Positions 1 to 64,000 of a DNA stretch of 64,000 bases are shown piece after piece. Origin of the DNA: Nautiliales bacterium (lineage in GTDB: Bacteria; Campylobacterota; Campylobacteria; Campylobacterales; JAADDX01). The stretch covers positions 1 through 64,000 of the forward strand of contig JAUUDM010000026.1 in NCBI GenBank assembly GCA_030826765.1, written 5' to 3'. Made by a program: the position numbers and the translations under genes. The notes beneath the pieces are model-generated. The model was not told where the DNA came from, made no database searches, and worked only from the letters and a program-made list of their open reading frames with translations. The first letter of the stretch is position 1. Every line of letters starts with the position of its first letter.

Positions 1-358
1 AAGAGTAAGTATATCCAGCAATTATATATCCATTATCTGCTTTTATTATTGCATTTGCTCCATCCAACATACTACCTCCAAAAGTTTTATCCCATATCTT
101 ATTTCCATTTTTATCTATCTTTATTATCCAAGCATCATCTTTCCCTTCTCCAAAAGAGCCATTATATCCAGCAATTATATATCCATTATCTGCTTTTATT
201 ATTGCATTTGCTTCATCCCACTTACTACCTCCAAAAGTTTTAGAAAATACTTGTTTAACTTTTTCTAATGGCAAACTCTTATCTATCTTTACTTCATATC
301 CAAATAAAACAGTTATAAAAAAACACATTCCAAACAGCAAAAACATCAATCGTTTCAT
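1..358 (-). CDS. Secreted tandem-repeat (propeller-like) protein, N-terminal part only
   Basis: The gene starts at an ATG at 358 and runs off the left edge with no stop, giving about 119 residues. The first 20 residues form a signal peptide (MKRLMFLLFGMCFFITVLFG). Two copies of a 51-residue repeat follow, each with a KTFGGS motif, an acidic/Asn stretch, NGYIIAGY and DAWIIKID. Such repeats are typical of secreted proteins predicted to fold as beta-propellers; the exact family and function are not known to me. The start lies 9 bp after the stop of the DUF4384 gene at 368, so the two are probably co-transcribed. An envelope or extracellular location is inferred from the signal peptide. Confidence 0.7.
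   Translation of the reverse strand, partial: MKRLMFLLFGMCFFITVLFGYEVKIDKSLPLEKVKQVFSKTFGGSKWDEANAIIKADNGYIIAGYNGSFGEGKDDAWIIKIDKNGNKIWDKTFGGSMLDGANAIIKADNGYIIAGYTYS
10..242. repeat. Two copies of an 80-bp direct repeat, 153-bp period
   Basis: Positions 10-89 and 163-242 are the same except for three bases, and the offset of 153 bp equals 51 codons. The repeat codes for the repeated module of the secreted protein. Near identity at DNA level suggests recent copy-number change or gene conversion, and more copies probably lie left of the window. Confidence 0.85.
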
Positions 359-367
359 TTTTATCCT

Positions 368-1282
368 TTATCTCGGTCTTATAATTACTTTTATAGTTGC
401 ATAAGTTTTGTTATAAATTAAATTTATAAGTTCATCAAAATTTTTATACAATTCTTCATCTACTACATCATCATAAGCAGATATAAATTCATCGAAATTT
501 CTCTTTTTTTTCGTAAAAAGCACAACATACATATCAAATGTCTCTTTTTGATTTTGTAAAAGAGATGCTTCTAAAACACTATCAGAGTCTTCATCAGGAA
601 ATATCAATTTTCTCTTTTTATCTATTTTTAGATTTTTTGCCAAAATTGATACCGTTCCGTCTTCATACACATCAAAAATAGTGATATAACCACTTTTTGC
701 AGATTTAATTAAAAAAGAAAATTCATCACCATTATGCAAAATATTTCGTCTTTTGTTATATAAAGAAATTTTTAAATCTTTTCTATTAGTGGTTTTAAAA
801 AAGAAATAAAAATCTTTTTTGTCTAATTTTTGCAAAATATTTTTATATTTTATATACCATTTTCTATTTTTTCTAACTAACTCTAATCCTAAACTTTTAG
901 CAAAATCTTTTTTTATACCATTTTTAATTTGTTCTTTTGTATATGGAGTTTTTGATGCAAATTTATCTAATGAAGGAATATTGTCATATTTTATTTTGAC
1001 AAAAAATTGATTATCTTTTTTTATTTTTTCAACTATTTCATAATCTTCTAAATTAACTTTGGTTTTTTGAATAGAATGAACTTTAAAATTTTTTTTATAT
1101 TTATTATTTTCGGCACTTTGAGTTTCTTCTATTTTACTATCTATTACAACACTTATTTGCGAAGCAACATCTTCAAGAGCCTTTCTTTTCGCCTCTGCAT
1201 AACTATTTCCGCTACCTTCTCCATAATATATGGTTGCATTTAAATAAAGAATGGTAATAAATAGTAAAATAATTTTTTTCAA
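368..1282 (-). CDS. Exported LPP20/FlgT-like N-domain plus DUF4384 protein
   Basis: 304 residues. A signal peptide of about 15 residues is followed by a GEGSG...AEAKRKALEDVASQI segment. That pattern (small residues, then an Ala/Lys-rich helix) marks the LPP20/FlgT-N-like domain found in envelope proteins of this phylum. The C-terminal half (about 175-300) has the SFLIKSAKSGYITIFDVYEDGTV pattern, shown here in part, of DUF4384 domains. Both suggest a periplasmic or outer-membrane role; no catalytic motif is visible. The gene probably forms an operon with the repeat protein that starts at 358. The 452-residue protein at 9919-11277 has a comparable N-terminal domain. The precise function is unknown. 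Confidence 0.65.
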   Translation of the reverse strand: MKKIILLFITILYLNATIYYGEGSGNSYAEAKRKALEDVASQISVVIDSKIEETQSAENNKYKKNFKVHSIQKTKVNLEDYEIVEKIKKDNQFFVKIKYDNIPSLDKFASKTPYTKEQIKNGIKKDFAKSLGLELVRKNRKWYIKYKNILQKLDKKDFYFFFKTTNRKDLKISLYNKRRNILHNGDEFSFLIKSAKSGYITIFDVYEDGTVSILAKNLKIDKKRKLIFPDEDSDSVLEASLLQNQKETFDMYVVLFTKKKRNFDEFISAYDDVVDEELYKNFDELINLIYNKTYATIKVIIRPR

Positions 1283-1314
1283 TATACATAGCCTTTATTG
1301 TAAAATTTTTTATG

Positions 1315-1344
1315 TTTTAAAAAAGTAGGGAAAACCCTACTTTA
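1315..1344 (-). terminator. Intrinsic terminator of ilvD
   Basis: The arms AAAGTAGGG and CCCTACTTT (1322-1330 and 1335-1343) enclose a 4-base loop. Read on the minus strand, the stem lies 10 bp after the ilvD stop and runs into a T-rich tail. This is a clear Rho-independent terminator separating ilvD from the DUF4384 gene. Confidence 0.8.
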
Positions 1345-1353
1345 AAGAAGAAA

Positions 1354-3045
1354 TCATAATTCAGTTTTTAAAACAGCTCCGTGACTTGCATTTGAAACTA
1401 ACAATCTATATTGTTTTAGCCATTTTCCTTTAATTTCTTTTGCTTTTGGTTTAAATTCAGCTCTTCTTTTTGCTATCTCTTCATCAGATAATTTTACTTC
1501 TATTTTAAATTCATCTGTATTGATATAGATTTCATCTCCATCTTTTAGAAGTCCTATCATTCCACCTTCTGCAGCTTCTGGAGAGATGTGACCGATACTT
1601 AGTCCTCTTGTCGCTCCACTAAATCTACCGTCAGTAATAAGAGCAACATCAGCACCAAGTCCCATACCCATAATTAAACTTGTAGGTGCAAGCATTTCTT
1701 GCATTCCCGGCCCTCCTCTTGGACCTTCATATCTAATTACAACTACATCACCTTTTTTAACTTTTCCATTTATAATTCCATCAATTGCTTCTTGTTGTGA
1801 ATCAAAACAAACCGCTTTCCCAGTAAATTCTCTACTTCCAGTAATTCCAGCAGTTTTGATTACACAACCTTCCTCTGCTAAATTTCCAAATAAAATTGCA
1901 AGTCCACCAACTTTACTATAAGGATTTTCAATTGGATGAATAATTGAAGTATCTAAAACTTTTGCATCTTTAATTCTATCAGCAATAGTTCCGCCTTCGA
2001 TAACTTGGTTATCAAGATATAAAACAACATCACTTCTTCTTGAAATTTCTTTCATAACTGCACTCATTCCACCCGCTTTATGAATATCTTCCATATGAAC
2101 AGTTTGAAGTGAAGGAGAAATTTTTGCGATGTGACTTACGTGTTTTGCAATTTCATTAATTTTAGCAATATCAAAATCAACTCCTGCTTCATTTGCAATT
2201 GCTAATGTATGTAAAACAGTATTACTACTTCCACCCATTGCCATATCAATTACAAAAGCATTATGAATTGCTTTTTCATTTATAATATTTCTGATTTTAA
2301 ATTCTTCTGTAAGTTTTTCATCTTTTGCAATTTCACAAATTCTTCTTGCTGCTTTTCTTAAAAGTTCTTCTCGCTCAGGAGTAAGCGCTAAAATAGTTCC
2401 ATTTCCTTTTAATGCAATTCCCATAGCTTCGATTAAAGTATTCATTGAGTTTGCAGTAAACATACCACTACAACTACCACCACCTGGACAAGCAACACAT
2501 TCAAGCTCTCTAAGTTCTTCTTCTTTCATCTCACCTTTTTCAAATTTACCAACTCCCTCAAAAACAGTTGCTAAATCCACAGGAGTTCCATCACTTAAAT
2601 GTCCAGCAGCCATAGGTCCACCAGTTACAAAAATAGTCGGAACATTTACTCTAAGTGCCCCCATTAACATACCTGGAGTGATTTTGTCACAATTTGGAAT
2701 ACAAATCATTGCATCAAGTTTATGAGCATTCATTACAGTTTCTACTGAATTTGCTATAATTTCTCTACTTGGTAATGAATAAAGCATTCCGTCGTGTCCC
2801 ATTGCAATTCCGTCATCTACACCAATTGTGTTAAATTCAAAAGGAACACATCCATTTTTTCTAATCTCATCTTTTACAATTTCAGAATATTTATTTAAAA
2901 AGAAATGTCCTGGAACTATTTCTATAAAACTATTTGCTACCCCAATAAATGGTTTATCAAAATCTTCATCTTTAAGTCCAGTTGCTCTAAATAGACTTCT
3001 ATGTGGGGCTCTGTCAAACCCTTTTTTTACTTCATCACTTCTCAT
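1354..3045 (-). CDS. ilvD: Dihydroxy-acid dehydratase
   Basis: 563 residues, the usual length. IlvD removes water from 2,3-dihydroxy acids to give the 2-keto acid precursors of valine, isoleucine and leucine (and of pantothenate) in the cytoplasm. The Fe-S/Mg signatures [12 protein letters not shown] (about residues 115-126) and [17 protein letters not shown] (about 186-202) are intact, as is GRFSGATRG near the C-terminus. The ATG follows an AAGGAG-type site (AAAAGGAG). The gene is transcribed alone, with a terminator behind it. A possible -10 (TAGAAT) lies upstream on the minus strand at about 3068-3073. Confidence 0.97.
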
Positions 3046-3102
3046 AAATTCTCCTTTTATTTTTGACTTATTCTATCACTTTATTCCTAAAATTACAATA
3101 CA

Positions 3103-3768
3103 TTATCTAAATTGTTTCATAATATTTTGTAAAATCTTCACATAAACTTCTCTAAGCTGAGAATATAAAATCAAAGTTGTAGCCGCTATTTCTGCAGTGA
3201 ATTTTTTATGTTCTTTTCTATATCTGTATCTAACTTCTCTAAATTTCTTGTAAGCTGGATTTCTATTTAAATTTCTCATATAAACTGCTAATGATTCCTG
3301 TGGACTTTTAAAAATTCTAACTGTATGAGTTTTGTTTGCATCTCTATTTTTAGGAACTAACCCTCTACCGCTATAATCCCATTGACCAAATAAATTATTT
3401 GCTTTTCTTGCAAAATAACTCCTTCCCCAAGCACTTTCAACTGCACCTTGGGCTAATACAAGTCTTGGAGGAATTACATCAATTTTTTTCATAAACTCTT
3501 CTTTATCATAAATATCATCAATTTTATATTTTTTTCTTAATTTAGATAAAATTATTAAATTATTAAAATCCAACATAAAAAAAGGTTTATTAAAAATAGA
3601 TTTAACTAAATTTCTTTCTTGTAATATTTTTTGATTCTCTTTTTCAATCATAGGCATAAGTATTTTTTTAAATTCTTTTTTTTGCTTTTGAATTGATAAT
3701 TTATAATAATAGTCAGGCAAACCTGCAAATAAAAAACTAAATGTAAAAATAAATAGTAATTTTTTCAA
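3103..3768 (-). CDS. Bax-like endo-beta-N-acetylglucosaminidase
   Basis: 221 residues. A short signal peptide (MKKLLFIFTFSFLFAG) is followed by a glucosaminidase domain with PPRLVLAQGAVESAWGRS, which carries the family catalytic Glu, and NNLFGQWDY. This is the Bax branch of the FlgJ-type peptidoglycan hydrolases. It should act on the cell wall in the periplasm; whether it serves flagella, growth or turnover cannot be told from context. It overlaps the rnhB stop region by 4 bp and is the last gene of the run that begins at frr. Confidence 0.85.
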   Translation of the reverse strand: MKKLLFIFTFSFLFAGLPDYYYKLSIQKQKKEFKKILMPMIEKENQKILQERNLVKSIFNKPFFMLDFNNLIILSKLRKKYKIDDIYDKEEFMKKIDVIPPRLVLAQGAVESAWGRSYFARKANNLFGQWDYSGRGLVPKNRDANKTHTVRIFKSPQESLAVYMRNLNRNPAYKKFREVRYRYRKEHKKFTAEIAATTLILYSQLREVYVKILQNIMKQFR

Positions 3769-4322
3769 AATAAGCTCTCCTGTTGTAACGATTTAACTTT
3801 ATAACTTTTACGATGAATATCACTATATCCGTATTTTTTCATCTCTTCAATATGTTGTTTTGTGATATAACCTTTATGTTTTGCAAAACTATATTCTGGA
3901 TAATTTTCAGCTATACTTTTCATAAATCTATCTCTTGTAACTTTTGCGAGAATAGAAGCTGCACTAATTTGTGGTACTTTATCATCACCTTTTATCATAG
4001 TTTCTAAAATATCTACTCCAAATTTTGAGTTACCATCAAAAATATATCTTTTTGCTTTTATAGAATTAACTATCATATTTAAACAATAATTAATTGCATA
4101 ACTAAGTCCTTTTTCATCGATAATTTTGTTTGAAACTTCAACTATTTTATATTCAGATTTTTGAATAATTTCATCAAATAAAATTTCTCTTTTTTTCTCA
4201 GTTAGTTTTTTTGAATCTCTAAGACCTTCAATCTCTTCTTTTAAAACAACTCCAGCCATAACTAAAGGACCAGCAATTGGTCCACGTCCTGCTTCATCTA
4301 TTCCACAAATGCCCATATCCAA
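3765..4322 (-). CDS. rnhB: Ribonuclease HII
   Basis: 185 residues. The N-terminal CGIDEAGRGPIAGPLV motif supplies the first two acidic residues of the RNase HII active site. A later Asp-containing SAASILAKVTRD segment supplies the conserved SK..R.D-type motif. The enzyme nicks RNA-DNA hybrids at embedded ribonucleotides. It overlaps the upstream ATPase gene by 25 bp, and the ATGGATATGGGC start offers a second ATG at 4316. The ATPase-rnhB pairing is also known from Helicobacter. Confidence 0.95.
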   Translation of the reverse strand: MDMGICGIDEAGRGPIAGPLVMAGVVLKEEIEGLRDSKKLTEKKREILFDEIIQKSEYKIVEVSNKIIDEKGLSYAINYCLNMIVNSIKAKRYIFDGNSKFGVDILETMIKGDDKVPQISAASILAKVTRDRFMKSIAENYPEYSFAKHKGYITKQHIEEMKKYGYSDIHRKSYKVKSLQQESLF

Positions 4323-5296
4323 AACGGTTTTACCTCCACTTTTATATTTTTATAACTTAATTCATATTCATTTGAAATTGTAACTACTTCGATTTTATCA
4401 TATTTTATTTTTTTAGGCAACTTCTTTAATTTTTCGACTAATTTTTCTTCATCAATAAAAGGATAAACTAAGATAATTTTATCTTTTTCAGGTAAATAAA
4501 AATTAACATTATCCAAATAATAAATTTCTTCATCAAGCTCTAAAAATATCATATTTTCAAGCAATGCCGTTACATTTTTATCATAAGTTAAAGCTGTTTT
4601 ATATCCAAAGTTATAACTAAACAACTTCTTAGGAGCATTTAAAGAAGCAAATCTATCCACAAAAAATATTACTTTATCTTTTTGAAGTCTTTCTATTTCA
4701 TCATAAAATTTATCTTTTGAGAGTTTTTTTGTTTTTTTTAGAATTTGATATATTTGATAAAGAGAAAATTTCTCTCCAATATGAGAAAAGCAAAATTTCA
4801 AAATATCATAATCATAATTCATAAGTTTTAAGTTTGTTTGAAGTTTTTTCGCTTTAAAAAAGTCATCCAAAAACACAAGTTCTGCACTATTTCCATCATT
4901 CAAAAAATAATTAAATGTATGTGTAATACTTTGATGTTTATCAAATGAAAAATACTCCTCAAAATCTAAATTTTTAAGCTCAATTTTTTTAAATCCACGA
5001 ACAAATATATCTTTTGAAGAAGTTAGAAAAACACGCGTGTTTGGAAGAGGAAAAAAACGGTTATAATTTTCAATTATAACTAAATCATAACCTTTTAAAT
5101 CTATCTTTTTTTCTCTTGGGTCTTCTAAATCTATATAAATAAACTTACCTTTAAAATCTTTTAAAAAGTCCAAAATCAAAAATGTTTTTCCAACCCCTTT
5201 TGGACCTGTAATAAGGGTATTTCTATACTCTAATTTTATTTTTCTTTCATAAATTTTAACTTTAGGAAATTTAAAATCTTCGGGATTTAGATTCAT
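4298..5296 (-). CDS. P-loop ATPase, HP1321-like conserved protein
   Basis: 332 residues. A Walker A motif (TGPKGVGKTF, about 31-40) is clear. The Walker B region (YDLVIIENYNRF) is weakened, with Glu-Asn where Asp-Glu would be expected. The middle is helical (FEEYFSF, about 120) like the AAA ATPases linked to DUF4143-type proteins. The gene lies directly before rnhB, as HP1321 lies near rnhB in H. pylori. Its biological role is not known to me. It overlaps the MFS gene upstream by 4 bp. Confidence 0.65.
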   Translation of the reverse strand: MNLNPEDFKFPKVKIYERKIKLEYRNTLITGPKGVGKTFLILDFLKDFKGKFIYIDLEDPREKKIDLKGYDLVIIENYNRFFPLPNTRVFLTSSKDIFVRGFKKIELKNLDFEEYFSFDKHQSITHTFNYFLNDGNSAELVFLDDFFKAKKLQTNLKLMNYDYDILKFCFSHIGEKFSLYQIYQILKKTKKLSKDKFYDEIERLQKDKVIFFVDRFASLNAPKKLFSYNFGYKTALTYDKNVTALLENMIFLELDEEIYYLDNVNFYLPEKDKIILVYPFIDEEKLVEKLKKLPKKIKYDKIEVVTISNEYELSYKNIKVEVKPFWIWAFVE

Positions 5297-6339
5297 TTTT
5301 TACTCCATAAAACTAAAAAAGCTATCAAAACTATGATTGATTCATATAAAAATAGATTTTCTCCATACAAATATCCACTAATAAAAGAACCTAAAAAGGC
5401 AGCAAGCCCATATCCAATTCCTGTATAAAATTGTTGAACTAATGTTTGATTTTTGTATTTGCTTGAAATATACATAAGTGCCGCTGTGTGAAAAATAGCA
5501 AATGAAAAAAGATGTAAAGTTTGAGAAAATGCTATTAAAAGAATTTTTCCTGCAAAAAGATACAAAATAAACCATCTAATTGAAGTCATAAAAAGCGAAA
5601 TTTTTAGATAAAAAAGTGCATTATTTTTATTTAAAAATTTATATTGATAAATAAATATCACTATTTCCGCTACAACTCCTATCGTCCAAAGCCATCCATT
5701 TATCTGTTTTGGTATGCCATTCGTTAAATTGTAAATTGTAAAAAAGTTATAAAATCCACCAAAAGAAATTTGAAGTAAAATTAAAGCTACCCAAAATTGC
5801 CACTCTTTTAGAAAATCTATTTTTTCATAATGTTTTGATACACTAAAATCAGGATTTATAAAATAAAAAGCAAAATAAGCGGTAATTAAATTTAAAATAA
5901 CAAAAAGCCAAATTAAATTAAAATTAAAATAACTTAAAAATAGAGCTATTACTACAAATCCTACACTTCCCCAAAGTCTTATTTTTCCATAATGACTCCC
6001 AAGTTTGTTTATTGCCAACGCTTCAATATATGGAAAATTTATCGACCAAATAACCCCTAAAATAATAAATCCAAATAAATAAATATAAAAATTATTTATA
6101 AAAAATAGAAATGGGATAAGAACTGAAATAAATATACTTAGTTTAAAAATAGTTGTGGTAATTGCTTTTTTTTGAAAAAAAAATGGAGTAATAAAACGGG
6201 CAATCGGGAGAGATGCAAAAATTATTCCTATATCTTCAGGAGAATATCCTAAATTTTTCAGATAATTTGGAAAAAATATTACATAAATCCCAACTACTGC
6301 AAAATAAAAAAAATAATATAAACTAAGATTTAATTTCAT
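5293..6339 (-). CDS. MFS transporter
   Basis: 348 residues with about 11-12 hydrophobic segments. It opens with SLYYFFYFAVVGIYVIFFPN, a pattern typical of the phenylpropionate/proton symporter (PPP, HcaT-like) branch, and includes KIRLWGSVGF between helices 4 and 5. The substrate cannot be predicted. It overlaps the HIT gene upstream by 17 bp and the ATPase downstream by 4 bp, so it is translated within the frr-to-Bax run. Confidence 0.8.
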   Translation of the reverse strand: MKLNLSLYYFFYFAVVGIYVIFFPNYLKNLGYSPEDIGIIFASLPIARFITPFFFQKKAITTTIFKLSIFISVLIPFLFFINNFYIYLFGFIILGVIWSINFPYIEALAINKLGSHYGKIRLWGSVGFVVIALFLSYFNFNLIWLFVILNLITAYFAFYFINPDFSVSKHYEKIDFLKEWQFWVALILLQISFGGFYNFFTIYNLTNGIPKQINGWLWTIGVVAEIVIFIYQYKFLNKNNALFYLKISLFMTSIRWFILYLFAGKILLIAFSQTLHLFSFAIFHTAALMYISSKYKNQTLVQQFYTGIGYGLAAFLGSFISGYLYGENLFLYESIIVLIAFLVLWSKK

Positions 6340-6715
6340 CTATATAATTTTGAATTTGATTTTGTGTAGTTTTATATTCATATTCTCTATGTTTTTTTGA
6401 CCAAATAGAATCAGGAAACCAAGCATCATCTTTATATCTTGGAATTATATGAATATGAAGATGAGGAACATAATTACCAAGAGAAGCAATATTTACTTTA
6501 TCTGGTTTTATATGTTTAAGCATCGCTTTTTCTATTTTATAAATAGCTTTTGAGATTTCTAAACTCTCATCTAAACTCAAATCACTAAATTCAGCAATAT
6601 GTTTATTTAAAATAATTCTTGTAAATCCTGGAATTTCATCTATTAAAATAACTCTAAAAAGATCATTTTTGTAAATTACATTTTCATTTTGAGCAAGACA
6701 TAAAGGGCAACTCAT
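6323..6715 (-). CDS. HIT family nucleotide hydrolase/transferase
   Basis: 130 residues. The histidine triad HLHIHIIPRY (about residues 95-104) is intact. Two N-terminal cysteines (SCPLCLAQ) resemble the zinc site of some HIT proteins. Members hydrolyse or transfer nucleoside phosphates or phosphoramidates. The exact substrate is unknown. It shares one base with pyrE upstream. Confidence 0.9.
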   Translation of the reverse strand: MSCPLCLAQNENVIYKNDLFRVILIDEIPGFTRIILNKHIAEFSDLSLDESLEISKAIYKIEKAMLKHIKPDKVNIASLGNYVPHLHIHIIPRYKDDAWFPDSIWSKKHREYEYKTTQNQIQNYIDEIKS

Positions 6716-7326
6716 TAGTTCCCTCTACTTCCTGGTTTTATTGCAACGCTACCCTCTTTACACATTGGACAATTTTCTGGATCATACGTTTCAAAAATAA
6801 AATCACCTAATGCAAAAAATGGTAAATCTTTTGGAAGTTTACATTCTGGTTTTGCATCTATTTCACTTCCGCTTCTTTTACATAGTCCTCTATTTGCTAT
6901 AGCTGCAAATCCTACAACCTCAGCACCTCTTTTTTCAATCTCAGCAGCTGCTTCTAAGGCACTTCCACCAGTTGTGATAATATCTTCACAGATTAAAACT
7001 TTTTCACCCTCTTTAACGTCAAAACCTCTTCTTAAAGTCATTTTTCCTTCTACTCTTTCAGTAAAAATAAATCTAACTCCTAAATGTCTTGCAAGTTCAT
7101 ATCCAGCTAAAAGCCCACCAATTGCAGGAGAACAAACTGTATCAATTTCAAGACCACTCTCTTTAATTTGTTTTGCAAGCTCACTAAGAAGTGTCTCAGC
7201 AACTTTTGGATTTTCTAAAACTTTTGCACTTTGAAGATAATTTGTGCTATGTTTTCCGCTACTTAATTTAAAATGCCCTGTCAAAAGAGCATCATTTTCT
7301 TCATAAATTTTTCTAACATCAATCAT
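6715..7326 (-). CDS. pyrE: Orotate phosphoribosyltransferase
   Basis: 203 residues. The PRPP-binding motif [18 protein letters not shown] is intact (about residues 110-127). The enzyme joins orotate to PRPP in pyrimidine synthesis. A C-terminal extension has four cysteines (CKRS..., ECKL, CPMC), a feature of the epsilonproteobacterial form that may bind metal. The gene is 8 bp behind frr, the conserved frr-pyrE arrangement. Confidence 0.95.
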
Positions 7327-7334
7327 AATAATCC

Positions 7335-7895
7335 TTAAACTTTCATAATTTCATCAGTTTTTTTAGATACTATTTCATCTATTTTTGCAACATAACTATC
7401 TGTAATTTTTTGGATTTCATCTAATGCTCTTTTTTCTTCATCTTCTGTAATTTCTTTGTCTTTGTGAAGTTTTTTAACTTTATCATTTGCATCTCTTCTA
7501 ACATTTCTTACTGCAATTTTAGCTTTTTCTGCAAATTCTTTCGCTTTTTTAGCTTGTTTTTTTCTTTCTTCTTCTGTCATTGGTGGGAAAAATAGTTTAA
7601 TAACTTCTCCATCATTATTCGGATTAACTCCAATATTTGCTACTTGAATCACGTGTTCAATATCTTTTAATAAATTTTTTTCCCAAGGATTAATTGTAAT
7701 AGTTGTTGCATCTGTTGCAAGAACTGAGCCTACTTGATTAAGAGGAGTTGGCGTTCCATAATAATCTACTTTAATATTTTCAACTACTGCTGTTGAAACT
7801 TTTCCTGTTCTAAGTGTGTTTAAATCGTGTTTTAAAGCCTCTATTGATTTGTCCATATGCTCTTTTGCATAATCATATACTTCATTTAATAGCAT
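7335..7895 (-). CDS. frr: Ribosome recycling factor
   Basis: 186 residues from the ATG at 7895, which matches the usual 185. An upstream in-frame extension to 7958 is open, but the start at 7895 has a strong AAAAGGAG site and the family length. RRF splits post-termination ribosomes together with EF-G. Motifs include [20 protein letters not shown] and the long helical C-terminal part. The extra upstream codons match the end of the nodB-like gene at 12.7 kb, so they are a relic of a duplicated gene end (see findings). Confidence 0.95.
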
Positions 7896-7968
7896 TTTTT
7901 CTCCTTTTACTTTTGTTATCATTTTAATATAAATTTCATTATTATACCTAAAAATCACCTTATTTTTA
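7893..7968 (-). repeat. Direct repeat copy A: nodB 3' end / frr start region
   Basis: This 76-bp segment matches, without gaps, the sequence made by joining 11275-11284 to 12749-12814 (copy B), with 11 mismatches. Translated upstream of frr it reads [18 protein letters not shown]; the end of the NodB-type deacetylase reads [18 protein letters not shown]. Most differences are silent. On the minus strand it also holds TATAAT (7941-7946), a possible -10 box for frr. Confidence 0.8.
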
Positions 7969-8007
7969 TCTTATCGTTTTTATAATTAAGGAAAAATATT
8001 AAAACTA

Positions 8008-8036
8008 TTGACAAATAGTACCATATTAAGTACTAT
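8008..8036 (+). promoter_or_regulatory. Toxin-antitoxin promoter with overlapping operator
   Basis: TTGACA (8008-8013), a 17-bp spacer and TACTAT (8031-8036) make a near-consensus sigma-70 promoter, rare in this window. It is covered by the inverted repeat TAGTAC-N8-GTACTA (8016-8035). The two GTAC cores are 12 bp apart centre to centre, the spacing described for YefM operators, so autoregulation by the antitoxin is likely. Confidence 0.8.
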
Positions 8037-8060
8037 ATAAAAAAATAAAAAGGATTTTTT

Positions 8061-8303
8061 ATGAGAAAAATAATTCCAGTAAGTAAAGCAAGAGCAAATA
8101 TTTATAATCTTATAGATGAAACAGCACAAACTCACGAACCTATTCTAATCACAGGAAAAAGAAATAATGCTGTAATGATTTCTCAAGAGGATTGGAATGC
8201 AATAGAAGAAACACTTTATTTAAATTCTCAAGGTGTAACTGATTCTATCATAGAAGCAATGAATGCTCCAGATAGCGAATTTAGCGAAGAAATAGAATGG
8301 TGA
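8061..8303 (+). CDS. Antitoxin, Phd/YefM family
   Basis: 80 residues. The N-terminal half (PVSKARANIYNLIDE...EPILITGKRNNAVMIS) is the DNA-binding Phd/YefM fold; the acidic C-terminus (SEFSEEIEW) should wrap the toxin. It neutralises the YoeB-like toxin encoded next and represses the pair's promoter. The gene overlaps the toxin start by 7 bp. It lies inside the accessory insert between frr and nodB. Confidence 0.92.
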   Translation: MRKIIPVSKARANIYNLIDETAQTHEPILITGKRNNAVMISQEDWNAIEETLYLNSQGVTDSIIEAMNAPDSEFSEEIEW

Positions 8304-8566
8304 AATATAAAATTCTTTATAGTAAAATGGCACAAAAAGATGCTAAAAAACTATCTCAGGCAAATTTAGATATAAAAGCTAAAAAATTAATAGAAATTTT
8401 AAAAAAAGACCCTTTTCAAAATCCCCCTCCTTATGAAAAATTAGTGGGAAATTTAAAGGGTGCTTATTCAAGACGAATAAATATTCAACATCGAATAGTT
8501 TATGAAGTAAAAGAGGAAGAAAAAGTCGTTAGAATATTAAGAATGTGGACACATTATGGGGAATAA
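8297..8566 (+). CDS. Toxin, Txe/YoeB family ribosome-dependent mRNase
   Basis: 89 residues, the normal size. YSKMAQKDAKKL, the Arg-containing GAYSRRINIQHRIVYEV segment and the C-terminal RMWTHYGE (ending near the family's catalytic His-Tyr pair) are intact. YoeB toxins bind ribosomes and cut mRNA at the A site. The toxin is probably active and held by the antitoxin encoded 5'. Confidence 0.92.
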   Translation: MVKYKILYSKMAQKDAKKLSQANLDIKAKKLIEILKKDPFQNPPPYEKLVGNLKGAYSRRINIQHRIVYEVKEEEKVVRILRMWTHYGE

Positions 8567-8579
8567 TAATTCTACTTAC

Positions 8580-9512
8580 TTAATTCTCAATTGAAGCTCT
8601 TAATTTTTCTATTACTTTAATAGCTTCTTCTAATTCCTTTTTATAAAGAGGTTTAGTAAAATCATTATGAGATTGAGGATGTAAAATATTTTTTAAAAAT
8701 ACATTAAAAATATTAAATTCATAATTAATATGAAATTTTTCAAAATATTCATCAAAACTTTTTATACTATTCATAACTTGTTCAGCAAATTTTTGACAAT
8801 TTTTACTTCTTATATTTTCTGTCATTTTCTCACAATGTTCAAATTTTTTCAATATTTTATAAATTTTTTTTAAATCTTCTATTATTTCTTTTATATTAGA
8901 ATAATCTTCTTTTAATTGAGATAATTCAATTTTTTTATTTAAATTATCTAACTTTAAATATTTATCAAATTGTTTTTCCACTTCTTTTCTTAAATAATTT
9001 AAACAAGCAGGATAATCCTTATTTTTAAAATGTTCTTTTGCTTTATTTATGTAACTATATTTTTCTCTATATTCTTTTATAAACGGATATTCTATATTAT
9101 TTTCACAATATTTATCTACATACATTTCAAAATATTTCCATTCTTTTGGAGCTTTAAAATTAAATTTTTGTTTTGCCATTTCGAAAAAAGCTCTATCGTG
9201 AGTTAAAATAATTATTTGATAATCTGGAAAATATTTTAATATTAAATCTAAAATAATATCTCTATTTGACATATCAAGACTTATTAATAAATCATCTAAT
9301 ACAAGAATTTTAAGTTCTTCTATTTCAGCATATGAAAGAATAATAGAAAAATAAAATGCTAAATTAATCGCAGAAATTTTTGCTTCATTAAAAAATTTTA
9401 AATAATTTTTTTTCTTTAAAATATTTTTTAAGTTCTAAAATCTTATTTGTTATTGAAGATTCTCTATACATATCTTTAAATGACTTTTTTTTATTAAATT
9501 TCAGGAAAATAT
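8580..9512 (-). pseudogene. Remnant of an SMC/RloC-like AAA ATPase (5' end missing, frameshifted)
   Basis: An open frame of 230 residues starts at 9272, but in-frame sequence continues upstream to the stop at 9435-9437 and reads NEAKISAINLAFYFSIILSY... then a Walker B-like LKILVLDDLLISLD and a downstream LTHDRAFF switch. No Walker A is present. Further upstream, the other frame reads SFKDMYRESSITNKILELKK, so a one-base shift near 9405-9430 (a T/A run) splits the gene. Homology ends near 9512, next to a helicase fragment. The C-terminal helices (KDYPACLNYLRKEVEKQF) resemble HEPN-like tails of anti-phage ATPases. This is a decayed copy, probably of a defence-type protein. Confidence 0.7.
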
Positions 9513-9515
9513 TCT

Positions 9516-9854
9516 ATGATTTTTTGCTATAATTTTAGCATTCAGACACAACTTTTTTGGTATGTCTCTATATTTGAACTTCCAAATGTATCAGAAGATT
9601 ATGTTCATAGAATCGGAAGAACTGGACGAGCAGGAAATTCAGGTGAGGCAATTTCGTTAGTTTGTATTGATGAAAAAGATTATTTAAGAGATATTGAAAA
9701 ACTTATAAAAAAAGATATTCCAAAAATAGAAATAGAAGGATTCAAACCAGACCCAACTATAAAAGCAGAAAATCCAGACCCTAGAAAAAATAATTCAAGA
9801 GGAAATGGAAATAGACAAAAAAGAAATTCAAATACTAACAATAGAAGAATATAA
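9516..9854 (+). pseudogene. C-terminal fragment of a RhlE-type DEAD-box RNA helicase
   Basis: From about 9573 the frame reads [20 protein letters not shown], motif VI of DEAD-box helicases, followed by a basic Asn/Arg-rich tail ending [10 protein letters not shown]. All earlier motifs (Q, Walker A, DEAD, SAT, Ia-V) are missing; the first 18 codons of the open frame do not resemble the family. It is a truncated gene end abutting the ATPase remnant on the opposite strand, marking a recombination junction at about 9512-9573. Confidence 0.8.
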
Positions 9855-9918
9855 ACTCTTCTCTTCTTTTAGAATCCAAAAATATAAGCACTATTTTTTA
9901 TATTAATTAAAATATTTC

Positions 9919-11277
9919 CTAAAAAAATATACCCAATCTAACTGTCCACCAATTATCTTTCCAAGCTTCTTCTCCTCCTATCACAAAACCTGTTCCAATA
10001 ACTATATTATCTGTTATTACTAAATCATTATTCCAAACAATATTAAAAAAATTACCTACTTTCTTAGTTCCTTTTTGAGAAAAAGGGAGTACATAATCTA
10101 TATCTATTGATGATTTTGAGCCACCTTTAGCTTGTAAAATCATTGTTGAAATACCTATAGAATTATATTCATAAGAATAATCATCTTTTACTATTGTACC
10201 TTTATCATCACAACAAATATCTCCAGATTTTTTATAATTTGCACTTCCTGTTGAAAGTTTAAGATAATATTTAGTTTTTAGATTAATTAGATATTCAAAT
10301 TGTGAGATATGAGAATATGTTTTTATATCTCTACAACAATTATCACTAAAATTAATAAATCCATTTATCATAAAATATTGTTTTTTAGAACTAAAAAAAT
10401 CAATAATATTATTATATCTTGATTTTATTTTATCTGTAAAAGAAGGACCTTTTGGAGTAATTTCTTCATTTTCATCTACAATTTGTTTTTCACCTAAAAA
10501 TTCATTTAAACTATTTATTTCATCAATATAAGGATTTTTAACAGATTGAATATCTCCTTCAACTTTTCCACTATAATTTACTATTAAACCATTATCATAA
10601 TTAACTTTTATATCATTCATAAGATATATAGAAGAAATTTTTATAAGAGATGGGCTTATATTATAGTTTTTTGCTAATACATTTTTAAATTTAGTTTTAA
10701 TTTTGCGTTTTAACTGCTTTTTACACTCATCTAAAGATAATGATTCTCCACCATTATAAGAAATTTGACCTATATCAATCAAATGTGTAGATAATAAATT
10801 AGTTTTTAATATATTATATTTTTGAAGAAGTTCATTTTTTTCTTCTATTGCTTTTGTTTTACTATTTTCTTCTTCAAACTGATTATTATACTTTTGACTT
10901 AATGCTAATAATTGAGATTTTAATTTAGAAGTATCAACTTCAAATTTCCCTTTTACTCGACAAGTTATATACCCTGTTTGAGGATTAAAATTTACTTTTT
11001 CTTCTTTTGAGCTTGTTTTAACAAAACCATAACTTTTTTGAAAACTATTATTAATTATAGTTTTTATTTTTCCATCATTCATAAAGGTTTGTTTTTTTTC
11101 AAAAGAAGTAAATATATTTATACCAGCTCTCTGTAATGCTTCTTTTTGAGCTAATAGTAAAGCTTTTTGACAAGCTTTATTTTTAGTTTCTGCTGTTGCA
11201 ATACCAGTTTGTATAATCATACTTCCAAAAGTAAAATCTATAAGTATCAATAAAACAATAATCTTATTGTTTAACAT
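9919..11277 (-). CDS. Exported FlgT-like N-domain protein with possible C-terminal beta-barrel
   Basis: 452 residues. A signal-like N-terminus (MLNNKIIVLLILIDFTFG) is followed by a GIATAETKNKACQKALLLAQ segment typical of LPP20/FlgT-N-like envelope domains. A Lys/Glu-rich coiled coil lies around 125-165. The last about 150 residues have alternating beta-type pattern and end in a terminal Phe (VRLGIFF), as outer-membrane barrels do. Cysteine pairs (NCCRD, DICCDD) stand out. I do not recognise the family. Its ribosome-binding GGAG is now supplied by the edge of the IS element; without the IS the gene would directly follow nodB. Confidence 0.55.
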   Translation of the reverse strand: MLNNKIIVLLILIDFTFGSMIIQTGIATAETKNKACQKALLLAQKEALQRAGINIFTSFEKKQTFMNDGKIKTIINNSFQKSYGFVKTSSKEEKVNFNPQTGYITCRVKGKFEVDTSKLKSQLLALSQKYNNQFEEENSKTKAIEEKNELLQKYNILKTNLLSTHLIDIGQISYNGGESLSLDECKKQLKRKIKTKFKNVLAKNYNISPSLIKISSIYLMNDIKVNYDNGLIVNYSGKVEGDIQSVKNPYIDEINSLNEFLGEKQIVDENEEITPKGPSFTDKIKSRYNNIIDFFSSKKQYFMINGFINFSDNCCRDIKTYSHISQFEYLINLKTKYYLKLSTGSANYKKSGDICCDDKGTIVKDDYSYEYNSIGISTMILQAKGGSKSSIDIDYVLPFSQKGTKKVGNFFNIVWNNDLVITDNIVIGTGFVIGGEEAWKDNWWTVRLGIFF

Positions 11278-11301
11278 TTAATCTCCTACTAATAAATTTA
11301 A

Positions 11302-11307
11302 TATAAT
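11302..11307 (+). promoter_or_regulatory. -10 box in IS left end, completed on circularisation
   Basis: TATAAT stands 17 bp from the inferred left edge. In the integrated copy no -35 is obvious. The right end finishes with TTGACT (12743-12748). Joining right to left end gives TTGACT-17 bp-TATAAT, an ideal sigma-70 promoter pointing into the candidate bridge RNA and transposase. Confidence 0.6.
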
Positions 11308-11314
11308 TACAAGT

Positions 11315-11481
11315 GAAGAGATAAGCAAGATGATCCCATTTTTTTTAGATCACTGATAGAACTTTCAAAAAAGTTTTATCAAATCTCTAAGGAGTCTATC
11401 ACTTGCTTAAAATCCCAATAAGTTGATTAGGCATAGAGCCTCTGTCATTATGGAGATAGGATAAAAGCAAGTTTGCTTATC
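11315..11481 (+). ncRNA. Candidate IS110 bridge RNA
   Basis: Non-coding left end of the IS110 element. Outer arms GATAAGCAA (11320-11328) and TTGCTTATC (11473-11481) can pair. Inside is a 10-bp hairpin (11355-11364 with 11371-11380, one G-U) and a second hairpin AGGC-ATAGA-GCCT (11429-11441). AGTTGA (11421-11426) just before the second hairpin equals the right-end donor (12741-12746), and GGAG (11452-11455) after it can pair with CTCC at the left end. After the first hairpin AAGGAG (11389-11394) can pair with the right target CTCTTT with one wobble. This matches donor- and target-loop logic. The RNA 5' and 3' ends are guesses. Confidence 0.6.
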
Positions 11482-11520
11482 TGTTCATTTGTAAAAATAA
11501 TATTTTGTAAAGGATTTGTG

Positions 11521-12701
11521 ATGTATAAACAATTCATAGGAATAGATATATCTAAAGATAGTTTTGATATAACACTATTTGAAAGTAATGCTGAAATTAA
11601 ATTGCAAGATAAGCTTACAATGGATAAAGATGGATTTAATAAATTATTAAACTATTTAGCATCTTATTCCAAAGATAATCTTTTAATAGCAATGGAAGCT
11701 ACTGGTATTTATCATTTACCATTATTATCTTTTTTATTAGAAAATAGTTTTAAATGTGTAGTTGTTAATCCTATACTTATAAAAAGTTTTATAAGTTCAA
11801 TTACACTTAGAAAAACTAAAACTGATAAAAAAGATTCATCTTCCATTGCTTTATTTGCTTTAAAATCACATCATTCATTATATCTTGCTACATTGAGTGA
11901 TATTGAAAATATCAAACCACTTATGCGTGAAAGAGAAACTCTCTCACAAGATATAGCAAGACTTAAAACTGAAATTAAAACTATCTTAGCCCAACTATTC
12001 CCTGAATTGTCAAAAAACACAAATATCTTTACTAAGAGCATTTTATCTCTGCTCCTTAAAGCCCCTAGTAGCAAAGCTATTGTGAGCTTTAAGGAAAAGA
12101 AAATTCAAAAAATTTTAAATAATACCAGTGGCAATAGAGTTAAAATTAGTGCTAATGAAATATTTTCATTGGTATATCAGACAAATATCTTGAAAAAGTT
12201 TTATCTTCTAAAATTAGAAGATTATTTTCTATTCAAGATGAATTGTCTTTTTTAGATACAGAGTTACAAAACTCTTTAGAAGATACTGATATCAATAACG
12301 ATATTGAAATTTTACAATCGATACCTGGTATTGGCTCAGTAACTTCTAAAAACTTTATGATTGAAATATTTTCTGTTACTAAATTTAATTCTGTTAAGCA
12401 ACTTTGTGCTTTTATTGGAATTGACCCTTCCACTAAACAAAGTGGCTCTTCAATCAACTATAAAGGCAAAATCTCTAAAAGAGGTAATCCTTATCTTAGA
12501 AGAACTATTTGGCAAATGGCTATTGGTGTTATTCGCTCTTGTCATATATTTAATACTTACTTCTCTAAAAAAAGAGAAGAAGGTAAAAATTTTAAACAAG
12601 CTGTCATAGCCACTGCCAATAAACTTCTTAGAACTATATTTGCATTGTTAAAGAACAAAACTAAATTTAATCAAAATTTAGTCTCAGGTGTTTCTAAATG
12701 A
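11521..12701 (+). pseudogene. IS110-family transposase, frameshifted
   Basis: ATG at 11521 after AAAGGA. The N-terminal DEDD (RuvC-like) domain shows FIGIDISKD, MEATGIYH and KTKTDKKDS. At about 12160-12180 the frame shifts: the first frame ends at 12255, while the second frame reads IGISDKYLEKVLSSKIRRL and goes on through IQSIPGIG-like and GKISKRGNPYLRR (the Transposase_20/catalytic-Ser half) to the stop at 12701. Because the shift separates the two catalytic halves, this copy should not make an active recombinase unless frameshifting occurs. It could be moved in trans by another copy. Confidence 0.9.
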
Positions 12702-12716
12702 AACATCTCTTTTTTA
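12686..12716 (+). terminator. Terminator at the end of the IS110 transposase
   Basis: AGGTGTTTC and GAAACATCT (one G-T pair) enclose loop TAAAT and are followed by a run of T with a single C. The stop codon of the transposase lies in the hairpin. It should keep IS transcripts from entering the oppositely oriented nodB gene. Confidence 0.75.
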
Positions 12717-12723
12717 TATTTTT

Positions 12724-13671
12724 TTATTGGAGTTCTTTATAGTTGACTCTTTTTACTTTCGTCACCATTTTAATATAAATTTCATTGTTATATCTTAAAA
12801 TCACCCTATTTCTAAAATTTTTAAGAGTAAAATTTGGAGTATATTCAAAATATCCATTTTTAGTTCTTATCCACTTCCAACCAAGTTTAGTAATATAAAC
12901 TTCTACTTTTTTATATGGAACTATTGCAGATATTTTTAAGATTTTATTTTTATCTCTAATTAATTTAAAATTTTTAACATCCATCTCTTTAATATTTAAT
13001 CTTTTAGATATATCAACATCACCAGTAAGTGCAATTCTTGGGACATCTATAAAAGAACTGTTTTTATTTATTCCACCTTCATTTTGATTATAAATATATT
13101 TAAATCCAAAGTTAACTAATACTTTTTGAACTCTTTTATCATATTCTCCATATGGATAAGCATAACTATCTGGAGAATACCCAATATTTTTAGTAAATAA
13201 ATTAAAAGCTTTTTTTGTATCTTTTATAATTTCTTCATTTGTTAAAGTAGTTAAATGTGGATGAGCATATGAATGAAGCTGTACATCTCCATATTTTTTA
13301 ACTTCTCTTACCATTTTCCAAGTCATAAAATCACCAAAATGCTTATCAGTTCCTTTTACATAAACAAACAAAGTAAAAGGATAATGAAACTTTTTAAACA
13401 AAGGAAATCCATTTTTATAAAAAGACTTAAAACTATCATCTATTTGAAAAGAAACATATTTATCTACATTTTTTCCTTCTTTTGCCATTTTTAGCAAAGT
13501 TTTAGAATTAACTACTTTATAATTATGTTCTTTTAAATATTTAAAATTTTTAAGAAGTTCTTTTGTAGAAGTGTTTGTATAAAGATGTCTAAAATCATCA
13601 AAACGATGATATAAAAATATATGCCCATCTGCCCATAAAAAAAAGGGCAGAAAGAAAAAAATTATTCTCAT
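12724..13671 (-). CDS. Secreted polysaccharide deacetylase (NodB domain)
   Basis: 315 residues. A short signal peptide (MRIIFFFLPFFLWADG) precedes a NodB fold with SFQIDDSF (the TFDDG-type Asp pair), HSYAHPHL (H-x3-H metal ligands) and YAYPYGEYD. It probably removes acetyl or formyl groups from a cell-wall or surface sugar polymer. The ATG overlaps the secG stop by 4 bp. The last seven residues before the stop (VNYKELQ) appear to be coded by the IS110 right end; the ancestral gene would have ended ...KVKRD. The truncation is minor and should not affect the fold. Confidence 0.88.
   Translation of the reverse strand: MRIIFFFLPFFLWADGHIFLYHRFDDFRHLYTNTSTKELLKNFKYLKEHNYKVVNSKTLLKMAKEGKNVDKYVSFQIDDSFKSFYKNGFPLFKKFHYPFTLFVYVKGTDKHFGDFMTWKMVREVKKYGDVQLHSYAHPHLTTLTNEEIIKDTKKAFNLFTKNIGYSPDSYAYPYGEYDKRVQKVLVNFGFKYIYNQNEGGINKNSSFIDVPRIALTGDVDISKRLNIKEMDVKNFKLIRDKNKILKISAIVPYKKVEVYITKLGWKWIRTKNGYFEYTPNFTLKNFRNRVILRYNNEIYIKMVTKVKRVNYKELQ
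12749..12814 (-). repeat. Direct repeat copy B, main part (other part at 11275-11284)
   Basis: Together with 11275-11284 this forms a 76-bp match to 7893-7968. It is the 3' end of the deacetylase gene, split from the next start codon by the IS. A natural empty site would read like the frr upstream region. Confidence 0.75.
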
Positions 13672-13979
13672 TTTACAGGTGCTGATGGAACAGTAGGAAC
13701 TTTTGGAGCTACCGGTTGAGTGATTTTTACATTATCAATTACAGACACAGTTTTTTGAGAATTATACATATAAACTAATGTTAATGTATTTATAACAAAA
13801 AGTAATCCAAGTGTGAATGTAGCTTTTTGTAAAAAACTAACAGGTCCTTTTGCACCAAAAAGTGATTCATTACTTCCACTATATGCACCAAGCCCGATTG
13901 ATGAAGATTTTTGCATTAAAACCGCAATTGTAAGCAATACAGCAAGTGCAATTTGAATTATAATTAATGTAGATGTCAT
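13668..13979 (-). CDS. secG: Preprotein translocase subunit SecG
   Basis: 103 residues with two membrane helices (about 4-22 and 50-70). Between them is the SecG signature LMQKSSSIGLGAYSGS...LFGAKGP. SecG aids SecYE in protein export across the inner membrane. A Pro/Val-rich tail ends the protein. In Campylobacter and Helicobacter secG sits just before frr; here nodB and the accessory insert lie between them. Confidence 0.95.
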   Translation of the reverse strand: MTSTLIIIQIALAVLLTIAVLMQKSSSIGLGAYSGSNESLFGAKGPVSFLQKATFTLGLLFVINTLTLVYMYNSQKTVSVIDNVKITQPVAPKVPTVPSAPVK

Positions 13980-13987
13980 TAATATCC

Positions 13988-14015
13988 TTTTTTTGATAAA
14001 ATTATATCAAAAAAA
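13988..14015. promoter_or_regulatory. Palindromic divergent promoter between secG and the methyltransferase
   Basis: TTTTTTTGATA-AAATTA-TATCAAAAAAA is a perfect inverted repeat with 11-bp arms in the 45-bp gap. Read on the minus strand its centre gives TATAAT for secG; on the plus strand TAAAAT serves the methyltransferase. The symmetry probably reflects two back-to-back A-rich leaders rather than a repressor site. Confidence 0.5.
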
Positions 14016-14024
14016 AGAGATTTT

Positions 14025-14714
14025 ATGAATATAAAAAGAGAATTTTCAAAATATGCAAATGAATATCAAAAGTTAAATATTATTCAAAAAAAAATTATTC
14101 AAAAAATTTCTCCTTTATTAGAAAACAAAAATATTTTAGATTTAGGTTGTGGAAATGGAAGTTTACTTGAATTTAGTAAACCAAAAAATTATATAGGAAT
14201 TGATTTTAGTGAAGAAATGCTAAAACTAAATCCTTCAAAAAATCTCTATAATTTAGACTTTAATACTCAAAAGTGCTGGGATTTTATAAATAAACAAAAT
14301 TTTGATATTTTAGTTTCACTTTCAGCTCTTCAATGGGCAGAAAATTTAGAATTTATTTTTACAAATATAAAAAATTTAAACAAAAATTATATTTTAGCAA
14401 TTTTCACATCAAATACTTTTAAAACTTTGCATAAAACAGCAAATATAACATCACCAATTCATTCAAAAGAAGAAATTTTAGAAAAATCTAAAATTTTAAA
14501 CCCTAAGATAGAGATTATAAATTACCAGCTTGAATTTGAAAACTCACTTGAAATGCTTAGATACATCAAAAAAAGTGGAGTAAGCTCAGGAGAGAAAAAA
14601 CTCTCCTATAAAGAGATAAAAAAAGTAATAGAAAACTATCCTTTTAATTATCTTGAATTTGAGATAGTTATCTTAAAATCCAAAAATATGAGGGAAAAAC
14701 ACCATTCCTGCTAA
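14025..14714 (+). CDS. BioC-like SAM-dependent methyltransferase
   Basis: 229 residues. FSKYANEYQKLN at the N-terminus, LDLGCGNGSLLEF (SAM motif I, about 38-50) and SLSALQWAEN (about 99-108) are the pattern of BioC, which methylates malonyl-ACP at the start of biotin synthesis. No biotin genes are next to it, so another methyl acceptor is possible. It runs tail to tail with the TRAP gene dctM and overlaps it by 42 bp. Confidence 0.7.
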   Translation: MNIKREFSKYANEYQKLNIIQKKIIQKISPLLENKNILDLGCGNGSLLEFSKPKNYIGIDFSEEMLKLNPSKNLYNLDFNTQKCWDFINKQNFDILVSLSALQWAENLEFIFTNIKNLNKNYILAIFTSNTFKTLHKTANITSPIHSKEEILEKSKILNPKIEIINYQLEFENSLEMLRYIKKSGVSSGEKKLSYKEIKKVIENYPFNYLEFEIVILKSKNMREKHHSC

Positions 14715-15995
14715 AACAGTCATTTGAATTAAAATAAATGGAATTACACCTTTATAAATATCAATTGTTGTAACCTCTTTTGGTGCCACTCCTCGAAGAT
14801 AAAATAAACTAAATCCAAACGGAGGAGTAAGAAATGATGATTGTAAATTCATAGCAATTAGTATTGCAAACCAAATAGGATTAATTCCTAAATCACTTGC
14901 AACAGGTAGTAAAATAGGAATAACAATATAACTTATTTCTATAAAATCTATAAAAAACCCTAAAAAGAAAATAATCGCCATTACTAAAAATATAAATAGC
15001 ATTTTCGCGTGTGGCAGTGAAGTCAAAAAGTCTTCTATAATTCCATCAGCCCCGCTATAAGTAAAAACCATACTAAAAGCCGTTGCACCAATTAAAATAG
15101 CAAATACCATTGATGTAATTTTCACTGCATCCAAGCTTGCTTCTTCTATTAGTTTAAAACTAAGTTTTCCATAAAAAAATGCTAAGACAATCGCACCAAT
15201 AGCCCCTACACTTGCACTCTCAGTTGCAGTAGCAATCCCTGCAAAAATACTACCTAAAACTAAAATAATTAAAACAAGAGGAGGAATTAAAGCTATAAAA
15301 ACCTCTTTGAAATTAATTTTTACACTTGGCATAGCTGGAGCTATATCTTTTTTAAGATTTGCAATAACCAAAATATAAACAATATAAGCACCTACCAAAA
15401 AAACACTTGGAATTACTGCAGCTTTAAATAAATCCCCTACTGGTTGATTAAAAACATCAGCTAAAATAATCAAAACTATACTTGGTGGAATAATCTGTCC
15501 AAGTGTTCCACTCGCACAAATTGTTCCACAAGATAAACCTTTATTATATCCGTGTTTGAGCATAACAGGTAAGGCAATAACACCCATAGCAACTACACTT
15601 GCCCCTACAACTCCAGTACTTGCTGCAAGCATTGTTCCAATAATTATCGTAGAAACTGCTAAACCACCTCTAATTTTTCCAAAAAGTGTTCCCATACTTT
15701 CAAGAAGTCTTGCAGCTATTCCACTTTTTTCTAACACAACACCCATAAAAATAAATAAAGGAATTGCAATTAATATTTTATTTCCAATAATTGCATAAAT
15801 TCTAAAAGGCATCATCGAAAACATACTTAAAAATTCAGCACTCCAATCAGAAAAATGAACTATTCCATCTTGAGCTAATTCAAAATAACTCGCAATTGCA
15901 CCAAAAATCAGAGCAACTGCTCCAAATGTAAAAGCAACTCCAAATCCCAAAAGCAACATAAAAAAGGCTGCTACAAACATTATTAAACCAGTCAT
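14673..15995 (-). CDS. dctM: TRAP transporter large membrane subunit (DctM)
   Basis: 440 residues with about 12 membrane segments. GTICASGTLGQIIPPSIVLIIL and LGFFIDFIEI are typical DctM segments (the first quoted only in part by family custom). It forms the Na+-driven channel of a tripartite ATP-independent periplasmic transporter. It overlaps dctQ by 4 bp. The substrate is suggested by DctP (see that entry). Confidence 0.95.
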   Translation of the reverse strand: MTGLIMFVAAFFMLLLGFGVAFTFGAVALIFGAIASYFELAQDGIVHFSDWSAEFLSMFSMMPFRIYAIIGNKILIAIPLFIFMGVVLEKSGIAARLLESMGTLFGKIRGGLAVSTIIIGTMLAASTGVVGASVVAMGVIALPVMLKHGYNKGLSCGTICASGTLGQIIPPSIVLIILADVFNQPVGDLFKAAVIPSVFLVGAYIVYILVIANLKKDIAPAMPSVKINFKEVFIALIPPLVLIILVLGSIFAGIATATESASVGAIGAIVLAFFYGKLSFKLIEEASLDAVKITSMVFAILIGATAFSMVFTYSGADGIIEDFLTSLPHAKMLFIFLVMAIIFFLGFFIDFIEISYIVIPILLPVASDLGINPIWFAILIAMNLQSSFLTPPFGFSLFYLRGVAPKEVTTIDIYKGVIPFILIQMTVLAGMVFFPHIFGF

Positions 15996-16519
15996 ACCTC
16001 AACATCCTCTTTTACTTTTTTATTTTCTCTAAATATTATTATATTTTTTGTAATATATCCAATTGAAGTAATTATCAAATATATGAAACTCAAAGGAATC
16101 ATACTTTTTATAATCCATCTATGAGTTAATCCTCCTGGATCATCACTAATTTCATGCGTTACATAACTATCCATTACAAAATCATAACTTACATAAATAA
16201 TAAAAATACTTAAAGGAATTATAAAAAAAATAGTTCCAAAAATATTGATAAGTGCTTGAGTTTTAGGTGAAAATCTGTTGTATAAAAAATCAACTCTTAC
16301 ATGAGCTTCTTCTCTTAATGCATAACTTACCCCAAAAAGTATCATAACTCCAAAAATATGCCATTCAAGTTCTTGCATAGCAATACTTCCACCATGGAAA
16401 AAGTATCTGCTAACAACATCATAAAAAACATTCATAATCAGTAAAATCATTATAATCGCTAATATTTTACCTGTTATGGTGTTTAATTTTTCAAAAAAAT
16501 TGTCTAAAGTTTTTATCAT
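15992..16519 (-). CDS. dctQ: TRAP transporter small membrane subunit (DctQ)
   Basis: 175 residues with four membrane helices and the DctQ pattern MNVFYDVVSRYFF and ELEWHIFGVMILFGVSYAL. It links DctP to DctM. It lies 24 bp behind dctP and overlaps dctM by 4 bp. Confidence 0.93.
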   Translation of the reverse strand: MIKTLDNFFEKLNTITGKILAIIMILLIMNVFYDVVSRYFFHGGSIAMQELEWHIFGVMILFGVSYALREEAHVRVDFLYNRFSPKTQALINIFGTIFFIIPLSIFIIYVSYDFVMDSYVTHEISDDPGGLTHRWIIKSMIPLSFIYLIITSIGYITKNIIIFRENKKVKEDVEV

Positions 16520-16543
16520 CTGTTACCTTTTCAGCAGGAGGGA

Positions 16544-17686
16544 TTATTTCCCTTCTACTTCTTTTGAAGTTTTTAAATATTCATAAATACTCATCATACT
16601 CCAAGGTCTTGCTTTTTTAAGCCAAGCTTTTTGATTTGCCCAAATTTCAGCAAAAAGTTTATTTTTACTTGCATATCCTTGTAATAAATTTTGTGTAGCA
16701 TTATACATAGCTTTTAATACAGGTTTTGGGAAAGTCTTTACCTTAATATCTGGATTATCTTTTTTCATTTTTGCCCAAGCATTTGCACTTGCTGCGAAAT
16801 TTTCCATATACATATCGGCTGTAGCTGCTTTCATAGCAGTAACAAGCATTGTTTTATAATTATCTGGTAATTTATTCCATGCTCTTTTATTTACTAAGAA
16901 TTGCATTTCACTTGCTGGCTCATGCCATCCTGTATAATAATATTTCGCAACTTTATTAAATCCCATTTTGATGTCCATTCCTGGTCCCACCCATTCAAGT
17001 GCATCAATTGTTCCTCTGTCAAGTGAAGTATATAATTCTCCTCCTGGAATATTTACGACTTTTACTCCAAGTTTTGCCATAACTTCTCCAGCAAGTCCTG
17101 GAATTCTCATTTTTAGACCTTTTAAGTCTGCAACAGAATTGATTGGTTTTCTAAACCATCCACCCATTTGAACACCAGTATTTCCTCCAGGAAATGATAA
17201 AACACCAAATTTATCATATACTTTTTTCATATATTCCATACCGTCTGGCTTTCCATCGTGATTTTCATCTGCATAATAAAACCAAGCATATTGTTCAGCT
17301 ACAGTCATACCAAATGGAACTGTAGTAAACCAAATTGTATTTATATCTTTTCCTTTCCAGTAATAACTTCCAGAATGCCCCATTTGATAAGCACCTTGTT
17401 TTACCATATCAAGTACACCCAGAGCTGCTTTTGTTTTTTCTGAACCTTCTACTTTTATGATAAATTTACCTTTACTCATCTTTTTAACCATTTCAGCCAT
17501 TTTGATTGGTGGAGAAGCAAGTGGTGTTAATGTTGAAGGCCAACTCATAGCAAGTCTCCATCTGATTACATTTTCTTGTGTCTGTTTTTGGGTATTCGTT
17601 GTTGTTTTATTTTCACAACCAATTAAAAACAATCCAAGAAGACCAATTGTAACAACTTGACCAACTTTCAATACTTTTTTAAGCAT
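16544..17686 (-). CDS. dctP: TRAP transporter solute-binding lipoprotein, TakP-like
   Basis: 380 residues. The lipobox LIGC (Cys about residue 24) shows it is a membrane-anchored lipoprotein. RIPGLAGEVMAKLGV, GTIDALEWVGP and GWHEPASEMQFLVNK follow the TakP (2-oxo-acid binding) branch of DctP proteins, so a 2-oxo acid or similar monocarboxylate is the best guess. It is the first gene of dctPQM and has its own promoter region with TTTTGTAAT repeats upstream. Confidence 0.9.
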   Translation of the reverse strand: MLKKVLKVGQVVTIGLLGLFLIGCENKTTTNTQKQTQENVIRWRLAMSWPSTLTPLASPPIKMAEMVKKMSKGKFIIKVEGSEKTKAALGVLDMVKQGAYQMGHSGSYYWKGKDINTIWFTTVPFGMTVAEQYAWFYYADENHDGKPDGMEYMKKVYDKFGVLSFPGGNTGVQMGGWFRKPINSVADLKGLKMRIPGLAGEVMAKLGVKVVNIPGGELYTSLDRGTIDALEWVGPGMDIKMGFNKVAKYYYTGWHEPASEMQFLVNKRAWNKLPDNYKTMLVTAMKAATADMYMENFAASANAWAKMKKDNPDIKVKTFPKPVLKAMYNATQNLLQGYASKNKLFAEIWANQKAWLKKARPWSMMSIYEYLKTSKEVEGK

Positions 17687-17704
17687 AAAAACTCCTTTTT
17701 GATT

Positions 17705-17752
17705 TTTTGTAATTTTAGCACTTTTATAATTTATTACAAAATAATTACAAAA
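17705..17752 (-). promoter_or_regulatory. dctPQM promoter region with three TTTGTAAT boxes
   Basis: ATTACAAA occurs at 17733-17740 and 17744-17751 (11 bp apart) and TTTGTAAT at 17706-17713, so two boxes in one orientation and one inverted flank a possible -10 (TAAAAT on the minus strand). The far box overlaps the modC stop. The helical spacing suggests a dimeric regulator site. The regulator is unknown. Confidence 0.45.
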
Positions 17753-18542
17753 TATTAGAATTTATTTGTAACTTTATGAAACTACCCTTTTTATAATTTT
17801 TATTTTTTATATGTATAATTTGCTGACCAATTGAAACAATGGCATTATCATTTTTTATGTCTAATACCTCAGCATCTAAAAACAGTTTATTATTTATTAA
17901 ATTTTCTTTTGAAAGATCACTAATTATAGTTCCATTTTTAAGTTCTATTATTCTATTTGCAAGTTTATAAATTTCACTTAAATCGTGGCTTATCATAATA
18001 GTTGTAATATTAAATTCTTTATGAAGTTTCAAAATTTCATTTTGAAGATTCAATCTCATTTCCAAGTCAAGTGAAGAAAAAGGCTCATCTAATAATAAAA
18101 TTTCTGGTCTTTTCATCAAAGCTCTACACAAACTAACTCTTTGTTTTTGACCTCCACTTAGGGTTTTTGGATAACGATTTTTAATAGCAATTAATTCTGT
18201 AACTTCCAAAAGTCTATTTGCCAAAATTTTATCACTGCTTACAAAAAGTAAATTTTCTTCTACACTCATATTTTCAAAAAGTGCATAATCTTGAAATAAA
18301 AATCCAATTTTTCTTTTTTGCGGTGGTAAATTAATTTTATCATTTAGCCAAATTTCATCATTTACTTTGATTTCGCCCTCTGCTTCTTCAAGTCCAGCTA
18401 AAATCCTAAGAAAAGTAGTTTTTCCACTTCCACTTTTTCCTTTAATAGCTACAAACTCACCTTTTTTAATCTCTAAATCCACATCTAACACCATATTTTC
18501 AACCACTCCTTGAAGTGGTTTTTTTACTTTAATTTTTATCAC
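17745..18542 (-). CDS. modC: Molybdate/tungstate ABC transporter ATPase
   Basis: 265 residues. Walker A GKSGSGKTT, signature LSGGQKQR and Walker B LLLDEPFSSLD are intact. The C-terminal regulatory part after about residue 200 is short and lacks a full TOBE/Mop domain, as in some other epsilonproteobacterial ModC proteins. It powers uptake of molybdate or tungstate. It overlaps modB by 4 bp. Confidence 0.9.
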   Translation of the reverse strand: MIKIKVKKPLQGVVENMVLDVDLEIKKGEFVAIKGKSGSGKTTFLRILAGLEEAEGEIKVNDEIWLNDKINLPPQKRKIGFLFQDYALFENMSVEENLLFVSSDKILANRLLEVTELIAIKNRYPKTLSGGQKQRVSLCRALMKRPEILLLDEPFSSLDLEMRLNLQNEILKLHKEFNITTIMISHDLSEIYKLANRIIELKNGTIISDLSKENLINNKLFLDAEVLDIKNDNAIVSIGQQIIHIKNKNYKKGSFIKLQINSNIL

Positions 18543-19228
18543 AATTTAGCCTTTTGTTTATGATTAAATATATAAACACTAACTAAAACTATAAAACTTA
18601 AAAGCACCATAACAGCACTATAAATATGTGCTTTTTCATAATTCATATTTTCAACTAAATCATAAATAGCAACACTTGCTACCTCTGTTTTATCTGGGAT
18701 TGAGCCTCCAACCATCAACACAACCCCAAATTCTCCGACAGTATGAGCAAAAGTAATCACAATAGCTGTCATTATAGAGGGTTTTATGTTTGGAAGTGCT
18801 ACTTTTAGGAGTGTAACGAGTTTACTTTTTCCAGCTATATAACTTGCTTCTATCATAGATTTATTTAGACTTTCAAATCCATTTTGCAGGGGTTGCACCA
18901 TAAAAGGAAAAGAGTATAAACAGCTTGCAATTACAAGTCCATTAAAATTAAAAACCAATTTCATATTAAAATGTTCTTGAAAAAAAGCACCGATAGGAGA
19001 ATTATAAGAAAGCCCCCACAAAATATAAAATCCTAAAACTGATGGAGGTAAAACTATCGGCATAGCTGTTAGGGCTTCTAAAAGTGGTTTGAACTTAAAT
19101 TTTGTTTGTGAGAGATACCAAGCAAATGGAACTGATATTATAAATAAAATAGTAGAAGTTATAAACGCTAATTTAAATGATAAAACAAATGGAGTCCAAT
19201 CAATATTTAATAGACTATTCATATCCAT
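18539..19228 (-). CDS. modB: Molybdate/tungstate ABC transporter permease
   Basis: 229 residues, five to six membrane segments, and the EAA loop EASYIAGKSKLVTLLKVALP that contacts ModC. It overlaps modA by 14 bp. Confidence 0.93.
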   Translation of the reverse strand: MDMNSLLNIDWTPFVLSFKLAFITSTILFIISVPFAWYLSQTKFKFKPLLEALTAMPIVLPPSVLGFYILWGLSYNSPIGAFFQEHFNMKLVFNFNGLVIASCLYSFPFMVQPLQNGFESLNKSMIEASYIAGKSKLVTLLKVALPNIKPSIMTAIVITFAHTVGEFGVVLMVGGSIPDKTEVASVAIYDLVENMNYEKAHIYSAVMVLLSFIVLVSVYIFNHKQKAKL

Positions 19229-19925
19229 ATTTTTTAAATATTAGTTTAGCTTTTTTACTAAATATAAAATTATAAAATTTTCTTGCCTGCTTGCTATCTT
19301 TTATAATTACAATTCCTTGATTAATTGGAGAATATAAACTTTTATCTATATCTATCCACTTATTTCTATATTGTTTCATCTTAGGAGAAAACATTGAAGA
19401 TTTTGCTACAAATCCAGCATCAGCCGCATTTTTTACATAAGAAATAACTTGATTTACAGTTTCAGCGTAAACTAATTTATCTTTAACTTTCTCATACAAT
19501 TTAGCATTTTTTAAAACTTCAATTGCTGCTTTTCCATAAGGTGCAGTTTTAACATTTGCGACTGCTATTGTATCCAAATTTTGCAAATAATTTAAACTTG
19601 TAAGTTTTTTTCTGATACTAAAAAGCACTAACCTTCCTTTGGCATATACTTTTGGTTTAGTTACAGCTAATTTTTTTGAATATAAATAATTTGGATATTT
19701 CATATTTGCTGATAAAAAAACATCAAATGGTGCTCCATTTTCGATTTGTGAAGTTAGTTTTCCACTACTTGAAATTATAAATCTAACATTAATTTTTGGA
19801 TAAAGTTTATTAAATTGTTTTTTTAAAGCTGGTAAAACATAAGCAGTATTTCCAGAAGCTGCAACTATTATAGTTTTCGCAAAAATAAAATTAAATATAA
19901 ATAAACTTAATAATAATTTTTTCAT
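19215..19925 (-). CDS. modA: Molybdate/tungstate-binding periplasmic protein
   Basis: 236 residues from the ATG at 19925, which has an AAGGAG site 6 bp upstream; an in-frame start at 19949 would add eight unlikely residues. A signal peptide (KKLLLSLFIFNFIFA) precedes VAASGNTAYVLPALKKQF and GAPFDVFLSAN, the ModA ligand-site segments. It captures molybdate or tungstate for ModBC. It follows dnaE by 24 bp, an unusual placement. Confidence 0.92.
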   Translation of the reverse strand: MKKLLLSLFIFNFIFAKTIIVAASGNTAYVLPALKKQFNKLYPKINVRFIISSSGKLTSQIENGAPFDVFLSANMKYPNYLYSKKLAVTKPKVYAKGRLVLFSIRKKLTSLNYLQNLDTIAVANVKTAPYGKAAIEVLKNAKLYEKVKDKLVYAETVNQVISYVKNAADAGFVAKSSMFSPKMKQYRNKWIDIDKSLYSPINQGIVIIKDSKQARKFYNFIFSKKAKLIFKKYGYE

Positions 19926-19949
19926 TTCAATTCTCCTTCTTAGTATCAA

Positions 19950-22900
19950 TTAATTCAAAATATCTGTCAAAATAGTAGTTTTAAACTCCAAACTAAACCC
20001 AAAAGGAGTCTTAAGTATCAAAATAAGTCTTTTATTTCCACTTTTTGATTTTGCTCTTTTATAAATATCAATTAAAGTTTTTTCATAATTTTCATCAATC
20101 TTTACCGTATAATAATAATCTTCCATTTTTATAGTTTTGTTTACTTGAATCTCTTCATCACCGGCTTCAGATAAGCTCATAACCTTTTTACAGCTAATTC
20201 TCGTAAAATCCCCTACTTTTTCGATGTAGCATTTTACGGCAACTGGTTCATCTTTTGGCCAATTCTCAAATATTTCAAGCTTATCTTTAAATACCATAAA
20301 TTCAACTTCACCATGATAATCCATAAGAGTAATTATTCCAAACTTATTTCCACTTTTTTTAGCTAAACGAGTCTTAATATTTTCAATCTTTCCTACAAAA
20401 AGCGCTTCTGAATTATTTAGTTCTTCAATCTCACTTGAATAGTTTAATTTCAAATATTGCATATCTTTTTGGTAATGATCAAGTGGATGTCCACTTACAT
20501 AAAATCCTAATACTTCATATTCATTATCAAGTAATGTTTTATCATCCCATTCAGCTAAATTTTTGATATTTAATGTCTCATTTACAAAATCATCAAAATC
20601 TGCAAAAAGTGAGTTTTCTTTTCTTTTTTCTCCATCTTCTACTCGTCTTTTAAAATCCAAAATCTCTTCTATTTGAGAAAATATAGCATTTCTTGTATAT
20701 CCAAGTCCATCCATTGCCCCTGATTTACTTAAAACTTCCAAAACTCTTTTATTTACTTTTGAAGTATCAACTTTTAAAATAAAATCTTCTAAATCCTCAA
20801 AAGGACGGCTTTGCATAATTGATTCAATTGCTTTACTTCCAACACCTTTAATAGCCCCAAGTCCAAAAAGAATACCATTTTTTACTGGTGTAAAATCATC
20901 ATTTGATTTATGAACACTTGGTGGAAGTAGCTCAAGACCTAATCTTTTTACTTCATTTATATATCTTACTATTTTGTTTGTATTATCTTTTTCACTTGAA
21001 AGAAGTGCTGAGAAAAATTCTGCTGGATAATAAACTTTAAGATAAGCTGTTTGATATGTAATCATCGCATAAGCAGCCGAGTGAGATTTATTAAATCCAT
21101 ATCCGGCAAATTTTTCAATTAAATTAAAAAGCTCAATTGCTTCCTCTTTTTTAAGACCTTTTTTAGCAGCACCTTCGGCAAACTCTCCGGCTTTTTGCTT
21201 CATATATTCTATGTTTTTTTTACCCATCGCACGACGAATAATATCTGCTTCCCCTAAGCTAAATCCACCAATAGCTTGAACGATTTGCATAACTTGTTCT
21301 TGATAAACAATAACTCCATAAGTTGGTTTCAATATCGGCTCTAAAATAGGAGCAAAATCATCAAAAAAGTAACTAACTTTTTCAATTCCATTTTTTCTTT
21401 TTACAAAATCATCGGTCATTCCTGCATCCATAGGACCCGGTCTATAAAGTGCCAAAACAGCAATTAAATCCTCAAAACAATTAGGTTTAAGTCTTCTATT
21501 TAAATCCTGCATTCCATCAGATTCTATTTGAAATAGTCCTAAAGTATTTCCACTTGAAATTAATTCAAATATTTTAGGATCATCCATCTCCATAGTAGAA
21601 AAATCTATATCTACATTATGATTTTGTTTTATAAATTTTAAAGCATTATCAATTACAGTTAAAGTTTTTAGTCCCAAAAAGTCAAACTTGATTAAATCAA
21701 CATCTTCAAGAAAATTCAAAGAATATTGAGTTACAAAGTTTTCATCTTGACGATATAAAGGAGTTTTTTCCCAAAGTTTATTATCACTTATTACCACACC
21801 TGCCGCGTGCATTCCTGTATTTCTTTTGAGTCCTTCAAGATGAAGTCCAAAATCATATAATCTTTTATAAACTGGCTCTTCCTCTACAAGTGCTTTTATT
21901 TTCTCTTCTTCCTCAATTGCTTCACTTAGTTTAATTCCCAATTTATCCGGAATTAATTTTACAAACTGATCAGCAATAGAATAATCAATACCAAAAATTC
22001 TTGCAACATCTCTTAAAACACCTTTTGCAAGAAGTGAACCAAATGTAATAACTTGAGCTACATTTTCTTTTCCATATTTCTGCCTAACATACTCAATAAT
22101 ATCCCCTCTTTTATCTTGACAAAAATCCATATCAATATCAGGCATACTTACCCTCTCTGGATTTAGAAATCTTTCAAAAATAAGACCATATTTTAACGGG
22201 TCAATGTTTGTAATCCACAAAGAATAAGCGACTAAACTCCCAGCTGCACTCCCCCTTCCAGGACCCACCGGAATATGCGGAGTTCTTGCATTACATTCAC
22301 GAACGAAATCCCAAACAATTAACATATATCCAGGGAATTTCATTTGATTTATAATCCTTATTTCATACTCTAATCTATCACGATACTCTGGATGTCTATT
22401 CTCAGGAATATGAACAAGTCTTTTTTCTAAACCTTCACGACATTTATATGCAAAATATTCAGCATCATTATCAAATTCAAGCCCCTCTTCTTTTGCATAC
22501 TCTTTTGTAAATTTAAACTTAGGTGGAGTTGGGTCTCCAAGATTTAGTTCAAGCTCTATTGAATCAGCTAATTTAGTTGTATTTTCCAAAGCCTCTGGTA
22601 AATCCTCAAAAAGCGAATTCATCTCTTCTTTTGTTTTAAAATAACTTTTTTTAGGAAGCTCACGATGTAAATCATCAAATTGTTTATTTTCAGCAATACA
22701 CTCAAGTGCATCAGAATATATATAATCCAACTTATCCAAATGCCAAACATCACTTGTAGCAAGTAAAGGAATATCAAATTCTTTACTTAAATTTAAAATA
22801 TCATTTTCTATAAATTTTTCTTCTTTAAAACCATCTCTTCTAATTTCTAAATATAAATCATCAAACTCATTTTTATAAATTTCTAAAATTTCTCGTGCTT

Positions 22901-23354
22901 TTTCAATCCCCTCTGCGCCATTTAAAAAATTATCTTGACTAAGTAAATTTAGATGAAAACCAACTTCACTTTCTAAATAATTTACAATTACAACTATTCC
23001 ATCTTTATGAGAAATTAATTCTTGCCAAGGAATAATTGGATATTCACTGTTTTTATAATGATAAAGATAAGAAATTGAAGATAGATACATTAAATTATCA
23101 TATCCAATTTTATTTTTAGCAATTAATTTAAGTCTAAATTTTTCATTTTCGATATAAGCATCAATTCCAATAATCGGCTTAAAATTTTTAGCCTGTTTAT
23201 AAAAATCAATAGCACTAAACATATTTCCGAGTTCCGTAATAGCTAGTGCTTTAAATCCATATTCTTTTGTTCTTTTTACAAGTTCTTTTAACTTAATAGA
23301 TGAGTGTAGTAATGAATAATCTGTATGTATATTAAAATGAACAAAATCTAACAC
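19950..23354 (-). CDS. dnaE: DNA polymerase III alpha subunit
   Basis: 1134 residues, the DnaE1 length. An N-terminal PHP domain (FVHFNIHTDYSLLHSSIKL) is followed by the polymerase core with GPGRGSAAGSLVAYSL and the catalytic PDIDMDF. RPGPMDAGM and HSAAYAMI follow, then an OB-fold near 960-1050. It replicates the chromosome. It overlaps the GGDEF gene upstream by 7 bp. Confidence 0.97.
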   Translation of the reverse strand: MLDFVHFNIHTDYSLLHSSIKLKELVKRTKEYGFKALAITELGNMFSAIDFYKQAKNFKPIIGIDAYIENEKFRLKLIAKNKIGYDNLMYLSSISYLYHYKNSEYPIIPWQELISHKDGIVVIVNYLESEVGFHLNLLSQDNFLNGAEGIEKAREILEIYKNEFDDLYLEIRRDGFKEEKFIENDILNLSKEFDIPLLATSDVWHLDKLDYIYSDALECIAENKQFDDLHRELPKKSYFKTKEEMNSLFEDLPEALENTTKLADSIELELNLGDPTPPKFKFTKEYAKEEGLEFDNDAEYFAYKCREGLEKRLVHIPENRHPEYRDRLEYEIRIINQMKFPGYMLIVWDFVRECNARTPHIPVGPGRGSAAGSLVAYSLWITNIDPLKYGLIFERFLNPERVSMPDIDMDFCQDKRGDIIEYVRQKYGKENVAQVITFGSLLAKGVLRDVARIFGIDYSIADQFVKLIPDKLGIKLSEAIEEEEKIKALVEEEPVYKRLYDFGLHLEGLKRNTGMHAAGVVISDNKLWEKTPLYRQDENFVTQYSLNFLEDVDLIKFDFLGLKTLTVIDNALKFIKQNHNVDIDFSTMEMDDPKIFELISSGNTLGLFQIESDGMQDLNRRLKPNCFEDLIAVLALYRPGPMDAGMTDDFVKRKNGIEKVSYFFDDFAPILEPILKPTYGVIVYQEQVMQIVQAIGGFSLGEADIIRRAMGKKNIEYMKQKAGEFAEGAAKKGLKKEEAIELFNLIEKFAGYGFNKSHSAAYAMITYQTAYLKVYYPAEFFSALLSSEKDNTNKIVRYINEVKRLGLELLPPSVHKSNDDFTPVKNGILFGLGAIKGVGSKAIESIMQSRPFEDLEDFILKVDTSKVNKRVLEVLSKSGAMDGLGYTRNAIFSQIEEILDFKRRVEDGEKRKENSLFADFDDFVNETLNIKNLAEWDDKTLLDNEYEVLGFYVSGHPLDHYQKDMQYLKLNYSSEIEELNNSEALFVGKIENIKTRLAKKSGNKFGIITLMDYHGEVEFMVFKDKLEIFENWPKDEPVAVKCYIEKVGDFTRISCKKVMSLSEAGDEEIQVNKTIKMEDYYYTVKIDENYEKTLIDIYKRAKSKSGNKRLILILKTPFGFSLEFKTTILTDILN

Positions 23355-24217
23355 TTGATTGTAATCCTATTTCTTTGAGCTTTACTTTTATATAAAGCTT
23401 CATCAGCTCTTTTTAAAATTGTATCTTTTGTATCATTTTGTTTATGACAAGTAACTCCTATTGACGTTGTTAAAGAAATAATATTATCTTTATATTTTAG
23501 TTTTGTATTTGAAATTTTTTCTACAATTTTATTAGCAATTATATCTATATCTTTTTTATTTATTCTATTAAATAAAATTATAAATTCATCTCCTCCAAAT
23601 CTATAAATTTTATCACTGTTTCTAATCATTTTTTTAACTATTTGAACAAATTTAATTAAAACAAAATCTCCTACTAAATGTCCATAAGTATCATTTATTT
23701 GTTTAAAATGATCTAAGTCAAGAACCATAACAAATAAATCTAATTTTTTATTTTTTCCTACTGTTAATAAATTTTCTAAATCTTTTTCTAATGCTTTCCT
23801 ATTATAAGATTTCGTAAGTGTATCAATATGTAATTCTTTGTAAGCTTTTTCAAGTTCTTTATTTAATTGATCTATTTTATGTTTATATGATTCTAATTTA
23901 TCTAGTAATTTTTCTTCAAACTCCTTAATAACTTTTACTGTTTCTTCATGTGTATCCATAATTTCGACATTTTCAACTAAATTTTTAGAATAATTTTCTA
24001 TTTCTTTATTTTGCTGTAGGATATAATCTGTAGTTTTTTTTGTTGTATTTAAAAGCTTTTCATTTATATTTTCTTTCAAAGTAAGTCTTGGATCTAATTC
24101 TAATCCTTCTTCTTCAGCTACCTGATTAAATACATTTCTATAATATAATGGATAAGCATCTTTTCCTGCTTTTTCTAATTCTTCTAATGTTTTATTTACA
24201 ATATCTTTTATTAACAT
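23348..24217 (-). CDS. Diguanylate cyclase (cytoplasmic, GGDEF)
   Basis: 289 residues. The N-terminal about 125 residues are helical with a coiled coil and no membrane helix. The C-terminal GGDEF domain has an intact active site (YRFGGDEFIILF) and an RNSD inhibitory I-site five residues before it, so it should make cyclic di-GMP with product feedback. It sits between DUF309 and dnaE and overlaps each by 7 bp. The N-terminal signal is unknown. Confidence 0.92.
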   Translation of the reverse strand: MLIKDIVNKTLEELEKAGKDAYPLYYRNVFNQVAEEEGLELDPRLTLKENINEKLLNTTKKTTDYILQQNKEIENYSKNLVENVEIMDTHEETVKVIKEFEEKLLDKLESYKHKIDQLNKELEKAYKELHIDTLTKSYNRKALEKDLENLLTVGKNKKLDLFVMVLDLDHFKQINDTYGHLVGDFVLIKFVQIVKKMIRNSDKIYRFGGDEFIILFNRINKKDIDIIANKIVEKISNTKLKYKDNIISLTTSIGVTCHKQNDTKDTILKRADEALYKSKAQRNRITIKC

Positions 24218-24510
24218 CTATATTCCTTTTTATAATTATCTAAAAATTTTACCATATCAGAATATAATTTATTATTTTTGATTTTTACTTTATGTTTTTC
24301 ATAAGTATTCCAAACTTTTAGATAATTGTTTTTACCCCTCTTTTTTAGTTCCAAACTAACAGCTGCATTTATAAAACCTCGAATAATATCAGAATCAGGA
24401 TGACTTGACTTCCTCATAGGATGCCAAATCTCTTCTAATACTTCATGAGCTTCGAAAAATTCTTCTTTTTCGATTAATTCACGAAATTTTTTAAAAGCTT
24501 TATTTTCCAA
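24211..24510 (-). CDS. DUF309 family protein
   Basis: 99 residues. [18 protein letters not shown] and [18 protein letters not shown] are the conserved helices of DUF309, a small all-helical family with no settled function. It overlaps luxS by 11 bp. Confidence 0.85.
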
Positions 24511-25030
24511 GAACTTTCACTTTTTTTGAACTTATATTACAAACATTAGGAATTTTACCTTTTAATTTAAGTTTTTTATTATTAAGTATTCCTATTCCTC
24601 TTTTTAAGATTGCTTTTGCTATCTTTTTAGCTTTTTTCAATGAATGCATATAACAACTTCCACATTGATAAACATTTGCTTCTGGAATATCTTTTGTTTT
24701 GATTATATCTTTCATTGATTTTTTCCAAGCTTTTATCACTTCTTTATCTTTTGGAGTTCCAATTACACTCATATAAAATCCAGTTCTACATCCCATAGGA
24801 GAAATATCTATAATTTCATAACCTTTTAAATGCTCTCTCATAAATCCAGCAAAAAGGTGTTCAAGAGTATGAATCCCTTCACTTGAAAGTATCTCTTTAT
24901 TTGGTTCTACAAATCTCAAATCATAAACTGTAATTGTATCTCCTTTTGGAGTTTTCATTGTTTTTGCTACTCTCACTGCTGGAGCATTCATTATTGTATG
25001 GTCAACCATAAAACTATCTAACATTGGCAT
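24500..25030 (-). CDS. luxS: S-ribosylhomocysteine lyase (LuxS)
   Basis: 176 residues. The zinc motif HTLEH (about residues 56-60) and the third ligand in [10 protein letters not shown] are intact. LuxS splits S-ribosylhomocysteine into homocysteine and the AI-2 precursor DPD. No lsr-type receptor is visible here, so recycling of methyl-cycle products is the sure role and signalling an option. It is 11 bp behind aguB. Confidence 0.96.
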
Positions 25031-25041
25031 ATTTTATCCTT

Positions 25042-25941
25042 TTATTTTTTTTCACAATATCTTTTTTGTAAACATTTATAACTATCAATTCTTCTATCTC
25101 GTAAAAAAGGCCAAATTTTTCGAATCTCTTTTGAAGAATTTAAGTCAATTTCTACTTCGATTATTTCTTCTTTCATTCCCGCTCGTGCTAAAAATTCACC
25201 TTGGGGACCTAATACAAAACTATTGCCCCAAAACTCAATTCCTTCTAACACTCCGCTTTCATCTTTTTCACTTCCAACTCGATTAACTGTAATAACAGGA
25301 AGTCCATTTGCAACCGCGTGTCCTCTTTGGACACTAATCCACGCATCAAGCATTTTTTGCTTTTCTTCTTTAGTATTCTCTTTTTCACAAAGTTCATCTA
25401 TTCTATTTTTAGGGCATTCAAGCCAACCAATAGCAGTTGGATAAATCAAAACCTCAGCACCTTTTAATGCCATAATTCTCGCAGCTTCTGGATACCATTG
25501 ATCCCAGCATACTAAAACTCCAAGCCTTCCAACACTTGTATTAATTGGCTCAAAACCTAAATCACCTTCGGTAAAATAGAATTTTTCATAAAATCCTGGG
25601 TCATCAGGAATATGCATTTTTCTATATTTTCCAGCAATTTTTCCTTTATCAAACACATAAGCCGTATTATGATAAATTCCATCTGCTCTTTTTTCAAACA
25701 ATGATGTAACTAATACTATATCAAATTTTTTACTAATATTAGACCAAAATTTGATATCTTTTTTATAATCATCTGCATAATCAAAAAATTTAGTATCTTC
25801 TGATTTACAAAAATATTCATTTTGATGAAGTTCTTGTAAAACAACTAAGTCAGAATTTGTTTTACTAATCATTTCAACTGTTTTATTTATAGTTTTTTCT
25901 TTACTTCCATAATATTTTTGCTGAATCAGTGCTACTTTCAT
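25042..25941 (-). CDS. aguB: N-carbamoylputrescine amidase
   Basis: 299 residues. The nitrilase triad is intact: Glu in VLQELHQNEYF, Lys in YRKMHIPDDPGFYEKFYF and Cys in LVCWDQWYPEAAR. The DDPGFYEKFYF segment is typical of AguB, which makes putrescine from N-carbamoylputrescine. Its partner AguA is not in this window. It lies 9 bp after nusA. Confidence 0.9.
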   Translation of the reverse strand: MKVALIQQKYYGSKEKTINKTVEMISKTNSDLVVLQELHQNEYFCKSEDTKFFDYADDYKKDIKFWSNISKKFDIVLVTSLFEKRADGIYHNTAYVFDKGKIAGKYRKMHIPDDPGFYEKFYFTEGDLGFEPINTSVGRLGVLVCWDQWYPEAARIMALKGAEVLIYPTAIGWLECPKNRIDELCEKENTKEEKQKMLDAWISVQRGHAVANGLPVITVNRVGSEKDESGVLEGIEFWGNSFVLGPQGEFLARAGMKEEIIEVEIDLNSSKEIRKIWPFLRDRRIDSYKCLQKRYCEKK

Positions 25942-25950
25942 TAAATATCC

Positions 25951-27060
25951 TTAAAAGTTGAACAATTGGTCAAAATCTTTTGCATCTTTTTTAGCCTCTT
26001 CTTTTTCTTCTTTTTCCACAAGTTCAATTCTATATTTTGTAAGCATACTTGCTAACGTTATATTAATTCCATTTTTTCCAATTGCTTTTGCTTTTTGATC
26101 AGGTTTAATTAAAACTTTTGCAACTGGCATTTCATCTTCATTTTTCGCTTCTTCTACAGTTACTTTATCTACAATAGCAGGTGATAAAGCACGAGCTATA
26201 AACATTTCAGGTGCTGCATTATATTCAATTACATCTATATTTTCTCCATGTAATTCTTTTGAAATAGAATTAATTCTAACTCCTTTTGCTCCAATAATTG
26301 TTCCAATGGGATCAATATTTGGAGATAATGAACTAACTGCTACTTTTGCTCTAACTCCTGGAATTCTTGAAATAGAATGAATTTTAATAAGTCCTTCTTT
26401 TGCTTCAGGAACTGCTAATTTAATAAGTTCTTCTAAAAATTTAGGAGTAGTTCTACTAATTTCTATAGTAATACCTTTATTTTTATCCATATTTACATAT
26501 TTGATAACAGCTTTTAATAAATCCCCTACTTTAAAGCTTTCACCTTTAATTCTATTTCTTTTTGGTAAAATTCCTTTTACCTCTCCTATTTCAATATAAG
26601 TATTTTCATCTTTATCTACTCTAACTACAACACCTGTAATTAATTCCCCTAATCTATCTTTATATTTACCATAGATTCCTTGTTCCATAAGTCTAAGTAT
26701 TTGGAAATCAAGTTCTCTTTGTAAATTTGCAGCCCCTGCTCTACCTAATTTTTCAAAATCAAGTTCAAATTCAACTTTATCGCCAACTTTTAAATTTGGG
26801 TCAATATCATGAGCTTCATCAAGATAAATAAAATTTTCTCCATCTTCATACGCTCTTTCATCTTTATCATCAACAACTTCTGCTATTTGATAAACATGAA
26901 GTTTTTTATTTTCTTTATCAAAATTAACAATAATATTTACATTTCCCAGCATTTTTTCTGCAGTTTTCAATAAAGCTATTTTAAAAGCTTCAACTACATC
27001 ATCAAAATTTAAGCCTTTCTCATTTGCTAATGCATTAAGAATATCTAATGTTTTATCCAA
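25951..27060 (-). CDS. nusA: Transcription factor NusA
   Basis: 369 residues. It has the N-terminal RNA polymerase-binding domain, an S1 domain (about 135-200) and two KH domains (IGAKGVRINSI and AIGKNGINITLAS). It lacks the E. coli-type C-terminal repeats. NusA controls pausing, termination and antitermination. It is the first gene of the run nusA-aguB-luxS-DUF309-GGDEF-dnaE-modABC. Confidence 0.96.
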   Translation of the reverse strand: MDKTLDILNALANEKGLNFDDVVEAFKIALLKTAEKMLGNVNIIVNFDKENKKLHVYQIAEVVDDKDERAYEDGENFIYLDEAHDIDPNLKVGDKVEFELDFEKLGRAGAANLQRELDFQILRLMEQGIYGKYKDRLGELITGVVVRVDKDENTYIEIGEVKGILPKRNRIKGESFKVGDLLKAVIKYVNMDKNKGITIEISRTTPKFLEELIKLAVPEAKEGLIKIHSISRIPGVRAKVAVSSLSPNIDPIGTIIGAKGVRINSISKELHGENIDVIEYNAAPEMFIARALSPAIVDKVTVEEAKNEDEMPVAKVLIKPDQKAKAIGKNGINITLASMLTKYRIELVEKEEKEEAKKDAKDFDQLFNF

Positions 27061-27154
27061 TTTTTTACCTTTTTTAATTACTTTTTTATAATTTTACACT
27101 AAAATTTTGATAAAATAAATATCAAATTTAATAAATTAACAATAAAGGTATAAA

Positions 27155-27385
27155 ATGGAACTAAAATTAGTAACAACAGACAATAAAATTAAAACAGTAG
27201 ATTTAGAAAAATTTTTATCAAAAGTAAAAAAAGATTCTTTTTTTTATTTCTCAAAAGAAACTTCTTATAAAGATTTACAAGATTTAATCGATTTACTTGA
27301 AAAAGAAGGATATTCTGTATATTTCAGAGAGGTTAAATATACTCTTGAAGATGATGGTTATATGTATGAAATGCATATATTGTAA
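27155..27385 (+). CDS. HP0268-like small nicking nuclease
   Basis: 76 residues. The pattern (VDLEKFL..., [29 protein letters not shown]-terminal YEMHIL) matches what I recall of H. pylori HP0268, an 80-residue Smr-like protein reported to nick DNA. In both genomes it lies directly before miaB. The match is by motif and position, not by a database search. It is 8 bp before miaB. Confidence 0.75.
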
Positions 27386-27393
27386 GGTTAAAA

Positions 27394-28674
27394 ATGAAAA
27401 AACTCTATATTGAAACATTAGGATGTCTGATGAATGTAAAAGATTCAGACCATATAATTGCTGAACTTAGTGATGAGTATGAAGTAACTTCAAATCTAAA
27501 AGAAGCTGACTTGATATTACTTAACACTTGTTCTGTTAGAGAAAAACCAGTCGCTAAACTTTTTAGCGAAATTGGTGTTTTTAACAAAAACAAAAAAGAA
27601 AATGCAAAAATTGGTATTTGTGGCTGTACTGCTTCTCATATGGGAAAAGAAATTATACAAAAAGCACCCGTAGTTGATTTTGTTTTAGGTGCAAGAAATG
27701 TAAGTAGAATAAAAGAAGCTATAAATACTCCCAAAGCTGTAATAAATGATATCAATTACGATGAAACTACTTATATTTTCAAAGAATTTAGAACAAATAA
27801 ATTTAAAGATTATGTAAATATCACTATTGGTTGTGATAAAAAATGCTCTTTTTGCATAGTTCCTAAAACAAGAGGAAAAGAGATATCTATTCCAACTGAT
27901 ATAATTATCAATCAAGTTCAAAAACTTGTAAATGATGGAATTAAAGAAGTTACACTTCTTGGGCAAAATGTAAATGGATATGGAAAAAGATTTTCAGTTG
28001 AACATGAAAAAACTAATTTTACTAAATTACTTCAAAAAGTCAGTAAAATAGAAGGACTTGAAAGAATTAGATTTACTTCACCTCATCCACTTCATGCTGA
28101 TGATGAATTTATAGAAGAATTTGCAAATAATCCTAAAATATGTAAACATATGCATTTTCCTCTTCAAAGTGGAAGTACAGAACTTCTTAAAAAAATGAGA
28201 AGAGGATATTCAAAAGAGTGGTTTTTGGATAGAATTGCTAAACTAAGAGAAATTCCTAATGTTGTAATTTCAACAGATATAATAGTTGGATTTCCAGGGG
28301 AAACAGAAGAAGACTTCGAACATACACTTGATGTGGTTAAAAAAGCAGAGTTTGAGCAAATGTTCAGTTTTTTATATTCTCCTAGACCTCATACAGAAGC
28401 TGCCGAATTTACAAATGTAGTTGATAAAGAAGTAGCAAAAGAAAGACTATATAAACTTCAAGCTTTACAAAAAGAGATTTTAGATAAAAAATCAAAAGCT
28501 CAAATTGGTAAAATAATGAAAGTTTTAATAGAAGAGTATAAAGATGGAATAGTAAGTGGTAAAAGTGATAATTTTTATACAGTAAAAGCAAAAGGAGATG
28601 AAAGTTTACTTGGTGACATTGTAGATATTAAAATAACTGAATCTCATTTAAATTCATTAACTGGTGAAATATGA
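27394..28674 (+). CDS. miaB: tRNA-2-methylthio-N6-isopentenyladenosine synthase
   Basis: 426 residues. The N-terminal UPF0004 domain ([14 protein letters not shown], then CSVREKP and GICGCTA) and the radical-SAM motif [11 protein letters not shown] are intact, followed by a TRAM domain. It adds 2-methylthio to i6A37 of tRNA using two Fe-S clusters. The Asn-Val in place of the usual Gln-Met in GCxMN is mild variation. It overlaps the next gene by 4 bp. Confidence 0.95.
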
Positions 28675-29123
28675 AAAAAGTAATAGTTTTTTTCATATTA
28701 ATTTTAAGTATATTTTTATATTACTTTTTTAATACAAGTTATAGACTTTCACTTGAAGCTAAAGCTTATTATGAATTTAAAGAGTATTCTAAAGCAAAAA
28801 AATTAGCTGAACAAGCTTATAAACTAAATAAATACAATACAATGGCCTTTACAGTTTTAACTCAATCAAAAATAGCTGAAACTTGGCAAAATTTTATTAA
28901 AGAAAGTAACGAATATCTTTTTAATATAGAATCTATTTCAAATAAAGAAGTAATCACTGAAGCTGATAAAACTAAAATTAAAATGATGTTAGAAATTATA
29001 ATAGGAGAATTTAATAACTTACCAAAATCTAAATTATTAGATGAAGATTTAAAACAAAAAGCTAAAAAAAACTATATGGAGGCAATAAATTTATATAATG
29101 GAATTTTTAAAAACAGAAATTAA
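28671..29123 (+). CDS. Membrane-anchored TPR-like hypothetical protein
   Basis: 150 residues. One N-terminal membrane helix (about 4-21) is followed by a TPR-like pair of helices ([20 protein letters not shown]) and another helical block. It probably presents a helical domain on the periplasmic side. I do not recognise the family. It overlaps miaB by 4 bp and the recombinase by 26 bp. Confidence 0.55.
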
Positions 29124-29907
29124 TAATTATTTAAAAATTATTAAAAACACAAAAAGTCAAACAACATATAAAACATATAAAACTGTACTAAGTAATGCTA
29201 TTAATTATATAGAAATTGATAACAATCATTTAAGTATAAGTGGATACAGACTAAAAATAGCTTCTCAAAATAGAAAAACTATTGCTAAAAAAGTTTCTAT
29301 TTTGAGAAGTTTTTTTAAATATTTAGAAAATAAAGGATATAATTTTAGAATTATAGGTGATGACCAAATATCTGTTCCAAAAACTTTACCTAAACCAATA
29401 TCAATAACAAATATAAAAGAAGCTTTAAAAATTTCCAATTTAATGGAATATACAGCTATTATAACTATATTTGGATTAGGTCTTAGAATTAGTGAAGCAA
29501 GAGATATAAATCTTGTAAATATAAAAAAAGATTGGATTTCAGTTACTGGTAAAGGTAACAAAACAAGAGATATACCATTAGAAAAACATATAAAAGATAC
29601 AATTGATAAATATAGAGAAATTTATTCTCCTAAAAAGTATCTATTTGAAAAAAATGGAGTTAAAATGAGTGATGCACAACTTAGATATATAATAGAAAAA
29701 CCTTTTAAAAAAATAGGTATAAAAATAACTCCTCATCAATTACGTCACTCATTTGCTACTGAAATGTTGAATAATGGAGCAAGAATTAATGATGTAAGTG
29801 AACTTTTAGGACATGAATTTATATCAACTACACAAATATATACAAAATTAAATTCTTCAACAAAACTTAAAAACTATCTAAAGGCACACCCATTATGTTC
29901 TCAGTAA
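29098..29907 (+). CDS. Tyrosine recombinase, XerH/XerD-like
   Basis: 269 residues. The catalytic set is present: Arg in FGLGLRISEARDI, His-x-x-Arg in PHQLRHSFATEM, a His in LLGHEFISTTQ and Tyr in IYTKLN. It is shorter than XerH of Campylobacter. It may resolve chromosome dimers at dif; position inside a housekeeping operon argues against a mobile-element integrase. A GGAGG site lies inside the preceding gene. Confidence 0.85.
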   Translation: MEFLKTEINNYLKIIKNTKSQTTYKTYKTVLSNAINYIEIDNNHLSISGYRLKIASQNRKTIAKKVSILRSFFKYLENKGYNFRIIGDDQISVPKTLPKPISITNIKEALKISNLMEYTAIITIFGLGLRISEARDINLVNIKKDWISVTGKGNKTRDIPLEKHIKDTIDKYREIYSPKKYLFEKNGVKMSDAQLRYIIEKPFKKIGIKITPHQLRHSFATEMLNNGARINDVSELLGHEFISTTQIYTKLNSSTKLKNYLKAHPLCSQ

Positions 29908-30833
29908 TAAAATCATTTATTAAAACAACATTTATAGCTTATTATAAAGAAGATAAATATTTTTATGTACAAAAAATCATAGTAAAAAGAGATAAAATAA
30001 TAGAAAAAGATAATAGAACTTTTGAAAATGAAAAAGAATTTTTAGATTTTATCAACATATCTTTAATAGAAAATACCCAAACTTATATAGCAACTATTAT
30101 AATGAATTATAATCAAGGTTGTATAGATAGTTGTTCTCATACAAGATATAAAGAGTTTGGAATAAATATTGAAAATGTAAAAATTTTATGTATAAAAAAT
30201 CAATTTTCTATATTTATCGGTCTTTTAGAATTGCAAGAGTTTAAAAAGAAAACTCAAAAATATAGTGTTGATTTAATCTATTCTCCTTATTTAATAATAG
30301 AAAACAATAAAGAAGAGACTAAGAATACTTTATATGCATTAATTACAAAAGAAAACATTGTTTTAAGTATATATAAAGAAAAATTTCCTTTATATAGTTC
30401 TATATATGAATTTAAAAAAGAAGAAACTGAAAATCAAAATGAAATTGATAATAGTATGTTTGATGATGATATTCCAATAGATGACGTAGAAGAGATAGAA
30501 GATTTAGATGACTTAGAAGATTTAGAAGAAGATATAAATGAAAATATTAACGAAGAAGAGATAGAAGATTTAGATAATAATAGAAATAATAATAATTTTC
30601 AAAATATAAAAGAAGAAACTGAAACAATACATTTTATAAAAGATTCAATAAAAGATTATTATGAAAATTATAGTGATGATTTTATAGAAAATATCTATGT
30701 ATTAAAAGCTAATGAATTAGATACAAAATTTTTAAAAGAACTTGAAGATGAATTATTAGTAATTATTAAAATAAAACAAATAAATATATTAGATAATATA
30801 AATCTATTAGCGAGGGAAGATATAAATGTATAG
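29895..30833 (+). CDS. PilM-like (cytoplasmic) assembly protein, tentative
   Basis: 312 residues with no signal peptide or clear membrane helix. Its N-terminal half is mixed alpha/beta. A very acidic low-complexity stretch (about 185-230) divides it from a C-terminal domain. No motif is decisive. The call rests on its place before two short proteins with the PilN/PilO layout and on 13 and 8 bp overlaps with its neighbours. It could equally be a Campylobacterota-specific natural-transformation factor of the Cts type. Confidence 0.45.
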   Translation: MFSVIKSFIKTTFIAYYKEDKYFYVQKIIVKRDKIIEKDNRTFENEKEFLDFINISLIENTQTYIATIIMNYNQGCIDSCSHTRYKEFGINIENVKILCIKNQFSIFIGLLELQEFKKKTQKYSVDLIYSPYLIIENNKEETKNTLYALITKENIVLSIYKEKFPLYSSIYEFKKEETENQNEIDNSMFDDDIPIDDVEEIEDLDDLEDLEEDINENINEEEIEDLDNNRNNNNFQNIKEETETIHFIKDSIKDYYENYSDDFIENIYVLKANELDTKFLKELEDELLVIIKIKQINILDNINLLAREDINV

Positions 30834-31332
30834 CTTTATAAAACCTAAAATAAAACCTTTCTTTAGTGAGGATACGAGATTGTGGCTAATATTTATAAGT
30901 GCTGTAACAGCTTTAATTATAGGATTTAGTCTGTTTTTACTAATAGAATCTTATATAAATCAAAAAAATTCACAAAAATTAAAATCTCAAATAATAGAAA
31001 ATTCTAAAACTATAAAAGAATTTGAAAAAAAAATAGAATTTATTAATAAAGAAAAAACTTTATATACAAATATTACTGTTAATAATCAACTATTAAAAGA
31101 TGGAGTAAAAAATTTACTTAATTTAATTCCTGATCCTATAACACTTACAAATATAAAAATAGAAAAAAATTCTTTAATAATTTATGGAATAACACCAACA
31201 AAAGATGTATATAATATACTATTATTACCTCCACTAAAATCAATATTTACACAAACTTCAACAAATTTTTATCAAATGGATAATGGATGGTATAGATTTG
31301 AATCAATTAATACTTTAAAAGAGGAACAATGA
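30826..31332 (+). CDS. PilN-like inner-membrane protein
   Basis: 168 residues. A short cytoplasmic N-terminus is followed by one membrane helix (about 22-45), a coiled coil (about 45-85) and a small periplasmic domain. This is the PilN/GspL-C layout. It pairs with the PilO-like protein encoded next. It overlaps the genes on each side by 8 and 4 bp. Confidence 0.55.
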   Translation: MYSFIKPKIKPFFSEDTRLWLIFISAVTALIIGFSLFLLIESYINQKNSQKLKSQIIENSKTIKEFEKKIEFINKEKTLYTNITVNNQLLKDGVKNLLNLIPDPITLTNIKIEKNSLIIYGITPTKDVYNILLLPPLKSIFTQTSTNFYQMDNGWYRFESINTLKEEQ

Positions 31333-31877
31333 AACTAAAATTACCTAAATTACCAAGAGTAGAAATGTTTGGAATTGATATTGTTAAAAACTTTTTACTA
31401 TTTTTACTATTTTTCATTATATTTATGTTCTTATTGGTATTTTTAATAGCACCTACAATTAAAAAATTTAAAGAAATTAAAAAAGATTATTATACTACAA
31501 AAATAAAAGCAGATAAAATTCAAACTAAATTAGATAAATTAACAATTCAATATAAAGAACTATACAAAAAAAATCATAAAATAATATTAGCTTTTAAAAT
31601 GGATTTTAATAAAGAAAGTTTCAAAATATTTAGCTCAAAATATATAAAAATAATAGATATCAAAGATAAAAACAGCTCTATTTATGAAAAAGAATTTATT
31701 AAAAAGTCTTATATTGTTTCTGGAACTTTAAATTCACCAACAAGTTTTTATAAATTTATAAATAATATTAAAAATACAAATAATGTTTTAAAAGTATATT
31801 ATCCTGTAGCTTTTAAAGCAAAAAATGGGAATATACATCTTTTATATAAACTTGAAAGCTTTAAAGAAAAGAAATAA
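31329..31877 (+). CDS. PilO-like inner-membrane protein
   Basis: 182 residues with one membrane helix (about 18-42), a Lys-rich coiled coil (about 45-85) and a periplasmic alpha/beta domain (GTLNSPTSFYKFINNI), the PilO/GspM plan. With the previous gene it probably forms the inner-membrane alignment part of a type IV pilus or transformation machine. Pilus ATPase, secretin and pilin genes are not in the window. Confidence 0.55.
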   Translation: MKLKLPKLPRVEMFGIDIVKNFLLFLLFFIIFMFLLVFLIAPTIKKFKEIKKDYYTTKIKADKIQTKLDKLTIQYKELYKKNHKIILAFKMDFNKESFKIFSSKYIKIIDIKDKNSSIYEKEFIKKSYIVSGTLNSPTSFYKFINNIKNTNNVLKVYYPVAFKAKNGNIHLLYKLESFKEKK

Positions 31878-31891
31878 AAGTATGATTTAAA

Positions 31892-32134
31892 CTATGAAAT
31901 AGAATAAAAAACTCCTCCAACAAAAATAGCCCATAAAAGTGGTAAAATTTTTCTTAACTTTTCATTTTTCAAATTAAAAAGCATATTTGCTATCCAAAAT
32001 GGAGTTATATTAAGAGTTAAAACAAAAACAAATTTTCCAAAATAATCTAGTGTCGGATAAATAAAAATATCAAATTTAATAAGCGGTAATAAAATAATTA
32101 AAAAACTTATATATAAAATTAATTTTTCTTTCAT
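31892..32134 (-). CDS. Small membrane protein of unknown function
   Basis: 80 residues with three hydrophobic segments (about 6-22, 32-50, 62-78). It is convergent with the PilO-like gene and divergent from rimO. I do not recognise it. A CCTTTTTTTTT run read as AAAAAAAAAGG lies before its ATG as a ribosome site. Confidence 0.55.
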   Translation of the reverse strand: MKEKLILYISFLIILLPLIKFDIFIYPTLDYFGKFVFVLTLNITPFWIANMLFNLKNEKLRKILPLLWAIFVGGVFYSIS

Positions 32135-32186
32135 TCAATTCCTTTTTTTTTGAAATTATACTATAATAAAAATAAAAAGGTAATAA

Positions 32187-33479
32187 ATGAAATTACACTT
32201 AATTTCCCTTGGTTGTGTAAAAAATTTAATAGATAGTGAAGTTATGCTTGGTAAATTAAAAGATTACGAATTAACAGATAATATAAACGAAGCTGATGTA
32301 ATTATCATAAACACTTGTGGATTTATAGAGAGTGCAAAAGAGGAGAGTATCAATACTATTTTTGAAGCAAATGAAGAAAGAAAAAAAGATTCTATTTTAG
32401 TGGTAACTGGATGTCTCAGTGCCAGATACAAAGAATTACTTCAAAAAGAAATCCCAGAAGTTGATATTTGGAGTGGAGTTGGAGAATATGATAAAATCGA
32501 TGAGCTTATTAAACAAAAAAAATCATTATTTACAAATGAAGTTTATCTGATTCATAATGAAGATAGAGTTATCACAAATTCAAATTATCACGCTTATATC
32601 AAACTTAGTGAAGGTTGTAATCAAAAATGCTCTTTTTGTGCAATTCCGTCATTTAAAGGTAAATTAAATTCAAGAAAAATTTCTGAAATTGTTGATGAAA
32701 TAAAAAGATTAAAAAACAAAGGCTTTACTGATTTCTCACTTGCAAGTCAAGATTCATCTTCTTATCTTAGAGATAAAGGAGTTAGAGATGGACTTGAAAG
32801 ACTTATAGATGAAATTGATAAAATAGAAGGAATTAATGTAAGGATTTTATATTTATACCCTTCAACTACAACTAAAAGACTTGTTAATAAAATATTATCA
32901 TCAAAAAATGTGCAAAACTATTTCGATATGCCAATTCAACATATAAGTGACAGAATTCTTAAAATTATGAAAAGAGGAAGCAGTGTAAGAAAACTAAAAG
33001 AGTTACTACTTCTTATGAGAACAGAGTTTTCATTCGTTAGAACTTCAGTTATCGTAGGTCATCCTGGAGAAACAAAAGAAGATTTTGACATACTTAAAAA
33101 CTTTTTGAAAGAGTATCAGTTCGATAGAGTAAATATTTTTGAATATTCAGATGAAGAAGGAACAAGTGCATATTTAAGAAAAGATAAAATTGCTCCTGAA
33201 ATCAGAATAAAAAGAATGCAGGAAATAGAAAAAGTAGTAAAAAAAGCAACTCGAAAAAGATTAAAACTATATCTAAATAGAATTTGTGAATGCTTCTTAG
33301 ATGGAATGACAGAAGATAATCTATTTTATTCAGTTCGCCATAAACTTTGGACACCAGAAGTTGATGGAGATATTTTAATCAATGAAAGTGAAATAGAAGA
33401 ATTAAATATTGGAAAAAAATATAGAGTTTTAGTTACTGAATTAGCAGGAGAACAGTTAATTGGAAAAATTATCAAATAA
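32187..33479 (+). CDS. rimO: Ribosomal protein S12 methylthiotransferase
   Basis: 430 residues. ISLGCVKNLIDSE, NTCGFI and the radical-SAM CNQKCSFCAIP place it in the RimO group of methylthiotransferases, paralogous to miaB at 27.4 kb. It adds 2-methylthio to Asp of protein S12. It overlaps tilS by 20 bp. Confidence 0.95.
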   Translation: MKLHLISLGCVKNLIDSEVMLGKLKDYELTDNINEADVIIINTCGFIESAKEESINTIFEANEERKKDSILVVTGCLSARYKELLQKEIPEVDIWSGVGEYDKIDELIKQKKSLFTNEVYLIHNEDRVITNSNYHAYIKLSEGCNQKCSFCAIPSFKGKLNSRKISEIVDEIKRLKNKGFTDFSLASQDSSSYLRDKGVRDGLERLIDEIDKIEGINVRILYLYPSTTTKRLVNKILSSKNVQNYFDMPIQHISDRILKIMKRGSSVRKLKELLLLMRTEFSFVRTSVIVGHPGETKEDFDILKNFLKEYQFDRVNIFEYSDEEGTSAYLRKDKIAPEIRIKRMQEIEKVVKKATRKRLKLYLNRICECFLDGMTEDNLFYSVRHKLWTPEVDGDILINESEIEELNIGKKYRVLVTELAGEQLIGKIIK

Positions 33480-34401
33480 TCTTCTTGCCTTTTCTGCTGG
33501 AGTTGATAGTACTGCTCTGTTTTTCAAACTTGTAGAGGAAAATATTTCATTTGATATAGTAATTGTAAATTATCACAAAAGAAAACAGGCAAACGAAGAA
33601 GTGGAATATGCAAAAGAGTTAGCTAAAAAGTATAATAAAAAAATATTTATAAAAAATTGTTTTTTAGAAACAAGTAATTTTGAAATGAATGCAAGAAATT
33701 GCAGATATAAATTTTTTAAAGAAATAATAAAAAAATATAATTATCAAACTCTTTTTATCGCTCATCAATTAAATGACAAAATGGAATGGTTTTTGATGCA
33801 ATTTAGCAAAGGAGCTGGCCTTAAAGAGCTTATTTCGATGCCTTATGAAGAAAAAAGAGAATTTTATACTATTAAAAGACCATTAATTGAGATGAGTAGA
33901 GATGAAATTTTGGAATATCTTCATCAAAATAATATAAAATATTTTATAGATGAAAGTAATGATGACACTAAATATAAAAGAAACTATTTTAGAAAAAAGT
34001 TTGCTTCTAAATTTGTAAAAGAGTTTAAAAATGGTATTAAAAGAACTTTTGAATATTTAGAAATTGATAAAGAATTATTATTTCAAAAAGATTGGATAAA
34101 AGAAAAAAAATTATATAAATTTAAAAAATTAAATCCACAAATTGATATAAAAAAAGTAGATTTAATTACAAAAGAGCTTGGATACATCCTATCAAAACCC
34201 CAACGAGATGAAATATTTAAAACTAATTTCAGTTTAGTTATCGGTGGAAAAATTGCTATCGATTCAAATGAAGAATATATTTTTATAAGTCCTTTTATTG
34301 AGACTAAAATGGATAAAAAATTCAAAGAAAAAATGAGAATTTCTAAAATACCTCCGAAAGTTAGAGGTTATCTTTTTACAACTCAACAGCTTCTTTCATA
34401 A
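33460..34401 (+). CDS. tilS: tRNA(Ile) lysidine synthase
   Basis: 313 residues. It starts with TTG at 33460, preceded by AGGAG inside rimO. The PP-loop is FSAGVDSTALF and the ATP-side RNCRYKFF and NDKMEWFLMQF are conserved. TilS changes C34 of tRNA-Ile to lysidine so that AUA is read. The C-terminal domain is short, as in other members from this phylum. It overlaps aroE tail to tail by 26 bp. Confidence 0.92.
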   Translation: MEKLSNNLLAFSAGVDSTALFFKLVEENISFDIVIVNYHKRKQANEEVEYAKELAKKYNKKIFIKNCFLETSNFEMNARNCRYKFFKEIIKKYNYQTLFIAHQLNDKMEWFLMQFSKGAGLKELISMPYEEKREFYTIKRPLIEMSRDEILEYLHQNNIKYFIDESNDDTKYKRNYFRKKFASKFVKEFKNGIKRTFEYLEIDKELLFQKDWIKEKKLYKFKKLNPQIDIKKVDLITKELGYILSKPQRDEIFKTNFSLVIGGKIAIDSNEEYIFISPFIETKMDKKFKEKMRISKIPPKVRGYLFTTQQLLS

Positions 34402-35146
34402 GCTTAGCAACCTCATCTCTATTTATCTTAAAATCAACAAATTTTTCAAATTGTAAAACACCTTGGAAAACCAGCATATCACTTCCATCTTTTAATTTTA
34501 AACCATACTCTTTTGCCATCTTTTGAAATGGGGTTTCGTGATAGATTACATCAACAGCATATTTTGCATTTTTAAATAATTTTTCTAAAACAGTTTTAGG
34601 AGCAGGTAAATTATCATCATTAAGCCCTGCACTTGTAGTATTTATAATTAAATCATATTTTTTAATTTCAAAATTACCCCAAGTAAAATTTTTATACTCC
34701 TTAAAATCTTTTAATCTTCCAGCACTTCTATTTAAAATAATTGGATTTTTAAACATTTTACTTAGAGCCTTTGCTGTTCCACCAGCACCTATGATTAAAA
34801 CAGATTTATAATTAAAATATTTTATACTTTCCATAAAACCTTCAGCATCTGTATTATAACCAACCACTTTATCATTTTCTAAAACTAAACAATTAACTGC
34901 TTTTATATCATTTGCAATTCCTCTAACTTCATCAGCTAATCTATAAGCCCATTCTTTATGAGGGACAGTTACACTTGCACCACTTATTTTTAATTTTTTA
35001 AAAACATCTATTATTTTTTCCCCATCTTCAAGCAAAGTTTTTGTATAACAATAATTATTTAATCCATAAAATTTAAAACACTTATTATACATTCTTGGAC
35101 TTTTTGAATGAGACACAGGATTACCAAATATTGTAAAAAGTTTCAT
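34376..35146 (-). CDS. aroE: Shikimate dehydrogenase
   Basis: 256 residues. FGNPVSHSKSPRMYN, SVTVPHKEWAY and the nucleotide fold VLIIGAGGTAKAL are intact. It reduces 3-dehydroshikimate with NADPH on the way to aromatic amino acids. It is 4 bp behind the STAS/CheX gene; trpE lies in the same run, and aroB is elsewhere in the window (47.8 kb). Confidence 0.95.
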   Translation of the reverse strand: MKLFTIFGNPVSHSKSPRMYNKCFKFYGLNNYCYTKTLLEDGEKIIDVFKKLKISGASVTVPHKEWAYRLADEVRGIANDIKAVNCLVLENDKVVGYNTDAEGFMESIKYFNYKSVLIIGAGGTAKALSKMFKNPIILNRSAGRLKDFKEYKNFTWGNFEIKKYDLIINTTSAGLNDDNLPAPKTVLEKLFKNAKYAVDVIYHETPFQKMAKEYGLKLKDGSDMLVFQGVLQFEKFVDFKINRDEVAKLMKEAVEL

Positions 35147-35150
35147 CTAT

Positions 35151-36557
35151 TTACCTTGTTAAGAAGAAATAAAATTCTTCACCTTCAAAATCAAATCTAA
35201 CTTCTACCCCTTTTTTCTCTTTTACTAGAAAAAATAAAGATTCAATATCATCAAATACTTTTGGCAAAGTTAAATCAATCATTTTTTCTTGTTTTGACAT
35301 ATTCGCTTTTACATTACCTACAATAATATTAGCAAATTCCCCTACAATATCAACTAATTCTTCTTTTGTACTAGCTTCTTCTCCAAGCAGAATTTTAGAT
35401 ACACTTTTAGTAAGATTTTCACTAAAAATCAAAACAAGCATTCCATCCAAATCTCCATAAAAGCCTACACTACTTGCTATATAATTCTTATTATTAGAAT
35501 TATATTCTAATGATTTTATACCTGGTTTATCTTTCTGGGCTTTTACTCCTGTCATCAGCTCAATTGATTCAATAGTTGCATTTATAAAATAAGGTAATAA
35601 ATTAATCGTCTCTTTTGTAAGAGATTTTCTATTTTTTTTCATAGTTTCAGTAACACTTGATACAGCCTCTTTTACTTCTTTACTCTCATTAAATTCTTCA
35701 ATATTCTTAAAAAAGATATATCCACTATCTTCCATATCCATTAAAATATTTTCATTTATCTCTTTTGTATCTAAACCGACTACACACAATAAAGCTCCAT
35801 ATTCAGCCGATTCTACTGCTAATTTTGCTAAATATCTAACAGCATGAATATTTATTCCTTTTACATGTACTGCATCAAATACAAAAACTTTAAAACCTAT
35901 AATTAAGCTTCTTCTAAAATATTCTATATCAAAACTTCTTGTAAATTCTGCATCTAAAAAATTATCTAAATAAAAAAATATCATATTATCTTTTGTAAAA
36001 GACATTACACGATTTGAAATTTTTGAAATTATACTTTTTTCTATAAAAATAGCATCAGGATTGGATTTCTTTTTTTCTTGAATCTCTTCTTTAGAATTTA
36101 AAACTATAGGAGAATAGCCTCTTTTAATAAGATAATAAAGAATCATATTTTTATTTTCAACATTATCACTATATAAATAGATATTTTTATCAAAATTACC
36201 ATCATTATCTTCACAAAACACCTTTGAAACTTCTGTACTTTCTATTATATTGAAAAACTTATCTTTTAACTTCAAAAATACACTTTCTATATTTTTATTA
36301 GGTGCAATAATAAAAGATTCTATATTTTTTTTATATAAATTTCCAAAAATATCATTCAAAAATCTTGCTGCATTTAAATTTAAACTAATTACATTGGTAA
36401 ATACTAGTTCTAATGATTTTATTTTTTTTCTTTCAAAATTATTTATATCTGGTGGAGTAATAAGAATATTTACATTATTACCATCTAAAAAACCTTGTGG
36501 CTTAATTATAACAGCTGAAGCTTTAAAAGTTTTTGGTGTATATGTATTTACCGCCAT
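35151..36557 (-). CDS. STAS / pseudo-receiver / CheX multidomain protein
   Basis: 468 residues. An N-terminal STAS-like domain (to about 115) is followed by a receiver-like fold without the phospho-Asp set (IYLYSDNVENKNMILYYLI..., about 120-205). A second STAS-like segment (FRRSLIIGFKVFVFDAVHVK, about 215-300) comes next. The C-terminal domain has VDIVGEFANIIVGN, the E-x-x-N catalytic pattern of CheX/CheC phosphatases. It may remove phosphate from a CheY-type regulator or serve as a scaffold. It shares one base with trpE (TAATG). Confidence 0.6.
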   Translation of the reverse strand: MAVNTYTPKTFKASAVIIKPQGFLDGNNVNILITPPDINNFERKKIKSLELVFTNVISLNLNAARFLNDIFGNLYKKNIESFIIAPNKNIESVFLKLKDKFFNIIESTEVSKVFCEDNDGNFDKNIYLYSDNVENKNMILYYLIKRGYSPIVLNSKEEIQEKKKSNPDAIFIEKSIISKISNRVMSFTKDNMIFFYLDNFLDAEFTRSFDIEYFRRSLIIGFKVFVFDAVHVKGINIHAVRYLAKLAVESAEYGALLCVVGLDTKEINENILMDMEDSGYIFFKNIEEFNESKEVKEAVSSVTETMKKNRKSLTKETINLLPYFINATIESIELMTGVKAQKDKPGIKSLEYNSNNKNYIASSVGFYGDLDGMLVLIFSENLTKSVSKILLGEEASTKEELVDIVGEFANIIVGNVKANMSKQEKMIDLTLPKVFDDIESLFFLVKEKKGVEVRFDFEGEEFYFFLTR

Positions 36558-37963
36558 TATTCTACTCCTAATTCTTTTAATGTAGCAACTAATGCTCCAA
36601 GTTTATTTTTGACTTCTAAAGCTTCTAATTCTGGCTTAGAATCAGCTACAATTCCTGCTCCTGCTTGGAAAATAATTTCATCACCTTTTTTCATAGCAGT
36701 TCTAATTGTAATAGCACTATCCATATCACCATTAAATCCAAAATATCCTATACTTCCCGCATAATAACCTCTTTTTATACCTTCATACTCAGCAATTAAT
36801 TCCATTGCTCTGATTTTTGGACTTCCAGTCATTGTCCCTGCTGTAAAAGTAGCTTTAAATAAATCAAACATATCATATTTGCTATCAAGTTCTCCTACTA
36901 CATCACTTACCATATGCATAACATGGGAATATTTTTCTACTCTCATTAAATCTTCTACTTTAACTGTTCCTGCTTTTGCCACACGACCTACATCATTTCT
37001 ACCTAAGTCTACAAGCATTATATGTTCTGCTACTTCTTTTTCATCATGAGTCATTTCATTTTCAAGTTCAATATCTCTTTTTAAATCTTTTCCTCTTTTT
37101 CTTGTCCCTGCAATAGGTCTAAGTAAAATCACATTATCAGTAAGTCTTACCATAACTTCCGGAGAAGAGCCAATAATACTAAAATCATCAAATTCTAAAA
37201 AATATAAATAAGGACTTGGATTTTTACTTCTTAATTTTCTATAAAAAGTCCAATCATCAAGCTTAACATTAACTTTTAATCTATTCGAAAGAACTATTTG
37301 AAAAATATCTCCACTTTTTATCATCTCTTTTGCATCTAAAACCATTTGTTTAAATCTATCTTCACTAAATACAAATTTAGGCTCACTAAGTAATTTAGCT
37401 GATTTTAATGGTTGATGTTTATAAGTAGAATTAATTAAATTTTCTATCAAATCTATTTCACATTCATATTGCTCATCATTTACAACAAAAGTTGCTTCAG
37501 TGCTTTTATGAGAATAACCAAAAATAATTTTTGGTCTTATCATATATAAATCGGGAATATCTGTTTGATCATCTAAATTATCCATATAAGTTTTTAAAAC
37601 AGGTTCAAAAACTTTAACCATATCATAACCAATATAACCTATAAATCCATCAATAAAACCAATACCCGCTTCTCTTGCTAGCTTTTTATATTTTTGAAAA
37701 TCGATTTTTTTATAATACTCTTTTAAAAAATCAAAAGGCTCTACATCTAAAATTTCACTATTTTCACCATTAAAATATTCAGTTTTCTCATTTTTATATA
37801 TAATTCTCTCTTTTTCTCCAATAATAATATATGTATAATTACCACTACTATTATTTACCATACTCTCAAAAAGAAAAATTCTTTCATTAAAAAATTTTTC
37901 TTTTAATTTATTAAAAATAGCAACAGGAGAAAATTCATCAATTATAAATTTTTTATATTTCAT
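36557..37963 (-). CDS. trpE: Anthranilate synthase component I
   Basis: 468 residues. The chorismate-binding core is complete: IGSSPEVMVRL, RPIAGTRKRGK, MLVDLGRNDVGRV, TFTAGTMTGSPKIRAM and GAGIVADSKPELE. These fit TrpE better than PabB. It makes anthranilate with TrpG, which is not in this window. It is flanked by a SPOR gene (4-bp overlap) and the STAS/CheX gene. Confidence 0.9.
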   Translation of the reverse strand: MKYKKFIIDEFSPVAIFNKLKEKFFNERIFLFESMVNNSSGNYTYIIIGEKERIIYKNEKTEYFNGENSEILDVEPFDFLKEYYKKIDFQKYKKLAREAGIGFIDGFIGYIGYDMVKVFEPVLKTYMDNLDDQTDIPDLYMIRPKIIFGYSHKSTEATFVVNDEQYECEIDLIENLINSTYKHQPLKSAKLLSEPKFVFSEDRFKQMVLDAKEMIKSGDIFQIVLSNRLKVNVKLDDWTFYRKLRSKNPSPYLYFLEFDDFSIIGSSPEVMVRLTDNVILLRPIAGTRKRGKDLKRDIELENEMTHDEKEVAEHIMLVDLGRNDVGRVAKAGTVKVEDLMRVEKYSHVMHMVSDVVGELDSKYDMFDLFKATFTAGTMTGSPKIRAMELIAEYEGIKRGYYAGSIGYFGFNGDMDSAITIRTAMKKGDEIIFQAGAGIVADSKPELEALEVKNKLGALVATLKELGVE

Positions 37964-38619
37964 TTTAACTTCTTGATAAATGCTGACGCTGTAATTTTAG
38001 CTTTAACTTTTGATAATTTTTGTTGTACTTCTTTTTGTGTAAAAGGTCCTACTAAAACTCTTTTTATTTTTTTACCTTTAACATTAACTTCTAATATTTT
38101 GTAATTAAATCCATTTTGTTTAATCAATTTTAAAAATTTTTTAGAAGGTTCACCTCTTGTAACAGCAGCTACTTGAATATAGTAAATTTTAACTATTTTT
38201 TTAGAAACAGTTGTTTTAGTTTGTATAGATTTAGGTACTGTTTTTATAATTTTTTTAGGCTCTACTGCTTGAATTTTTTCAGCGTCAGTTTCTACAGGTT
38301 TAGGCTTTTTAAACTCAGTCACATTATTTTCTTGTTTTACTTGTGAAACTTTTTTTTCTACTTTTTGAATATTATCTGAAGTATCAGCTTTTTCTACAGG
38401 AATAGAATTAAAAAGTTCTGTATCTGATTTTTGAGCTTTTGTAGTAGGTTCAGGTGGTAATATAACTTGTGTATTGTTTTTTGAAGTTCCAAAAGCAAAT
38501 TTAGCAATAACTATACCTATGACAAATATTACAAATACAAGCCCAGCAATAATTAAATATTTTTTCATATTATTACCATCATTTGCTATATTTCCCATTA
38601 AATCATTTTTTTCTTCCAT
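37960..38619 (-). CDS. SPOR-domain inner-membrane protein
   Basis: 219 residues. One membrane helix (about 20-43) is followed by a Lys/Pro-rich linker and a SPOR domain (YYIQVAAVTRGEPSKKFLKLI ... RVLVGPFTQKEVQQKL). SPOR domains bind denuded glycans at division sites. It probably acts in cell division or wall remodelling. It lies 10 bp behind the DUF1882 gene. Confidence 0.88.
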   Translation of the reverse strand: MEEKNDLMGNIANDGNNMKKYLIIAGLVFVIFVIGIVIAKFAFGTSKNNTQVILPPEPTTKAQKSDTELFNSIPVEKADTSDNIQKVEKKVSQVKQENNVTEFKKPKPVETDAEKIQAVEPKKIIKTVPKSIQTKTTVSKKIVKIYYIQVAAVTRGEPSKKFLKLIKQNGFNYKILEVNVKGKKIKRVLVGPFTQKEVQQKLSKVKAKITASAFIKKLK

Positions 38620-38629
38620 TTTTTATCCT

Positions 38630-39181
38630 TTACATATGCTTAGCCCAAGATGAGCCTCTTTCTTTTTGATAAACTTCATATGGTAAATTTAAAATATTAA
38701 ATTCTCGTGGAATATCTTGACTTGGAAACATTTTCCACTGTTTTGGTAATCTTTGAGATAATTTTTGCGATAATAATTTAGCCACTTGATAAGCTTCAGA
38801 TAAGTCTGTATGTCCTTTATGTACATACAGATGTAAATGCCCCTCTGTTTTCGATTTATAAGCGGTAAAATTTAAAAATCCTTCTTCTCTTAACATAAGT
38901 TGAGCTCTATGCCAAAATCTTTCAGGATCTCTTCCATTGTAATCAAATACAATATTTTCTACATACTCCCCTCTAACATCTTTTCTAATTAAATCATGAG
39001 CAATTATTTCTACCCCCTCACTATGAGCATTCATAACTTGTAAAGTTAAAGTTTTATCAACTCTTTCATATTTATCAAAAAAAGTTTTACCTTTATATAC
39101 AATCTTGTTTTGAATTTTTCCTGTATATTTAAAATAGTGGCTTTTTTCCACTTTTATCATATTTATATCAACTGAATACAT
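38630..39181 (-). CDS. DUF1882 family protein
   Basis: 183 residues. The pattern FKYTGKIQNKIVYKGKTFF, FWHRAQLMLREEGF and HLHLYVHKGHTDL marks DUF1882, found to my knowledge only in Campylobacterota and of unknown function. It begins after an AAAAAGGAG site next to a hairpin that follows glyA. Confidence 0.8.
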   Translation of the reverse strand: MYSVDINMIKVEKSHYFKYTGKIQNKIVYKGKTFFDKYERVDKTLTLQVMNAHSEGVEIIAHDLIRKDVRGEYVENIVFDYNGRDPERFWHRAQLMLREEGFLNFTAYKSKTEGHLHLYVHKGHTDLSEAYQVAKLLSQKLSQRLPKQWKMFPSQDIPREFNILNLPYEVYQKERGSSWAKHM

Positions 39182-39198
39182 ACTAATTAACTCCTTTT

Positions 39199-39258
39199 TA
39201 GTTATTTATAAAACAAAAACTTTTATCTTATAAATAACTAAGAGAAAAAGTCTCTTAG
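39199..39258 (-). promoter_or_regulatory. Two competing hairpins between glyA and DUF1882
   Basis: CTAAGAGA / TCTCTTAG (39238-39245 and 39251-39258) overlaps the glyA stop. TAGTTATTTATAA / TTATAAATAACTA (39199-39211 and 39228-39240) lies just before the DUF1882 ribosome site. Both use 39238-39240, so only one can form fully. Neither has a good T tail. Attenuation or mRNA processing is possible. Confidence 0.5.
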
Positions 39259-40505
39259 TATGTAGATTGTGTATAAATTACAAATTTTTGAGCTAATTCT
39301 TTTAATTCTTCTGCTATTTTTGCTTGTTTTTCAGTGTTTTCAATATCATCTAAAACATCACAAATTCTGTTTGCAATAAGTTCAAATTCAGCTTCTTTCA
39401 TTCCTCTTGCAGTTAAAGCAGGACTTCCAATTCTAATTCCACTTGTTACAAATGGACTTCTTTTTTCTCCTGGAACTGTATTTTTATTTACAGTAATTCC
39501 CGCTCTTCCTAATGCCTCTTCAGCATCTTTTCCACTAAATTCTTTATCAAGGAAACTAATTAATGCTAAATGATTATCTGTTCCATCAGAAACTACTTTA
39601 TATCCTCTTTTCATCATAATATCAGCTAAAACTTTAATGTTTGCTTTTACTTGTTTAGCATAAACTTTCCATTCAGGCGAAAGATTTTCTTTGAATCCAA
39701 CAGCTTTTGCAGCAATTACATGAACTAATGGTCCACCTTGAAGTCCAGGGAAAATTGCACTATTAATTTTTTTAGCATAATCTGCATTATTTGTAAATAT
39801 TGCCCCACCTCTTGGACCTCTTAAAGTTTTATGAGTAGTTGTTGTTACAATATCACAATGAGGGAATGGATGTGGATGCTCACCTGCAACTACAAGACCA
39901 GCAATATGAGCGATATCAGCCATTAAAATAGCTCCAACTTCATCAGCAATTCTTCTAAATGCAGCAAAGTCAATCTCTCTTGCATAAGCACTTGCACCAC
40001 AAACAATAATTTTGGGTTGTACAATTTTAGCAATATCCATTACTCTATCATAATCAATTCTTCCACTAACTTCATCAATTCCATATGAAAATGAATGATA
40101 GTTTTTACCAGAAAAACTAACTTTAGCACCATGAGTTAAATGTCCACCATTACTTAAATCCATACCTAAAATTTTATCTCCAGCTTTAAGTAAAGCAGCA
40201 TAAACGGCTCCATTTGCTTGACTACCTGAATGTGGTTGAACATTTGCAAATTCACATCCCATAAGCTCTTTTGCTCTGTCAATTGCTAATTGCTCAACTG
40301 CATCAGCATTTTCACATCCACCATAATATCTTTTATACGGGTAACCTTCTGCATATTTATTTGTAAATACACTTCCCATTGCTTGCATAACTGCTGGACT
40401 TGTAAAGTTTTCACTAGCAATCATTTCTAAATGATTTGTTTGTCTAACTAACTCTTTTTCAATAATATCAAATACCTCTGGGTCAAAATTTTGTAAATAA
40501 TTCAT
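39255..40505 (-). CDS. glyA: Serine hydroxymethyltransferase
   Basis: 416 residues. The PLP-lysine motif [14 protein letters not shown] is intact, as is [16 protein letters not shown]. It interconverts serine and glycine with tetrahydrofolate. It is 18 bp after lysS in the order lysS-glyA-DUF1882, which is common in this phylum. Confidence 0.97.
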
Positions 40506-40523
40506 TTATTCTCCTTTGTTTGT

Positions 40524-42026
40524 TTAATTTTCTTCTTTTTTAATGGGTTTCATAGTTGGGAAAAGTATAACATCTTTAATAGAATGTTGATTTGTAAGTA
40601 ACATAACAAGTCTATCAATTCCTATTCCTTCTCCTGCTGTTGGTGCCATACCATAGCTTAGTGCTTTGATATAGTCTTCATCCATTTCAGTAGCTTCATC
40701 ATCACCTAAATTTTTATTTTCGATTTGTCTTTTGAATCTTTCATATTGGTCAATTGGGTCATTTAATTCACTAAATCCATTTGCAATTTCTCTACCTGCT
40801 ATAAAAAATTCAAATCTATCAGCTAATTCCGGATATTCATCATTTCTTCTTGCAAGTGGAGAAATATCAATTGGAAATTCTGAAATAAATGTAGGATTGA
40901 TTAATTTTTCTTCTACAAATTCATCAAAAAGTTCTCCCCACATTTTTCCAACACTATTGATATGTTTTTCTACCTCAACACCTGCTTTTTCTTTTAGATA
41001 TGCTTTCATTTTATCTACATTATCTAAAATATCTTCAGGAACTCCTCCGATATTAACTAAAGCATCTTTATAAGGAATAACTTTAACATCATCAAAATCA
41101 ATTTCTAATTCACCAAATGGAATTTTTTTAGGAAGCCCTAAATTTTTAAGTAAATAATTAAATAGTTCTTTTGTTATTTTGATTAAATCTTCATAAGTTT
41201 TATAAGCCCAATAAAATTCAATCATTGTAAATTCTGGATTGTGAGTATGATCTATCCCTTCATTTCTAAAATTTCTATTGATTTCAAATACAGCTTCAAA
41301 TCCACCTACAATTAATCTTTTTAAGTAAAGCTCAGGTGCAATTCTTAAGTTCATATCAATATCAAGTGCATTATGATGAGTGAAAAATGGTTTTGCATTA
41401 GCACCACCTACAACTGTATGAAGCATAGGAGTTTCAACTTCTAAAAATCCTTTGTCTTCAAAAAATCTTCTAATAAGTGAGACAATTTTACTTCTTGTTT
41501 TCATTACATCTTTTACTTCTTTATTCATAATCATATCAAGATATCTTTGTCTATATCTTGCTTCAATATCACTTAATCCATGATATTTTTCTGGAAGTGG
41601 TGCAACTGATTTAGTCAAAATTTTGAATTTATTTACATGTTGACTAAGCTCACCTGTTTTTGTAACAAATGGATAACCACACGAATATACAATATCTCCA
41701 ACTTCAAGAGTTTTTTTAAGAATTGTATTATAGTATCCTTCAGGCAAATTATCTCTTGAAAGATATAATTGAACTATACCAGAATCATCTTCAATTTTTA
41801 CAAATGCAGCTTTTCCCATCCATCTAAGAAATTTAACTCTTCCTGCCACACAAAAGTTTCTATTTTCATCTCTTTGATTTTCAAGTTCTTTTACATCTTC
41901 ATTTTTTTTAATAAATTCTTCAATAGACATTTTCTCTTCTATTTTATTATCATAAGGATTTAATCCATTCTCTCTGAGTTTTTCTGCTTTTTCAACTCTT
42001 TGAGCTACATATTTATCACTAAACAA
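40524..42026 (-). CDS. lysS: Lysyl-tRNA synthetase, class II
   Basis: 500 residues. An OB-fold anticodon domain (about 55-160) is followed by class II motif 1 ([15 protein letters not shown]), motif 2 ([20 protein letters not shown]) and motif 3 ([13 protein letters not shown]). It starts directly after the cvpA stop with an AAAGGAG site. No gap exists between the two genes. Confidence 0.97.
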
Positions 42027-42674
42027 TTATTCTCCTTTATCTGTTGTAAGATTTTTTTCAATAGTTTTAGATATTTTTTCTTTTGCTTCTTCCATTTTTT
42101 TAGCTATATCACTACCTACTTTATCATTTATTTGTTGTTTTACATTATCTATCTTTTCTTTTACAGAATCGACTTGTTTTTTTACTTCTTCTGGTTTAAT
42201 ATTAATAATAAATTCTCCTGTTTTAATAAGATATGGATAAGTTATACTATTTTTAGACCATTTTTCAAGTTGATTATGCATAGCTTCAATTTTTGATAGC
42301 ATTGTAATAACAACAGCTACTATAATAAAAAACTTACCTGCTGAAAAAATAAGACCACCTACTCTATCTATTATTCCAAGTTGAGCTACTTTTATTATTT
42401 TTGAAAGAATTAAACCTAATACAACAACAAAAAGCCAAGTTAATACAAAAACTGAAACAAAACCAACTACATTAATTGCAGATTCATTTGGTATTTTAAA
42501 AATAGAAGAATTTATAAACTTCCCAGCACTTTCATAATAAGTGCTTCCTAAATAAACACCTAATCCAATTCCTATAAGTCCTGAAATTTCTTTTATAATA
42601 CCATTAAAAAAACCTTTTATAGCTAAAATTATAGTAATAGAAAGGATAATTACATCAAAACTATTAAAATCCAT
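42027..42674 (-). CDS. CvpA family membrane protein
   Basis: 215 residues. Four hydrophobic segments with DVIILSITIILAIKGFFNG and IDRVGGLIFSAGKFFIIV are typical of CvpA. A Lys/Glu-rich cytoplasmic coiled tail follows. CvpA proteins are tied to envelope stress and, in E. coli, to colicin V export. It heads the cvpA-lysS-glyA run. Confidence 0.85.
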   Translation of the reverse strand: MDFNSFDVIILSITIILAIKGFFNGIIKEISGLIGIGLGVYLGSTYYESAGKFINSSIFKIPNESAINVVGFVSVFVLTWLFVVVLGLILSKIIKVAQLGIIDRVGGLIFSAGKFFIIVAVVITMLSKIEAMHNQLEKWSKNSITYPYLIKTGEFIINIKPEEVKKQVDSVKEKIDNVKQQINDKVGSDIAKKMEEAKEKISKTIEKNLTTDKGE

Positions 42675-42736
42675 TTTTAATCCTTTATTTTTTTTGCTAT
42701 TATACCAATAAATTTAAATGAAAAAAAGGTAAATCA

Positions 42737-43783
42737 ATGAGATTAACAAAAAAAGATGCATTAAATTTACTAAAAAATGAAAAATTACTTACTTTACAAA
42801 AAATGGCATATAAAAAAAAGAAAGAATTACATCCAGATAATATCACAACTTTTGTAGTTGATAGAAATATAAATTATACAAATGTTTGTTGGATTGATTG
42901 TAAATTTTGTGCATTTTATAGACATAAAAAAGATGAAGATGCATATATCTTACCGTTTGAAACAATTGATAAAAAAATAGAAGAACTAATTGAAATTGGT
43001 GGGACTCAAATCCTATTTCAAGGAGGAGTTCATCCAAATCTAAAAATAGATTTTTATGAAGATTTAGTAGAACATATACATAATAAATTTCCAAATATAA
43101 CAATTCATGGTTTTTCTGCACCTGAGATTGATTTTATTGCAAAAGTTTCAAAAATATCAGTAGAAGAAGTTTTAATTAGACTTAAAAACAAAGGACTTTC
43201 TTCAATTCCAGGAGCTGGTGCTGAAATTTTAAGTGATCGAGTAAGAGATATAATCGCTCCAAAGAAAATAGATGTAAAAGAGTGGTTAAATGTTCATAGA
43301 TTAGCTCATAAAAATGAAATAAAATCAACAGCAACAATGATGTTTGGAACAGTAGAAACAGAAGAAGAGATAATTGAACATTTTGATTTAGTTAGAAAAC
43401 TTCAAGATGAAACTGGTGGATTTAGAGCATTTATTATGTGGAGTTTTCAACCATATAACACTGAATTATATAAAGAAGGAATTGTAAAATACAAAACTTC
43501 TCCAAATAGATATTTAAGATATTTAGCAGTTGCAAGACTATTTCTTGATAATATCACAAATATTCAATCAAGTTGGGTAACACAAGGAAGTTATATTGGT
43601 CAGTTAGCTCTTCTTTATGGAGCAAATGATTTAGGAAGTACAATGATGGAAGAAAATGTAGTAGCAAGTGCCGGGGCATCAAATTCAATGGCTAAAAATG
43701 AAATGGTAAGACTTATAAAAGATATAGGAGAAATCCCAGCACAAAGAAATACAGCATATGAAATAGTTAGGAATTATAAATAA
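42737..43783 (+). CDS. mqnC: Cyclic dehypoxanthine futalosine synthase
   Basis: 348 residues. The radical-SAM motif CWIDCKFCAFYR and SIPGAGAEILSDRVRDII are typical of MqnC of the futalosine route to menaquinone. It makes the cyclic futalosine derivative. Start is ATG after AAAAAAAGG. It is alone on the plus strand between two minus-strand runs. Confidence 0.93.
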   Translation: MRLTKKDALNLLKNEKLLTLQKMAYKKKKELHPDNITTFVVDRNINYTNVCWIDCKFCAFYRHKKDEDAYILPFETIDKKIEELIEIGGTQILFQGGVHPNLKIDFYEDLVEHIHNKFPNITIHGFSAPEIDFIAKVSKISVEEVLIRLKNKGLSSIPGAGAEILSDRVRDIIAPKKIDVKEWLNVHRLAHKNEIKSTATMMFGTVETEEEIIEHFDLVRKLQDETGGFRAFIMWSFQPYNTELYKEGIVKYKTSPNRYLRYLAVARLFLDNITNIQSSWVTQGSYIGQLALLYGANDLGSTMMEENVVASAGASNSMAKNEMVRLIKDIGEIPAQRNTAYEIVRNYK

Positions 43784-43785
43784 AA

Positions 43786-44997
43786 CTATTTCCAATGAGT
43801 TTCTACTCTGTTTTTCCCATTATTTTTCGCTAAATATAAAGCATCATCACTTTGTTTAAGTATTTTATCAAAATCAAATTCACTTTCAACTAATCCACAA
43901 GCTACTCCAAAACTACAACTAAAATGTCCTACTTCTTCTATTTCGATAGAATTTATTACTTCTCTCAACTTTTCTGCTACTTCTTTTGCTTTTTTAATTT
44001 CTAAATCTTGAATTAAAACAATAAATTCTTCCCCACCCCATCTCATAAAGATATCATTTTCTCTTAAATTATTTTGAATATTAGTTGATAATGATTTTAA
44101 AACTTCATCACCCTTTAAATGTCCATAAGTATCATTAATTTTTTTGAAATTATCAATATCTAACATTATTAAACAAATATTTTTATCTTTTAAATCATCA
44201 ATAATCTTATCTATTTTTTTTCTATTATATGCACCTGTAAGTTCATCTTTTAATGATTTATCTTCAATTTCATCTATTTTTTCTTTAAAATGTGTAATAT
44301 CAATACAATTTACTAAAATAAAATCATATATTTTTCTTATTTTTAATTCACAAAATCTATTATTAAATGAAACAGATATACTTTCTACTCTTTCATTTTC
44401 TGCATTTATAGATTTTTCTTTTAATTCTTTACTAACTTCTGACTTAATAAAATCAAAAACAGTTTTATCATCTTTTTTAATCAAATTTTTAATTGTTTTA
44501 TTATACAAAATAATATTATACTCTTTATCTAATAATATAAGTCCATCTGTTTGATAATCAAAAACGATTTTCATAAGTTTCGTATATTTTTCTAATTCTT
44601 CTTTTAAAACTAAATTATCTGCAATTTTATTTAGTTTTTTTAATATTTTATCTTTATCAATTGGTTTTAAAATATAAGCATCTACTCCAATTTCAATAGC
44701 TTCTTTTAAGTATTCACTATCTCCAAAAGCTGTAGTAAAAATAATAGAAGTAGTATCATTGATTTTACGAATCTCTTTTGCCATTTCTATTCCATTCATC
44801 TTAGGCATTTGAATATCTGAAATAACTATATCAATATGATTATTTTTAAATAATTCTAATCCTTCTTCTCCATTAAAAGCACTATAAATATTTTTAGCAT
44901 ACTTTTTAAAAATTGAAGAAAAAATCATATTTACTGTTTCATCATCTTCAACATATAAAAGATTTAATTTTTTTAAATTTTTACTTACCATTATCAT
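43786..44997 (-). CDS. Response regulator with PAS-like and GGDEF output
   Basis: 403 residues. Receiver (about 1-125) with YVEDDETV, phospho-Asp in VISDIQMPKMNG and Lys in YILKPIDK. A PAS-like segment (about 140-235) and a GGDEF domain (MRWGGEEFIVL) follow, with an REND I-site five residues before it. On phosphorylation it should make cyclic di-GMP. It overlaps the kinase upstream by 4 bp, so the two form a likely cognate pair. Confidence 0.9.
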   Translation of the reverse strand: MIMVSKNLKKLNLLYVEDDETVNMIFSSIFKKYAKNIYSAFNGEEGLELFKNNHIDIVISDIQMPKMNGIEMAKEIRKINDTTSIIFTTAFGDSEYLKEAIEIGVDAYILKPIDKDKILKKLNKIADNLVLKEELEKYTKLMKIVFDYQTDGLILLDKEYNIILYNKTIKNLIKKDDKTVFDFIKSEVSKELKEKSINAENERVESISVSFNNRFCELKIRKIYDFILVNCIDITHFKEKIDEIEDKSLKDELTGAYNRKKIDKIIDDLKDKNICLIMLDIDNFKKINDTYGHLKGDEVLKSLSTNIQNNLRENDIFMRWGGEEFIVLIQDLEIKKAKEVAEKLREVINSIEIEEVGHFSCSFGVACGLVESEFDFDKILKQSDDALYLAKNNGKNRVETHWK

Positions 44998-46742
44998 TTT
45001 TTCAGCCTTATTATAAACTTAACGCCTTGTTCTGTATTTTTAACTTCTATTTTTCCACCCATTCTTTTAATTATTTCATTACTCATATAAAGACCAAGAC
45101 CAGTCCCTTGAGTTTCTTTTGTAGTAAAGTATGGTTCAAATATCTTATCTATTATATTTTCATCAATCCCTCCACCATTATCTTCAATAATTACAACTAC
45201 TTCATCGTTCAATTCATAATTACTTATTTTAATAATTCCTTTTTTATTTTGTTTAACAATAGCATCTTTTGCATTAGATATTAAACTTAAAATAACTTGT
45301 TTAAATTCATTTTTAAATCCCTTTACTTTTATAGGTTTTAAATTTTTAATTAATTCTATATTATGATCTTTTAGTTGTGGATTTTGTATATCTAAAACTT
45401 TATTTATCTCTTCAGTTACATCAAATTCTACTTTTTCTTTATCTTTTTTAAAAAAATTTCTAAAATCATCTATTGTATGAGACATAAATTTAATTGTTTG
45501 CATATTATCTTTAGAAAACTTTTCTAATTTTTCAATAACTTTTTTATCACATTCATCAGATAGCATTTCTGGTAAAAATTGAATATTTAAAGCTAATGCA
45601 TTTAATGGTTGTCTCCATTGATGAGCAATCATTCCTATCATTTCTCCCATTGCCGCAAGTTTTGATTGTTGTTGTAAAATTTCTAAATTTTTCGTATTTT
45701 CTTCTACTGCTTTTTTTACTTTTTCTTTAAGACCTTTATTTATATCTTTTATTTTTTTTGAATATAACTTAAGTTCTCTATTTTTTTTCGCTAAAACAAT
45801 TAAAAATAAAACAATTAAAAATAAAACAATTAAAATAAAAGTAAAAATTATACTCCAAATTTGCCATTTATATAATTCATACAAAGAAGTTGGCTTATTT
45901 ACAAATTTTATAGGTAAATGATCAACTTTTAAATTATTTTCATCAACTCCAAACTTTCTAATATTTTTAATATTTATAAAAAGTCTACTTACATTATTTA
46001 ATTTAAAACCTATATCTTTCATAGGAATACCATTTAAATATTCAGAAAGTTTTTTCATATTAAGTTCTGCTTGATTCGTAGCATCATTACAAACCCCACC
46101 TACTACATTACTATCCCCTAAAGCCCATACACTATTATGAACTAATATAGGATTTTTATATACTTTTGAAATTAATTGTTCTACCAAATATGTTGATAAA
46201 ACATCTTTATTTTTTTTAATTGATGAAATGGTTAACCCCATTAAAACAGAATTTTTATCATAATTTTTTAATTTATCTATTATTTTATCTAAGTGAGATT
46301 CATTAATATATATAAATTTTATATTTTTTATATTTTGAAAAGCATTTCTATATTGTTTTATCGTTTTATTTCCAGAAACAGAAGTATCAGATAAAACATA
46401 AACTGTTTTTAAATTTGGAATAATTTTTTTTGCAAATTTTAATTGTAGAAGTGGCTCTTTTTTTTCAAAAACTCCGGCATAACTATTTTTATCAAACTTA
46501 TTATATAAACTTAAATTATTAACTCCTTCAAAAAAAACTTTAGCTTTTTTAAATAAATAACTATTTTTATGCCTTCTTACAAAATTTAAAGCATTATCAT
46601 CTGTTGTAATTACAATACCAAACGTTATATTTTTATATTTTTTAGTTAAATAATCAAAATAATTTTTATCTCTTTCTTTATTTGGAGGAAATTTTTTTGT
46701 ATCCATAAATTCTATATAAGTATTTCTATCTTTTATAGGCAT
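44994..46742 (-). CDS. Sensor histidine kinase with substrate-binding-like sensor (as truncated ORF)
   Basis: 582 residues from the ATG at 46742. A periplasmic ABC-substrate-binding-like sensor (to about 285) is followed by one membrane helix (about 293-317), a coiled linker, a HisKA domain with IAHQWRQPLNALALN and an ATPase domain (LISNAKDAI, EDNGGGI, GTGLGLYMS). As translated it lacks a signal peptide, so the sensor could not reach the periplasm. The signal peptide is encoded upstream in the same frame, behind a TAA (46764-46766). Either the gene is broken, the stop is read through, or there is a sequence error. Confidence 0.85.
   Translation of the reverse strand: MPIKDRNTYIEFMDTKKFPPNKERDKNYFDYLTKKYKNITFGIVITTDDNALNFVRRHKNSYLFKKAKVFFEGVNNLSLYNKFDKNSYAGVFEKKEPLLQLKFAKKIIPNLKTVYVLSDTSVSGNKTIKQYRNAFQNIKNIKFIYINESHLDKIIDKLKNYDKNSVLMGLTISSIKKNKDVLSTYLVEQLISKVYKNPILVHNSVWALGDSNVVGGVCNDATNQAELNMKKLSEYLNGIPMKDIGFKLNNVSRLFINIKNIRKFGVDENNLKVDHLPIKFVNKPTSLYELYKWQIWSIIFTFILIVLFLIVLFLIVLAKKNRELKLYSKKIKDINKGLKEKVKKAVEENTKNLEILQQQSKLAAMGEMIGMIAHQWRQPLNALALNIQFLPEMLSDECDKKVIEKLEKFSKDNMQTIKFMSHTIDDFRNFFKKDKEKVEFDVTEEINKVLDIQNPQLKDHNIELIKNLKPIKVKGFKNEFKQVILSLISNAKDAIVKQNKKGIIKISNYELNDEVVVIIEDNGGGIDENIIDKIFEPYFTTKETQGTGLGLYMSNEIIKRMGGKIEVKNTEQGVKFIIRLKK
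45793..45836 (-). repeat. 15-bp tandem repeat in the kinase membrane helix
   Basis: AAAACAATTAAAAAT is repeated at 45793-45807 and 45808-45822, with a third copy shortened by one base. In the kinase frame each unit codes LIVLF, giving LIVLF-LIVLF-LIVLA. Copy change would lengthen the helix by five residues without a frameshift. Confidence 0.85.
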
Positions 46743-46874
46743 CTTTTTTAAACTGTTAATAATTTAATCTGATTGTTTTTTTGTCAATTCTAAATCAGTT
46801 GAATATGAATTCAAAACTAAAATATTCATAGCAAAACTATATACTGCAATTAATAAAATAACTATCTTTTTCAT
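46743..46874 (-). pseudogene. 5' part of the kinase gene, cut off by an in-frame TAA
   Basis: From an ATG at 46874 the kinase frame reads a signal peptide (MKKIVILLIAVYSFAMN), then ILVLNSYSTDLELTKKQSD, a TAA, IINSLKK and the ATG of the shorter frame. The ATG at 46874 overlaps the nitrilase stop as ATGA, like the next three junctions in this operon, so 46874 is the natural start. Confidence 0.8.
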
Positions 46875-47650
46875 TCTAAACCTTTGATGTCTTTTCTAAG
46901 TTTATTAAAACCCCACTCTTTTTTATTTAATTTTATTATATTTTTATCAATATCTACTATAAGTAATTCTTCTTTATCTTCTAATTTATCAATAATATTT
47001 CCATCTGGTCCAATTAAAAAGCTTTCTCCATAAAACTTCCAATCCTCCCACTTACCAATTCTATTTGCTCTTAATACATAACAATTATTTAAAAATGCAA
47101 AAGATGTAAGTATATTTTGCCATCTTTTTTGAGAAGTAAAAGCACCTATACTAGGTACTATTACTAATTCTACATTTTTATCTCTAAAATATTTCCAAAA
47201 TTCATCAAAATGAGATTCAAATCCAGGTAAAACAGCTACTTTTATATTATCTATTTTAAAAATTAAGGGTTTATTTTCTTTTGTAGCAAAAAACTTTTTT
47301 TCATTCCAATGCTCATAAGGCATTAAAATTTGCTGATAATAAACTTTTGTACTTTTAGCAGAAAATTTGTAAAAAGTTTTATAAATTTTATTTTTATCAA
47401 CAGTTATAAGTGGAGCTATAATAATCATATTATATCTATTTGCTAATCTTTTAAAAAGCTCTAATTGATGTTTACTTTGCTGAGATATAAAATTAATTGG
47501 TGTTTTTTCTAAATCTTTAAAAAATAGATTTAAAACATACTCTCCAATTACTACAAGCTTTACCCCTTTACTTCTTAAAATAGATAAAAAATAGTTAACT
47601 TTAGCTTTTTCATAAGGAAGAGTAGTTGTTTGTATAACAGCTACTCTCAT
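46871..47650 (-). CDS. Nitrilase-fold protein without catalytic Cys and Lys
   Basis: 259 residues with the carbon-nitrogen hydrolase fold. The catalytic Glu is likely VVIGEYVL. The Lys position reads YYQQILMPYEHW and the Cys position LPGFESHFDEF, so Gln and Gly stand where Lys and Cys should be. It probably is a pseudo-enzyme with a binding role; alternatively it uses a different chemistry. It joins xseB and the kinase gene through ATGA overlaps. Confidence 0.75.
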   Translation of the reverse strand: MRVAVIQTTTLPYEKAKVNYFLSILRSKGVKLVVIGEYVLNLFFKDLEKTPINFISQQSKHQLELFKRLANRYNMIIIAPLITVDKNKIYKTFYKFSAKSTKVYYQQILMPYEHWNEKKFFATKENKPLIFKIDNIKVAVLPGFESHFDEFWKYFRDKNVELVIVPSIGAFTSQKRWQNILTSFAFLNNCYVLRANRIGKWEDWKFYGESFLIGPDGNIIDKLEDKEELLIVDIDKNIIKLNKKEWGFNKLRKDIKGLE

Positions 47651-47823
47651 TCTTTAATTTCCTCATATTCAAGTTTCGCTTTTTCCAAAATTTTTGCAGC
47701 TTCTTCTAAAATCTTAATACCTTTTTTATAATATTCCATTCCTTCATATAAAGTAAGTTCTGGATCATTAAGTTTATCAAGTAATTCTTTTGCTTCTTTT
47801 AATTTTTTTTCATAATCTTTCAT
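47647..47823 (-). CDS. xseB: Exodeoxyribonuclease VII small subunit
   Basis: 58 residues. The helical pattern (MKDYEKKLKEAKELLDKL, then ELTLYEGMEYYKKGIK) is XseB, with the conserved L..G...Y..G spacing. XseB joins the large subunit XseA, not in this window, to form the single-strand exonuclease. It is shorter than many ORF cut-offs. ATGA overlaps link it to aroB and to the nitrilase-fold gene. Confidence 0.9.
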   Translation of the reverse strand: MKDYEKKLKEAKELLDKLNDPELTLYEGMEYYKKGIKILEEAAKILEKAKLEYEEIKE

Positions 47824-48842
47824 TTAAATTCCCTTAAAACTTCTAATATAATTTCCTTATCAATATCTTTTTTTATTTTATAATTTCCAATCCCTCGCGG
47901 TAATACAAATTTAATAGAATTATTCATTGTTTTTTTATCCGCAAAAAAGTGTTCATAAAACTCTTCTTCATTTTTTATTTTAAATGAAGTTGGTAAATTA
48001 TAATTTTCAATACACTCTTTTATCTCTTGCTCTTCATTTTTTGTTAAATATCCAAGTTTTACAGCTAATCTATTTGCCATTATCATTCCAATAGCTACTG
48101 CTTCTCCATGAAGATAAACAGAATAGTTTGTTAAATTCTCAATTACATGACCAAATGTATGACCATAATTTAAAACACTTCTAATTCCTCTTTCTTTTTC
48201 ATCTTGATTAACCACATTACTTTTAATTTCAATAGAATTTCTAATAATATCTTCGACATTTTCTTTATTATCTTTTAGATTTTCAAAAAATACCGCGTCA
48301 AACATTACAGCCATTTTAATAACTTCTGCCATTCCTGCAGCAAATTCTCTTTTTGGAAGAGTTGAAAGAAAATGAGTATCAATATAAACATCTTCTGGTT
48401 GATAAAAACTTCCTATTAAATTTTTTCCATATTTATTATTAATCCCTGTTTTTCCTCCAACTGAACTATCTACCATTGAAAGAAGTGTAGTTGGCACTTG
48501 AATAAATTTAATTCCTCTTAAAAAGATACTTGCCATAAATCCAGTCATATCACCTATAACTCCACCACCAAAAGCAATTAAAGTAGAGTTTCTATCAAGT
48601 TTCGCATCAAAAAGCCTATCAAGTCCATACATAAGACTTTCCATATTTTTATACTCTTCACCATCAGGTAAAGTCACTATATGTAATTCATCACATTTTA
48701 AATGACTTAATAAATATTTCATATGAAACCCACTTACAGTAGGGTTTGTAATTATTGCTACTTTTCCTTTTACTTCTATTTCTTCCAATTCTTCTATATA
48801 AACATTATATTCTTTATTTGGTGTTATTACATTTACTATCAT
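47820..48842 (-). CDS. aroB: 3-dehydroquinate synthase
   Basis: 340 residues. LIAFGGGVIGDMTGFMAS, VPTTLLSMVDSSVGGKTGIN and NYGHTFGH are intact NAD and zinc site motifs. It makes 3-dehydroquinate from DAHP in the shikimate route. It is 3 bp behind the TrkA-like gene. Confidence 0.96.
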   Translation of the reverse strand: MIVNVITPNKEYNVYIEELEEIEVKGKVAIITNPTVSGFHMKYLLSHLKCDELHIVTLPDGEEYKNMESLMYGLDRLFDAKLDRNSTLIAFGGGVIGDMTGFMASIFLRGIKFIQVPTTLLSMVDSSVGGKTGINNKYGKNLIGSFYQPEDVYIDTHFLSTLPKREFAAGMAEVIKMAVMFDAVFFENLKDNKENVEDIIRNSIEIKSNVVNQDEKERGIRSVLNYGHTFGHVIENLTNYSVYLHGEAVAIGMIMANRLAVKLGYLTKNEEQEIKECIENYNLPTSFKIKNEEEFYEHFFADKKTMNNSIKFVLPRGIGNYKIKKDIDKEIILEVLREFK

Positions 48843-48845
48843 TTT

Positions 48846-50258
48846 TTATCCTTTTGTTGGTATCATAAATTGATTAAATTTATCCATTAAAACTTGAATT
48901 CTATTTACATTTGGAAAAAGAATACTTACAAGCTTATTTCTTGGAATTTTATTATTAAATGGTATAAAAAAGCAAATATTTTTCATTTTTTTTATTTCAA
49001 AATATGGATTTTTATCATTAATAATAAATTCTACATTTTTATAGTAATACATTTTAGCTAAATTTTCATAATATTTAACTATTTCTTTTTTCTCTTTTTT
49101 TACATTATCAGGATCCATTTCAAAAAATTTAATTGGATATTCTAATTGACTTGAAATATCAAATACAACAGGTGAAATTTCAGTTAATACTTCATCATCT
49201 CTTAAAATAACTCCTGTTTCTTTACATAACTTAAGACTATCATTCCCAATTTTTAAAAAAGGCTTTTTAATTTTCAATAAAAAATCTATATTTTTATAAT
49301 AAAATTTATTATCAATAACAAACATACCTATTCTAAATTGTAAAAAATCATCAAACATTATTTCTTCAATATTATCTCTTCTATAATCTACAAAAATTTC
49401 TATTTCATTAAATTTTTCAAGTTTTCTATAAATATTTAAATCTGGATTTACAATTCTAATAATTAATTTCTTAGATTTAAGTTTTCTTTGTAAATAAATA
49501 GCAGACTTTAAAAGTTTAGAAACTTCTTCTTTAGTCATTGTTTTTTTATCAATTAGAAGATAAATATGATTTCCATAAGGTTCAGGGAAAAGGCCTACAT
49601 CTTTTTTAATACTTTTAAATACATCTTTTAAAATTTGAGCTTGACCTACAATTAATAATTTATCATAAGGATGAATTGTAGTCATTTTATTAGGTAAGAT
49701 TAATTTTTCATTTCTATAGATTGCTACTATTCGCCATTTTGTACTATTTTCTTTATTTAAAAGTTCTACATTTCTGTATATAAACGCACTTGAAGCTGGG
49801 ACTTGAATTTGCATTATTTCTTCTTTTCCAAGTCCTATAGTTCTAGCAAATACAGGTACATCAGGTAAAAGATCAATCAAAGTAGAATTGATAATATCTG
49901 GTAATTTTACAACATTAATATTTTCGTTTTCTAACTCTATATCCCAAAAATCTACAAATTCTATATAAACATTTTTTTCAATAAAAAAATCTAATGATTT
50001 AATCGCATTTAAAGCAAACAGTCTATTTTTAATAACTATTATAATTTTAGAATATTCTCTATTTCTAAAAAAAGATAAATTTGAAATAGAAGTAAATTGA
50101 ATTTTATAAAAATTAATTTCTTTTGTTACAGTTTTATCAATATCAGTTTCATTTTGATAAATAACATCAAATTCAGCTGCATTTAAATAATTTTCCGATA
50201 TTGATTTTATAAACTTTTTGGCTTCTTTACCTTCTGCTAAAATTAATACTCTATTCAA
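48846..50258 (-). CDS. TrkA-like (RCK) conserved protein
   Basis: 470 residues from a TTG at 50258 with AAAAAAGG 5-6 bp upstream; another TTG at 50279 would add seven residues. The opening NRVLILAEGKEAKKFIKS fits a TrkA-N-like fold and VPASSAFIYRNVELLNKEN a TrkA-C-like domain. This matches the COG3400-type family placed beside aroB and tgt in Helicobacter. The function is unknown; ion-channel control is a guess from the fold. Confidence 0.65.
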   Translation of the reverse strand: MNRVLILAEGKEAKKFIKSISENYLNAAEFDVIYQNETDIDKTVTKEINFYKIQFTSISNLSFFRNREYSKIIIVIKNRLFALNAIKSLDFFIEKNVYIEFVDFWDIELENENINVVKLPDIINSTLIDLLPDVPVFARTIGLGKEEIMQIQVPASSAFIYRNVELLNKENSTKWRIVAIYRNEKLILPNKMTTIHPYDKLLIVGQAQILKDVFKSIKKDVGLFPEPYGNHIYLLIDKKTMTKEEVSKLLKSAIYLQRKLKSKKLIIRIVNPDLNIYRKLEKFNEIEIFVDYRRDNIEEIMFDDFLQFRIGMFVIDNKFYYKNIDFLLKIKKPFLKIGNDSLKLCKETGVILRDDEVLTEISPVVFDISSQLEYPIKFFEMDPDNVKKEKKEIVKYYENLAKMYYYKNVEFIINDKNPYFEIKKMKNICFFIPFNNKIPRNKLVSILFPNVNRIQVLMDKFNQFMIPTKG

Positions 50259-51732
<1,474 letters not shown>

Positions 51733-51746
<14 letters not shown>

Positions 51747-52098
51747 TCAGTATCTTTTGATATTTTTCAGGTATTGAGCTAACTTTCCAGTTTTTCAAAT
51801 AAACTAATTTAATCTGAGCTTCAAAAAGTAGTTTATCATCTTTATAAATTGATTGAGTAATTAAAGCTATTGATTTTTTTATATAATTAATTATAGTTTT
51901 GACTTCTACCAAGTCACCAAGTTTTGCAGGAGAAAAAAAAGTAGCTTTTAAATCCCTAACTACAAATCCATCTTCTTCAAAACTTATACCATTTTTAAAA
52001 AATATTTCACTTCTTGCTCTTTCACAAAAAGCTATATATTTAGTATGATATACAACTCCACCTGCATCAGTATCTTCATAATAGATTCTTATTTTCAT
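51733..52098 (-). CDS. YbgC-type acyl-CoA thioesterase
   Basis: 121 residues. [19 protein letters not shown] carries the hotdog-fold catalytic Asp. It cleaves acyl-CoA or acyl-ACP thioesters. It overlaps accA by 4 bp, in line with a lipid role. Confidence 0.88.
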
Positions 52099-53033
52099 TT
52101 ATCAGCATATTTACCATAATTAAGATATTTTTCATATCTTTTTTTAATCATTTCATCTATACTTAAGTTTTTAAGTTCATTTACACTTTGTAAAAAATAG
52201 TTTTTTAAACTCTCAGCTGCTGCTTTAAGGTTTCTATGTGCACCTTCTAATGGCTCTTCAACAATATCATCAATTAATCCTAATTCTTTTAAATCTTCTG
52301 CTGAAATTTTAAGAGCTTTAGTAGCTACTTCTGCTTTGCTTCCATCACCCCATAAAATAGCAGCACAACCTTCAGGAGAAATTACACTAAATACAGAATA
52401 TTTCATCATAGCAACTTTATCTGCAACTCCAATAGCTAAAGCACCACCACTTCCACCTTCTCCAATAACAACTGAAACAGTTGGCACTTTAAGTTTTGCA
52501 AGTTCAAGTAAATTTCTAGCAATTGCTTCACTTTGTCCTCTTTCTTCTGCACCTAGTCCTGGGAAAGCACCTGGCGTATCAATTAAAAATAACACTGGAA
52601 TATTAAACTTTTCAGCAAGTTTTGCAATTCTTAAAGCTTTTCTATATCCTTCTGGATTTGGCATACCAAAATTTCTTTCAATTTTATCTTTTGTACCTCT
52701 TCCTTTTTCTTCACCAATAACAATTGCTTTTTCTCCATCAATATATCCTATATATGCAACCATTGCTCTATCATCAGCAAAATGTCTATCTCCATGAATT
52801 TCATAAGCATCAGTCATTATTTCATTTATATAATCAATTGCATGAGGTCTATCTTGATGACGAGCAAGTTGTAATTTTTGATATGGAGTTAAATTTTTAT
52901 AAGTTTTATTTATCTCTTCTTTTAATTCTTTTTCATATAAAGAAATAGCAGAATCATCATTTTTAAGTTTTGCAACTTCTAAATCTTTACCTATTTCTTC
53001 TATTTTTTTTTCAAAATCTAAATAAAAAGCCAT
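52095..53033 (-). CDS. accA: Acetyl-CoA carboxylase carboxyltransferase alpha subunit
   Basis: 312 residues. [37 protein letters not shown] and [14 protein letters not shown] are AccA hallmarks. With AccD it moves the carboxyl from biotin to acetyl-CoA to give malonyl-CoA. It is 83 bp behind fabF. Confidence 0.97.
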
Positions 53034-53090
53034 TTTATTCCTTTTTCATGATAAGCCAATATATAAAAATTCATTAAATTCTTATATAAT

Positions 53091-53113
53091 TGCTTTTCCC
53101 AAAAGGGAAAAAA
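53091..53113 (-). other. Small hairpin after fabF
   Basis: TTTTCCC-AAAA-GGGAAAA lies between the fabF stop and accA. On the minus strand no T tail follows, so termination is uncertain. A like element (CCCC-AAAAAA-GGGG, 54400-54413) follows acpP. Confidence 0.35.
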
Positions 53114-53116
53114 GAA

Positions 53117-54325
53117 TTAAACTTTTTTGAAAATTATAACTCCATTTGTCCCACCAAATCCAAAAGAATTCTTCATAACATATTCAATATCTGCTTTTCT
53201 TGGTTCATTTGGAATATAATCTAAATCACAATCTTCCCCACCATCTACAAAATTAAGAGTAGGAGGTAAAATACCTTTATCCATAGCCATTAAAGAAATT
53301 ACACTCTCAATAGTACCGGCAGCACCTAAACAATGCCCTGTTGCACCTTTTGTTGAACTAACTAATGGAATATGATCAGCTAAAAGTTGTTTAATAGCTG
53401 CAGTTTCATTTTTATCATTTGTCGGTGTTGAAGTTCCATGCGCATTTACATAATCAATTTTTGGTTTTCCAGCCATTTCCCAAGCCATTTTCATAGCTCT
53501 AAGTGGACCTTCAAGTGTAGGAGTTGTAATATGATTAGCATCACCACTTTCACCTACACCTACTATTTCACCATAAATTTTAGCACCTCTTGCAACAGCA
53601 TCTTCATATTTTTCTAATACAAGTGCACCTGCACCTTCTCCCATAATAAATCCATCTCTATCTTTATCAAAAGGACGACTTGCATGAGCAGGATCATCAT
53701 TTCTTGTTGATAATGCTTTCATATTTGCAAATCCAGCAATTCCAATAGGAGAAATAGCTGCTTCACCACCTACTACAAGCATTTTATCAGCCATTCCACA
53801 TTTAATAGTTTTATAAGCATCTGTTACAGCGTGAGTTCCAGCAGCACAAGCAGTAACACTACCAATATTAGGACCTTTTAATCCAAATTCAATAGATGTA
53901 AATCCACCAAGCATATTAACTAATGCAGAAGGAATAAAAAATGGAGAAACTCTTCTTGGTCCTCTTGTTTCAATAATTACAGAATTTTTTTCAATTGCAG
54001 GAAGCCCACCTATTCCACTTGCACAAGACACACCAAAGCTTTCATATTCACCTTTTTCAAATCCAGCTTCAGCCATAGCTTCTTTAGCAGCTTTAAGTCC
54101 TAGTTGAATAAATCTATCTGCTTTTTTTATCTCTTTTTTATCCATTACTGTTGCAGGATCAAAATCTTTAATCTCAGCTGCAATTTGAACTGAATAATTA
54201 CTTGCATCGAAACTTGAAATTGTATCAACACCAGTTTTACCAGCTAAAATATTATCAAAAGTTGTTTCTTTATCAAGACCCACAGCAGTTATCATACCCA
54301 TTCCAGTTACTACTATTCTACTCAT
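53117..54325 (-). CDS. fabF: Beta-ketoacyl-ACP synthase II
   Basis: 402 residues. Catalytic Cys in VTACAAGTHAV, His in NAHGTSTPTND and GATGHCLGAAG are intact. It extends fatty acyl chains by two carbons. It lies in the order fabG-acpP-fabF-accA. Confidence 0.97.
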   Translation of the reverse strand: MSRIVVTGMGMITAVGLDKETTFDNILAGKTGVDTISSFDASNYSVQIAAEIKDFDPATVMDKKEIKKADRFIQLGLKAAKEAMAEAGFEKGEYESFGVSCASGIGGLPAIEKNSVIIETRGPRRVSPFFIPSALVNMLGGFTSIEFGLKGPNIGSVTACAAGTHAVTDAYKTIKCGMADKMLVVGGEAAISPIGIAGFANMKALSTRNDDPAHASRPFDKDRDGFIMGEGAGALVLEKYEDAVARGAKIYGEIVGVGESGDANHITTPTLEGPLRAMKMAWEMAGKPKIDYVNAHGTSTPTNDKNETAAIKQLLADHIPLVSSTKGATGHCLGAAGTIESVISLMAMDKGILPPTLNFVDGGEDCDLDYIPNEPRKADIEYVMKNSFGFGGTNGVIIFKKV

Positions 54326-54399
54326 TCTTTTCCTTTATTTATATTTATAAATAACTTACAACATATAAAACTATAATTTCATATGCTGTAGTTATTTTT

Positions 54400-54413
54400 C
54401 CCCAAAAAAGGGG
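54400..54413 (-). other. Short GC hairpin after acpP
   Basis: CCCC-AAAAAA-GGGG directly after the acpP stop. The stem is only 4 bp with a T-rich loop on the minus strand, so a partial terminator that sets acpP above fabF expression is possible but unproven. Confidence 0.35.
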
Positions 54414-54418
54414 TTAAA

Positions 54419-54652
54419 TTAAGCTTTTGCTTTTTCGATATAGTCAACTACATCTTTTACAGTTTTAATGTTTTCAGCATCTTCATCAGGAATTTCAATT
54501 TCAAATTTTTCTTCTAATGCCATTACTAATTCAACAACATCTAAACTATCAGCACCTAAATCTTCTACGAAATCTGCTTCTAATTTTACCTCATCAGGGT
54601 TTACATTTAATTGTTCTACAACTACTTCTTTTACTTCATCAAAAATTGCCAT
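54419..54652 (-). CDS. acpP: Acyl carrier protein
   Basis: 77 residues, acidic. The phosphopantetheine site is [19 protein letters not shown]. It carries growing acyl chains for FabF and FabG encoded next to it. Confidence 0.98.
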
Positions 54653-54682
54653 TTTGTCTCCTTGTTTTTTATATTATTTGGA

Positions 54683-54688
54683 ATTATA
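54683..54688 (-). promoter_or_regulatory. -10 box of acpP
   Basis: TATAAT on the minus strand about 31 bp before the acpP ATG, in the 74-bp gap after fabG. It gives acpP its own start beyond read-through from fabG. Confidence 0.5.
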
Positions 54689-54726
54689 ACAAAAAAATTA
54701 AAAAAATTTCATTTTTCAATTTTTTT

Positions 54727-55470
54727 TTACATATAAAGTCCACCATTTACTTTAATAGTTTCACCTGTAACATAACTACTCTCATCACTCAAAAGAAATG
54801 CAACAACACTTGCAACTTCTTTAGGGTCTGCAAATCTTTTAAGAGGGATTCTTTCCATCATTGCACTTTTTACTTTTTCATTTAAATCTTTTGTCATATC
54901 AGTTTGAATAAATCCAGGAGTTACAGAATTAAATCTAATATTTCTTGCACTTCCTTCAAGAGCAAATGTTTTTGTCATAGAAATAACTCCACCTTTACTT
55001 GCTACATAATTTGCTTGCCCCATATTTCCCATCTCAGCTACTACACTTGCTACATTTACAACTGCACCAAATCTTTTTTTACTCATAACTTTGATAGATT
55101 CACGACATCCAATAAATGTAGAAGTTAAATTTGCATCAATTACTTTTTTGAAATCATCTACACTCATTCTCATAGCAAGTTTATCATTTGTAATACCTGC
55201 ATTATTTACAAGATAACTAAGTTCTCCATCACTATCAATTATAGTTTTAACAGCATCAATAAAAGCTTTTTCATCTGTAACATCAAATCCAATTACAGCT
55301 GCACTTCCACCATTTTCTTCAATTTCTTTTTTAACTGCATCAGCCGCGTCAGCACCACTTCTATAATTAATCCAAACTTTCAAACCTTTATTAGCTAAAT
55401 ATTTTGCAATCTCAGCCCCTATTCCTCTACTTGCACCTGTAACTAATACATTTTTACCACTAAATTTCAT
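54727..55470 (-). CDS. fabG: 3-oxoacyl-ACP reductase
   Basis: 247 residues, SDR family. GASRGIGAEIAKYL (NADPH), NNAGI and the catalytic NYVASKGG with Ser in NVASVVAEMG. It reduces 3-ketoacyl-ACP. It heads the fabG-acpP-fabF-accA-ybgC-yraN run. Confidence 0.96.
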   Translation of the reverse strand: MKFSGKNVLVTGASRGIGAEIAKYLANKGLKVWINYRSGADAADAVKKEIEENGGSAAVIGFDVTDEKAFIDAVKTIIDSDGELSYLVNNAGITNDKLAMRMSVDDFKKVIDANLTSTFIGCRESIKVMSKKRFGAVVNVASVVAEMGNMGQANYVASKGGVISMTKTFALEGSARNIRFNSVTPGFIQTDMTKDLNEKVKSAMMERIPLKRFADPKEVASVVAFLLSDESSYVTGETIKVNGGLYM

Positions 55471-55537
55471 AAAAATCCTTTTTTTCTTTTAATTATATAA
55501 TAAAAAATGATAAAATTCCACGAAAAAAAGGATTTTT
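55471..55537. promoter_or_regulatory. Divergent leader of fabG and mraY
   Basis: A 16-bp perfect inverted repeat (55471-55486 and 55522-55537) is made of two A-tract plus AAAGGA ribosome sites facing outwards. Between them lie TATAAT on the minus strand and TAAAAT on the plus strand as -10 boxes. Confidence 0.5.
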
Positions 55538-55540
55538 AAT

Positions 55541-56593
55541 TTGTTATATTACATTTATCAACATTTTGGAATAAATATTTTTCATTATATTTCAGTTAGA
55601 GCATTCATAGGATTTATTACATCATTTTTATTAACTCTATTTATTATGCCTAAATTTATATCTTGGGCCAAACAAAAAGCCACTCAACCAATTTATGAAT
55701 TAGCTCCCCAAACCCATCAAGAAAAATCAAAAACTCCAACTATGGGTGGAATAGTATTTTTGGGCGCTTCATTTATAGCCCTGATTTTTACAATGAAATT
55801 TCATTTTTATACATTTATAGCTATATTAACTATGATTCTTTTTATGTCTATTGGATTTATAGATGATAAAGCAAAAATTTTAGGTAATTCAAATCACGCA
55901 GGTTTAACTCCTAAACAAAAATTCCTTTTACAATGGTTATTTGCTTTTACGATAGCTATACTTTTATATATTAGTGAATTCAACACTGAATTTTACATCC
56001 CTTTTCATAAAGAAGCACTATTTGATATGGGAATATTTTCAATCCCTTTTTGGGCTTTTGTAATAGTTGCCACTTCAAATAGTGTAAACTTAACTGATGG
56101 GCTTGATGGGCTTGCAACTGTTCCATCAATTTTTGCATTTTTTTCATTAGCAATAATTCTCTATTTAATGGGAAATGTTATGTTTAGTGAGTATCTGTTT
56201 TTACCTCATTTAAGTGTAGGAGAACTCACAATTTTTTCTACTACTTTAATAGGAGCTTTAACTGGTTTTTTATGGTATAATGCTCATCCAGCTGAAATCT
56301 TTATGGGGGATAGTGGAAGTTTAACACTTGGTGCTTTAATAGGAGTTTTAGCAATATTTGCCAAAAGTGAAGTTTTATTAATTCTTATTGTTTTTGTTCC
56401 TGTACTTGAAACATTATCTGTAATTTTACAAGTAGGAAGTTTCAAACTCAGAGGAAAAAGAATATTCAAAATGGCACCAATTCATCATCATTTTGAGCTA
56501 AAAGGTTGGGCAGAAAATAAAGTAATAGTTAGATTTTGGATAATATCATTTATTACAAATTTAATAGCAATAATTTCTATCAAAATAAGATAA
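55541..56593 (+). CDS. mraY: Phospho-MurNAc-pentapeptide translocase
   Basis: 350 residues from a TTG start 7 bp after AAAGGA. KSKTPTMGGIVFLG, FIDDKAKI, NLTDGLDGLA and MAPIHHHFELKGW are intact. It makes lipid I at the inner membrane. It is 9 bp before sppA and in the same run as murD. Confidence 0.96.
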   Translation: MLYYIYQHFGINIFHYISVRAFIGFITSFLLTLFIMPKFISWAKQKATQPIYELAPQTHQEKSKTPTMGGIVFLGASFIALIFTMKFHFYTFIAILTMILFMSIGFIDDKAKILGNSNHAGLTPKQKFLLQWLFAFTIAILLYISEFNTEFYIPFHKEALFDMGIFSIPFWAFVIVATSNSVNLTDGLDGLATVPSIFAFFSLAIILYLMGNVMFSEYLFLPHLSVGELTIFSTTLIGALTGFLWYNAHPAEIFMGDSGSLTLGALIGVLAIFAKSEVLLILIVFVPVLETLSVILQVGSFKLRGKRIFKMAPIHHHFELKGWAENKVIVRFWIISFITNLIAIISIKIR

Positions 56594-56602
56594 AGGATAC
56601 AA

Positions 56603-57544
56603 ATGAGTAATTTATATAATGAAAGTGAAAAACTAAAGGCTGAGCTTAAAATATTCAAATTAAAAAGTGTAAAAGAAAAAATCATACTGTTTGGTGTAAT
56701 TCTACTGATTTTGGCAGAACTTGTTGTAGTTGTCAGTTTTCTTAAAAAATCAGGGTTTTTTGGTACTACTAAACCACACAATCCTTATGTAGCTGTAATT
56801 AATTTAAACAAAGAAATAACTGTTGATTATATAAATAAAATTGAAGAAAAAATGGATGCTCTAAAAGAAGATAAAAATGCAAAAGAAATTTTAATCATTT
56901 TTAATACACCAGGAGGAAGCCCAAGTGCAAGTGATGAATTTAATGCCTATCTAAAAGATTATACAAAAACAAAAAAAGTTAATGTTTATGTAGAAAGTAT
57001 GGCTGCAAGTGGTGGTTATTATATAATTAGTGCAATCAAACCAATTATAGCCAATAAAAATGCAGTAGTAGGAAGTATTGGAGTTATTATGCCTCATTAT
57101 GTTATTGGAAAACTTGCCAAAAAATTAGGTATTGAATCTGATGATATAACTGTTGGAAAATATAAGAAACCTATTTCACTTTTTGAAAAAGCTTCAAACA
57201 AGCAAAAAAAATATTTATATTCTCACTTACTTAACCCAACTTATCAAAACTTCTTAAAAGTAGTAGCAACTGATAGAAATATCTCTATTAAAAAATTACA
57301 AAATTATGCAGATGGAAAAATTTATATAGCAAATCAAGTTAAAGGAATTTTAGTCGATAAAATTTCTACACTAGTTCAAACTAAAAATAATATTAAAAAA
57401 GAAATAGCTAAAAAATTCAAATTAAAACCTAAAGATATTAAGTTTTACTCTATTTCATTGGAAAATAAAAAAATGCCATTTTTTAAAGTAGAAGTTGAAA
57501 ATACTACTCTTAAAACATTAGCAAATGGATTAAATCTAAAATGA
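56603..57544 (+). CDS. sppA: Signal peptide peptidase SppA (short form)
   Basis: 313 residues. One membrane helix (about 26-47) anchors an S49 protease domain. Catalytic Ser lies in ESMAASGGYYI and Lys in VGKYKKPISLF. It degrades signal peptides left in the membrane. It overlaps murD by 4 bp. Confidence 0.9.
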   Translation: MSNLYNESEKLKAELKIFKLKSVKEKIILFGVILLILAELVVVVSFLKKSGFFGTTKPHNPYVAVINLNKEITVDYINKIEEKMDALKEDKNAKEILIIFNTPGGSPSASDEFNAYLKDYTKTKKVNVYVESMAASGGYYIISAIKPIIANKNAVVGSIGVIMPHYVIGKLAKKLGIESDDITVGKYKKPISLFEKASNKQKKYLYSHLLNPTYQNFLKVVATDRNISIKKLQNYADGKIYIANQVKGILVDKISTLVQTKNNIKKEIAKKFKLKPKDIKFYSISLENKKMPFFKVEVENTTLKTLANGLNLK

Positions 57545-58716
57545 AAAAATCACTTTTTGGATATGGAGGGACTATAAAAGCTATTGCTAAAAGTGGTGGA
57601 TGGGATATTTATGATGATAAATTTACAGCAATTTCATTTGATAAATATGGAAATAAATTAATTCCAAGTAATTTATTTGAGCCAAATGATTCAAAACTTG
57701 AAATAACAAGTCCAGGAATAACTCCAAAAAATACTCTTATTCAAAAGGCAAATAATTTAATAAGTGATTATGACTATTTTTATAATAAATTTCCTTTTAG
57801 TATATGGATAAGTGGTACAAATGGTAAAACGACAACTACTCAAATGATAGAATCACTTTTAAAAGATTCTCAAGCTGGTGGAAATATTGGCTTACCTGTA
57901 GCTACAATGGATGAAACAAAACAATTTTGGATACTTGAAACAAGTTCTTTTACACTTCATTATACAAAAACTGCAAAACCAAATATTTATATTTTGCTTC
58001 CAATAACTCCAGACCATATTTCGTGGCACGGAAGTTTCGAAGAATATGAAAAAGATAAACTTTCAGTCTTAAATAGAATGGATGAAAGAGATATAGCAAT
58101 TATTCCTAAAAAATACGAAAACTACCCTACTTCAGCTTTTAAAATAGTTTATGAAAATAGTGAAGATTTAATTAACTATTTTAAATTTAAAGAAACAAAT
58201 TTTGATGAACCTTTTAGACTTGATGAAATATTAGCAAAAGCAGTTTATAAAATACTGTATTTTAAAGAAAAAAGTTTAAAAAATTTCAAAATTGATGCTC
58301 ATAAAATTGAAGAATTCGAAGATAAAAAAAACAGATTATGGGTAGATGACAGTAAGGCCACAAATATAGATGCCACAATTAATGCTATTAAAAAATATAG
58401 AAATGGAAAAATTCATTTAATATTAGGTGGAGATAGTAAAGGACAAAAACTAGCCCCTCTTTTTAAAGAACTCAAAAATTATAATGTAACTTTATATCTA
58501 ATAGGAAAAGATACTCCTATTTTTGAAAAAAAAGCTATAAAATATAATATAGACTATTTTGTTTGTAATACATTAGAAAATAGTATAGAATTAATAGATA
58601 AAAATTTCAAAAATGGTGTAGCTTTACTAAGTCCTGCAAGTGCAAGTTTAGATCAATTTTCTTCTTACAAACAAAGAGGAGAAAAATTTAAACAATTAGT
58701 CTCTAATTTAAGTTAG
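57541..58716 (+). CDS. murD: UDP-MurNAc-L-alanine:D-glutamate ligase
   Basis: 391 residues. The ATP loop WISGTNGKTTTTQM, the Mur ligase motifs ETSSFTLHY and LPITPDHISWHG, and a C-terminal VDDSKATNIDATINAI fit MurD. It is shorter than the E. coli enzyme, as usual in this phylum. It adds D-Glu to the peptidoglycan precursor. Confidence 0.95.
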   Translation: MKKSLFGYGGTIKAIAKSGGWDIYDDKFTAISFDKYGNKLIPSNLFEPNDSKLEITSPGITPKNTLIQKANNLISDYDYFYNKFPFSIWISGTNGKTTTTQMIESLLKDSQAGGNIGLPVATMDETKQFWILETSSFTLHYTKTAKPNIYILLPITPDHISWHGSFEEYEKDKLSVLNRMDERDIAIIPKKYENYPTSAFKIVYENSEDLINYFKFKETNFDEPFRLDEILAKAVYKILYFKEKSLKNFKIDAHKIEEFEDKKNRLWVDDSKATNIDATINAIKKYRNGKIHLILGGDSKGQKLAPLFKELKNYNVTLYLIGKDTPIFEKKAIKYNIDYFVCNTLENSIELIDKNFKNGVALLSPASASLDQFSSYKQRGEKFKQLVSNLS

Positions 58717-58733
58717 TTTTAAGAATATTTAAA

Positions 58734-58739
58734 TATAAT
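58734..58739 (+). promoter_or_regulatory. -10 box of the tRNA-Phe pair
   Basis: TATAAT stands 16 bp before the first tRNA-Phe, giving a leader of about 10 nt. No clear -35 is seen. Confidence 0.6.
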
Positions 58740-58755
58740 TTCAGTCCACAAACAA

Positions 58756-58831
58756 GCCCAGATAGCTCAGTCGGTAGAGCAAAGGACTGAAAATCCTTGT
58801 GTCGACGGTTCGATTCCGCCTCTGGGCACCA
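58756..58831 (+). tRNA. tRNA-Phe (GAA), copy 1, T-stem mismatch
   Basis: 76 nt with encoded CCA. Acceptor GCCCAGA / TCTGGGC pairs fully; anticodon stem AAGGA / TCCTT with loop CTGAAAA gives anticodon GAA. The T stem GACGG / CCGCC has one A-C mismatch at its second pair. Leader and trailer (CAAACAAG at 58749-58756 and CTTGTTTG at 58832-58839) can also pair, which may affect processing. Confidence 0.95.
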
Positions 58832-58838
58832 CTTGTTT

Positions 58839-58914
58839 GGCCAGATAGCTCAGTCGGTAGAGCAAAGGACTGAAAATCCTTGTGTCCCCGGTTCGATTCC
58901 GGGTCTGGCCACCA
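58839..58914 (+). tRNA. tRNA-Phe (GAA), copy 2
   Basis: 76 nt with encoded CCA, 7 nt after copy 1. Acceptor GGCCAGA / TCTGGCC and T stem CCCGG / CCGGG pair fully. The D arm, anticodon arm and variable loop start are the same as in copy 1. The 2:71 pair is G-C here and C-G in copy 1. Confidence 0.97.
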
Positions 58915-58969
58915 CTTAATAAAATTCCTCAAAATTATTTTCAATAATCGAATTATCAAAGGTATTTTA

Positions 58970-59704
58970 ATGATTTATATAATATCTAAACTTTTTACTT
59001 ATCTAATTTTACCACCTGGAATATTTATAATTTTACTTATTTTAGCAGCGTTTAAAAAATTTAAATATCTGTTTTTAATATCTGGATTATTTTTTTATTT
59101 TATTTCTACTAATTATGGTGCAAATTTACTTAATAAACCTTTAGAAAATAATTATTATAAAACTCAAAAAAATATTACTTGTAAAAGTGTAGTAGTTTTA
59201 TCCGGTGGAAGCAATAAAAATGATACTATAAAAACTGCTCCTAATGCTTTCAAAAGATTAGTTTATGGCTTAGAAATAGCTTCGATTCATCATTTACCTC
59301 TTATTTTTACTGGTAGCGGTATAGATAATTATACTGAAGCAGATGCAGCAAAAGAAGATATAAAAAATTTAAAAAAAGCCTTTCATTTTAATATAAAAGT
59401 TTATTATGAAAACAAAGCCAAAAACACTGTAGAAAATGCAAAATTTACTAAAAAATTACTTAAAGAAAATAACTTATCAAATAATATATGTTTAGTAACT
59501 TCAACTTATCATATGAAAAGAAGCGAAATAATATTTAAACATTTTGGTTTCAATGTAACACCTATGGCAACCGGATTTAATGTAAAAGAAAATGAAAATT
59601 TTTTTCTATTTCCAAAAGAAGAAAATTTTCATAAAAGCTATCAGACAATTCACGAATATTTTGGAATATTAAGTTTGCTTTTAAGAGGTTATAAAATTAA
59701 TTAA
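58970..59704 (+). CDS. DUF218 (YdcF/SanA/ElyC-like) membrane protein
   Basis: 244 residues from the ATG at 58970 with AAAGG upstream; a longer frame would run into tRNA copy 2. Two N-terminal membrane helices are followed by a DUF218 domain (SVVVLSGGSNKND, KNTVENAKFTKKLL, LVTSTYHMKRSEIIF). ElyC-like members affect envelope and lipid carrier use. The exact role is unknown. It overlaps phoR tail to tail by 8 bp. Confidence 0.85.
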   Translation: MIYIISKLFTYLILPPGIFIILLILAAFKKFKYLFLISGLFFYFISTNYGANLLNKPLENNYYKTQKNITCKSVVVLSGGSNKNDTIKTAPNAFKRLVYGLEIASIHHLPLIFTGSGIDNYTEADAAKEDIKNLKKAFHFNIKVYYENKAKNTVENAKFTKKLLKENNLSNNICLVTSTYHMKRSEIIFKHFGFNVTPMATGFNVKENENFFLFPKEENFHKSYQTIHEYFGILSLLLRGYKIN

Positions 59705-60788
59705 AAACTATTCTAAATTCACTTCCTTTAGAATATTCACTAATAATTTCTAATTTAAAATTATGAAGTTTTATAATATTATTTACAATAGAAAGTCCAA
59801 GTCCTAATGAATTATTCCAACTATTATTACTCACACGATAAAATTTATCCGTAATTTTATTTATATCAGTTTTTTTAATTCCTATTCCTTTATCAATTAC
59901 ACTTATATAATTTTTAGTAACTTTTACAATTATTTTATCTTTTGAATATTTGATAGCATTTTCTATTAAATTTATTAAAGCTACTTCAAAAAGCATTTTA
60001 TCTATTAAAATTTTGTGATTTGTACCTTCTAAAATAATTTCTCTATTTGGATAGATATCTTTAATATCTTCTATAATTTCTTTACTAAATTCATATAAAT
60101 CTACATTTACAAAATCTATTTTTTGGGAGTTTTCTTCAAGCTTTATAGATAGTCTTAAAGTATCTATTAAAGTTGTTAATTTATCTCCATTTCTTTTTAT
60201 TTTCTCTAAAAATTTTTTTCTAATAGCAAGTGGAACATCATTTTTTAGTAAAGTCTCACTATAACCATTAATTACAGCTATTGGATTTTTAAATTCGTGT
60301 GAAATTGCTGAAATTATTTCCTCTTTTTGTATATTTGATAATTCCAATTTTGCAATAGTAGATTTATATTCTCTTTCATGTCTTGCCAAAATAGTCGAAA
60401 CTTTACTAAGCAAAGAAGTAATTTTTGAAAACTCTTTTGAAAAATTTGATTCTATCTTTTTTTCTTTTTTCTTTTTTGTAAGTTTAGTTAGAAATAGCAA
60501 AATTTTATTTACCTCATTTTCTAAATTATTATTTATTTTTCTTACAAAATAAAAAAGTATTACTATAAAAACAGCTAATATAAGAATATTTATAATAATG
60601 AATTCAGTAAATTGTATTTGAAAATATTTTATTTTTTGATTTAGTTCCTGATTAGTTAAAGAAGACATATCTATATTTGAAAAATATAGATATTTCATAT
60701 AAAAATAACTTTCTATACCAAGTAGAATTAAAAGTGTTAAAAAAGCTATAATTAGCACTTTTAAATAAATATTAGAAAGTTTCAGCAA
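59697..60788 (-). CDS. Sensor histidine kinase, PhoR-type
   Basis: 363 residues. Two membrane helices (about 9-28 and 62-84) flank a short periplasmic loop. H-box ISHEFKNPIAVINGYSE, N-box NLIENAIKYS, DKGIGI and GLGLSIV are intact. It lies last in the pst-phoU-phoB run, so phosphate sensing with PhoU is likely. It overlaps the regulator by 7 bp. Confidence 0.9.
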   Translation of the reverse strand: MLKLSNIYLKVLIIAFLTLLILLGIESYFYMKYLYFSNIDMSSLTNQELNQKIKYFQIQFTEFIIINILILAVFIVILFYFVRKINNNLENEVNKILLFLTKLTKKKKEKKIESNFSKEFSKITSLLSKVSTILARHEREYKSTIAKLELSNIQKEEIISAISHEFKNPIAVINGYSETLLKNDVPLAIRKKFLEKIKRNGDKLTTLIDTLRLSIKLEENSQKIDFVNVDLYEFSKEIIEDIKDIYPNREIILEGTNHKILIDKMLFEVALINLIENAIKYSKDKIIVKVTKNYISVIDKGIGIKKTDINKITDKFYRVSNNSWNNSLGLGLSIVNNIIKLHNFKLEIISEYSKGSEFRIVFN

Positions 60789-61441
60789 AACATATACCCC
60801 TCACCTCTTATTGTCTTTATATACTCTTTTTCATTAAAAGGATCAATCTTTTCTTTCAATCTTTTAACAGCTACATTTACAGTTTTAACCTGTTTATCAA
60901 AACTATCTTTCCATACATTTTCAAGTAAAACTTCTCTTGTCATAACTTTATTTACATTTTTAAGAAATTCTAAAAGTAAATCTTTTTCTAAATGAGTTAA
61001 ATCAATTGTATAACCATCAATTTTTACTTCTCTTGTATCAATATTAAAGATAATATCTCGATGTTTTAAAACTTTTATCTCTTTTTTAGTTCTTTTTAAT
61101 ACTGCTTTTACACGAGCTTTAAGCTCTTCTAAACTAAAAGGCTTGGTAATATAATCATCTCCCCCTCTTTCAAATCCTTGTAAAATATCTTCTTCTTTAT
61201 CTTTGGCAGTTAAATAAATTACAGGTTGATTATAACCTTTGTCTCTTAAAGTCTGGATAAAAATACTACCCTCTGTCCCAGGTAAATTCCTATCCATTAT
61301 AATTAAATCTATCTCTTCTTTATCAAGAAGTTCTTTTACTCCATTTGTAGAACTAAAAGTAAAAACTTTATAATCATTTAAAGTAAATTGTATTAAATCT
61401 AAAATATCTTCTTCATCCTCGACAACTACAATTTTATGCAT
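60782..61441 (-). CDS. OmpR/PhoB-family response regulator
   Basis: 219 residues from the ATG at 61441; a GTG at 61456 would add five residues. The receiver has VVEDEEDIL, Asp in IIMDRNLPGTEG and Lys in YITKPFSLEE. The winged-helix domain is DLTHLEKDLLLEFLKN...TIRGEGYMF. It probably controls the phosphate genes. It overlaps phoU by 8 bp. Confidence 0.92.
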   Translation of the reverse strand: MHKIVVVEDEEDILDLIQFTLNDYKVFTFSSTNGVKELLDKEEIDLIIMDRNLPGTEGSIFIQTLRDKGYNQPVIYLTAKDKEEDILQGFERGGDDYITKPFSLEELKARVKAVLKRTKKEIKVLKHRDIIFNIDTREVKIDGYTIDLTHLEKDLLLEFLKNVNKVMTREVLLENVWKDSFDKQVKTVNVAVKRLKEKIDPFNEKEYIKTIRGEGYMFC

Positions 61442-62084
61442 TATGTAAGTTTCCACCCAATTTATAAAACATTAGTAAATTTGCAACTTCAATAGTTCTA
61501 TCTGCAATTTTTTCCATTTTTCTAACTGTTTTTAGAACTTTATTTAAAGTTTCATAATTACCTTCATAATTTTTAAGAAGTTCTTCTTCAATAGCATCAT
61601 ATAAATCATCTGTTTTATGCTCTTCCACTACAATTTCTTCAAATTTATCTTTCAATTCATCAACATCTTCAATATCCAACATTTCATAAGTAAGTTTTAA
61701 ACATTTGAATGTAGCTTCTTCTAATGGAACCAAATATTGAGTAATTAAACTTTTTTCCACTAAATCACATACAGCCAAAAAACCTTTTATAAAACTTCTT
61801 GTATTTGTAGAAGCTCTTGAAAGCTCACCTGTAATTTTAAGATAAGCTACCAACCTTCTTAAATCTCTTGCTTCTGGTGTATATAATGCTAAAATTTTAA
61901 TTATTAGATTATCAATTTCATCAGCTTTTACAGTAGAATTATTTACATATTTTTTAGCATCATCAAACTCACTTGTATCACAATCTTCTAATGCTTTTAA
62001 AACAATTTCATTTGCTTTTACTAAATTATTATGAAATTCTCTAACTTCATCTTTTACTTCTTTTAAATATTTTTCTCCTAACAT
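61434..62084 (-). CDS. phoU: PhoU-like phosphate signalling protein
   Basis: 216 residues, all helical. LYTPEARDLRRLVAYLKITGEL and a second MEKIADRTIEVANLL are PhoU repeats with acidic metal-site residues. It links PstSCAB activity to the kinase. It is 11 bp after pstB. Confidence 0.9.
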   Translation of the reverse strand: MLGEKYLKEVKDEVREFHNNLVKANEIVLKALEDCDTSEFDDAKKYVNNSTVKADEIDNLIIKILALYTPEARDLRRLVAYLKITGELSRASTNTRSFIKGFLAVCDLVEKSLITQYLVPLEEATFKCLKLTYEMLDIEDVDELKDKFEEIVVEEHKTDDLYDAIEEELLKNYEGNYETLNKVLKTVRKMEKIADRTIEVANLLMFYKLGGNLHNA

Positions 62085-62095
62085 ATCTGCTCCTT

Positions 62096-62875
62096 TTATC
62101 CAAATCTACCAGTGATATAATCTTCTGTCTGTTTCTCTTTTGGATTTAAGAAAATTTGCTCAGTTTCACCAAATTCAACTAAATCTCCTAAATACATAAA
62201 TGCTGTATAATCACTAATTCTACTCGCTTGTTGCATATTATGAGTTACAATTGCAATACTTACTCTCTCTTTTAATTCAACTACAAGTTCTTCAATAGCT
62301 GCTGTTGAGATTGGGTCCAATGCACTTGTAGGTTCATCAAAAAGTAATACTTCAGGCTCAACTGCAATAGCTCTTGCAATACAAAGTCTTTGTTGTTGCC
62401 CTCCACTCATTCCAAGTGCAGATTCTTTAAGTCTATCTTTTACCTCACTCCACAAAGCTGCTCCTTGAAGGGCTTTTTCTACTCTTCCTTCAATTTCACT
62501 TTTACTTTTTATTCCTGCAAATTTAAGTCCATAAGCAACATTATCAAAAATACTCATAGGAAACGGAGTTGGTTTTTGGAAAATCATCCCAACTCTTTGT
62601 CTCAGCTCAATTAATTTATTTTCTTTTTTGTATTCCAAAATATTTTCCATTTTATCATTAATTTTTAATAAAATTTCTCCATCATATTTATTCCCAGGAT
62701 AAAGGTCTTGAATTCTATTTAAACTTCTTAACAGAGTCGATTTTCCACATCCACTTGGTCCAATTAATGCCGTAATTTTATTTTCTTCAATATTCAAATT
62801 GATGTTTTTTAAAGTTGGCTTAGGTGCTTTTGGATAAGTAAAATAAAAATCTTTTATTTCCATTACATTTTTCAT
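62096..62875 (-). CDS. pstB: Phosphate ABC transporter ATPase
   Basis: 259 residues from the third of three ATG codons (62881, 62878, 62875); AAGGA lies 6 bp before this one and too close to the other two. Walker [10 protein letters not shown], signature [15 protein letters not shown] and Walker [13 protein letters not shown] are intact. It powers phosphate uptake. Confidence 0.96.
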
Positions 62876-62884
62876 CATCATTCC

Positions 62885-63691
62885 TTATTTTTTTTCTCTA
62901 ATAACATATCTACCAAGTAAATTTATAAGTAAAACAAAAACAGTTAAAATAAATGCCCCAGCCCACGCAATTTTTACTAAATTTTCATCTGGCATAGTAG
63001 CAAGGTTATAAATAGCAACTGTTAAACTTGGAAACTCTTGATTCATATTCATTGTAAAAAATTGACTGTTTCCACTTGTAAAAAGTAGTGGAGCTGTTTC
63101 TCCTGCAATTCTTGCAAATGCAAGTAAAATACCAGTTGTTATTCCAACTTTTGCTGCTTTTATAATTATATCAAAAATAACTTTGTATTTCGGAGCTCCC
63201 AAAGCAATTCCTGCCTCTCTAAGCTCTTTTGGCACGAGTCCTAGCATATCATCAGTCGTTCGAACTACAATTGGAATCATCATAATTGCTAATGCAATAC
63301 TCCCAGCCCATCCATTTGCATGACCTACCGGATTTACCACAATAGCATAAACAAAAACCCCTATTACGATAGAAGGTGCACTCATCATTACATCACTTAA
63401 ATTTCTGATAAATTCGGCATATTTACTCCCATATGAGTATTCTTGAAGATAAATTCCTGCAATCATTCCGATAGGAACACCAATTACAACTGCTGTTAAA
63501 GCCAGCATAAATTGACCTATTAGAAGATTTCTAAGTCCGTTATTAACCAAATCATTACTGAATATATGCCAATCAATTGCTCCTACACCTTTAATTGTAA
63601 GGTCAATCAATATCCAAAAAAGAAAAACCAAACCAATTAATGCCGCAAGGATAGATAATCCTAAAACTATTTTATTTATTAAAAATCTCAT
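62885..63691 (-). CDS. pstA: Phosphate ABC transporter permease PstA
   Basis: 268 residues, about six membrane helices. The EAA loop REAGIALGAPKYKVIFDIII is clear. It forms the channel with PstC. It overlaps pstC by 20 bp. Confidence 0.95.
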   Translation of the reverse strand: MRFLINKIVLGLSILAALIGLVFLFWILIDLTIKGVGAIDWHIFSNDLVNNGLRNLLIGQFMLALTAVVIGVPIGMIAGIYLQEYSYGSKYAEFIRNLSDVMMSAPSIVIGVFVYAIVVNPVGHANGWAGSIALAIMMIPIVVRTTDDMLGLVPKELREAGIALGAPKYKVIFDIIIKAAKVGITTGILLAFARIAGETAPLLFTSGNSQFFTMNMNQEFPSLTVAIYNLATMPDENLVKIAWAGAFILTVFVLLINLLGRYVIREKK

Positions 63692-64000
63692 TTTTATTCC
63701 TTAAAAAGTAGAATTTAGCAAAACTGATAACTGCAAAACTAAGCACAAACAGAACTACTGCCAAATAGAAAAGTGCTGACATACTCATACCACTACTTTC
63801 TGCAAAAGAGTTTGCCAAAACTACCGGAATTGAAACTGTTGGGTCTGTAACAACTTTTGGGAATGTAAAAACTCCACCAATTACAAAAGCAACTGCCATT
63901 GTTTCACCTAAAGCTCTACCAAGTGCTAAAATAATACTTCCTATAATCCCCTGTTTTGCATAAGGAAAAATTACATCTTTTATTACTTCAAATTTAGTTG
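63672..64000 (-). CDS. pstC: Phosphate ABC transporter permease PstC, C-terminal part
   Basis: The frame is open to the right edge. It reads TKFEVIKDVIFPYAKQGI, then ALGRALGETMAVAFVIGG, which is the PstC EAA region and last helices. About 109 residues are in the window; the start lies to the right. It is the first gene of the Pho module seen here; pstS must lie outside. Confidence 0.93.
   Translation of the reverse strand, partial: TKFEVIKDVIFPYAKQGIIGSIILALGRALGETMAVAFVIGGVFTFPKVVTDPTVSIPVVLANSFAESSGMSMSALFYLAVVLFVLSFAVISFAKFYFLRNKNEIFNK

Follow-up and report, generated by a model that had tools for sequence, protein, structure and literature searches.

The window, by which we mean the whole 64,000-nucleotide stretch analysed here, holds an IS110-type element that runs from a core dinucleotide CT at 11283-11284 to a second CT at 12747-12748 (features are on the + strand unless stated otherwise). 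The left core was placed by the edge shared among copies at different sites and by empty sites in a relative, and the right core by the ends of relatives and by empty sites. Just inside the cores lie a left terminus that is conserved in relatives (CCTACTAATAAATTTAA, 11285-11301) and a right terminus that doubles as the left donor (TAGTTGA, 12740-12746). Right ends read AGTTGA-CT in all nine relatives in which they were reached, and left ends begin with CT-CCTAC or close forms. Other CT pairs were considered as the core of the window element and dropped, as CTCCTAC at the left end and AGTTGACT at the right are common to copies in different locations, and the G398 sites described below carry a single CT at that place. 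To the left of the element, the target flank (11275-11282, - strand) consists, by the sequence and the list of open reading frames, of a start codon (CAT on the + strand, 11275-11277) and the 5-nt spacer TTAAT; this is the start codon of a 452-aa gene at 9919-11277, and its gap to the core is 5. On the right, CTTTTT (12749-12754) is the upstream half of the original Shine-Dalgarno sequence and is CCTT-like in relatives of the Shine-Dalgarno (SD) type defined below.

The element encodes a recombinase in two pieces. The N-terminal DEDD part occupies the first frame (11521-12255; open reading frame list, and PF01548 at 2e-33), and the C-terminal part with the SGSS motif occupies another (12165-12701; PF02371 at 2.6e-24), both matches being above cut-off. 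The reading frame is broken between about 12165 and 12213, where the two frames overlap, a break on which the first-pass annotation was silent; the window copy is therefore probably immobile or dead. L007, an intact relative, has a recombinase similar to those of ISCro4 and IS621, whose structures are solved; its alignment to ISCro4, read by eye, shows that it keeps the D, E, D/D and SGSS positions, which we take to be the catalytic letters of IS110 family recombinases. Only 45 bp separate the recombinase stop from the right core in the window.

DNA, protein and RNA-model searches found the window element as the sole copy in its genome, besides a 28-bp exact copy of the left terminus at G000:C5 31593-31620 (L003/L119 1501-1528). 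A 263-aa frame has its ATG 6 nt from this short copy, which is probably what remains of a second insertion. Scanning genome contigs gave 275 relatives, and the best 80 of 275 were kept. In the tree, the row closest to the window protein shares 76% identity with it, and the closest rows come from Campylobacterota or from genomes of the same order, so the recombinases lend no support to the deep-branching lineage suggested by the first-pass annotation. Among 397 genomes of the phylum, with at most four candidates scored per genome, six reached E 1e-40 or better, counting the genome of the window itself.

Elsewhere in the window, a 68-bp stretch at 7901-7968 is 87% alike to 12747-12814 and begins exactly at the right core; the copy at 7901 reads CATTTTTTCTCCTTTTAC and resembles an unoccupied relative of the target. 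A YefM/YoeB-like toxin-antitoxin pair (PhdYeFM_antitox, YoeB_toxin) lies at 8061-8566. An Rfam search of positions 7500-16000 returned one weak match, which is irrelevant here.

Predicted bridge RNA and junction promoter

The first-pass annotation proposed a folded non-coding region at the left end enclosed by a stem, and we find this stem in place, with GATAAGCAA at 11320-11328 pairing with TTGCTTATC at 11473-11481. The longest stem between the outer arms is 11 bp (AGATAAGCAAG, 11319-11329, with TTTGCTTATCT, 11472-11482), a length reached by 0 of 100 letter shuffles. Relatives have this stem too, built from different letters. Of 34 left ends compared, only 18 have a stem that is matched by at most 5 of 100 shuffles, which counts against the explanation that we prefer. 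When the window and 30 relatives are aligned, the 31 left ends fold as two stem-loops, each with an internal loop. Their four helices comprise 24 pairs, 14 of which show two-sided changes. Paired cells make up 98.3% of this alignment compared with 88.6% in shuffles, cells with two-sided changes number 88 compared with 23.4, and sliding the partners along leaves just 38.7-56.0% of cells paired. All 500 shuffles fall below the alignment in four of five structure measures; in the fifth, which counts further pair types, the alignment does not rise above the shuffles (330 of 500).

A covariance model built from these rows, of which the window is one of the 31 used in training, matches the window at 11321-11491, upstream of the recombinase, with 111.8 bits and an E value of 1.3e-26. 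A covariance-model search of left ends had been suggested as a check on the original proposal, and it yielded 49 matches at left ends in 73 sources, 18 of the 49 lying outside the training rows. We place the predicted bridge RNA at 11314-11491, its 5′ end near 11314 being set by the -10 box. The 5′ strand at 11319-11329 can also pair with the target-loop stem (about 11402-11409) in place of the RNA 3′ end (11472-11482), a possible two-state fold that occurs in several relatives as well.

The -10 box itself (TATAAT, 11302-11307) lies just upstream. As the first-pass annotation had pointed out, joining the ends brings the right-end TTGA (12743-12746), the first part of the -35 box, together with the core CT and the left end to give TTGACT, 17 bp and TATAAT. 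Across 36 left ends, the -10 box at the junction matches at a mean of 4.72 of 6 letters compared with 3.14 after shuffling, and it is weak (three letters matching or fewer) in 5 of the 36. The circle junction thus forms a sequence of sigma-70 promoter type, from which the predicted RNA would be transcribed.

Guide loops and the proposed translation-start address

Guides were read from the loops of the model alignment, the left guide before the terminal hairpin and the right guide after it, with the left guides of L012 and L013 trimmed by hand to end at the core. The resulting set holds 42 RNA rows, 29 with a right target and 36 with a left target. Right guides pair with their right targets at a mean of 6.21 of 7 Watson-Crick positions over the 29 loci, compared with 4.08 in shuffled pairings (0 of 5000 shuffles), and at 4.21 of 5 compared with 2.09 without the core. 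For left guides and left targets the mean is 6.11 of 9 over 36 loci, compared with 4.77 (0 of 5000 shuffles), and 4.36 of 7 compared with 3.02 without the core. Thus, across relatives the target loop changes with the flanks on both sides, the very point on which the first-pass annotation had staked its proposal. Individual pairs illustrate this: right guide and target read AAGAAAG and CTTTCTT in L010, ATACGAG and CTCGTAT in L011, and ACTACAG and CTGTAGT in L027, where the left guide TGAGTACTTCCT lies on TGAGTTCTTCCT.

In the window, the right target guide TAAGGAG (11388-11394), identified by its loop and by covariation, is Shine-Dalgarno-like; its AAGGAG (11389-11394) pairs with the right target CTCTTT (12747-12752) with one G-T wobble, as first proposed. 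The left target guide CCCATTTTTTTT (11335-11346), identified in the same way, carries a CAT that lines up with a start codon lying 5 nt from the core and reads UU at the core itself, and it pairs at 7 of 9 positions (6 Watson-Crick). Both the single wobble on the right and the 7 of 9 on the left count against our preferred explanation. The donor guides named in the first-pass annotation are also found: AGTTGA at 11421-11426 is identical to the right end at 12741-12746, and GGAG at 11452-11455, the right donor guide, is complementary to the left-end CTCC at 11283-11286. By sequence and alignment, the full left donor guide is AGTTGATT (11421-11428), which has one wobble at the core with respect to the right end AGTTGACT. 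Across relatives the donor guides match the element ends, and the donor is too conserved for a covariation test. Next to these guides lie two candidate handshake guides. In the target loop, TC (11395-11396) is complementary to the donor GA at 12745-12746 and is present in 21 of 42 RNAs. In the donor loop, AT (11456-11457) is complementary to AT of the left target (11281-11282), and over 34 loci the two nucleotides at this place, 3′ of the right donor guide, change in step with the left target (2 of 5000 shuffles), behaving as the handshake guides described for IS621 would (PMC11208158). With target guides that covary with the flanks, donor guides that match the ends, and -35 and -10 boxes that meet at the junction, the IS110 bridge-RNA plan first suggested for this region is supported.

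The first-pass annotation overlooked the address that these guides spell, which is a Shine-Dalgarno/start-codon site. Right guides end in GGAG in 17 of 42 RNAs, 15 of them as AAGGAG, and we refer to these as SD type. The left guide contains CAT in all 17 of them, 14 times in the same position, compared with 3 of the 25 others. Taken together, the commonest form of the left and right guides is the reverse complement of AAGGAG-N5-ATG. Consistently, a start codon with an open frame lies 4-10 nt away at 31 of 35 SD-type sites (30 ATG and one TTG). The same holds for 3 of 21 sites of relatives with other guides, all three in the L011-L013 group, and for 251 of 1313 further AGGAG sites in the loci, a background from which the elements' own sites were excluded. 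Fisher tests give p 5e-18 for the comparison with the AGGAG sites and 3e-8 for that with the other elements, although related elements are not independent samples. The 35 sites are those of 15 of the 17 SD-type rows (L007 and L042 have no usable left flank) and of 20 further copies, and the 21 are those of the 25 other rows minus L025, L028, L033 and L041, which have no left flank. The remnant L119, which has no RNA, was assigned to the SD type by its left end, and L211 by its left end and model score. Outside the site counts are L201, the copies L202 and L206 with no left end, and 4 of 15 matches in G424 that have no locus.

Copies added later that could be read retain CAT and AAGGAG, with the exception of L201 (G425), a second and apparently decayed copy with CGGGAG as right guide, no CAT in the left guide and no start codon found at its site; including it gives 17 of 18 for CAT and 31 of 36 for sites before a start codon. 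The four SD-type sites of 35 that have no start codon are those of L019, L040, L210 and L212. Ten of the 31 genes behind SD-type sites were picked by hand, and in all ten a Pfam match begins within the first 39 residues, among them rpoB (RNA polymerase beta), UDP-glucose dehydrogenase, HU and ThiS. In one case (L204, in G420), the copy lies immediately 5′ of the start codon of rpoB, the gene for the RNA polymerase beta subunit. Another copy (L089, in G054) is inserted within a CRISPR spacer that carries a Shine-Dalgarno sequence and ATG on the reverse strand (around 1268 and 2731). Since this site is in a CRISPR spacer, the frame counted there is not a real gene, and it seems that the sequence alone is enough as a target.

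For the host's own AAGGAG-ATG pairs in Campylobacterota loci, a gap of 5 is the commonest (21 of 39), and CAT stands in this register in 14 of 17 left guides. Gaps at the elements range from 5 to 10 at SD-type sites; they do not differ from host gaps within Campylobacterota (p 0.77 and 0.28) and do differ over all loci (p 0.016 and 0.011). When only the SD type is considered, left guides fit their own left targets no better than shuffled pairs do (405 of 5000), and therefore the left guide at best reads a generic CAT and an A/T-rich spacer. At three of three sites, the sister group L011-L013, with the right guide ATACGAG or ATATGAG, also lies before ATG; its target may join a -10-like box to a Shine-Dalgarno sequence.

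The exchange point is visible at two sites. The flanks of two G054 copies (L095 and L100) were searched in the genus of G054, and both pairs align across the junction in the sister species G398, which has no element there. Each empty site has one CT, with AAGGAG a few nucleotides before ATG, so that insertion took place at the core dinucleotide without further target duplication; the L095 alignment has a 16-bp length difference starting 8 bp to the right of the core start. Searches for an empty site of the window copy found none, nor did those for G325, whose genus holds one genome, and those for G075 gave none that was convincing. One G325 copy (L115), otherwise identical to the others, has TT as left core (1463) and CT as right core (about 2941), with UU as the core of its left guide. 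A left core of TT is expected if this core derives from the target, and the unequal cores are perhaps the trace of a mismatched core at exchange.

Proposed mechanism, alternatives and related systems

Our analysis makes it very probable that the left end of this IS110-group element encodes a predicted bridge RNA that would steer the circular form to Shine-Dalgarno/start-codon sites, with CT as the likely exchange point. Excision would join the right-end TTGA-CT to the left end and thereby create the sigma-70-type promoter for the RNA. The donor loop, through AGTTGATT and GGAG, would then hold the circle junction while the target loop holds the target, the right guide AAGGAG lying on the strand opposite the Shine-Dalgarno sequence and the left guide, as CAT-N5-core, over the spacer and start codon. 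Guides and targets are complementary and covary, and binding would rest on this pairing. Exchange at CT would insert the element in one orientation with no further duplication; the states before and after insertion are observed at the two empty sites in the relative, and the exchange reaction is our proposed path between them. Because the element begins with CT-CCTA, the complement of its own left end restores AGGAG at the original distance from ATG. The gene beside the insertion is thus likely spared, and would keep its AGGAG, and presumably its expression, unchanged; the insertion directly before rpoB in a relative fits with this.

The start-codon position could also arise from selection only, in which case an ordinary IS110 bridge RNA would have AAGGAG as its right guide by chance, together with a left guide that ignores the start codon. 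Outside genes, AAGGAG is often a Shine-Dalgarno sequence, and insertions within genes are purged; such selection could enrich SD sites even if ATG is not read. The lack of individual matching between left guides and left targets within the SD type, as well as element gaps that resemble host gaps in Campylobacterota, speak for this account. However, it leaves unexplained why CAT is present in 17 of 17 SD-type left guides (17 of 18 with L201), 14 of them in the same register, and in only 3 of 25 others, and the copy in the CRISPR spacer lies 6 nt from ATG even though gene disruption is no filter there. We consider selection alone unlikely for these reasons. Far less probable still is that the conserved structure serves as a regulatory leader or antisense-type RNA for recombinase expression and guides no recombination. 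Its position directly upstream of the recombinase frame would suit such a role, but the loop letters track the target flanks and the donor loops copy the ends, and a leader needs neither.

Compatible with RNA-guided targeting of translation starts, which we continue to prefer, is the somewhat favoured view that the window copy itself is a decayed remnant whose left end no longer functions, while its relatives work as described. The recombinase in two frames that overlap at about 12165-12213 and the single copy in the genome, apart from the 28-bp left-end remnant, are consistent with decay, whereas the two ends, like the RNA region, are conserved and undamaged, and in a draft assembly one frameshift may reflect a sequencing error.

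A target motif of this kind was reportedly noted already in the first work on IS900, an IS110 family element. In Mycobacterium avium subsp. paratuberculosis, its motif is described as CATGNNNNNNTCTCCTT, found by MEME (PMC8141618), and thus an IS110 element with this target class is already known. The likeness in target motif lies in the order CAT, spacer and CTCCTT (PMC8141618). IS900 differs in the distance between CAT and the CT of CTCCTT (8 nt, compared with mostly 5-6 here), in its mycobacterial host, and in that the MEME account gives the motif without an RNA explanation (PMC8141618). The looser IS900-like form (a start codon, then CTCC at 4-10 nt) is matched by 31 of 35 SD-type sites, and the exact IS900 spacing, with G after CAT and T before CTCC, is not general among them. 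The word IS900 is absent from the main text of the bridge RNA and seekRNA papers PMC11187229 and PMC11208160, and among the matches listed in open-licence literature without preprints we found no account of guide loops encoding a Shine-Dalgarno sequence and ATG. What appears to be new here is that the guide loops spell a Shine-Dalgarno sequence and a start codon; the machine is the same, and the address is a universal signal of gene expression.

The machine closely resembles IS621 as it is described in PMC11208160 and PMC11208158, with a DEDD and Transposase_20 recombinase, an RNA in the left end, a CT core, a junction promoter and handshake guides, and with two stem-loops whose internal loops guide first target and then donor (PMC11208160). 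In that description, however, the target of IS621 is REP rather than a Shine-Dalgarno/start-codon site, and its right guide pairs over 4 nt, compared with about 7 nt here (PMC11208160); moreover, in the present case the core of the target motif is rebuilt by the left end, and the window recombinase is frameshifted. Elements of the IS1111 group have related recombinases and RNA-guided target choice in the seekRNA work (PMC11187229), but are described with the RNA in the right end (PMC11208160). In the window element the RNA is in the left end and not, as in that group, in the right.

More broadly, and with some confidence, we propose a class of RNA-guided recombinases that use the translation-start signal as genomic address, split the ribosome-binding site and start codon over the two target guides, repair the site by the element end, and have gained or lost this address more than once, with IS900 as a further case. 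If this is true, a bridge RNA that carries an idealised ribosome-binding site and start codon would have many sites in any bacterial genome, and an element end that rebuilds the ribosome-binding site would permit settling before even essential genes. This would answer how a fixed guide can find many tolerable sites across hosts, namely by targeting a universal signal and then repairing it, and it offers a possible mechanism for the IS900 target motif. It would also add bridge recombinases of Campylobacterota, Nitrospirota and others, with right-guide pairing over about 7 nt, and suggest a testable design rule for bridge-recombinase engineering, in which insertion is directed to ribosome-binding sites and the site is restored.

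Mapped onto a tree built from 52 N-terminal sequences, the SD-type label requires six changes, and strongly supported branches force at least two of them; gain or loss of the address therefore took place more than once. According to record titles, SD-type guides are found in Campylobacterota, Cloacimonadota, Desulfofervidaceae, Nitrospirota and Acetomicrobium (Synergistota), whose single site lacks a start codon, as well as in a contig assigned to Thermoplasmatota, which may be misbinned. Nearly the same element (L016 and L017) is present in the Desulfofervidaceae and Thermoplasmatota assemblies, through recent transfer or misbinning. Viral contigs gave one distant relative at 30% identity, and plasmids gave at least 5000 matching records, all under 60% identity among the matches listed. 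G054 holds two copies and a degenerate third, and G075 holds two. The complete genome G325 carries six copies of identical 1476-bp sequence, all six before ATG, and these intact copies suggest recent activity there.
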